Source of the DNA: Geothrix terrae
GTDB lineage: Bacteria; Acidobacteriota; Holophagae; Holophagales; Holophagaceae
DNA length: 39,740 bases
Direction of reading: 5' to 3'
NCBI RefSeq assembly: GCF_022808775.1
Contig: NZ_JAKZLA010000007.1
Location: forward strand, 1-39,740
Below, one piece after another: positions 1 to 39,740 of the stretch (position 1 is the first letter of the stretch; every line of letters starts with the position of its first letter). Made by a program: the position numbers and the translations under genes. The notes under the pieces are model-generated. The model was not told where the DNA came from. It worked only from the letters and a program-made list of their open reading frames with translations, and searched no databases.

Positions 1-151
1 TGAGGATCTCCTCGACCCCCGCCTCCTTGAGCTTCCACAGCGGATGCCAGATCATGGGGGCCATGCCCACCGGCAGCAGATGCTTGTTCGTCACTTTGGT
101 CAGCGGGAACAGACGGGAGCCGGTGCCACCAGCCAGCACAACACCTTTCAT
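1..151 (-). CDS. Sugar nucleotidyltransferase, N-terminal fragment (RmlA-like), cut by window edge
   Basis: Fifty codons are visible from an ATG at 151, reading off the left edge. The protein starts [19 protein letters not shown] and continues with a KHLLPVG segment. This is the nucleotide-binding GGxGxRL signature and following Lys/Pro block of glucose-1-phosphate thymidylyltransferase-type enzymes, which make NDP-sugars from sugar-1-phosphates in the cytoplasm for surface polysaccharide synthesis. The ribosome binding site GAAGGAG lies 7 bases upstream of the ATG. The gene is downstream of rpoC but separated from it by a strong hairpin terminator and about 140 bases, so it is probably transcribed separately. 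Whether it is true RmlA or another nucleotidyltransferase cannot be decided from 50 residues. Confidence 0.82.
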
Positions 152-293
152 GATCTCTCCTTCAATCCACCTGGCCGAGAATCCAGATCGTCAGATAAGC
201 CGTCTATGCGCGGGTTCGGCCATCAAGAAACGGTTGGAAAGAATCAGATTATCGAGATTTCGGGCCGGCGCCCAGCGGAGTCCAACGAGACAA

Positions 294-333
294 ACACGAG
301 AAAGGGCGGGATCGCTCCCGCCCTTTCTCGTGT
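294..333 (-). terminator. Rho-independent-type terminator after rpoC
   Basis: Perfect 18-bp inverted repeat (294-311 with 316-333) closed by a 4-base loop, 14 bases beyond the rpoC stop. On the minus strand the stem runs into TTTGTCTCG, a short T-tract. It marks the end of the rplK-to-rpoC transcription block. Confidence 0.85.
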
Positions 334-347
334 CGTGAAGATCGCGG

Positions 348-4571
<4,224 letters not shown>

Positions 4572-4613
4572 GTGGACCTCTCAGGATTCGTCGGGAACGG
4601 ATGCGGAAGGAGA

Positions 4614-9008
<4,395 letters not shown>

Positions 9009-9316
9009 GGTTCGCTCCAGATGAAGTTGGCGGAACCTTCGATGAACGGCGCGCGGCGGGATGGTGCTTGGCTGCGGGCCTTGAGCAAAGACGGCGATGC
9101 CCCCGGAGCCGCGGCCCCGGGGAAGGGATCAGAGGTCGGTGACGCGGATCACGCAGGCACATGCACCGAAGGCCACCCCGCCACCCATCGGTGGAGGGAG
9201 CGGCCCAGCAAGGTGATTGGCGCTGCGGCGGAAGGCGTTTCGCAACCAGGGGCCTTTGAAGGTGGCGGGACCGCCCGAGGGGTCGGGCGGAAGGAATAAT
9301 CGTACCATGTCCAGAC
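9009..9316 (-). other. Long untranslated leader of rpoB
   Basis: About 310 bases between the rplL-distal hairpin and the rpoB start hold no credible gene. Open frames crossing it on both strands are extensions of neighbours or antisense shadows. Two further hairpins are visible. One is a perfect 8-bp stem with a 4-base loop at 9271-9290. The other is a GC stem at 9101-9122 (CCCCGG with CCGGGG). I do not see a convincing -35/-10 pair. The length and folding suggest a regulated leader or a processed spacer, as is known for the rplL-rpoB gap of some bacteria. Confidence 0.5.
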
Positions 9317-9360
9317 AAAACCGCAAAGCGCAAGGTGCAGGAGGCACCCCACGCTTTGCG
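9317..9360 (-). terminator. Terminator/attenuator between rplL and rpoB
   Basis: On the minus strand CGCAAAGCG (9360-9352) pairs with CGCTTTGCG (9330-9322). The inner arms (TGGGGTGC with GCACCTTG, using three G-U pairs) extend this to about 17 bp around a 5-base loop. The stem is followed by GTTTTGTCT. It starts 18 bases past the rplL stop. Because rpoB and rpoC lie just downstream, partial read-through (attenuation) is the likely purpose, as in E. coli. Confidence 0.8.
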
Positions 9361-9378
9361 TTAGTGCAGGAAAAGGAA

Positions 9379-9756
9379 CTACTTGATCTCGACCTTGGCG
9401 CCAGCGGCTTCGAGCTTTTCCTTGATCTTCTGGGCTTCGTCCTTGGCCACGCCTTCCTTGACGGGCTTGGGGGCGCCGTCAACGAGGTCCTTGGCCTCCT
9501 TGAGGCCCAGGCCGGCGACGATCTCGCGGACGGCCTTGATGACGTTCAGCTTGTTGGCGCCGGCGTCAGCCAGGATGACGTTGAATTCCGTCTGCTCTTC
9601 GGCAGCGGCGGCCGGGGCGGCGCCGCCGGCGGCGGGAGCAGCCATGGCGGCGGCGGAGACGCCGAAGCGCTCCTCGAGGGCCTTGACCAGGTTCGCCAGG
9701 TCAAGGACGGTCATGGTTTCGATCTCAGCGATGAGCTGGTCGGCGGTGAGAGCCAT
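9379..9756 (-). CDS. rplL: 50S ribosomal protein L7/L12
   Basis: 125 residues, normal length. The N-terminal dimerisation segment (roughly 1-33) is followed by an alanine/proline/glycine hinge (about 34-53). The conserved C-terminal factor-binding domain runs from about 56, including the [11 protein letters not shown] and [12 protein letters not shown] segments. It forms the ribosomal stalk with L10 and recruits translation GTPases. The start is ATG at 9756 with GTAGGAGG upstream. It lies 47 bases after rplJ in the same operon, and the long stem at 9317-9360 follows it. Confidence 0.97.
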
Positions 9757-9803
9757 GATGGCCTCCTACATGCGATGAAAGGTTTTGGATTCGGGGTTGG
9801 GAG

Positions 9804-10292
9804 CTACTCGCCGGCCTTCTGCTTGCGGATGCCCTCGAGGGCGACCGCCAGACCGGAGATGGGGTACTGCATGAGGTAGAGCAGCTTGGCGATGAGCACG
9901 TCGCGGCTCGGCAGCTCGGCCAGGGTCTGCAGCTGGGCAGCGCTGATGGCCTTGCCGTCCATGATGCCGGCCTTGAAGGTGGCGGCCGGATTGTCCTTCA
10001 GGAAGCCGTTGACGGCCTTGGCCAGGGCGACGACGTCGTCCTTGGTGGTGGCCACGGCGCTGTTGCCCTTGAAGGAACCGCCGAGGCCCTCGAAGGTGGT
10101 GTCCTTCACGGCCAGGCGGAGCAGCGTGTTCTTGCCGACGCGGTAGTGACCCTTGCTCTCGCGGATGTTCTTGCGGAACGCGGTGTCCTTCTCGACCCCG
10201 AGGCCCTTGAATTCGATCACGACGGCCGAGGTGGCCGTGGCGAAGGTCTCCTTGAGTTCGGCGACTTCAGCGATCTTCTGGTTCTTTTCCAT
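9804..10292 (-). CDS. rplJ: 50S ribosomal protein L10
   Basis: 162 residues from ATG at 10292 ([14 protein letters not shown]). An upstream in-frame start would add seven residues but would run through the strong GGAGG that sits 7 bases before this ATG, so the shorter form is preferred. L10 anchors L7/L12 dimers to the large subunit. Family features seen are the [10 protein letters not shown] segment and the [10 protein letters not shown] segment. The rplA stop codon overlaps the ribosome binding site, leaving only 10 bases between the genes. There is thus no room for the long L10-binding leader found before rplJ in some bacteria. Confidence 0.96.
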
Positions 10293-10302
10293 GGTCGGCC
10301 TC

Positions 10303-10995
10303 CTACTTCTCAACGCTTGTGGTGTTGAGGGTGACCGAGGGGCCCATCGTGGAGGCGATGTACATCGTCTTCACGTACTTGCCCTTCGCCGTGGCAGGCT
10401 TGGCCTTGTTCACGGCATCGATGAGCGCCTTGGCATTCTCTTCCAGCTTCTCGACGCCGAAGGAGAGCTTGCCCACGGGCGCGTGGATGATGCCGGTCTT
10501 GTCGACGCGGTACTCCACCTTGCCGGCCTTGATCTCCTTGATGGCCTGGGCCACGTTGAAGGTCACGGTGCCGGTCTTGGGGTTGGGCATGAGGCCGCGG
10601 GGGCCCAGCACCTTACCGAGACGGCCGACGCCCTTCATCATGTCGGGAGTCGCGACCAGGGCATCGAAGTCGAGGAATCCGCCGGCGATCTTCTCGACCA
10701 GCTCGTCCCCGCCCACGATCTCGGCGCCCGCCGCTTCCGCTTCCTTGATCTTCTCGCCACCCGCGATCACCGCCACGCGCATCGTCTTGCCCGTTCCGTG
10801 GGGCAGGACGATGGTGCCGCGGACCATCTGGTCCGCGTGGCGGGGATCCACGCCGAGCCGCATGTGCACTTCAACCGTCTCGTCGAACTTGGCGTAGGCC
10901 GTGTCCTTCACGACGGTGAGCGCATCCTTGAGCTCGTAGGGGCGATCTTCGATCTTGGCCGCGGCAGCCCGGTACTTCTTTCCAGGTTTTGCCAT
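10303..10995 (-). CDS. rplA: 50S ribosomal protein L1
   Basis: 230 residues, typical length. ATG at 10995 ([15 protein letters not shown]) has GTAGGAG 5 bases upstream. The same frame stays open far upstream through rplK in the wrong register, so the long version is not real. The L1 signature [13 protein letters not shown] is at 131-143. It binds 23S rRNA at the E-site stalk and, in many bacteria, represses its own operon by binding the mRNA leader. It is co-transcribed with rplK upstream (131-base gap containing a hairpin) and rplJ downstream. Confidence 0.97.
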
Positions 10996-11095
10996 ATTGG
11001 CTCCTACTCGAACGATCTCCCGCGATGACGGTCGCGGTGGCCGGGATCGCCGCACGGCGCGGCTCTCCAACAAAAACGAAACGCTGAAACGAGGC

Positions 11096-11120
11096 TCGCA
11101 CGGGCTTGGGACCCGTGCGA
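11096..11120 (-). other. Hairpin between rplK and rplA
   Basis: A 9-bp perfect inverted repeat, TCGCACGGG (11096-11104) with CCCGTGCGA (11112-11120), with a 7-base loop, starts just 6 bases past the rplK stop. It is not followed by a clean T-tract, so an RNA-processing or stability element is as likely as a terminator. Confidence 0.5.
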
Positions 11121-11126
11121 AAAACA

Positions 11127-11558
11127 TCAATCGACGACTTCGACGCCCATGGAGCGGGCGGAGCCGGCGATGGAACGAACGGCGGCCTCGAGGCTGCCGG
11201 CGGTGAGGTCGGGCATCTTCACCTTGGCGATCTCGGCGAGCTGGGCCTTGGTGATCTTGCCGACCTTCTGCTTGTTGGGCGTGGGGCTGCCCTTGTCCAG
11301 GCCGATCTTCTTCTTGATCAGCACGGCGGCGGGCGGGGTCTTGAGGATGAAGCTGAAGCTGCGGTCGGCGTAGACGGTGATGACGACGGGGAGGGTGGTG
11401 CCCTTCTCCACCGCGCCCACGGACTTCGCGTTGAACTGCTTCACGAACTCCATGATGTTGACGCCGTGCTGGCCCAGCGCGGGACCGACGGGAGGGGCCG
11501 GCGTGGCCTCGCCCGCGGGCAGCTGCAGCTTGATGTAGCCGGTGATCTTCTTTGCCAT
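11127..11558 (-). CDS. rplK: 50S ribosomal protein L11
   Basis: 143 residues, standard length. It begins [20 protein letters not shown] and carries the highly conserved [11 protein letters not shown] (22-32), the thiostrepton-region loop of the N-terminal domain. The C-terminal domain binds the GTPase-associated region of 23S rRNA ([20 protein letters not shown] segment). The start is ATG at 11558, preceded by GGGAGC about 8 bases upstream. It is the first ribosomal-protein gene of the rplKAJL-rpoBC block, downstream of nusG and a hairpin terminator, so it probably has its own promoter in the gap. Confidence 0.97.
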
Positions 11559-11610
11559 GGGTGTGCTCCCGCGGGGGATTCCGGCGCATGCCGGCGACGC
11601 CCGCCTTGTA

Positions 11611-11634
11611 GGGTGGGGATCCGTTGGATCACCC
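11611..11634 (-). promoter_or_regulatory. Bulged hairpin in rplK leader, candidate autogenous (L1) operator
   Basis: On the minus-strand RNA, GGGU pairs with ACCC and GAUCC pairs with GGAUC around an AAC loop, leaving a CCC bulge on the 3' side. It lies about 53 bases before the rplK start, and a second small hairpin follows at 11581-11594. Helix-bulge-helix elements in this position are used for L1 feedback in other bacteria. The assignment here rests on position and shape only. Confidence 0.3.
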
Positions 11635-11640
11635 AGCCGG

Positions 11641-11675
11641 GTTGAAAACGTCCCGGACCAGACGGACCGGGACGT
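11641..11675 (-). terminator. Terminator after nusG, before rplK
   Basis: Inverted repeat ACGTCCCGG (11648-11656) with CCGGGACGT (11667-11675), followed on the minus strand by TTTCAAC. A second repeat (CCTGAAG at 11685-11691 with CTTCAGG at 11705-11711) lies just upstream on the transcript. Together they separate tuf-secE-nusG from the rplK operon. Confidence 0.6.
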
Positions 11676-11801
11676 GAAAGTTTACCTGAAGGACAGGAGA
11701 AAGTCTTCAGGAAATGCGGGGAAAGCCGTTGCCCGGCTGCGCCGGGTGAGGGCGCGGGGGCTCCGGGGGTGTAGCGCGCAGCGCGGTCCCCCGGACAGCA
11801 T

Positions 11802-12440
11802 TCACCTCTTTTCCACCTGGATGAAGTCCAGCTCGACCGGGGTGGACCGCCCGAAGACCGTGACCATGACCTTGATGGTGGAGCGCTCCTCGTGGACTTC
11901 CTCCACGTCGCCCTCGAAGTTGGCGAAGGGGCCATCGATGATGCGCACCTTCTCGCCCCGCTCGAAGTGGTACTTCGGCTTGGGCTTCTCCTGGGTCTCC
12001 TCCGTGTGGTGCATGATCTGGCGGACTTCCTCGTCCGTCAGGGGCGTGGGGCGCTTCTTGTTGGCGCCCACGAAGCTGGTCACCTTGGGCGTATTCCGCA
12101 CCAGGTGCCAGTCGGCGTCCGCCATCTCCACGGAGCCGTCGGGCTTGCGCTCTACCTGGATCTGCACGAGCAGGTAGCCGGGGAAGGACTTGCGCTTCTT
12201 GACGACGCGCTCCTTCTTGCCGGACTTGGCGTCGACCTTCATCTCCTCGTAGGTCTCCTCGGGGATCTGGATATCCCCGAAGTTCCCGTCGCGCTCTTCC
12301 ATCTTGATGCGCTGGCGGAGATGCTCCATCACCTTGGCTTCATAGCCCGAGTAGGTGTGGATGATGAACCACTTGAGTTCGCGGCCCTGGGTCTGGGCGG
12401 GAACCACCGTGTCCTGGGGAGTGCTCATGAGATCGGTCAT
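11802..12440 (-). CDS. nusG: Transcription termination/antitermination factor NusG
   Basis: 212 residues. The NGN domain starts near residue 22 (LKWFIIHTYSGYEAKV) and includes the FPGYLLVQ segment. The C-terminal KOW domain contains GEKVRIIDGPFANFEG. It rides on RNA polymerase and couples it to Rho and ribosomal protein S10. The protein has a ~20-residue N-terminal extension and a charged insertion (about 64-90) inside the NGN domain, which is common outside Enterobacteria. ATG at 12440 is chosen over the ATG four codons later because GGAGG sits 7 bases before it. It lies 13 bases after secE. Confidence 0.96.
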   Translation of the reverse strand: MTDLMSTPQDTVVPAQTQGRELKWFIIHTYSGYEAKVMEHLRQRIKMEERDGNFGDIQIPEETYEEMKVDAKSGKKERVVKKRKSFPGYLLVQIQVERKPDGSVEMADADWHLVRNTPKVTSFVGANKKRPTPLTDEEVRQIMHHTEETQEKPKPKYHFERGEKVRIIDGPFANFEGDVEEVHEERSTIKVMVTVFGRSTPVELDFIQVEKR

Positions 12441-12453
12441 GGCTGCCTCCGGC

Positions 12454-12648
12454 TCAGCGGGTCTTCAGGAAGAAGTAGGCGAAGCCCTTGGAGAAGACCC
12501 AGTCCGCCGCCCACAGATAGGCCCCGACGAACACCGAGACGATCACCACCGTGTAGGTGGAGGTCAGCACTTTCTCTTTGCTGGGCCAGTCCACCCGGTC
12601 GAGCTCTGCGAACAGATCCCTGGCCTGCTGTTTGATGGCACCAATCAC
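12454..12648 (-). CDS. secE: Protein translocase subunit SecE
   Basis: 64 residues, the short one-helix form of SecE. The amphipathic N-terminal helix (LFAELDRVDWPSKEKV) carries the hallmark W-P-(S/T)-K-E motif. It is followed by a single membrane span (about 29-48). SecE clamps SecY in the inner membrane. It sits between tRNA-Trp and nusG, the classic context. Confidence 0.95.
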   Translation of the reverse strand: MIGAIKQQARDLFAELDRVDWPSKEKVLTSTYTVVIVSVFVGAYLWAADWVFSKGFAYFFLKTR

Positions 12649-12717
12649 GATGGACCCCGTGGAAAGGATTCGGTGAGAAAAACCTGGCCCCGGGCGGTAT
12701 CGCCGGGGCCGGGAAGG

Positions 12718-12793
12718 TGGCAGGGGAGACAGGGTTCGAACCCGCGACCTGCGGATTTGGAGTCCGCTGCTCTACCAGCTGAGCTACTCCCCT
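12718..12793 (-). tRNA. tRNA-Trp (anticodon CCA)
   Basis: A full cloverleaf on the minus strand: 7-bp acceptor AGGGGAG/CTCCCCT, D-arm GCTC..GAGC, anticodon stem GCGGA/TCCGC with loop CTCCAAA, and T-arm GCGGG TTCGAAC CCTGT. The discriminator is G and CCA is encoded. It lies between rpmG and secE. A 9-bp hairpin (12800-12826) separates it from rpmG and may mark processing. Confidence 0.97.
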
Positions 12794-12845
12794 GTGGGAC
12801 CGCCCGGCATCTGGTGAGCCGGGCGGGAACCCTCGGGACCGGAGC

Positions 12846-12995
12846 CTACTTGGCCTCTCGGTGGACCCGGTAACCACCACAGAACCGGCAGAACTTGTTG
12901 AATTCAAGCTTGCCCGTGGTGGTCTTCTTGTTCTTGGTGGTGCTGTAGTTCTTGCGCTTGCAGTCCTGGCACTGCAGGTGAACGATGTCGCGCAT
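12846..12995 (-). CDS. rpmG: 50S ribosomal protein L33
   Basis: 49 residues from ATG at 12993-12995 to TAG at 12846, preceded by AGGAGG 6 bases upstream. The protein begins MRDIVHLQCQDCKRKNY and ends KFCRFCGGYRVHREAK. It therefore has two CxxC pairs (C9/C12 and C36/C39), the zinc-binding form of L33, rather than the cysteine-free form that some genomes induce under zinc limitation. Its place between tuf and tRNA-Trp/secE is conserved in many bacteria. Confidence 0.95.
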   Translation of the reverse strand: MRDIVHLQCQDCKRKNYSTTKNKKTTTGKLEFNKFCRFCGGYRVHREAK

Positions 12996-13027
12996 GGTGA
13001 CCTCCTGAGTCGGAGGGCGGACTGGCT

Positions 13028-14221
<1,194 letters not shown>

Positions 14222-14275
14222 GGATGCCTCCTGGAAGGTGGGAGAGAAGATGAGGAAGGGAAAATGTGCAAAGGG

Positions 14276-14350
<75 letters not shown>

Positions 14351-14418
14351 TTTGAACCTTCCCGCCGGAGCGGGGGGCCTTGCCGTCGGGCCGGGCGGAA
14401 CCGGCGGGACGGGGAGGG

Positions 14419-14495
<77 letters not shown>

Positions 14496-14544
14496 GTGGA
14501 ATCCCGAAAGCGGGATCCAGCGATCTGGATGGGATCCAGAGGAC

Positions 14545-14631
14545 TGGTGCCGAGAGAAGGATTCGAACCTCCGTAACGCGATGCGTGGCAGATTTACAGT
14601 CTGCTGCCATTAACCACTCGGCCATCTCGGC
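14545..14631 (-). tRNA. tRNA-Tyr (anticodon GTA)
   Basis: An 87-base class II tRNA with a long variable arm. Acceptor GCCGAGA pairs with TCTCGGC, the anticodon stem GCAGA/TCTGC surrounds CTGTAAA, the discriminator is A and CCA is encoded. It is the first gene of the tRNA-tuf transcript. Confidence 0.97.
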
Positions 14632-14637
14632 ATTGTT

Positions 14638-14666
14638 TGTCCAGCGCCCCTCCCGGGGCTTGTCAA
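14638..14666 (-). promoter_or_regulatory. Promoter of the tRNA-tuf operon
   Basis: A perfect -35 TTGACA on the minus strand (14666-14661), then a 17-base GC-rich spacer, then TGGACA as a weak -10 (14643-14638), 6 bases before the mature tRNA-Tyr. The -35 is convincing and the -10 is not. A GC-rich stretch around the -10 would suit growth-rate control. Confidence 0.5.
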
Positions 14667-14812
14667 TGCTTCCGGGAAGCCCGGGAAGCCTCCCCTCGGA
14701 ACCCCTGCCGGGGCTCCGTGTCAGGGTCGCTGCGAGGCAGGGCTTTCCTGACAGGGAACCCCAACGCTATCACGCGCCCATGGGGGCCTCAAGCGAAAAC
14801 TTCGGCGCGTGG

Positions 14813-15535
14813 CTATCCACGGCGCGCCAGCACGCGAAAGAGGGTCACCGCCGCGGCGGCGGAGACGTTGAGGCTCTCGGTGCCTCCGGGCATGGGGATG
14901 TGGAGGAGGATGTCGCAGCGCTCGCGGATCTTGAGGTGCAGGCCCTCACCCTCGGCGCCCATCACCAGCACCGCGGCGCGATCGAAGGGTTCCTGCAGGT
15001 AGTCGCGGCTGCCGGTCCCCGCCGCCAGTCCGTAGATCCACGCCCCGGCCTCCTTCAGGCCGTCCAGGGCGCGGCCCAAGTTCACCACGCGGCACACCGG
15101 CACACGGCCGGCCGTGCCCGCGCTGGCGCGCACCACCGTTTCGTTCACGGCCGCGGAGCGACGCTCGGGCAGGATCACGCCGTCCACGTCCGCCGCGGCG
15201 GCGGAACGCAGGATGGCCCCCAGGTTGTGGGGATCAGTGACGCCATCCAGCGCCAGCACCAGCGCGGCTGCGCCCTTGGCCCGGACACGGGAGGCGACCT
15301 CGTCGAAGTCGGCGTAGGCGAAGGGACCGCCTTCGCCCAGGACCCCCTGGTGGCGCTGGCCCTGGCTGCGCCGATCCAGGCCCTCCATGGGTTCGCGGTG
15401 GATGACCACGCCCGCCGCCCGGGCCTCCGCGATGAACTTGGCCAGTCGCCCGAAGGCCGCCGGTGCGATCCAGGCCGTGTGCAGCTCCCCGCGGGCCAGG
15501 GCCTCTTCGCAGGCGTGGGGGCCGAGGAAACGCAT
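14813..15535 (-). CDS. rlmB: 23S rRNA 2'-O-ribose methyltransferase, RlmB/TrmH (SpoU) family
   Basis: 240 residues. The N-terminal part (1-80) looks like the L30e-like substrate-binding domain, with RRSQGQRHQGV just before the catalytic SPOUT domain. The three SPOUT motifs are present: NLGAILRSA (104-112), MGAEGEG (192-198) and IPMPGGTESLNVSAAAA (213-229). In E. coli the enzyme methylates G2251 in the peptidyl-transferase loop with S-adenosylmethionine. The start is ATG at 15535, with GGAG 8 bases upstream. It begins 23 bases after the stop of the porin-like gene, so the two are probably co-transcribed. RlmB is favoured over TrmH on length and domain layout. Confidence 0.88.
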   Translation of the reverse strand: MRFLGPHACEEALARGELHTAWIAPAAFGRLAKFIAEARAAGVVIHREPMEGLDRRSQGQRHQGVLGEGGPFAYADFDEVASRVRAKGAAALVLALDGVTDPHNLGAILRSAAAADVDGVILPERRSAAVNETVVRASAGTAGRVPVCRVVNLGRALDGLKEAGAWIYGLAAGTGSRDYLQEPFDRAAVLVMGAEGEGLHLKIRERCDILLHIPMPGGTESLNVSAAAAVTLFRVLARRG

Positions 15536-15558
15536 CTAGGGCTCCATCCGGGGCATGG

Positions 15559-16929
15559 TCAGAACGTCTTCCGGTACCCGATGGCCAGGAGATGCCCCAT
15601 GCCTTCGATCCGCTCGAGGGTGCCCGTGGAGCGGAAGCCGGAGGAGCTCCAGACGCCGTCCAGGCGCCGGGTGCTCAGATCCTCGCTCTGGCGGAACTGG
15701 TAGCCGATGCTCAGCTCGCCGCCCCAGGTCTTGTAGCCCGCCCCCACGGAGAAGGCCGCGGTCCGCCCCCCGCCCAGCAGGGGCTCGATCATGGATTCCT
15801 CCACGGCACGCTGGTCGAGCGCGAGGCCGCTCCGCAGGGTCCAGAACTTGCCCAGCTCGACCTCGACCGAGGCGCTGAGACCGAGGTGGCCCCTGCCGCG
15901 GGGAAGCTCCGCCGGGGCCGTCACCAGCCCCGAGGGGGTGGACACCTGGGCGAAATCGGGCACCCTCAGGCCAGCGGCGGTCCAGCGCAGGTCCGCTTCC
16001 CAGGTCACCATCGGATGGGCGCGGTGCCGGATGCCCACCACGGTCTGGGAGGGCAGTTCCAGCCTTCCGGAACCGCCGGCCACGGGCGTCGAAGCCGACA
16101 GGATGCCGGGGGACCGGAGCTCCGTGCCCAAGGGGGCGGCACTCAGCCCGTCGTTGGCGTAGAGGCCCAGACTGGCGCCCCGGTAGCCCGCGCTCATGTC
16201 GAGATCGCCCTTGAGCCCGGACTGGTGGGTGGCGCCCAGGGTCCAGCGCGGATTGACGGCCCAGCGGAACCCCAGCGAGTAGCTCGGAACCACCTTGTTC
16301 CCGCTCTGCCCCACCCGCTGCTCCACCACGCCCTGGACGGTGTTCGTGCCCGAGACGGGCTGGGAGGGGTCGAGGGGCACGCCGAAGCGCATGACGCTGC
16401 TGGATTCATAGCCGAGCCGGGCCACGCCGAGGCCCAGGCCGATGGACATGTTCGGATTGAGGGCCCAGGCGGCCTGGCCTTCCAGGCGGCGGGCCGACAG
16501 GTCGATGCCGTCGCCGAGGAAGCGGCTGGGCGCATCGTCCCCGAACTTCCCATGGCGCAGGTAGGGCTCGTCGAGCTTGAGCCCGAGGGTCAGCTTGGGC
16601 GAGAGGCGCATGGACAGCCCGAAGGCCCCGATGGCTCGGTTGCGGTCGGAGGTGTACCAGGTCTTCTGGTTCGATTCGAGGCTCTCCTGGCTGGAGGCCA
16701 GCTCCATCCCGCCCGCCACATAGAAGCCCACCTTCTCCTTCAGCGAGGCCAGCAGGGCGGGATTGGTGGAGGCCGCCTCCAGGCTGTAGCCGTAGGCCAC
16801 CTGGGCCCCGCTGCGGGCGATGCCCACGGGATCCGCGGCCGGAAGGGCCAGGCTCTGGGCCGCCGCCGGCAGGGCGACCGCGCCCAGCATCAGTCCTGCC
16901 TTGACCACTCCACGAACCGCCTGCGCCAT
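15559..16929 (-). CDS. FadL/TodX-like outer-membrane transport protein
   Basis: 456 residues from ATG at 16929, chosen because GGAGG lies 9 bases before it. A GTG 21 bases further up would precede the ribosome site. A Sec signal peptide (about 1-25, ending LPAAAQS) is followed by GYSLEAASTNPALLA, matching the early NPA(A/L) feature of the FadL family. The rest is alternating beta strands of the kind GLGLGVARLGY and AAFSVGAGYKTWGGELSIGYQF. It ends with GYRKTF, whose terminal aromatic residue fits insertion by the Bam complex. Family members carry hydrophobic substrates such as fatty acids or aromatics across the outer membrane. The substrate here is unknown. It is upstream of rlmB in the same direction. 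Confidence 0.75.
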   Translation of the reverse strand: MAQAVRGVVKAGLMLGAVALPAAAQSLALPAADPVGIARSGAQVAYGYSLEAASTNPALLASLKEKVGFYVAGGMELASSQESLESNQKTWYTSDRNRAIGAFGLSMRLSPKLTLGLKLDEPYLRHGKFGDDAPSRFLGDGIDLSARRLEGQAAWALNPNMSIGLGLGVARLGYESSSVMRFGVPLDPSQPVSGTNTVQGVVEQRVGQSGNKVVPSYSLGFRWAVNPRWTLGATHQSGLKGDLDMSAGYRGASLGLYANDGLSAAPLGTELRSPGILSASTPVAGGSGRLELPSQTVVGIRHRAHPMVTWEADLRWTAAGLRVPDFAQVSTPSGLVTAPAELPRGRGHLGLSASVEVELGKFWTLRSGLALDQRAVEESMIEPLLGGGRTAAFSVGAGYKTWGGELSIGYQFRQSEDLSTRRLDGVWSSSGFRSTGTLERIEGMGHLLAIGYRKTF

Positions 16930-17042
16930 ATCGACCTGCCTCCGGGACACGCTTCTTGAATGGCCCGAACCCGGGAAGGGTTCAAGCCCAAGGCTCCAGG
17001 ATCGCCAAAAGGGCCCGATTCACCAAGCGCATTCCCGCGAGG

Positions 17043-17330
17043 TCAGTGCTCGGACTCGCCCATGAAGCGGACCAGGAGCCGGTCCACCAGCTCCCAGACC
17101 TCCAGGAGGGCCGCCAGGCACATCACCAGGCCGAGGCCCAGGGCCACGGCCCGCCCCCAGGGCCCCACGAGGGCCCGGCAGAGGTCCGGCCAGTGCCACA
17201 GGAACGGAGGCACCTTCAGGCGCCCGTAGAAGGCCAGCGTGGAGAGCAGCATCCCGCCCCACAGCAGGTAGAAGAATCTCAAGGTTCGGATGAGGACGTC
17301 CCAGGGGAAGGGACGGTGGCGGGAGGGCAT
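17043..17330 (-). CDS. Small membrane protein of unknown function
   Basis: 95 residues with two probable membrane spans (about 18-36 and 58-80) separated by a tryptophan-rich loop (PPFLWHWPDL). The N-terminus is basic and the C-terminus charged (RFMGESEH). I do not recognise a family. It starts 9 bases after the stop of the TauE/SafE-type permease, without an obvious ribosome binding site, so translational coupling to that gene is likely. Codon usage matches the neighbours. Confidence 0.6.
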   Translation of the reverse strand: MPSRHRPFPWDVLIRTLRFFYLLWGGMLLSTLAFYGRLKVPPFLWHWPDLCRALVGPWGRAVALGLGLVMCLAALLEVWELVDRLLVRFMGESEH

Positions 17331-17339
17331 CGGCCTAAT

Positions 17340-18113
17340 CTACCCGCGGAGGACCTGCCAACCCAAGCGCAGAATGAGGGCGCCCACCACGCCGATGAAG
17401 ACGCCCCGCACCCAGCGGCTGCCCCGGCTCAGGGCCACGTGCGCCCCCAGGTAGCCGCCCACGCCGTTGGCCGCCGCCATGCCCAGGGCCACCGAGGGGA
17501 TCCAGCTCCCCCGCCAGACGAACAGGCCCATGGCGGTGAGGTTCGAGGCCCAGTTCACCGCCTTGGCCAGGGCCGAGGACCGCAGGAAGTCGAACCCCAG
17601 GATCGCGACGAAGAGGAAGATCAGCACCGAGCCCGTGCCCGGCCCGAAGAACCCGTCGTAGAAACCCAGCCCCAGGGCGATGAGGGCCGCCAGGCCCCGC
17701 TGGTGGTGGAGGCCGTACCGGGGCGCGTGCAGATGGCCCAGGTCCGGCTTCAGCAGGGTGAAGGCCAGCATGGCCACCAGCAGGCCCAGCATCACGGGCT
17801 TCAGGAAGTCCGCATGCACCCGGTAGGTGAGCCATACCCCCCCCGAGGCGCCGAGGCCCGAGGCCAGCACCGGCACCACCATCTCCCGCCAGGCCACGGC
17901 CCCGGAGCGCAGGAACTTGCCCGCGGCCATGGTCGTGCCCGTCACCGCCACCACCTTGTTGGTGCCCAGCAGCGTCGGCAGCGGCGTGCCCGCGGGCAGG
18001 CCGAGCAAGAGGGCCGGCACGGTGATGAGCCCGCCGCCCCCCACCACCGCGTCGATGAAGCCCGCCAGCAGAGCGGCGAGCAGGAGGAGCGTCAGGACGG
18101 GCAGGGATGGCAT
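17340..18113 (-). CDS. TauE/SafE (TSUP) family membrane permease
   Basis: 257 residues, almost entirely hydrophobic, with about eight membrane spans. It has the internal duplication typical of the sulfite-exporter TauE/SafE family. The first half carries GFIDAVVGGGGLITVPALL near residue 18. The second half carries the matching GFYDGFFGPGTGSVLIFL. Family members move sulfur-containing anions or organosulfur compounds across the inner membrane. The closest style is YfcA-like, and the substrate cannot be read from the sequence. The start is ATG at 18113 with a weak GAGG upstream. It is followed by a 95-residue membrane protein. Confidence 0.85.
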   Translation of the reverse strand: MPSLPVLTLLLLAALLAGFIDAVVGGGGLITVPALLLGLPAGTPLPTLLGTNKVVAVTGTTMAAGKFLRSGAVAWREMVVPVLASGLGASGGVWLTYRVHADFLKPVMLGLLVAMLAFTLLKPDLGHLHAPRYGLHHQRGLAALIALGLGFYDGFFGPGTGSVLIFLFVAILGFDFLRSSALAKAVNWASNLTAMGLFVWRGSWIPSVALGMAAANGVGGYLGAHVALSRGSRWVRGVFIGVVGALILRLGWQVLRG

Positions 18114-18199
18114 CGGACCTCAGCGCTGGCGGCAGGTCCGGAATCCCGTTCGACCCCCAGGCCATCCTAGCAAGGGGAATCGCCCGCATTCTCCCCCGG

Positions 18200-18925
18200 T
18201 CACAGGGGCCGGAAGGCGAACCGGAAGGTCCCGGCTCCCACCGGAACCCGCAGCACCACCTGGGAAGCCAGCTGCGTCTTGGTGTGGAACACCACCCTCC
18301 CACGCAGGCCGTAGCCGGGTTCGAGGGTGGTCTTGCGGAGGCAGTCCTCCTCCCAATGGCGTCGCTGCTCGGCGAGCCCCGTCAGCCTCTCACCGGACCG
18401 CCGGTCCGCCTGGTCCATGTCCCGGTAGGTGTCCTGCTTGCCCCGCTGCGCTTCGCGCTGCTGGCGCGGATTCCGCTGAGTGCTCTGGGAGAGGGTGTCG
18501 CCGAGGTCCGCCAGCAGGAACAGGCCGCGGAAGGCGGTCGTGTCGGATTGGGAAGCCTTCTCGGCGGCGCTCGCCTGGATGATGGCGCGGATCCGCGCCT
18601 CGGGATCCACCGCGGGGATCTCCCGGGGCGCCAGGGTGTCCGCCGGCAGCGTCAGGTCGCAGAAGCACCGCTCCGGGTCCACGAGCACGGTCGTGGTCCC
18701 CCGGTTGGCCACCACCAGGTCGAACTGGAGGGACCCAGGCCCAGCCTCCACGAAGGCCGCCTGGACCTCGACGCCCGCCTGCTCCTGCTTCAGGTAGGCA
18801 CGCCCCTTCAGCCAGCGATCCGGAGCCTCCACCGGCTGGAGCGACGGATTCACCCCGGGAGGGCGCATGCAGCCCGCCAGCAGGCCGAAACCCAGCGTCA
18901 GGAGGATGCGGAAGGGCCGTCTCAC
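18200..18925 (-). CDS. Lipoprotein of unknown function downstream of frr
   Basis: 241 residues from GTG at 18925, preferred because GGAGG lies about 8 bases upstream. A second GTG at 18943 would include that site. The N-terminus is a lipoprotein signal (RRPFRILLTLGFGLLAGC) with lipobox LAGC. A domain around residues 40-85 (QFDLVVANRGTTTVLVDPERC) looks like an immunoglobulin-like beta fold. A helical, highly charged middle follows (about 95-175, rich in Arg and Gln), then a short beta C-terminus. I do not recognise the family. It starts 25 bases after the frr stop and probably shares its transcript. Confidence 0.65.
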   Translation of the reverse strand: MRRPFRILLTLGFGLLAGCMRPPGVNPSLQPVEAPDRWLKGRAYLKQEQAGVEVQAAFVEAGPGSLQFDLVVANRGTTTVLVDPERCFCDLTLPADTLAPREIPAVDPEARIRAIIQASAAEKASQSDTTAFRGLFLLADLGDTLSQSTQRNPRQQREAQRGKQDTYRDMDQADRRSGERLTGLAEQRRHWEEDCLRKTTLEPGYGLRGRVVFHTKTQLASQVVLRVPVGAGTFRFAFRPL

Positions 18926-18950
18926 GGGGGTGCCTCCAGCCACCAGGCCG

Positions 18951-19526
18951 TCAGACTTTGAGAATCTCCGCTTCCTTGTGCTTCAGGGCCTCCTCGATCT
19001 CCTTGGTGTGGAGGTCGGTGAGCTTCTGGATGTCGTCCAGGGCCTTCTTGGCGGCGTCCTCGGAGATGTGGCCCTCCTTGGCCTTCTCGAGCTTCTTCAC
19101 TTCCTCGTTGGCGTCGCGGCGGATGTTGCGCACGCCGGTCTTGATCTCCTCGCCCAGGCGGTGGAGCACCTTCACCAGCTCCTTGCGCCGCTCTTCCGTG
19201 AGCATGGGGATGGGGAGGCGGATCACCTGGCCGTCGTTGGCCGGGTTGATGCCCAGGTCGGACTTGAGGATGGCCGTCTCCACGGCCTTGATGGCGCTCT
19301 TGTCGAAGGGGGTCACCACCAGCATGCCGGACTCAGGCACCGACACGCTGCCCATCTGGTTCAGGGGCACCATGGACCCGTAGTACTCCACGTGCACGTT
19401 GTCCAGCAGGCTCGCGTTGGCCCGGCCGGTGCGGATGGTGGCCATCTCCTTCTTCAGGGCCTCCACGGACGCATGCATGCGGCGCTTGGTTTCCTGCAGG
19501 ATCGCATCGGGGGTCTGGGCGGACAT
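18951..19526 (-). CDS. frr: Ribosome recycling factor
   Basis: 191 residues, close to the 185 usual for the family. The triple-helix-bundle sequence includes TIRTGRANASLLDNVHVEYYG and the conserved RRDANEEVKKLEK segment. With EF-G it splits post-termination ribosomes. ATG at 19526 is used because GAGG is 5 bases upstream; a GTG two codons earlier overlaps that site. pyrH, the usual upstream partner, is absent, and instead a divergent gene begins 90 bases away. A -10 box TATAAA sits 29 bases before the ATG. Confidence 0.96.
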   Translation of the reverse strand: MSAQTPDAILQETKRRMHASVEALKKEMATIRTGRANASLLDNVHVEYYGSMVPLNQMGSVSVPESGMLVVTPFDKSAIKAVETAILKSDLGINPANDGQVIRLPIPMLTEERRKELVKVLHRLGEEIKTGVRNIRRDANEEVKKLEKAKEGHISEDAAKKALDDIQKLTDLHTKEIEEALKHKEAEILKV

Positions 19527-19554
19527 GGGCACCTCGGAATGGCGGAAGCTTTCT

Positions 19555-19560
19555 TTTATA
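19555..19560 (-). promoter_or_regulatory. -10 element of the frr promoter
   Basis: TATAAA on the minus strand in an otherwise GC-rich gap, 28 bases before the frr ATG. No strong -35 is seen at 17 bases. The placement predicts a leader of about 20 bases that includes the GAGG site. Confidence 0.5.
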
Positions 19561-19615
19561 CCTCAGAGACCCAGGAACTTGGCGTGCTAGAGTGGGGCAC
19601 TTCTGCGAGGTCCCC

Positions 19616-20506
19616 ATGCGCACACCCCGCCTGCTGGCTCCTCTCGCGGCCCTGATCCTGGCCGCCCCGCTGGCTTCCCCATTGGCCGCCGCCTCCACCG
19701 AGATGGCCCTCACGAGCCCGGACGGCTTCGCCCTCAAAGGCACGCTGACCCTGCCCGCCGCCAAACCCAAGGCCAAGGTCCCCGTGGTGATCCTCGCCCA
19801 CTCGTTCCACTCGGACCGGACCGGCTGGGCGCCCCTCACCGAGAAGCTCCTGGCGCGGGGCATCGGCGTGCTGGCCCTGGACCTCCGCGGCCACGGCGAG
19901 AGCGCCATGAAGGACGGCGTCGAGACCCGGGTCACCCCCGACTTCACGGCCTCGGCCAAGGCCGTGGGCTTCGACAAGATCCCGGCGGACCTGGCCCAGG
20001 CCGCCGCCTGGCTCCGCAAGCAGCCGGGCGTGGACGGCCGCCGCATCGGCCTGGCCGGTTCCAGCGTGGGCGCCTTCGCGGTGCTCCTGGCCGCCCCGGA
20101 AGTGAAGCCCCTGGCCGTCCTCAGCCTCAGCCCCGCCGGCACCGCCGCCTTCGGGGACAGCGCCCGGGACCGCCTGAAGGGCGCCGTGCTCCGCAGCCGG
20201 CCCTCCATCCTGGTGCTGGCCTCCATGGAGGACAAGGACGCCGCCGAGAACGCCCAGGTCGTGAAGGACCTGCCGGGTGTGGCGGTGGACCTGAAGGAGG
20301 GCAAGGACCACGGGTTCGCCTATTTCAAGGATTGTTCCGACCTCATGGCCGTCTACTTCGGCGAGTACCTCACCTACCATCACACGGGGAAGAAGTACGC
20401 CGCCGTCTCCGCCCCGGCCCGGGCCGAGGCCGCCGCTCCCGCCTCGACCGAGGGCATGACCGGCGGCCCGGCCGCCGAGGAAAAGAAAGCGGACGCCCCG
20501 AAGTAG
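19616..20506 (+). CDS. Exported alpha/beta hydrolase (dienelactone hydrolase-like)
   Basis: 296 residues from ATG at 19616 with GCGAGG upstream. A Sec signal peptide (1-27, ending in an AAAS cleavage region) predicts export to the periplasm. The fold shows VPVVILAHSFHSDRTGW (oxyanion strand), LDLRGHGES, the nucleophile elbow GSSVG (148-152, Ser150), acidic candidates at D206/D208 and the catalytic histidine in KDHGF (H232). After the fold ends there is a low-complexity Ala/Pro/Lys tail of about 40 residues. The substrate is unknown; ester or acyl substrates are typical for the family. It converges on aceA, and its stop codon lies inside the shared hairpin at 20489-20515. Confidence 0.8.
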   Translation: MRTPRLLAPLAALILAAPLASPLAAASTEMALTSPDGFALKGTLTLPAAKPKAKVPVVILAHSFHSDRTGWAPLTEKLLARGIGVLALDLRGHGESAMKDGVETRVTPDFTASAKAVGFDKIPADLAQAAAWLRKQPGVDGRRIGLAGSSVGAFAVLLAAPEVKPLAVLSLSPAGTAAFGDSARDRLKGAVLRSRPSILVLASMEDKDAAENAQVVKDLPGVAVDLKEGKDHGFAYFKDCSDLMAVYFGEYLTYHHTGKKYAAVSAPARAEAAAPASTEGMTGGPAAEEKKADAPK

Positions 20507-20515
20507 GGCGTCCGC
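20489..20515 (-). terminator. Terminator of aceA, overlapping the end of the convergent hydrolase gene
   Basis: A 10-bp perfect stem (20489-20498 with 20506-20515) with a 7-base loop. On the minus strand it is followed by TTTCTTTTCC, a good T-tract, so it ends aceA transcripts. The plus-strand hydrolase stop codon (20504-20506) lies in the loop and first stem base. Confidence 0.75.
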
Positions 20516-20533
20516 TCCAGATCCCGCCGGGAC

Positions 20534-21808
20534 CTAGTGGAACTGCTGGGACTCGGTGGAACCCACCAGGGCCAGGGTGGAAGCCAGGCCGCCGCTGACG
20601 GCCTGGGCCACCTCGTCGAAGTAGCCGGTGCCCACCTCGCGCTGGTGCTTAGTGGCCGTGTAGCCCCGCGCCTCGGCGGCGAACTCGGCCTCCTGCAGCC
20701 GCGCGTAGGCGGTCATGTGCTCCGTGCGGTAGGCGCTGGCCAGCTCGAACATCCCGTGGTTGAGGCTGTGGAAGCCGGCCAGGGTGATGAACTGGAACTT
20801 GTAGCCCAGGGCGTTCAGCTCCCGCTGGAAGGTGGCGATCTCCTCGTCCGAGAGCTTCTTCTTCCAGTTGAAGGAGGGCGAGCAGTTGTAGGCCAGCAGC
20901 TTGCCGGGGAACGCGGCGTGGACGCCCTCGGCGAACTCCCGGGCCTCCTTGAGGTCCGGCGTGGAGGTCTCGCACCAGATGAGGTCCGCGTAGGGCGCAT
21001 AGGCCTTGGCGCGGGCGATGGCCATCTGGACGCCGCCGGTGATGCGGTGGAAGCCCTCGGCGGTGCGCTCTCCCGTAAGAAAGGGCCGGTCGCGCTCGTC
21101 GATGTCTGACGTGATGAGGCGGGCCGAGTCCGCGTCCGTGCGGGCGATGATGAGGGTGGGTGTGTCCATGACGTCCGCCGCCAGGCGGGCCGCCACCAGG
21201 GTGCGGATGAAGTGGCCCGTGGGGATGAGCACTTTGCCGCCGAGGTGGCCGCACTTCTTCTCGCTGGAGAGCTGGTCCTCGAAGTGGACGCCGGAGGCGC
21301 CGGCCTCGATCATGCCCTTCATGAGCTCGTAGGCGTTGAGGGGGCCGCCGAAGCCGGCCTCGGCATCCGCCACGATGGGCAGGAACCAGTCGCGGCTCAC
21401 GCCGCCCTCGCCGTGCTCGACCTGGTCCGCCCGCTGGAGGGCCCCGTTGAGGCGCTTCACCAGGGCGGGGACCGAGTTGGCGGGGTAGAGGCTCTGGTCC
21501 GGGTAGGTCTGGCCCGAGAGGTTGGCGTCCGCCGCCACCTGCCAGCCCGAGCAGTAGATGGCCTTCAGGCCGGCCTTGGCCATCTGGACCGCCTGGCCGC
21601 CGCTGAGGGCGCCCAGGGCCCGGGTGGGCTCCTCGTTCTGGAGCAGCTTCCACAGCTTGCGGGCCCCGAGCTTGGCCAGGGTGTGCTCGATGCGGAGGCT
21701 GCCGCGGAGCTTCTTCACCGTCTCGGCGCTGTAGGGCCGAGTGATGCCTTCCCAACGGTGGGCCTGGAGGTCGTCCTCGATGGGAGGGATGGGGAACTTG
21801 GGGGTCAT
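20534..21808 (-). CDS. aceA: Isocitrate lyase
   Basis: 424 residues from ATG at 21808 ([13 protein letters not shown]) with GAGGTG upstream. The open frame continues 24 codons further without a ribosome site. It cleaves isocitrate to glyoxylate and succinate, the first step of the glyoxylate shunt, allowing growth on acetate or fatty acids. The catalytic loop KKCGH is at 184-188 (Cys186). [10 protein letters not shown] (87-96) and the ARTDADSA segment match isocitrate lyase rather than methylisocitrate lyase in length and pattern. Malate synthase is not in the window. It is divergent from a RamB-type regulator, which is the likely controller. Confidence 0.95.
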
Positions 21809-21840
21809 GGGGCACCTCGGGATGGGGGTTGGGGGTGGCG

Positions 21841-21962
21841 TAGTGTCAAAGATTGACCTATTCTTTCGTGAGTCAACCAACGGCTGATTTGACAGGGGTT
21901 GAACTGAAAATTTCAGTCAATTCTTTTCATTGATTTTGTAAATTGATGTAAACGAGGTCCCC
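21841..21962. promoter_or_regulatory. Divergent control region between aceA and the RamB-type regulator
   Basis: An AT-rich island in GC-rich DNA. It holds the pentamer GTCAA or its complement TTGAC at 21845, 21853, 21872, 21889 and 21916. The first two form an inverted pair (GTCAA-AGA-TTGAC), and the third and fourth another. A 15-base perfect palindrome ACTGAAA-A-TTTCAGT lies at 21903-21917, and TTGTAAA/TGTAAAC direct repeats lie at 21936-21953. The regulator is expected to bind here. I cannot fix the promoters exactly, because several TTGAC copies could also be -35 boxes. Confidence 0.6.
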
Positions 21963-23405
21963 ATGCCCTCCGCCGCGCCCACCAAGCCCGCCGCCCGCCT
22001 CGGCGCCAAGATCCGCCTCCTCCGCCGCCAGGAGGGCCTCAGCCAGGTCCAGCTGGCGGAATCGCTGGGCATCAGCCCCAGCTACCTGAACCTCATCGAG
22101 GGCAACAAGCGGCCCCTCACGGCCCCCCTGCTCATCCGCCTGGCCCAGCAGTTCCACCTGGATCTCAAGGCCCTGGCGCCGGACGAGGACCAGCGCCTCT
22201 CGGACGACCTCATGGAGGCCTTCGGCGATCCGCTGTTCGAATCGCTGGGGCTCCAGGCCCAGGACGTGCGGGAGCTGGTGCAGAACAGCCCCACCCTGGC
22301 CCGGGGGGTCTTCGAGCTGTACCGGGCCTACCAGCACAGCCAGGACAGCCTGGACACGCTGGCCGACAAGCTCAGCGACGGCCAGGGCTTCGACCCCGAG
22401 GCCACGCGCCTGCCCTCGGAGGAGGTGGGCGACTTCATCCAGCAGGCCATGAACCACTTCCCCGAGCTGGAGGCCGTGGCGGAGGAGCTCTGGACCAGCG
22501 CCGGCCTGGACGCGGACCAGCCCTACCCCGCCCTGGCGGCGGCCTTCGAGGCCCGGAACGTCCAGATCCGCATCCACCGCGTGTCCGAGGGCCCCGGCCT
22601 GCTGCGCCGCTTCGACCCCGACCGCCGGATCCTCAGCCTCTCGGAGCTGCTGCCCCAGCGCAGCCGCACCTTCCAGCTCGCCCACCAGCTGGCCCTGCTG
22701 GACCACGGCGACCTGCTGGACCGCCTGGCGGACCATCCCCTGCTGCGCACGAACGCCTCGAAGGCCCTGGCCCGGGTGGCCCTGGCCAACTACTTCGCCG
22801 GGGCCGTGATCATGCCCTACGAGCGCTTCCTGCGGGCGGCCAAGTCCGAGCGCTACGACATCGACATCCTCTCCCGGCGCTTCCAGGCCAGCTTCGAACA
22901 GGTCTGCCACCGGCTCACGACACTGCGCCGGCCGGGCTTGGAAGGCGTGCCCTTCCACTTCCTGCGCATCGACATCGCCGGGAACATCTCCAAGAGCTTC
23001 TCCGCGTCGGGCATCCGCTTCGCGCGGTTCTCCGGCGCCTGCCCCCGCTGGAACGCCCACGCCGCCTTCCTCACGCCGGGCCTCATCCGCACCCAGCTCA
23101 GCGAGATGCCGGACGGCCGCAAGTACTTCTGCATCGCCCGCACCATCCAGAAGGACACGGGCGGCTACCGGGGTCAGCACGCCATGCAGGCCCTGGGCCT
23201 GGGCTGCGAGATGGGCCTCGCCAAGGAGCTCATCTACGCCGACGGCCTGCGCCTGGACCAGCCGCCCGTGCCCATCGGTGTCACCTGCCGCCTCTGCGAG
23301 CGCACGGACTGCGAGCAGCGCGCCTTCCCGCCCCTGCAGCAGGCCTTCAAGGTCGAGGAGAATCTCCGCCGCACCAGCTTCTACGCGCGGATCGGCGGGG
23401 CCTGA
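21963..23405 (+). CDS. RamB-type XRE transcriptional regulator of acetate/short-chain acyl metabolism
   Basis: 480 residues. An N-terminal Cro/C1 helix-turn-helix (about 12-66: GLSQVQLAESLGISPSYLNL) is followed by a long middle region related to ImmA/IrrE. There the protease HExxH motif is degenerate (LAHQLALLDH), so a ligand-sensing rather than cleaving role is likely. The C-terminal domain carries GVTCRLCERTDCEQRAFP (cysteines 442, 445, 450), a hallmark of the short-chain fatty acyl regulator family. That family includes RamB of actinobacteria, which controls aceA and aceB. The start is ATG at 21963 with CGAGG upstream. It is divergent from aceA, and its stop abuts the stop of the next, convergent gene with no gap. 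Confidence 0.88.
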   Translation: MPSAAPTKPAARLGAKIRLLRRQEGLSQVQLAESLGISPSYLNLIEGNKRPLTAPLLIRLAQQFHLDLKALAPDEDQRLSDDLMEAFGDPLFESLGLQAQDVRELVQNSPTLARGVFELYRAYQHSQDSLDTLADKLSDGQGFDPEATRLPSEEVGDFIQQAMNHFPELEAVAEELWTSAGLDADQPYPALAAAFEARNVQIRIHRVSEGPGLLRRFDPDRRILSLSELLPQRSRTFQLAHQLALLDHGDLLDRLADHPLLRTNASKALARVALANYFAGAVIMPYERFLRAAKSERYDIDILSRRFQASFEQVCHRLTTLRRPGLEGVPFHFLRIDIAGNISKSFSASGIRFARFSGACPRWNAHAAFLTPGLIRTQLSEMPDGRKYFCIARTIQKDTGGYRGQHAMQALGLGCEMGLAKELIYADGLRLDQPPVPIGVTCRLCERTDCEQRAFPPLQQAFKVEENLRRTSFYARIGGA

Positions 23406-24461
23406 TCAGCCCTTCCCGCCCCGCCCCAACCTCCCCAGAGGCTCCTCGATCCACCGGTGGACCGCCCAGGCGGCCACGAGGGCCAGGCCGAGGGACAGGC
23501 CGAAGCCCAGAAGGCCGGAGGCCCGCGGTGCCACCAGCTTCATGGTGAAGGGGTGCAGCAGGTAGAGGCCGTAGCTCCAGGCGCCCAGGCGGGCGAGCTG
23601 CGTCCCGAACCAGCCGGGCTCCCCGTCCCGGGTGAAGGCCGCCAGCGCCACCAGGCCCGTCACCGCCAGCAGGTAGCCGTAGCGCCACCAGCCCGTGAGG
23701 GCCGCCAGGTGGTCGAAGAACTGGGGCGTGGGCTTGATCAGCAGCCAGACCAGCGGCAGCGCCAGCAGCAGCGCCAGTTTGGGTTCCAGCCGCCGCTCCG
23801 TGCCTTCGTGGAGCCCCGCCAGCAGGGCGCCCCAGGCCAGGAGGAAGAGCTGGTTCGGCGCCAGCACATAGGTGTGGAAGCGGTTCCACAGGGGCTGCCC
23901 CATCACGCCGTGCAGCGTGGAGGGAAGGCTCCAGACCCAGAGACCGAGGGCCAGCGCGACCAGGAACGGGAGTCCGCCCTTCTCCCGCAGCCAGGCCAGG
24001 ACCGGGTAGGCGAAGTACAGCAGCGCCACCAGCCCCACGTACCAGCCGCCGGTCACCAGGGCATGGTTGGGATGGATGGCGCCGAAGGTCAGGGTCAGGT
24101 TCTCAAGGATGAACCGGAGCGAGACCTCGGGCCCCATGCCCAGGCGGAAGACCACGTTCACCGCGCAGAGGAGGTAGAACACCGGGGCCAGGCGCAGGAA
24201 GCGCCGGAGGTAGAAGCGGCCCGCCCCCTCCTTCCGGACGCGACTCCAGGGCGTGGTGCGGAAGAGCACGAAGCCGCTCAGCACGAAGAAGCCCGACACG
24301 CTGTAGTTCCCCAGGCGCGCCATGGCGATGTTCGCGCCACCGCCCGACTGCGAGATGTCGAACCACACGCCCAGGTGGTAAACGGCGACGCACAGGGCCA
24401 GGATGCCCCGCAGGGGGTCCAGCAGGCCCAGTCGGGCGGAGCGGGCGGGACGGACTTCCAC
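23406..24461 (-). CDS. Acyltransferase 3 family membrane protein (OafA/YrhL-like)
   Basis: 351 residues with about ten membrane spans. The family's R-x10-H motif is present early (R18 of LRG, H29 of VYHLG). A conserved SGFFVLSGFVLF segment lies in span 2 and RRFLRLAPVFYL in the following loop. The C-terminus ends in the WIEEPLGRLGR segment, as is common in OafA-like enzymes. Members O-acetylate or acylate surface sugars and glycolipids from the inner membrane. The start is GTG at 24461 with a poor ribosome site. The stop forms TGATCA with the stop of the convergent regulator. The gap to maeA (24462-24568) has three GGTCAG repeats and a CAGTGGAC/GTCCACTG stem (24500-24551). Confidence 0.85.
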   Translation of the reverse strand: MEVRPARSARLGLLDPLRGILALCVAVYHLGVWFDISQSGGGANIAMARLGNYSVSGFFVLSGFVLFRTTPWSRVRKEGAGRFYLRRFLRLAPVFYLLCAVNVVFRLGMGPEVSLRFILENLTLTFGAIHPNHALVTGGWYVGLVALLYFAYPVLAWLREKGGLPFLVALALGLWVWSLPSTLHGVMGQPLWNRFHTYVLAPNQLFLLAWGALLAGLHEGTERRLEPKLALLLALPLVWLLIKPTPQFFDHLAALTGWWRYGYLLAVTGLVALAAFTRDGEPGWFGTQLARLGAWSYGLYLLHPFTMKLVAPRASGLLGFGLSLGLALVAAWAVHRWIEEPLGRLGRGGKG

Positions 24462-24568
24462 GGGTGCGCTGGTCAGAACCGTCCTCCCTGGTCAGGGGTC
24501 AGTGGACCACCGATGGCCCGCCTTGGCCACCGTCCGGTTGGCCGTCCACTGGACTGGTCAGGCCGCCT

Positions 24569-26323
24569 TCAGGCCAGGGTCACCTCCTGGTGCCGCTCGT
24601 AGGCGGGTTCCGGCGCGGGGTCGGCCGGCAGGTAGCAGGGGTTCCACATGGCCGCCGCCACGGCGCCCGGGATGTCCTCGTCCGCCAGGGGACGGGCCGC
24701 CACGCCCATCTCCCGGGCCTCCCGCACCACGGCCGCGGCCACGTGGGCCGTGACCTCCCGGATCCGGCCGGCGGAGGGGAAGAGGCTCCCCACAGACAGG
24801 TCCTCGGGCCGGACCTCCTCGGCCAGCTGCCGGGCGGCGGCGGCGAACATCCCGTCGGTCACTTCGCAGGCCTCGGCCACCAGCACACCCAGGCCCACAC
24901 CCGGGAAGATGAAGACGTTGTTGCTCTGGCCGATGCGGTATTCCCGCCCTTCGTAGGCCACCGGATCGAAGGGGCTGCCCGTGGCCACCAGGGCCCGGCC
25001 CTCGGTCCAGGCGAGGACATCCCTGGGCTTGGCCTCCGCCTTGCTGGTGGGATTGGACATGGGCAGCACCACGGGCCGCTCCACCTGGGCGGCCATCGCG
25101 CGGATGGCCTCCTCCGTGAAGGCCCCGGCGGTGCCGGAGGTGCCGATGAGCATGGTGGGCTTGAAGGCCTTCATCACGGAGAGGAGATCGCGCTTCTGGC
25201 CGCGCCCAAGGCCCATGCGCTCGGCCAGGGCCACCGGCCAGGCGAAGTCCCGCTGCAGCGGATCCAGGCTGGGGTCGTCCTCCACCAGGAGCCCCTGCAC
25301 GTCGAGGTTGGCCATGGCCAGCACCAGGTCCTCCCCTTCGAGGCCCTCCCGTCGCAGCGTCGAGCGGACCAGCCGGGAGATGCCGATGCCCGCGGCGCCC
25401 GAGCCCAGGAAGAGGACCCGCTGCCGCCTGAGGGGCGTGCCCGTGGCCCGGGCCCCCGCCAGCAGGGCTGCCACGCCCACCGCCGCCGTGCCCTGGATGT
25501 CGTCGTTGAAGCTGGTGAGCACCTTCCGGTAGCGGTCGAGCAGGTGGAAGGCGTTGAACTTCTTGAAGTCCTCCCACTGCAGCAGGGCCTTGGGGAAGAC
25601 TTGGCGGACCGCATGCACGAACTCGTCCACCAGGGCGTCGTACTCCGGGCCCCTCAGACGGCGGGAGCGCCAGCCGAGGTAGAACTCATCCTCCAGCAGA
25701 TCCAGGTTGTCCGTGCCCACGTCCAGGCTCACGGGCAGGGTCTGCCAGGGCGGAATGCCTGCGGCGGCGGTGTAGAGGGCCAGCTTCCCGATGGGGATGC
25801 CCATGCCGCCCACGCCCTGGTCGCCCAGCCCCAGGATGCGCTCGTTGTCCGTCACCACGATGAGCCGGATGTCGTCGAAGGCTGCGTTCCTCAGCACATC
25901 CGCGATGTGGCCGCGGTGCTCGGGCGTGATCCAGATGCCCCGGGCCCGGCGGAAGATGTGGCTGAACTCCTGGCAGGCCCGCCCCACGGTGGGGGTGTAG
26001 ACGATGGGGAGGAACTCCTCGATGTGGTCGATGAGCACCCGGTAGAACAGGTGCTCATTGCGGTCCTGGAGGGCCGCCAGGCCGATGTACTTCTCCAGCG
26101 GGTCCTGCTTGCGCTGGATGCTGGCGTACACCCGCCGGGCCTGCTGCTCCATGCTGGTCACCGCGTGGGGCAGCAACCCATCCAGGCCAAGGGTCAGGCG
26201 CTCCTCCTGAGAGAAGGCCGTCCCCTTGGTGTACATGGGGTTGCGCAGGAGCCGCACGCCTCGGAAAGGCACGGCCAGGCGCTTCTTGCCGCTGGGTTCG
26301 CATTCCACACCGAAGCGTTCCAT
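24569..26323 (-). CDS. maeA: NAD-dependent malic enzyme (SfcA/MaeA type)
   Basis: 584 residues, the long form found in E. coli MaeA and eukaryotes. It oxidatively decarboxylates malate to pyruvate. Visible features are RNPMYTKGTAF (27-37), the catalytic tyrosine in VYTPTVG (Y109), the catalytic lysine in GIPIGK (K180), metal-binding WEDF (E251, D252) and FNDDIQGTA (273-280). An NAD fold begins FLGSGAAG (305-312). ATG at 26323 is preceded by GGAGGAGG, which rules out the 13-codon longer frame. Together with aceA nearby it fits growth on C2/C4 acids. The 160-base gap from purM contains a CCCGGC/GCCGGG hairpin (26452-26468) without a T-tract. Confidence 0.94.
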   Translation of the reverse strand: MERFGVECEPSGKKRLAVPFRGVRLLRNPMYTKGTAFSQEERLTLGLDGLLPHAVTSMEQQARRVYASIQRKQDPLEKYIGLAALQDRNEHLFYRVLIDHIEEFLPIVYTPTVGRACQEFSHIFRRARGIWITPEHRGHIADVLRNAAFDDIRLIVVTDNERILGLGDQGVGGMGIPIGKLALYTAAAGIPPWQTLPVSLDVGTDNLDLLEDEFYLGWRSRRLRGPEYDALVDEFVHAVRQVFPKALLQWEDFKKFNAFHLLDRYRKVLTSFNDDIQGTAAVGVAALLAGARATGTPLRRQRVLFLGSGAAGIGISRLVRSTLRREGLEGEDLVLAMANLDVQGLLVEDDPSLDPLQRDFAWPVALAERMGLGRGQKRDLLSVMKAFKPTMLIGTSGTAGAFTEEAIRAMAAQVERPVVLPMSNPTSKAEAKPRDVLAWTEGRALVATGSPFDPVAYEGREYRIGQSNNVFIFPGVGLGVLVAEACEVTDGMFAAAARQLAEEVRPEDLSVGSLFPSAGRIREVTAHVAAAVVREAREMGVAARPLADEDIPGAVAAAMWNPCYLPADPAPEPAYERHQEVTLA

Positions 26324-26483
26324 GGGACCTCCTCCGCCGGGACAGGAACTCCTCCAGGGCACAGGCCATGAAGTCGGTCCGCCCCCCTCGGAGAGCCTTC
26401 CCGCAGGCAGGGAGAGGCGGCCGGAAACCCGGGCAACGCCCCAATATGCGTCCCGGCTTCCGGCCGGGCCAACAATTGATGAT

Positions 26484-27521
26484 CTATCGGTAGCGAACGG
26501 CCCCGGCGCCCTTCACCAGCCGCCCCAGCACCCAGGCGGGCTCCTCGTCGGCGTGGAGGTGGGCCAGCACGTCGCCGGCCAGCTCGGGCTTCACCACCAG
26601 CACCATGCCCACGCCAAGGTTCAGGGCCTGGCGGGCGTCGTCGATCCCCAGGCCGCCCTTGGCCATGAGGAAGCGGAACAGGGCCGGGATCTCCCAGCTG
26701 GCGGTGTCGATCTCGGCATCCAGCGTCTTGGGCAGCACGCGGGGGATATTGTCGGTCAGGCCGCCACCGGTGATGTGGGCCATGGCCACCAGCTTGTGCG
26801 CCTTCACCAAGGGCATGACTGGCTTCAGGTAGCTGCGGTGGATGGCCAGCAGGGCGTCCGCCACCGTCCGGTCCATCCCGGGAAGGGTGTCCTTCACGTC
26901 GAGCTTCTCCAGCTCGAAGCAGACCTTGCGGGCGAGGGAATAGCCGTTGGTGTGCAGGCCCGAGCTGGGCAGGCCGATCAGCACATCGTCCTCGGCCATG
27001 GCGTCGAGGCGCGGCAGCAGGTCGGCCTCGTCCACCACGCCCACGATGGTGCCGGCCACATCCACTTCGCCCTCGGCATAGACACCCGGCATCTCCGCCA
27101 GCTCGCCGCCGATCAGCGCTGAGCCCGCCGCCTGGCAGGCGGTGGCCATGCCCTTGACGATCTGCTCGATGACCTCGGGCTCCAGCCGCTGGGCGGCGAT
27201 GTAGTCCAGGAAGAACAGGGGCCGGGCGCCCTGCACCAGGATGTCGTTGATGCAGTGGTTCACCAGATCCTGGCCCACCGTGTCCCAGATGCCGGCCCGC
27301 CGGGCCACCTTCATCTTGGTGCCCACGCCGTCCATGCTGCTGACGAGGATGGGCTTGGCCTCGGGGAACTGGGCGCTGTAAAGGCCGCCGAACAGGCCGA
27401 TGTCGCTGCGGACGCCGGGGGTCTTGGTGGCCTTCACCAGGGGCTTGATGCGCTTCAGGGCCTCGTCCTGGCGGTTGATGTCCACGCCGCTGGACGCGTA
27501 GCTGACCTTGGCTTCGCTCAT
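26484..27521 (-). CDS. purM: Phosphoribosylformylglycinamidine cyclo-ligase (AIR synthetase)
   Basis: 345 residues, standard length. ATG at 27521 (MSEAKVSYASSGVDI) has GAGAGG upstream. It makes aminoimidazole ribotide from FGAM and ATP, step five of purine synthesis. The family's VSSMDGVGTKM is at 60-70, followed by GGLTDNIPR and the LNLGVGM segment near the C-terminus. The usual partner purN is not adjacent. It is divergent from folE with a 91-base gap. Confidence 0.96.
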   Translation of the reverse strand: MSEAKVSYASSGVDINRQDEALKRIKPLVKATKTPGVRSDIGLFGGLYSAQFPEAKPILVSSMDGVGTKMKVARRAGIWDTVGQDLVNHCINDILVQGARPLFFLDYIAAQRLEPEVIEQIVKGMATACQAAGSALIGGELAEMPGVYAEGEVDVAGTIVGVVDEADLLPRLDAMAEDDVLIGLPSSGLHTNGYSLARKVCFELEKLDVKDTLPGMDRTVADALLAIHRSYLKPVMPLVKAHKLVAMAHITGGGLTDNIPRVLPKTLDAEIDTASWEIPALFRFLMAKGGLGIDDARQALNLGVGMVLVVKPELAGDVLAHLHADEEPAWVLGRLVKGAGAVRYR

Positions 27522-27597
27522 GACCTCTCCCGAATCCCCCATGATCCCACAGGCGGCATTTCGGGCCGATGCCAAACCTTCCCAGGCCGCCCGGGCG

Positions 27598-27603
27598 TAG
27601 ACT
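27598..27603 (+). promoter_or_regulatory. -10-like TAGACT just before folE (possible leaderless start)
   Basis: TAGACT ends 9 bases before the folE ATG, and no Shine-Dalgarno sequence is visible between them. This spacing would put the transcript start at or within a few bases of the ATG. No good -35 is seen. Confidence 0.4.
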
Positions 27604-27612
27604 GACCGGACC

Positions 27613-28188
27613 ATGGCCGACTCCCCCGTCCCGTCCTTCGACCGCGCCGCCTCCGAGGCCGCCGTCCGCGCCCTGCTGCGGGGCCTGGGGCAGGATCCGG
27701 ACGCGCCGGAGCTGCAGGAGACGCCCGCCCGGGTGGCGGAGTTCTGGGCCGAGCGGCTGGCGGGCTACGGCGTGGACCTGGCCGCCGAGCTGAAGCCCCT
27801 GCCCGGCGACCTGGCCCCGGTGCCCATCATCCTGGAGCGCATCCCCTTCGTGAGCACCTGCGAGCACCACCTGGCCCCCTTCGAGGGCCACGCCACCATC
27901 GGCTACCTGCCCGCCAATCCCCCTGTCGGTGGTGGCACCGTGGGCCTGTCCAAGCTCGTGCGCGTGGTGCAGGCCTACGCCGCCCGCCTGCAAGTGCAGG
28001 AGCGCATGGCGCGGCAGATCGCCGACGCCCTCCAGACCCACCTCCGCCCCGCCGCCTGGGGCGTGGACCTCGTGGCCGTCCACACCTGCATGGCCCACCG
28101 CGGCGTCCGCACCCCCGGCGTCCCCGTGCGGACCACCCTCCTGGGCGGCGCCTGGGAGACGAACCCGCCCGCACCGTTCAGGGGCTGA
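27613..28188 (+). CDS. folE: GTP cyclohydrolase I
   Basis: 191 residues. It converts GTP to 7,8-dihydroneopterin triphosphate, the first step to folate and, in some bacteria, queuosine or biopterin. Zinc ligands are clear: C83 and H86 in TCEHHLAPF, and C159 in HTCMAHRGV. GTVGLSKLVR (108-117) and the QVQERMARQIADAL helix are family hallmarks, and the enzyme is complete. The ATG at 27613 lacks a Shine-Dalgarno site and follows a TAGACT box closely, so it may be translated from a leaderless mRNA. Confidence 0.95.
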   Translation: MADSPVPSFDRAASEAAVRALLRGLGQDPDAPELQETPARVAEFWAERLAGYGVDLAAELKPLPGDLAPVPIILERIPFVSTCEHHLAPFEGHATIGYLPANPPVGGGTVGLSKLVRVVQAYAARLQVQERMARQIADALQTHLRPAAWGVDLVAVHTCMAHRGVRTPGVPVRTTLLGGAWETNPPAPFRG

Positions 28189-28235
28189 TCTGCCACCGTT
28201 CGGCGGAAGCCGGCCAGGATGATCCGGGCCCTGGG

Positions 28236-28241
28236 TATGCT
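28236..28241 (+). promoter_or_regulatory. -10-like TATGCT upstream of the first Fn3 lipoprotein gene
   Basis: TATGCT lies 31 bases before the ATG at 28273. The same hexamer lies 32 bases before the paralogous gene at 31008, each time downstream of shared CGTTCGGCGG and GGCCAGG blocks. The conserved placement supports a promoter. Confidence 0.45.
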
Positions 28242-28272
28242 GGGTCCGCTGTTCCCGGACCCGGAGATTCCC

Positions 28273-30264
28273 ATGACGCGCGCCCTCGGCCTCGGCCTCG
28301 GCCTGGCCTTCTGTCTGATGCTGCTTGGTTGCGGCGGGGGTGGCGGATCCTCCAGCCCCGCCACACCCGGGGCCCCCCAGCTCAACGCGACCTATGACCC
28401 CTACAAGGTCGAGATCAAGCTCACATGGACCGCAGCCGCCAGCAATATTGACGGCTACAGCCTGGAATACAGCTACAACTCCAGTGCCTATGCTCCGATC
28501 AACCAGACTCCGATCTTCGGCGGCGTGACCTCGGCCTCCCTCACGTTCACGTCAACGCCTCCCGAACTCGGGGTCTTCGATTTCCGGATCTGCAGCGTCT
28601 GGAATGGCGCCAAGGGGCCCTATTCCAACGTCGCGGAGATCAAGATTCCGATCGCCCCGCCGCCGTTCCTGGACGCGGTGTACTCCGCCACGGATGGGGG
28701 TGTCCACCTCAACTGGGCGTCGCCCTCCCTCCTCGCCGACCATAACGTCCTGGAGCGGGCTCCCTGTGACACCTCCGGCCACGTGTCCGGCTCCTGGTCC
28801 AGCCTGCCCCTGCCGTCTCCGCTGACGTCCACCTTCCTGGACACAACCGTGGTGGAGAGCCAGGGCTACCTCTACCGCGTCACCGCCTGGATGGGAACCC
28901 TTCCCAGCCCGACGACGGGTCCGACCCTCCCGGTGGTCATCCCGCCCCTGCCGCCGGTCTCCTTCGCCGCCCAGGCCCTTCCTGGAACCGTGGGGCTCAC
29001 TTGGGTGAACCAGAGCAAGACCGTCACCCAGATCCAGATCATCCGCCGCGTCCCGGGAATCCCGGGGACGACCGTCGTCCTCGCGACCCTTCCGGGCACC
29101 GCGACCACCTATCAGGACACCGGCCTCGCGCTCGGCTACTACGGCTACAGCCTCAGCATCTCCGATGGACGTACCACCGTCACGACCCAGGAAATCCTCG
29201 CGGCTCCGGCCAATCCTCCCGGGTCCCCCACCCTGACGGCGGCCACCCTGGCCCCCAGCCCGTACACGAGCGCCTCCGCCCTTTCCCCCAACGGCCTCTG
29301 GGCCTTCGGCACCCGGACGCCCTTCACGGCCCTCCCCGCCGACTGGGGAACCTGGCCCGCCTGGTCGCCGGCCAGCATGTTCTCCGCACCCGCCGAATTC
29401 CTGCAGTTGGACGCCCAATCCCGGCCGCACGTCCTCTACCAGAGCCAGACCTCCGTGGCAGATCTCCTCACCCATGCCTGGTTCGATGGCAGCACCTGGA
29501 CCACCGAGGTCGTGCAGACAATGCCCACGACCAGCAACGTCCTCGCCACCGCCTTCGCCCTGGACAAGACGGGCGCGCCCCAGGCGCTCCAGGACACGGG
29601 CCCAGGCGGCACCCTCGCCGGACTGGTGTACTCCCACAAGGTGGCGGGGGCCTGGATCCAGGAACCCCTCGACCCCTCGGCCGGGACGACCACCTTCCTT
29701 GGCACGCCGACCCTCTTCCTCGACGCCTCGGACACCCCCCATGCCCTCGTCGCCTCCTGGTCCAGTGCCCAGGCCCCCATCCGCGAGTACACCCGGAACG
29801 CCAACGGCACCTGGACCTCCCAGATCCTGCCCAACCCCCAAACTTCCGGTGGCTTCTACCATTTCCAGGATGGCGTGTGGGCGGACGCGGCCACGGCCTG
29901 GGTGGCCTACCAATCCTCGGACCCCAGCAACCCCTCGAACGATGGCTTCTGGGTCCAGCGGAAGGTGGCGGGCGCCTGGCAGCCGCCCATCCTCCTCAAG
30001 TCGTATCTGCACACGGGCACCCCGATCGACGGGATCACTCTGTCCCCGGATGGGACGCGGGTCGCGGCCGTGTTCAACACGACGAGCGGCCTGTACCTCA
30101 ACACCTGGACCGCCACGCAGGGATGGGTCGAGTGCCTGCTGCCGATCCCCCCGGACACCCAGCCCTTGCCCTACCTCAAAGCCGCCTTCGACGGCGCGAA
30201 CCACCTGCACATCCTGGTGAAGCCTTCCATCTTCAGCGGAAACCTGGTGGACCTGCACGAATGA
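28273..30264 (+). CDS. Lipoprotein with three Fn3-like domains and a propeller-like C-terminus, paralogue 1
   Basis: 663 residues. The lipoprotein signal (1-20) ends in lipobox LLGC with a following Gly/Ser linker. Three Fn3-like beta domains lie at roughly 28-125, 128-223 and 224-312; markers are LTWTAAASNIDGYSLEY, NVLERAPC with YLYRVTAW, and GLTWVNQS with TTYQDTGLALGYYGYSL. The C-terminal half has five repeats of a strand motif: LDAQSRPHVLY, LDKTGAPQALQ, LDASDTPHALV, LSPDGTRVAAV and FDGANHLHILV. These alternate with G-x-W strands such as DGSTWTTEV and AGAWIQEPL, suggesting a beta propeller. It ends VDLHE. A surface or periplasmic binding role is inferred; no enzyme motif was seen. GGAG lies 6 bases before the ATG. 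Confidence 0.75.
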   Translation: MTRALGLGLGLAFCLMLLGCGGGGGSSSPATPGAPQLNATYDPYKVEIKLTWTAAASNIDGYSLEYSYNSSAYAPINQTPIFGGVTSASLTFTSTPPELGVFDFRICSVWNGAKGPYSNVAEIKIPIAPPPFLDAVYSATDGGVHLNWASPSLLADHNVLERAPCDTSGHVSGSWSSLPLPSPLTSTFLDTTVVESQGYLYRVTAWMGTLPSPTTGPTLPVVIPPLPPVSFAAQALPGTVGLTWVNQSKTVTQIQIIRRVPGIPGTTVVLATLPGTATTYQDTGLALGYYGYSLSISDGRTTVTTQEILAAPANPPGSPTLTAATLAPSPYTSASALSPNGLWAFGTRTPFTALPADWGTWPAWSPASMFSAPAEFLQLDAQSRPHVLYQSQTSVADLLTHAWFDGSTWTTEVVQTMPTTSNVLATAFALDKTGAPQALQDTGPGGTLAGLVYSHKVAGAWIQEPLDPSAGTTTFLGTPTLFLDASDTPHALVASWSSAQAPIREYTRNANGTWTSQILPNPQTSGGFYHFQDGVWADAATAWVAYQSSDPSNPSNDGFWVQRKVAGAWQPPILLKSYLHTGTPIDGITLSPDGTRVAAVFNTTSGLYLNTWTATQGWVECLLPIPPDTQPLPYLKAAFDGANHLHILVKPSIFSGNLVDLHE

Positions 30265-30269
30265 CCCCT

Positions 30270-30300
30270 GGGCGGCGGACTCACCGCCCCGCTCAGCGGG
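30270..30300 (+). terminator. Possible terminator after paralogue 1
   Basis: Two overlapping stems: GGGCGG (30270-30275) with CCGCCC (30284-30289), and CCCGC (30288-30292) with GCGGG (30296-30300). They start just past the stop codon and are followed by T-rich but not T-only sequence. The stretch to 30382 is AT-rich and holds no other gene; it may contain the promoter of the next one. Confidence 0.35.
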
Positions 30301-30382
30301 TGATTCCATATCGTTTGTTCGTTAGATTTACTCCATCAACCGGGTTGTCTTATCACTAAATTTCATCCCAAGGGAGACCTAC

Positions 30383-30841
30383 ATGAAGATGCCAGGCGTC
30401 ATCTCTGGTTCCATTTGTCTATTGGCATCTACCGCCTGCATTCCGCCCATTCCGGATCTGACCCCGAAGCTATACCTTCACCCGGTCAAAGGCCCCATGG
30501 TCAATCTGCACCCGAACGCGGCTATCACTGGATTCTCAACGGGAATCGGCTCGGGCTCGATATCATTTCAATTACCCAGCGGAGAATCATGCAAAGGGCC
30601 ATGGGAGCCCATCCCTCAGGACCAAGCAGATTCCAACCTAGCCAGCTACTGGGATCTTGTTTATGGCGAGGGCTATTTCACCAGACACGTCCTCGGATCC
30701 AAGTGGCGCGGTAAATCCAAAATTACGGGCGACAAAGGTTCCGAGTTTCAGTTGGAATTCTATCGTGACACTCCCAAAGATTCGCCGTTGCTCGGCGTGG
30801 CAAAAGATACGGCCGGTAACGTTTACAAAGTGACCCAATAG
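30383..30841 (+). CDS. Small exported protein or lipoprotein of unknown function, atypical base composition
   Basis: 152 residues starting MKMPGVISGSICLLASTAC, a short signal with a possible but non-canonical lipobox (STAC). The mature part (PPIPDLTPKLYLHP onward) has mixed beta-type sequence, ending DTAGNVYKVTQ. I do not recognise a family. AAGGGAG lies 6 bases before the ATG. The gene and its upstream 80 bases have roughly 50% GC by eye, against about 70% in the neighbours. Codons such as AAA, TTT and ATT are frequent. It sits between two paralogous lipoprotein genes, which suggests insertion into a duplicated locus or retention of a foreign cargo gene. Confidence 0.65.
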   Translation: MKMPGVISGSICLLASTACIPPIPDLTPKLYLHPVKGPMVNLHPNAAITGFSTGIGSGSISFQLPSGESCKGPWEPIPQDQADSNLASYWDLVYGEGYFTRHVLGSKWRGKSKITGDKGSEFQLEFYRDTPKDSPLLGVAKDTAGNVYKVTQ

Positions 30842-30969
30842 GCTCGATCCCCCCCCTCAGCCCCACCCGCATAACCTCCCTCCCGGGAACCCCTGGCCAC
30901 CGGCCCGACCATTCGCCACCTGAAACCGCCCGTTCGGCGGTGTGGAGGCCTCCGGAGGCCAGGTGCCGA

Positions 30970-30975
30970 TATGCT
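30970..30975 (+). promoter_or_regulatory. -10-like TATGCT upstream of the second Fn3 lipoprotein gene
   Basis: TATGCT lies 32 bases before the ATG at 31008, matching the position before paralogue 1. Upstream are CGTTCGGCGG (30931-30940), a 14-base perfect palindrome GGCCTCCGGAGGCC (30947-30960) and GGCCAGG (30957-30963). The palindrome is absent before paralogue 1. Confidence 0.45.
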
Positions 30976-31007
30976 GCTCCCAAATGTCTCTATCTATGGG
31001 GAATGTC

Positions 31008-33008
31008 ATGAATCGGATCTGGGGCCTCAGCCTTGCACTCGGCCTGTTGCTCACCGGTTGCGGTGGGAGCGGCGGCGGCGGAACCACCTCCGCTCCCCCG
31101 GTCCCCGCAGGCCCGGCAGCCGTCCAGCTCCAGGCCACCTATGATCCGGCGCAGGTCCAGGTCACTTTGACGTGGACGCCCCTCTCCACCCCCATCGATG
31201 GGTACAACCTCGAAGCGCAGGTGAATGCAGGCTCCTTCACCCAATTGAATGACACCCTCATCCCGGCGGCGGCCACGGGCCTTCTCGTGACCTTTACGTC
31301 CAAACCTCCGGAGCTGACGAAGATCGGCTTCCGGGTCCAGGCCGTCCGGAATGGGATCGGCGGTTCCTTCTCCAACCTCGCCGAGATCCACATTCCTCTG
31401 GAGGCTCCACAGACGATCTCCGCCTGGTACTCGGGCTCTGATGGAGGCGTCTATGTGTCCTGGGACACGCCGTCCCTCTTGGCAGACCGCTACGTCCTGG
31501 AACGGGCCACCTGCGATGGCGCGGGTACGATCACCGGGCCCTGGACGGCGCTCTCGATGAGCTATGCCCTCGGGTCCCACTACACGGACGCCAACCTGGA
31601 CGAGACCTTGCAGTACCGCTATCGCGTGACCGCGTGGTCCGGTTCCACGTCGAGCAGCACGACCGGGCCGACCCTGCCCGTGGCCATCCCGCCTCTCGCC
31701 CCCACGGGACTGTCGGCGCAGCCGCTGGCCAATGCGATCGGGCTCAGCTGGGTCAACCGGAGCCAGGCTGCCACCCAGATCCAAGTGTTCCGGGGCGGTG
31801 TCGGAACCGCCAACACCCTTCTGGCCACCCTGCCACCCACGGCCACGAGCTACCAGGACACGGGGCTTTCGCTGGGCTACTACACCTACACCCTCGTGGT
31901 CACGAACGGAACCCTGTCCACCACCGGCCCCTGGATCACCTCGGCCCCCATCAACCCGACCGGGGCGCCGACCCTGGCATCCACCCCCATGGCAGGCAGC
32001 CCCCAGACCGACGTCGCGGCTTTGTCTCCGGCCGGCCTCTGGGCCCTTGGCGTCACCTCGCCGCTGGCCATCCCCGCCACCACCTGGGGTAGCTGGACCA
32101 GCTGGACCGCCCCGACCGCCGGCGGAGGAGCCTACGCGGTGACGGCCCCCCTCGCCCTGGGCCCCCAGTCGAGACCCCACACGATCTACCTGGCCACCTC
32201 CTCCATCGCGGAGGACCTGACCCATGCCTGGTTCGATGGGACCACCTGGCAGTCCGAGGTGATCCGTCACCTGGCCACCTCGCCGACCTACACCTTCCCG
32301 AGTGCCACCTTCACCCTGGACCAGGCCGGGATACCCCGGGTGCTCGAAGACACGGGCGCCACCAAGGGGTCCTTCGCCGCTCTGGCCCTTCATCAATGGA
32401 TCAATGGGGCCTGGACCCAGGAGCCCCTGTTCCCCGGCGGCGCAACCGACTGGTACACCGGCACACTGCGTCTCTCTGTGGATCCCGGCGACACGCTGCA
32501 CGCGCTCATCCCCACCTGGTACGATCTGCGGGCCCTCGACCGCCATGCGGACGGGACCTGGTCCGCCCAGACACTGCCGGACACCCGCCCTTGGGGGGGC
32601 GGCTATGCCTTCGCCGACGGGGTGTGGGCGAGCACCGACACCGCCTGGACGTTCTTCCAGGTCGCCGACGCGGCGAACCCGCTGAATGACGCTTTCTGGG
32701 TGCTCCCAAAGGTTGGAGGCGCGTGGCAGGCCCCGACCCTCCTGCGGTCCTTCCCCCACATGGGCATCACCCAGGCCAGTATTGCGTTGAGCCCGGATGG
32801 CACCCGCGTCGCGGCCGTCGTTGCCACGACGAATGGCCTCTACCTCTACACTCAGACGCCCCAAGGCTGGGTGGAGAGCCTTCTGCCGATCCCTCCGGGC
32901 GACCTGGCCTATCCGTATTTCAAGGTCGCCTTCGACGGAGGCAACCATCTGCACATCCTGGTGAGGCCCTCCGCTTACAACACGGCCATGGTGGACTTGC
33001 ACGAATAG
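31008..33008 (+). CDS. Lipoprotein with three Fn3-like domains and a propeller-like C-terminus, paralogue 2
   Basis: 666 residues, collinear with the gene at 28273. The signal ends in lipobox LTGC (Cys18) with a Gly/Ser linker. The three Fn3-like domains follow the same order, with LTWTPLSTPIDGYNLEA, YVLERATC with YRYRVTAW, and GLSWVNRS with TSYQDTGLSLGYYTYTL. The five C-terminal strand repeats are LGPQSRPHTIY, LDQAGIPRVLE, VDPGDTLHALI, LSPDGTRVAAV and FDGGNHLHILV. The shared ending is VDLHE. Identity to paralogue 1 is around half by eye and spread along the whole length, so this is a full-gene duplication with time to diverge. GGGGA lies before the ATG at 31008. Confidence 0.75.
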   Translation: MNRIWGLSLALGLLLTGCGGSGGGGTTSAPPVPAGPAAVQLQATYDPAQVQVTLTWTPLSTPIDGYNLEAQVNAGSFTQLNDTLIPAAATGLLVTFTSKPPELTKIGFRVQAVRNGIGGSFSNLAEIHIPLEAPQTISAWYSGSDGGVYVSWDTPSLLADRYVLERATCDGAGTITGPWTALSMSYALGSHYTDANLDETLQYRYRVTAWSGSTSSSTTGPTLPVAIPPLAPTGLSAQPLANAIGLSWVNRSQAATQIQVFRGGVGTANTLLATLPPTATSYQDTGLSLGYYTYTLVVTNGTLSTTGPWITSAPINPTGAPTLASTPMAGSPQTDVAALSPAGLWALGVTSPLAIPATTWGSWTSWTAPTAGGGAYAVTAPLALGPQSRPHTIYLATSSIAEDLTHAWFDGTTWQSEVIRHLATSPTYTFPSATFTLDQAGIPRVLEDTGATKGSFAALALHQWINGAWTQEPLFPGGATDWYTGTLRLSVDPGDTLHALIPTWYDLRALDRHADGTWSAQTLPDTRPWGGGYAFADGVWASTDTAWTFFQVADAANPLNDAFWVLPKVGGAWQAPTLLRSFPHMGITQASIALSPDGTRVAAVVATTNGLYLYTQTPQGWVESLLPIPPGDLAYPYFKVAFDGGNHLHILVRPSAYNTAMVDLHE

Positions 33009-33129
33009 CTCTGCAGCCCAGGAAAGCCCCCCAGGCAGGAGGTCCGAGTCCCGGCTCGCCCCTCCAGACTCGAGGACTGCACCGGAGGATGGACAGGCCC
33101 TGACGCATCCCTTCCGCTACCCTTCTGCC

Positions 33130-33447
33130 ATGTCCCTCCCCACCCCTGAACTCAAGCTCGGCTATGAGCTGTTCTCCAAGCTGCTGACTTGGGCGGCGGG
33201 GAAGCGGCAGTCGAAGCGGCTGGAGGCGCTGAAGTCGGCGGCCTTCCAGGAGCTGCTGAAGGGCGACGCGGCGGATCTGGATCTGGTGGCCTCGGTGCTC
33301 AAGGAGATCCACAAGGCGGCTGACACCTCGGCCAAGGCCGTGCGCCTGGAGCACCTGTACGACCGGGCCGCGGCCCCCGTCCCGGTCAAGGGCGGCCGCA
33401 AGTCCGACCGCCGCAAGCCAGCCAAGAAGGCGGGGTCCAAGGGGTAG
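33130..33447 (+). CDS. Small helical basic protein of unknown function
   Basis: 105 residues, predicted mostly helical (LKLGYELFSKLLTWAAGKRQ, then a Lys/Ala/Leu-rich middle). It has a strongly basic tail (GGRKSDRRKPAKKAGSKG) that could contact nucleic acid. There is no signal peptide and no recognised domain. The ATG at 33130 has no Shine-Dalgarno site, and TACCCT ends 6 bases before it, so a leaderless start is possible. It stands alone between the lipoprotein pair and an AT-rich gap. Confidence 0.6.
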   Translation: MSLPTPELKLGYELFSKLLTWAAGKRQSKRLEALKSAAFQELLKGDAADLDLVASVLKEIHKAADTSAKAVRLEHLYDRAAAPVPVKGGRKSDRRKPAKKAGSKG

Positions 33448-33549
33448 GGTGCAAGGTGTTTAAATAGGTAAAAAATCGCCATTAAACTCAATATTTTGCA
33501 TTTTTTCCACGACACCTATCCTTGGGGTGTATCTGTCCATGGAGGATGC

Positions 33550-33849
33550 ATGCATTACCTCCTGATCTACGAGGTCGGTCCAGAATATGTGGATCGCCGG
33601 GGAGAATTCCGGAAGGAGCACCTGGCCCTGGCCTGGGCTGCCCACGAGCGGGGCGAGTTGGTGCTGGGCGGGGCCGTGGCGGACCCCGTGGACATGTCCA
33701 TCCTCCTCTTCCAGGGGGACTCCCCCGCGGCGGCCCAGCGCTTCGCCGCGGCGGATCCCTACGTGCTCCACGGGCTGGTGCATCGCTGGCAGGTGCGCCC
33801 CTGGATCACCGTGGTGGGCGCGGACGCGGCCACGCCGGTGCACGCGTAG
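33550..33849 (+). CDS. YciI-like protein
   Basis: 99 residues from ATG at 33550, with GGAGG 5 bases upstream. The frame's earlier ATG lacks a ribosome site. The ferredoxin-like YCII fold is suggested by MHYLLIYEVG at the start, HLALAWAAHERGELVLGGAVADP with the conserved His and Asp, and the LHGLVHRWQVRPW strand at the end. The biochemical role of the family is poorly known. The upstream 100 bases are AT-rich. TTGCAT and TATCCT spaced 15 bases apart (33496-33522) may be its promoter. Confidence 0.75.
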   Translation: MHYLLIYEVGPEYVDRRGEFRKEHLALAWAAHERGELVLGGAVADPVDMSILLFQGDSPAAAQRFAAADPYVLHGLVHRWQVRPWITVVGADAATPVHA

Positions 33850-33942
33850 GCCTGCAAGCGCCTGCGCATGTAGGTGCATCGGTTCTCCGCTTCGCCGCCG
33901 GATCTGGGCAGAATGTCACCACATCTGCTCGGAGGGCGCTTC

Positions 33943-34329
33943 ATGTCATGGCTTGAGAAGTACGCCGACCCCACCTACGCGCTGCTGCGTATCGTGTCGG
34001 GTCTGCTGCTCGCGTTCCACGGGCTCCAGAAGCTCTTCGGGGTGGCGGGCGGCTTCCAGCCCCCGGTGGGCTCTCAGATCTGGATCGGCGGCCTCATCGA
34101 GCTGGTGGGCGGCCTGGCCATCCTGGTGGGCTTCCAGACCCGCCTGGCGGCCTTCCTGTGCAGCGGCATGATGGCGGTGGCCTACATGCAGTTCCACTGG
34201 AGGTTCCAATTCGGCGCCGCCTTCTGGCCCGCCGTGAACAAGGGCGAGCTGGCGGTGGTGTTCTGCTTCGTGTTCCTCTTCATCGCCGCCAAGGGCGGCG
34301 TGAGGTGGTGCCTGGACAAGACCGCATGA
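33943..34329 (+). CDS. DoxX family membrane protein
   Basis: 128 residues with four membrane spans. GGAGG lies before the ATG at 33943. The DoxX pattern is clear: ALLRIVSGLLLAFHGLQKLFG in span 1, GGLIELVGGLAILVGF in span 2, and a third span with MMAVAYMQFHW. Family members are linked to redox and thiol homeostasis in the inner membrane; the specific role is unknown. The stop overlaps the next start (ATGA), so the following small membrane protein is translationally coupled. Confidence 0.87.
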   Translation: MSWLEKYADPTYALLRIVSGLLLAFHGLQKLFGVAGGFQPPVGSQIWIGGLIELVGGLAILVGFQTRLAAFLCSGMMAVAYMQFHWRFQFGAAFWPAVNKGELAVVFCFVFLFIAAKGGVRWCLDKTA

Positions 34330-34550
34330 AGGCCGCCACTCTCAGATCCCTCGCGGGCCTGGCCCTCATCGCCCTGGGCGCCGCGGCCCTGGCCTGGCCG
34401 GAGTTCAGCTACACGAAGGACACCCACGACGCCAAGCTGGGCCCCCTGGAATTCACCCTGAAGGAGAAGGACACCCTGCGCATCCCGGCCTGGGCCGGGT
34501 TCGCGGCCATTGCCGCGGGCACGGTCCTCGTGTGGCGGCGGAAGGGCTGA
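34326..34550 (+). CDS. Two-span small membrane protein of unknown function
   Basis: 74 residues. It begins MKAATLRSLAGLALIALGA and ends with a second span and VWRRKG. Between the spans is a soluble loop with YTKDTHDAKLGPLEFTLKEK. This layout (YTxxE..LGPLxxxxxEK between two helices) recurs in many bacterial genomes as an uncharacterised family. It overlaps the DoxX gene by 4 bases (ATGA) and shares one base with the next gene (TGATG), so all three are one operon. Confidence 0.75.
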   Translation: MKAATLRSLAGLALIALGAAALAWPEFSYTKDTHDAKLGPLEFTLKEKDTLRIPAWAGFAAIAAGTVLVWRRKG

Positions 34551-35083
34551 TGCGGATCCTCGCCCTGGCCGGCAGCCTGCGGGCCGGCTCCCTCAACGCG
34601 CGGCTGCTGCGGGAGGCGGCGCGCCTGGCGCCGGAGGCCACGTTCGAGTTCTGGGAGCGCCTGGACGACCTGCCCCACTTCAGCCCGGAACGCGACGTCG
34701 AGCCCGCGCCGGACCCCGTGGCCGACTTGCGGGCCCGGATCCTGGCGGCGGACGCCCTGCTCGTCTGCACCCCCGAATACATCCACGCCATGCCCGCGGT
34801 GCTGAAGAACCTGCTGGAGTGGGTGGTCTCCTCCGGTGCCTGCGTGGGCAAGCCCGCGGCGGCCTGGAGCGCCTCGCCCTCGCCGGAGGGCGGCGCGAAG
34901 GCCCAGGCCTCCCTGGCCCACACGCTGGCAGTGATGTCGGCGCGGGTGCTGCCGGAGGCTTCGCTCTGCCTCACCCTGGCCGCCTCCGGCCTGGACGCGG
35001 AGGGGCGCCTGGCGGATCCCGCCCAGGTGGCCCGCGTGGCCACGGCGATCCAGGCCCTCATCGCCGCCGGGCCCGCGGCATGA
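34550..35083 (+). CDS. NADPH-dependent FMN reductase family protein
   Basis: 177 residues starting MRILALAGSLRAGSLN, the flavodoxin-like FMN phosphate-binding loop (GSxRxxSxN). It continues with ALLVCTPEYIHAMPAVLKN, matching the (T/S)PEY..S/AxPxxLKN motif of ChrR/YieF/ArsH-type quinone and flavin reductases. Such enzymes reduce quinones or free flavin in the cytoplasm and often serve in oxidative-stress defence. The substrate is not readable. The start overlaps the upstream stop (TGATG) and the end overlaps the next start (ATGA). Confidence 0.87.
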   Translation: MRILALAGSLRAGSLNARLLREAARLAPEATFEFWERLDDLPHFSPERDVEPAPDPVADLRARILAADALLVCTPEYIHAMPAVLKNLLEWVVSSGACVGKPAAAWSASPSPEGGAKAQASLAHTLAVMSARVLPEASLCLTLAASGLDAEGRLADPAQVARVATAIQALIAAGPAA

Positions 35084-35565
35084 GCGACATGAGTGTCGGG
35101 GCGCCCGCCATCCGCATCTTCGTGGACGCGGACGCCTGCCCGGTAAAGGAGGAGGTCTTCCGCGTGGCCACGCGCTGCGGCCTGAAGGTCCTCCTGGTGT
35201 CCAACGCGCCCCTGAGGGTGCCCCGCAACCCCCTGTTCGAGTCCGTGGTGGTGGCCCGGGGCCAGTTCGACGGTGCCGACGACTGGATCGTGGCGAACAT
35301 CACCACCTCGGACATCGCCGTGACCGCCGACATCCCCCTGGCGGCCCGCTGCCTCGAGAAGGGCGCCCGGGCCCTGGACGCGAGGGGCCGCGTGTACACG
35401 CCGGATTCCATCGGGGACGCCCTGGCCAGCCGCGAGCTGATGAGCCACCTGCGCGCCATGGGCGAGCTGGGCACGGGTCCGGCTCCGTTCAGCGCGAAGG
35501 ACCGTTCCACCTTCCTGCAGCGGCTGGACGACCTCATCCAGGCGCTCCGGCGGACGAGGCGGTAG
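35080..35565 (+). CDS. YaiI/YqxD family protein (DUF188)
   Basis: 161 residues. The family signature FVDADACPVKEEV occurs at about 14-26, with VVVARGQFDGADDWIV and DIAVTADIPLAARCLEKGA following. Conserved aspartates in this PIN-like fold suggest nuclease chemistry, but the function is not established. It begins with a 4-base ATGA overlap on the FMN reductase gene. An alternative ATG three codons later is possible. It is the last gene of the DoxX operon. Confidence 0.9.
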   Translation: MSDMSVGAPAIRIFVDADACPVKEEVFRVATRCGLKVLLVSNAPLRVPRNPLFESVVVARGQFDGADDWIVANITTSDIAVTADIPLAARCLEKGARALDARGRVYTPDSIGDALASRELMSHLRAMGELGTGPAPFSAKDRSTFLQRLDDLIQALRRTRR

Positions 35566-35616
35566 ACTAAGGAAAGGGCTTCACAGGCTTCAACCTTTTT
35601 CGAGATCGGACGCGCC

Positions 35617-35814
35617 ATGGCCAGAAAGCCCAACTACAACTTCGAGAAGCGGCAGAAGGACCTGGCCCGCCAGAAGAAGAAGGAAGAGAAGCTGCAGAAG
35701 AAGGCGTTGAAGAAGGACGCCCAGGGCAACGACATTCCGGAAGTCGAAGGCCCGGACGAGTCCCCCGAGGGCGGCCAGGCTCCCGACCAGACTCCCGACC
35801 AGGCCCCCGAGTAG
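35617..35814 (+). CDS. Small charged conserved protein
   Basis: 65 residues. The first half, starting MARKPNYNFEKRQKDLARQ, is extremely lysine-rich and predicted helical. The start (RKPNYxFEKRQK) resembles small conserved proteins of many bacteria with no known role. The tail is acidic and repetitive (APDQTPDQAPE). There is no signal peptide. A TAGACT box (35563-35568) overlapping the previous stop may be its -10. The ribosome site is weak. Confidence 0.6.
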   Translation: MARKPNYNFEKRQKDLARQKKKEEKLQKKALKKDAQGNDIPEVEGPDESPEGGQAPDQTPDQAPE

Positions 35815-35869
35815 GCGCCGCCTCTGCAACCCGCGCCGTGGTAGAACGAAGGGCCTTCCTGGAGTCCCC

Positions 35870-36736
35870 ATGAGCCGGATGCTGTGCGCCGCCCTTCTCC
35901 TGATCCAGACCCTCCAGGCCGCGCCCCCGGCCCCAGTCCCAGCCCCGGCCCCGGCCCGCCTCGCCGCCCTGGAGGCCCGCTCAGGCGGGCGCCTGGGCGT
36001 GGTCGCGCTGGACACGGGCACGGGCCGCCGCATCGCCCACCGCGGCGACGAGCGGTTCCCCCTGTGCAGCACGTTCAAGGTCCTGCTGGCGGGGGCGGTG
36101 CTCGCACAGGTGGAGCGGGGCCGGGAGCGCCTGGACAGGCCCATCGCCTACACGACGGCGGACCTGCTGGAGTACGCGCCCGTCACCGCCGCGCGGGTGG
36201 CGGAGGGACGCATGACCGTGGAGGCGCTCTGCGCCGCCGCCGTGGAGGCCAGTGACAACACCGCCGCCAACCTCCTGCTCCAGGCCCTGGGCGGGCCCGC
36301 CGAGGTGACGGCTTTCGCCCGCCGTCTGGGCGACCCCGTGACGCGGCTGGATCGCACCGAGCCCACGCTGAACACCGCCATCCCCGGCGATCCCCGGGAC
36401 ACCACCAGCCCCGCGGCCATGGTGGAGGTCCTGAAGGCCATGCTGCTGGGCGGGGCCCTCGAACCGGCCTCCTGCCAGCGCCTGGAAGGCTGGATGCAAG
36501 GCTGCCTCACCGGCGGGGACCGCCTGCGGGCCGGCCTCCCGGTCACCTGGGCCGTCGGTGACAAGACCGGCTCCGGCGCGCGGGGCACCGTGAACGACGT
36601 GGCCATCCTGCGCCCGCCGGGCCGGGCGCCGATCCTGGTGGCCGCCTACTACACCGGGTCCCGCGCCCCCATGAAGGACCGCAACGCCGTGCTGGCCGAG
36701 GTGGGACGCATCGTGGCCGCCGCCTTCCCGAACTGA
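35870..36736 (+). CDS. Class A beta-lactamase
   Basis: 288 residues with a signal peptide (about 1-18, cleaved near QAA) and a Pro/Ala linker. All class A catalytic elements are present: CSTFK (nucleophile S67, K70), SDN (128-130), EPTLN of the omega loop (E164, N168) and KTG (232-234). It hydrolyses beta-lactams in the periplasm. The residue after KTGSG is alanine, so the 69-238 disulfide of class A carbapenemases is absent although C66 is present. Base composition matches the neighbours and no mobile element is near, suggesting a resident chromosomal gene. GGAG lies 6 bases before the ATG. TAGAAC (35842-35847) is a possible -10. Confidence 0.93.
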   Translation: MSRMLCAALLLIQTLQAAPPAPVPAPAPARLAALEARSGGRLGVVALDTGTGRRIAHRGDERFPLCSTFKVLLAGAVLAQVERGRERLDRPIAYTTADLLEYAPVTAARVAEGRMTVEALCAAAVEASDNTAANLLLQALGGPAEVTAFARRLGDPVTRLDRTEPTLNTAIPGDPRDTTSPAAMVEVLKAMLLGGALEPASCQRLEGWMQGCLTGGDRLRAGLPVTWAVGDKTGSGARGTVNDVAILRPPGRAPILVAAYYTGSRAPMKDRNAVLAEVGRIVAAAFPN

Positions 36737-36755
36737 CCCGGCCGAGGAGCCCCTC

Positions 36756-37235
36756 ATGGACCCGAACACGGAAGCGACGCTCCACGCTCTGCTGACGGGA
36801 CTTCCCCTGGCCTCCCTGGGCACCCTGCACGAAGGGGCGCCCTTCGTCTCCATGGTGCCGGTGGTTCCGGCGCCGGACGGCGCGGGCTTCCTCATCCACG
36901 TGAGCGGCCTGGCCCAGCACACCCGCGGTCTGCGGGCGGACGCGCGCACCAGTCTGCTGCTCGTGGTGCCCATGGAGGAAGGCCAGGACCCGCTGGCCCT
37001 GCCCCGGGTGACCGTGCAGGGCGTGGCCGAGGAGATCCCCCGGGAATCCAGCCGCCACGACCAGGCGGCCGCGGCCTTCCTCGCGCGGTTCCCGGAGGCG
37101 GAGATGACCCTGGGCCTGGGGGACTTCTGCTTCTTCCTCATCCGGCCCGCCTCCGGGCGCCTGGTGCTGGGCTTCGGCCGGGCGCTCAGCCTGGACGGCG
37201 CTCAGATCCTGGCCAGCCTCCGCGCGGTCCCCTGA
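36756..37235 (+). CDS. PPOX/HugZ-like flavin-fold protein
   Basis: 159 residues resembling the pyridoxamine 5'-phosphate oxidase split-barrel family. It shows LPLASLGTLHEGAPFVSMVPV at the start, GFLIHVSGLAQHTRGLRADAR (the HugZ-style L-x-x-H-T-x-N/G-L segment) and PRVTVQGVAEEIP. The C-terminus has GDFCFFLIRPASGRLVLGFGRA. Members bind FMN, F420 or haem. The sequence suggests a HugZ-type haem-handling or flavin protein but does not decide. GAGGAG lies 7 bases before the ATG. It is 19 bases after the beta-lactamase, so possibly co-transcribed. Confidence 0.77.
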   Translation: MDPNTEATLHALLTGLPLASLGTLHEGAPFVSMVPVVPAPDGAGFLIHVSGLAQHTRGLRADARTSLLLVVPMEEGQDPLALPRVTVQGVAEEIPRESSRHDQAAAAFLARFPEAEMTLGLGDFCFFLIRPASGRLVLGFGRALSLDGAQILASLRAVP

Positions 37236-37280
37236 CCGGCCCGACTCACGGCATGCCGAGGATCCGGCTCTCGGCCGGTC
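37234..37280 (+). terminator. Possible terminator after the PPOX-like gene
   Basis: GACCGGCC (37234-37241) pairs with GGCCGGTC (37273-37280) across a 31-base loop that can fold further. GGGATTCTCTTGGG follows, a weak T-tract. Confidence 0.4.
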
Positions 37281-37346
37281 GGGATTCTCTTGGGAAAGCT
37301 CTCCTTGGAATTTACAGAATTTGTTCAATGATTTGACTTATTGCTT

Positions 37347-37362
37347 TGGCACGAGGATGGCT
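37347..37362 (+). promoter_or_regulatory. Sigma-54 (RpoN) type promoter of the rubrerythrin operon
   Basis: TGGCACG-AGGA-TGGCT matches the -24/-12 consensus TGGCACG-N4-TTGCW at all but one base, with the required GG-N10-GC spacing. The predicted start is near 37373, giving a ~30-base leader with GAGGAG just before the ATG at 37403. Upstream (37310-37340) is AT-rich with GAATTT direct repeats that could bind an enhancer protein. TTGACT at 37333 has no matching -10, so a sigma-70 promoter is less likely. Confidence 0.72.
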
Positions 37363-37402
37363 CTACCTTGATGCCGCCGATCGCGGCCCACGAGGAGATG
37401 CC

Positions 37403-37876
37403 ATGTCCTTCACCGATTCCAAGACCCACCAGAACCTCAAGGCCGCCTTCGCCGGCGAGAGCCAGGCGAACCGCCGCTACACCTGGATGGCCCAGGTGGC
37501 CGAGAAGGAAGGCCTGAAGGAGGTGGCCGACCTCTTCAAGCACAGCGCCGACGGCGAGACCGGCCATGCCCTGAGACACCTGATGTTCCTGGCGGAGAAG
37601 GCCGGCGATCCCGCCACGGGCCTGCCCCTGGGCGACACGGTCACCAACCTGAAGTCCGCCGTGGCCGGCGAGACCTACGAGTACACGGACATGTATCCCG
37701 AGTTCGCACGCCTGGCCAAGGAAGAGGGCTACCCCGAGATCGCCGCCTGGTTCGAGACCCTGGCCAAGGTGGAGCGCTTCCACGCCGGCCGCTTCCAGGA
37801 GGCCCTGACCAAGCTGCAGGCCGGCGCCAAGCCCGCCTTCGCCCAGCCCGCCGCCGACATCGCCCAGCATGTCTAA
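37403..37876 (+). CDS. Rubrerythrin, diiron domain only
   Basis: 157 residues. The four-helix ferritin-like domain has every diiron ligand of rubrerythrin: E19, E52, H55, E90, E93, E124 and H127. The usual C-terminal rubredoxin domain (two CxxC pairs) is missing, and the protein ends after a short Ala/Pro tail. It reduces hydrogen peroxide in the cytoplasm, but needs an external electron donor. ATG at 37403 has GAGGAG upstream; a longer frame from 37346 would start within the promoter. The stop overlaps the next start by 8 bases. Confidence 0.92.
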   Translation: MSFTDSKTHQNLKAAFAGESQANRRYTWMAQVAEKEGLKEVADLFKHSADGETGHALRHLMFLAEKAGDPATGLPLGDTVTNLKSAVAGETYEYTDMYPEFARLAKEEGYPEIAAWFETLAKVERFHAGRFQEALTKLQAGAKPAFAQPAADIAQHV

Positions 37877-38432
37877 GACCCCGGTGATGCTCGCCTTCGA
37901 TTCCGCCACTGAGCGCGCCCGCTTCGAGGCCCGGCAGGCCTTCCTGGCCCGCCAGGCCGCCCTGCGGCTCGACCTCGCCGAAGGCATCACCTTCCAGCCC
38001 GAGACGGCGGAGAGCGTGGAGGACCAGGTGGTCGAGACCCTCTGGGCCGAAGGCATGACCCTGGACTCCGCCCCGGCGGAGGACCTGGCCGAGGCCCGCG
38101 CCTCCTTCGCGGTGCTGGCGCCCCGGCGTGAGCCGGAGGGCGTCAGCGTGGCCGCCACGCTGATGCTGGGCTTCCCCGACGAGGTGCGGGACCGCCGCCT
38201 GGCGGCCCTGCACACGTTCCCGGACCAGCTGGCGCTGGAGCTGGCGGATGGATCCCTCGTCACGCCCTCCGTGGATCGCGGGGCCGCCGGACCGGAGGAT
38301 CGCCTGCCCTCCGTGCTGGCCCTGCGCTACCTCATTCCGGACGGCCGCGCCATCGCCGCCCTCGTCTCCACCCACGCCGGACTCCCCGGCCGCTGGCCCG
38401 CGCCGGCCGCCTGGACGTCCTGGCCTTCCTGA
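37869..38432 (+). CDS. DUF3501-like protein coupled to rubrerythrin
   Basis: 187 residues, beginning inside the end of the rubrerythrin gene (8-base overlap). The C-terminal half (ATLMLGFPDEVRDRRLAAL, then LALELADGSLVTPSVDRG and PSVLALRYLIPDGRAIAAL) resembles DUF3501, a family often found beside rubrerythrin. The N-terminal part (FDSATERARFEARQAFLARQ) is a charged helix. There is no signal, membrane span or cysteine motif. The biochemical role is unknown; a partner or assembly role for rubrerythrin is inferred only from the coupling. The DUF3501 assignment is tentative. Confidence 0.6.
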   Translation: MSKTPVMLAFDSATERARFEARQAFLARQAALRLDLAEGITFQPETAESVEDQVVETLWAEGMTLDSAPAEDLAEARASFAVLAPRREPEGVSVAATLMLGFPDEVRDRRLAALHTFPDQLALELADGSLVTPSVDRGAAGPEDRLPSVLALRYLIPDGRAIAALVSTHAGLPGRWPAPAAWTSWPS

Positions 38433-38441
38433 GGAGAAGCC

Positions 38442-38885
38442 ATGAACCGTTCCGTCATCGATCACCTGAATGCCGAGCTGGCCACCGCCTTCGTGCTGGC
38501 CCTCAATGCCAAGCGCTACCACTGGACCGTCACCGGCCCCCACTTCCGCGACTACCACCTGCGCTTCGAGGACCTCTACACCGCCGCCGACGGCACCGTG
38601 GACGAGCTGGCGGAGCGGATCCGCATGATGGGTGGCGTGCCCCTCCACGCCCCGGCCCAGATCGAGGCCCAGACCAAGGCCGCCATCTCCAACCCCTCTG
38701 CCCGCCTGGATCCCGAAGCCATGCTGAAGGAGGCCCTGGCCAACGAAGAGGCCACCGTGTCCCTCATGCACGAGGGCATCGAGCTCGCCAACGACGCTGG
38801 CGATCCCGGCACCGCCGATCTGCTCACCCGCTTCGTGCAGGTCCACCAGAAAGAAGCGTGGTTCCTGCGGGAGATGCTGGGCTGA
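38442..38885 (+). CDS. Dps-type ferritin-like iron-storage protein
   Basis: 147 residues. The inter-subunit ferroxidase ligands of Dps are all present with correct spacing: H27, H39, D54 and E58 within KRYHWTVTGPHF and DLYTAADGTVDELAERI. The C-terminal helix ends KEAWFLREMLG, as in other Dps. Dps oxidises Fe(II) with peroxide and stores it, protecting DNA. It has no long basic tail, so DNA binding is not obvious. AGGAG lies 6 bases before the ATG, 9 bases after the previous stop, hence the same operon as rubrerythrin. Confidence 0.93.
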   Translation: MNRSVIDHLNAELATAFVLALNAKRYHWTVTGPHFRDYHLRFEDLYTAADGTVDELAERIRMMGGVPLHAPAQIEAQTKAAISNPSARLDPEAMLKEALANEEATVSLMHEGIELANDAGDPGTADLLTRFVQVHQKEAWFLREMLG

Positions 38886-38890
38886 TCTAA

Positions 38891-38978
38891 ACGAGGGGGG
38901 ACCGCCCGGACGCTTCGCGTCCTCTGCGTCCCCCCTCGTGCACCCCCACGCGGTGTCCGGGCCAAGCCCGGCCACCGC
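38891..38978 (+). terminator. Double hairpin after dps
   Basis: An 11-bp stem ACGAGGGGGGA (38891-38901) with TCCCCCCTCGT (38929-38939) encloses a small GGACG/CGTCC hairpin. A second stem follows (GCGGTG 38950-38955 with CACCGC 38973-38978, inner CCGGGC/GCCCGG). There is no T-tract, but the folding is strong enough to end or protect the rubrerythrin-dps transcript. Confidence 0.55.
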
Positions 38979-39040
38979 ATCTGATACCGGACCCGCACCT
39001 GAACATTGTGCCTGTTTCGTCCAATTTCCGACTTTTTAAG

Positions 39041-39046
39041 TAAACT
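39041..39046 (+). promoter_or_regulatory. -10-like TAAACT of the superoxide dismutase promoter
   Basis: TAAACT in an AT-rich stretch (39005-39046), 35 bases before the sod ATG. It predicts a ~30-base leader holding AAGGAG. A -35 at 17 bases is not clear. Confidence 0.45.
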
Positions 39047-39081
39047 ACTCATCCGCGCGTCGCGCAGCCAAGGAGACACCC

Positions 39082-39660
39082 ATGGCCTACACCGCCAAGA
39101 ACTACGACCACCTGAAGGGCGGCGCCCTGAAGGGGCTCAGCGATTCCCAGCTGGACCAGCATTTCGGCCTCTACAAGGGCTACATCACCAAGCTGAACGA
39201 GATCGAAGAGAAGCTGGCGACGGCGGACAACACCAAGGCCAACTACTCCTTCAACGAGTACAGCGAGCTGAAGCGCCGCGAGGCTGTGGCCTTCAACGGC
39301 TCCTTCCTCCATGAGCTCTACTTCGAGAACCTGGGCGCCGACCAGACCATCAGCGCCGGCCTGAAGACCGCCCTGGGCGCCGCCGGCGGCAAGGACAAGG
39401 TGATCGCCGACCTCAAGGCCACGGCGCTCTGCGGCCCCGGCTGGGCCGTGCTCACCCGCAACCGCCGCGATGGCAAGTTGCACACCTACTTCATCGCCGA
39501 GCACCACCTGGGCCTGCCCATCGAACAGGACCTGCTCGTGGTGCTGGACTCGTGGGAGCACGCGTTCATGGTGGATTACGGCACCGCCCGCGCGAAGTAC
39601 CTCGAGGCGTTCGTCGAGAACATCAAGTGGAGCGAAGTCAGCAAGCGCTTCGGGAAGTGA
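39082..39660 (+). CDS. sodB: Superoxide dismutase, Fe/Mn family
   Basis: 192 residues, normal length. Metal ligands are H27 (QHFGLYKGY), H77 (NGSFLHELYF), D156 and H160 (LDSWEHAFMVDYG). It converts superoxide to peroxide, which rubrerythrin upstream could remove. No signal peptide is present, so it is cytoplasmic. Metal choice is not certain: GSF before the second histidine and ALCGPGW rather than a typical GSGW region do not settle it, so the symbol is provisional. AAGGAG lies 6-7 bases before the ATG, and the gene has its own -10 box after the dps hairpins. Confidence 0.9.
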   Translation: MAYTAKNYDHLKGGALKGLSDSQLDQHFGLYKGYITKLNEIEEKLATADNTKANYSFNEYSELKRREAVAFNGSFLHELYFENLGADQTISAGLKTALGAAGGKDKVIADLKATALCGPGWAVLTRNRRDGKLHTYFIAEHHLGLPIEQDLLVVLDSWEHAFMVDYGTARAKYLEAFVENIKWSEVSKRFGK

Positions 39661-39668
39661 CCGACCGC

Positions 39669-39740
<72 letters not shown>

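Follow-up and report, generated by a model that had tools for sequence, protein, structure and literature searches.

Tandem lipoproteins of Geothrix terrae with a predicted seven-bladed propeller head on a fibronectin type III stalk

Tandem Fn3 domains form a spacer ahead of the functional domain in bacterial Fn3-repeat surface proteins and in Fn3-bearing carbohydrate enzymes, and GH33-type sialidases carry Asp boxes of the form S/T-x-D-x-G-x-T-W. The PLL family of lectins is described as seven-bladed propellers, and PLL3 consists of the propeller and is a monomer of 40.4 kDa (PMC6943638). Among the enzymes, a D-x-H...H (His-His-Asp) triad is common to PL24, PL25 and PL42 (PMC10951650). The locus studied here lies in a window of 39,740 nucleotides from Geothrix terrae and encodes two related proteins, P1 and P2. 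The folds nearest to the P1 head are those of the sugar-binding lectins CV39L (Chromobacterium violaceum) and PLL/PHL (Photorhabdus) and of the PL42/GH145 enzymes, other propellers following closely. Unlike the lectins, P1 and P2 add a lipid anchor and an Fn3 rod to the propeller. The PL42/GH145 proteins BT3686, BACINT_00347 and FoRham1 (Pfam BNR_4) share seven blades and a weak sequence similarity with the head, whereas the alignments and titles of their solved chains contain no Fn3 stalk. Compared with the Fn3-repeat surface proteins and enzymes, P1 and P2 carry the propeller as the last domain, on a lipid anchor.

The two genes are collinear open reading frames on the + strand of the window, P1 at 28273..30264 (663 aa, in an open frame from 28219) and P2 at 31008..33008 (666 aa, open from 30942), the lengths being counted from likely, not proven, start codons. 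Each encodes a lipoprotein with three Fn3 domains followed by a propeller, and the paralogues are 48-51% identical in each domain. The first-pass annotation had described collinear lipoprotein genes of ~665 residues with identical VDLHE endings, and both features were borne out by the reading frames, the lipobox signals and the translations. The VDLHE ending is typical of the closest relatives, while among 30 aligned relatives the Glu alone is invariant. The alignment of family members (A1) has 30 rows from 36 candidates; the six left out were L047 (contig end), two pieces of L054 (broken frame), L052 (a near copy of L051), L058 (headless, at a contig end) and L060 (the most distant). A small frame absent from the earlier description lies between the genes (30383..30841, + strand, 152 aa) and is outside the architecture; its start is weakly lipobox-like, its GC content is about 50-56%, a Pfam search gave no match, and it was matched in 13 of 47 genus genomes, its own counted. 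Further copies of the pair had been suggested as a check, and no protein with a stalk of this type was found in the genome besides P1 and P2. A P1-based pattern scan of genome contigs returned 19 pattern matches, and no relative was among them.

Both proteins are judged to be lipid-anchored from their lipobox signals, in which LLGC (P1; signal peptide 28273..28332, Cys codon 28330-28332) or LTGC (P2; 31008..31061, Cys codon 31059-31061) closes a short hydrophobic N terminus by inspection. Profile matches placed three Fn3 domains in each protein, as had been proposed, at 28372..28647, 28648..28932 and 28942..29214 in P1, and at 31119-31394, 31395-31679 and 31689-31955 (whole stalk 31119..31955) in P2, all on the + strand. 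The A1 profile matched Tenascin-R at E 3.1e-14 across columns 3-294, and 9 of the 30 members matched Pfam fn3 with an E value no higher than 1 (best 3.8e-7). P1 and P2 taken singly gave no Pfam fn3 match, and a PF00041 search of the genome returned zero matches, P1 and P2 themselves included. Among 32 frames with a complete head the Fn3 count was three in 26, four in 3 and seven in 3, and the head was the last domain after every one of these stalks.

The head is almost certainly a seven-bladed beta-propeller, as predicted by AlphaFold2 models of full-length P1 (pLDDT 90.6, pTM 0.76) and of the P1 propeller alone (pLDDT 90.3, pTM 0.90). With residue 1 of the mature protein at 28327, it occupies residues 297-645 (29215..30261, + strand) by the models and DSSP, and the P2 propeller was placed at 31956..33005 (+ strand) by alignment (row 2 of A1 and of the head alignment A2). 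From the strand list, the P1 blades were set at 29272-29367, 29401-29523, 29548-29667, 29692-29826, 29863-30009, 30031-30138 and 30172-30258, and the strand at residues 304-308 (29236-29250) was taken to close the last of them; these borders and the closure are an interpretation of that list, which shows only an ill-defined strand D for blade 1. Five blades with five repeats had been proposed. The repetition is real but was under-counted, since seven AB-turns start at mature residues 319, 361, 412, 465, 518, 572 and 621, with a spacing of 42-54, and the strands of both P1 models fit seven blades, so that a five-bladed propeller was rejected. In its literal form ([LF][DS]x4-6HA[LV]) the motif behind the earlier count has a single occurrence in the C-terminal part of P1 and none in that of P2. 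In relaxed form it occurs 5 times in P1 and 4 times in P2 against 0.4 expected, numbers reached by 0 and 4 of 2000 shuffles, and GxW/GW is present 8 times in P1 (2.2 expected; 4 of 2000 shuffles) and 7 times in P2 (3.2 expected; 53 of 2000 shuffles). The broader proposal of a lipid-anchored Fn3 stalk bearing a propeller is supported by the P1 models and the profiles.

In line with the first-pass annotation, no named family was found for this architecture: Pfam gave nothing significant for P1 or P2 (best E 3.5), no Pfam model spanned the head, and none of the NCBIfam models scored better than 0.048 against the 30 relatives. Pfam BNR_4 matched weakly in 4 of 30 relatives (E up to 10, best 0.0045). 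Foldseek with the P1 head returned the CV39L lectin on top (E 1e-8), followed by a pseudaminidase, PLL lectins, BT3686 and sialidases, the query TM-scores of the PLL and CV39L rows being just 0.52-0.60. VIA gave Z 22.4 for PLL2, of the seven-bladed PLL fold (288 residues aligned at 3.6 A, nearly the whole domain), 21.9 for BT3686, 21.4 for integrin alphaIIb-beta3 and 19.3-20.5 for WD40 proteins. The modelled closeness of the head to lectins is thus not specific, as other propellers score nearly as high. Sequence identity to the PLL/CV39L lectins is 11-16%, with no profile-level match, and the head profile A2 searched against PDB sequences at E up to 10 found 9 sequences and no PLL chain. In its sequence the family would resemble the PLL proteins in a Trp that recurs from blade to blade, at or just before strand D, kept in 28-30 of 30 sequences in blades 1-6.

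An invariant cluster in blade 2 of P1 (29428..29508, + strand) was present in 30 of 30 aligned relatives and could be functional; it consists of His368 (29428-29430), His383 (29473-29475) and Glu394 (29506-29508). Mean conservation was 0.259 in the BC and DA loops (96 positions) versus 0.428 in the AB and CD turns (62 positions), a difference reached by 0 of 10000 permutations, and none of the residues kept in at least 27 of 30 relatives lay in a BC or DA loop. Such variation is not proof of a ligand face, because the loops of any propeller out-vary its turns and the score penalises loop gaps.

The favoured reading, held at roughly even confidence, is that P1 and P2 sit in the outer membrane as lipoproteins and present a binding head that is lectin-like and non-catalytic, either an adhesin or a glycan receptor. 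The lipid anchor and the rod of three Fn3 domains would hold the propeller outward, and the chain would enter it at the presumed closing strand of the last blade. By strand order, rather than from coordinates, the stalk would then join the AB/CD side and the BC/DA face would point outward. That face, where the relatives vary in sequence and length, would bind ligands that differ from one relative to another, and the head would tether the cell to other cells, to polysaccharide or to a plant or soil polymer without catalysis. The proteins probably attach to something extracellular, and the outer-membrane and surface location, the orientation, sugar binding and adhesion are all inferred. Polymer, mineral or cell binding had been suggested at first, and among these lectin-like glycan binding appears the best supported. 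The original observation was partly confirmed and its interpretation partly supported.

P1 was matched in 24 of 77 genomes, its own counted, two of them solely near the signal end; the carriers include G. oryzisoli SG189, G. paludis SG195, G. fuzhouensis SG12 and G. rubra Red803. Full-length heads were confined, as sampled, to the bacterial family of the host, with partial matches only elsewhere in the phylum, so the complete anchor-stalk-propeller form appears limited to that family among the genomes searched. The slot beside folE ranges from about 0.1 to 9.9 kb across the genus. When the P1 of the window was compared with four relatives, its divergence was far above that of seven flanking genes; dN/dS was 0.35-0.55, which does not indicate overall positive selection.

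A conserved operon partner was rejected, as no neighbour family recurs over unrelated loci among the 26 compared (L036-L061), where neighbour frames were chosen by a GC-by-codon-position rule. The sole group present in 24 loci was the P1/P2 family itself, and an alpha/beta-hydrolase-type group links L037 with L048, L051 and L052. Ten neighbours from four locus groups gave family matches: ThyX-type, transaldolase, HIT, DUF192, P5C reductase, two tRNA synthetases, alpha/beta hydrolase, DNA polymerase III alpha and lactate/malate dehydrogenase. In the window 9 of 10 neighbours matched families (GTP cyclohydrolase I, YCII, DoxX, FMN reductase, beta-lactamase-type, acyltransferase 3, ScfRs-type regulator, PNPOx-type and ferritin-like) and 33130-33447 matched none. 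A phage origin was also rejected, the PHROG matches being weak (best 6e-5, at most 3 of 30 members per family). No RNA element reached gathering score in 27500-33600, and the promoter scan gave no promoter-like site and terminator candidates at shuffle level. The literature search, which covered few subscription journals, found no paper joining Geothrix with 'fibronectin type III' and, among the matches listed, nothing on this architecture; no experiment on a relative of P1 or P2 was found.

A surface-displayed enzyme, a diverged lyase or hydrolase of the PL42/GH145, PL24 or PL25 kind acting in polysaccharide breakdown, is improbable. It draws on the closest sequence match among propellers of solved structure, that of profile A2 to BACINT_00347 (E 0.0011) with FoRham1 next (E 0.4), on the two invariant His in blade 2, and on VIA Z scores of 21.0-21.9 to BT3686, BACINT_00347 and FoRham1, whose alignments span 321-327 residues compared with 286-291 for the lectins. 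However, the BACINT_00347 match is partial and out of blade register, D-x-H...H at about the spacing of the shared PL24/25/42 triad was found in just 6 of 30 relatives and at four different places, and D-x-H occurs in 0 of 30 at columns 372-374, the triad site inferred from the BACINT_00347 stretch. The BC/DA loops are without a conserved residue, and no glycoside hydrolase, polysaccharide lyase or sugar transporter family was present among 20 scanned neighbour proteins. A profile match to a known enzyme had been named at the outset as evidence against the proposal; the search gave this weak PL42/GH145 kinship, in which the catalytic triad is not conserved. A GH33-type Asp box was present in 1 of 30 sequences, and lyase, hydrolase and sialidase identities were all rejected because their catalytic motifs are not conserved. 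Propellers are general interaction platforms, and the head may instead bind protein or mineral, for example as an envelope-protein scaffold or for iron-oxide attachment in Geothrix metal reduction, for which the genus is known. Geothrix and Holophaga feature in electron-transfer and iron-reduction papers, and the WD40 and integrin scores are nearly as high as those of the lectins, but the proteins that head the Foldseek list bind or act on carbohydrates and the 20 scanned neighbours include no cytochrome or secretion family. This reading is given about a one-in-four degree of belief.

A periplasm-facing position, with the two lipoproteins serving in housekeeping or in envelope structure, is very unlikely. 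The phylum is not known to have a surface-export signal, and the Gly after the lipobox Cys fits plain outer-membrane sorting; yet the patchy presence, the changing stalk length and the far-diverged P1 of the window are unlike housekeeping envelope proteins. A polymorphic surface-receptor system, in which the outward loops are diversified and the whole gene is swapped, duplicated or lost at the folE slot, like surface antigens under phage, predator or competitor pressure or self/non-self markers, is improbable, its standing being lowered because two other species pairs show no excess divergence of P1 over its flanks.

Acidobacteriota are common soil bacteria whose surface proteins are little studied. 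The P1/P2 family is well bounded, foldable and carried by named strains, so its ligand and location are directly testable, and the excess divergence of the window's P1 over its flanks may point to a surface property that sets otherwise closely related species apart.

The paired lipoproteins P1 (28273-30264) and P2 (31008-33008) are encoded on the plus strand by open reading frames of 681 and 688 codons, with likely starts at 28273 and 31008, respectively. Each product begins with a short hydrophobic N-terminal signal ending in a lipobox, LLGC in P1 and LTGC in P2, followed by three Fn3 domains; a repeat domain completes the chain, and both proteins terminate in VDLHE. The two are 48-51% identical, domain by domain. 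The first-pass annotation had described a (L/F)(D/S)xxxxxH-A-(L/V) repeat; this was overstated in its literal form, which occurs once in P1 and never in P2, while a relaxed form stood far above shuffled sequences. Its proposed check for further copies returned P1 and P2 only, using P1 as query at E up to 1 and a head-profile search, and a stalk-only search of the genome gave no protein beyond this pair. As single queries, neither P1 nor P2 had a significant Pfam match.

The full-length P1 protein was modelled by AlphaFold2 on an alignment of 30 relatives (pLDDT 90.6, pTM 0.76), and the C-terminal head was modelled alone (pLDDT 90.3, pTM 0.90). Seven blades fit the strand list of the P1 model, with AB turns at 319, 361, 412, 465, 518, 572, and 621. 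Foldseek comparison of the head with the PDB gave CV39L, a pseudaminidase, PLL lectins, BT3686, and sialidases as the best rows, at query TM-scores of 0.48-0.60, while VIA returned PLL2 (Z 22.4), BT3686 (21.9), BACINT_00347 (21.5), integrin alphaIIb-beta3 (21.4), and FoRham1 (21.2), with WD40 proteins next at Z of about 19-20.5. With the full P1 model, Foldseek found mainly Fn3 rods and VIA again gave PLL and BT3686. The profile of the full-length alignment matched Tenascin-R across all three Fn3 domains (E 3.1e-14), and that of the head alignment matched BACINT_00347 (E 0.0011). The predicted propeller fold class of the head is secure as predictions go; its subclass is not.

Among 36 open frames scored, 32 contained a complete head, always as the last domain, preceded by three (26 frames), four (3), or seven (3) Fn3 domains. 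The four incomplete frames were those at loci L047 and L058, which lie at contig ends, and two broken-frame pieces at L054. Some open frames carry long N-terminal stretches, which may not be protein but sequence ahead of an unread start. In the seven-Fn3 versions (L040, L041, and L042), domain number changes the stalk length and the head remains single. The L054 copy (L054:4379-7002) has five Fn3 domains and a head divided between two frames, reflecting either gene decay or a sequencing error.

Within the head, the AB turns were five residues long in the 30 relatives, with a single exception of six in blade 3, and the BC and DA loops differed in length (3-17 residues for BC of blade 7, 4-14 for BC of blade 3). 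Mean conservation was 0.428 for AB and CD versus 0.259 for BC and DA in the 30 relatives, and 0.557 versus 0.430 in the seven closest rows only (0 of 10000 permutations each); as the score penalises loops for gaps and the loops of any propeller vary, the BC/DA variability suggests, and does not prove, a putative binding face. No residue kept in at least 27 of the 30 relatives fell within a BC or DA loop. The stalk would enter the head via the strand taken to close the last blade, and on this strand order the conserved side would face the stalk and the variable BC/DA side would point outward. His368, His383, and Glu394 of blade 2 are invariant in the 30 relatives, and strand pairing would place all three on the same side of the blade.

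Whether such a head might be an enzyme was weighed against known catalytic motifs. According to PMC10951650, a His-His-Asp triad is common to PL24, PL25, and PL42, with Asp83, His85, and His105 in FoRham1, and the anterior face holds the active site (PMC8377490). Six of the 30 heads contain D-x-H with a further His at roughly the triad spacing, scattered over four different places, and at columns 372-374, the triad place inferred from the BACINT_00347 alignment stretch, D-x-H occurred in none of them. Asp boxes were found in one head. With these motifs not conserved across the 30 heads, the family is unlikely to keep a conserved site of the lyase or sialidase kind, and the preferred reading of the head is that of a binder. 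The sugar sites of PLL-type lectins lie between blades, according to PMC6943638.

P1 as query matched 24 of 77 family (Holophagaceae) genomes, its own included (E 0.001), two of them (G059 and G069) in the signal region only, and the head profile matched 31 of 77, several weakly and partially. The order-level search comprised 77 genomes too, all from this family. In a phylum sample of 396 genomes, with up to five candidates scored per genome, 30 matched at E 1e-5, 14 inside the family and 16 outside. Since the outside matches were weaker (best 2.2e-20) and spanned head parts only, the complete head is confined to Holophagaceae as far as sampled, other phyla having been covered by a few short peptide patterns only. 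One of these pattern scans returned five records from Geothrix, the window's genus in the Acidobacteriota: G. fuzhouensis, Geothrix sp. SG200, G. paludis, G. rubra, and G. oryzisoli. A different genus of the family (G065) carries three tandem copies (L049:4548-11242).

The interval between folE and a 105-amino-acid gene at 33130 (window 28188-33130; loci L031-L035 and L105-L124) is a gene-turnover site. Of 47 Geothrix genomes, 25 have the two markers on one contig; among these its length runs from about 0.1 kb in G036 up to 9.9 kb in G020, and the lipoprotein occupies it in six. An AT-richer 152-amino-acid ORF sits between P1 and P2 (30383-30841) and has matches in 13 of the 47 genomes, its own included; as in the window, the match lies inside the slot in G010, G011, G020, and G021, and in the remaining genomes it lies elsewhere. 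G012, G004, and G013, three species, carry a second, partial folE 3' end, whose DNA is 81%, 69%, and 70% identical to that of folE in the window; it lies directly downstream of the lipoprotein gene, starting within about 15 bases of the gene end, at L031:6976-7209 (a copy of 9194-9427, 86% identical across 234 nt), L033 about 6984-7169, and L034 about 7246-7450. The window, G008, G014, and 20 further folE stretches, one of them cut by a contig end, showed no comparable second match (best E 0.01). The partial copy appears to be a footprint left by a single duplication or insertion event in the ancestor of those three.

Five relatives have one syntenic lipoprotein copy beside folE, some with more elsewhere. 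In the tree, P2 branches outside P1 and these five (97/93), which makes it either an older copy lost elsewhere or an import from outside. Comparison of P1 with four relatives gave dN of 0.33-0.34 and dS of 0.62-1.0, against 0.007-0.149 and 0.12-0.40 for seven flanking genes; with dS raised as well, the divergence points to an allele that is older or was imported, rather than to weak constraint alone. Lipoprotein dN/dS was 0.25-0.55 in all comparisons. Lipoprotein dS was not in excess between G012 and G013 (0.371; flanks 0.207-0.391) or between G004 and G013 (0.087; flanks 0.040-0.198), so that, by these gene comparisons, the excess divergence is demonstrated for the window's copy alone. That the stalked propellers are polymorphic receptors, with diversified outward loops and whole genes swapped, duplicated, or lost beside folE, is considered improbable.

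P1 and P2 represent a family of Fn3-stalked lipoproteins with a predicted seven-bladed propeller, restricted to this lineage. The parts are known; the combination of Fn3 stalk, propeller, and lipid anchor is apparently undescribed among the papers listed by the literature searches. The family shows some unusual divergence, and its putative function is most likely that of lectin-like adhesins or receptors.
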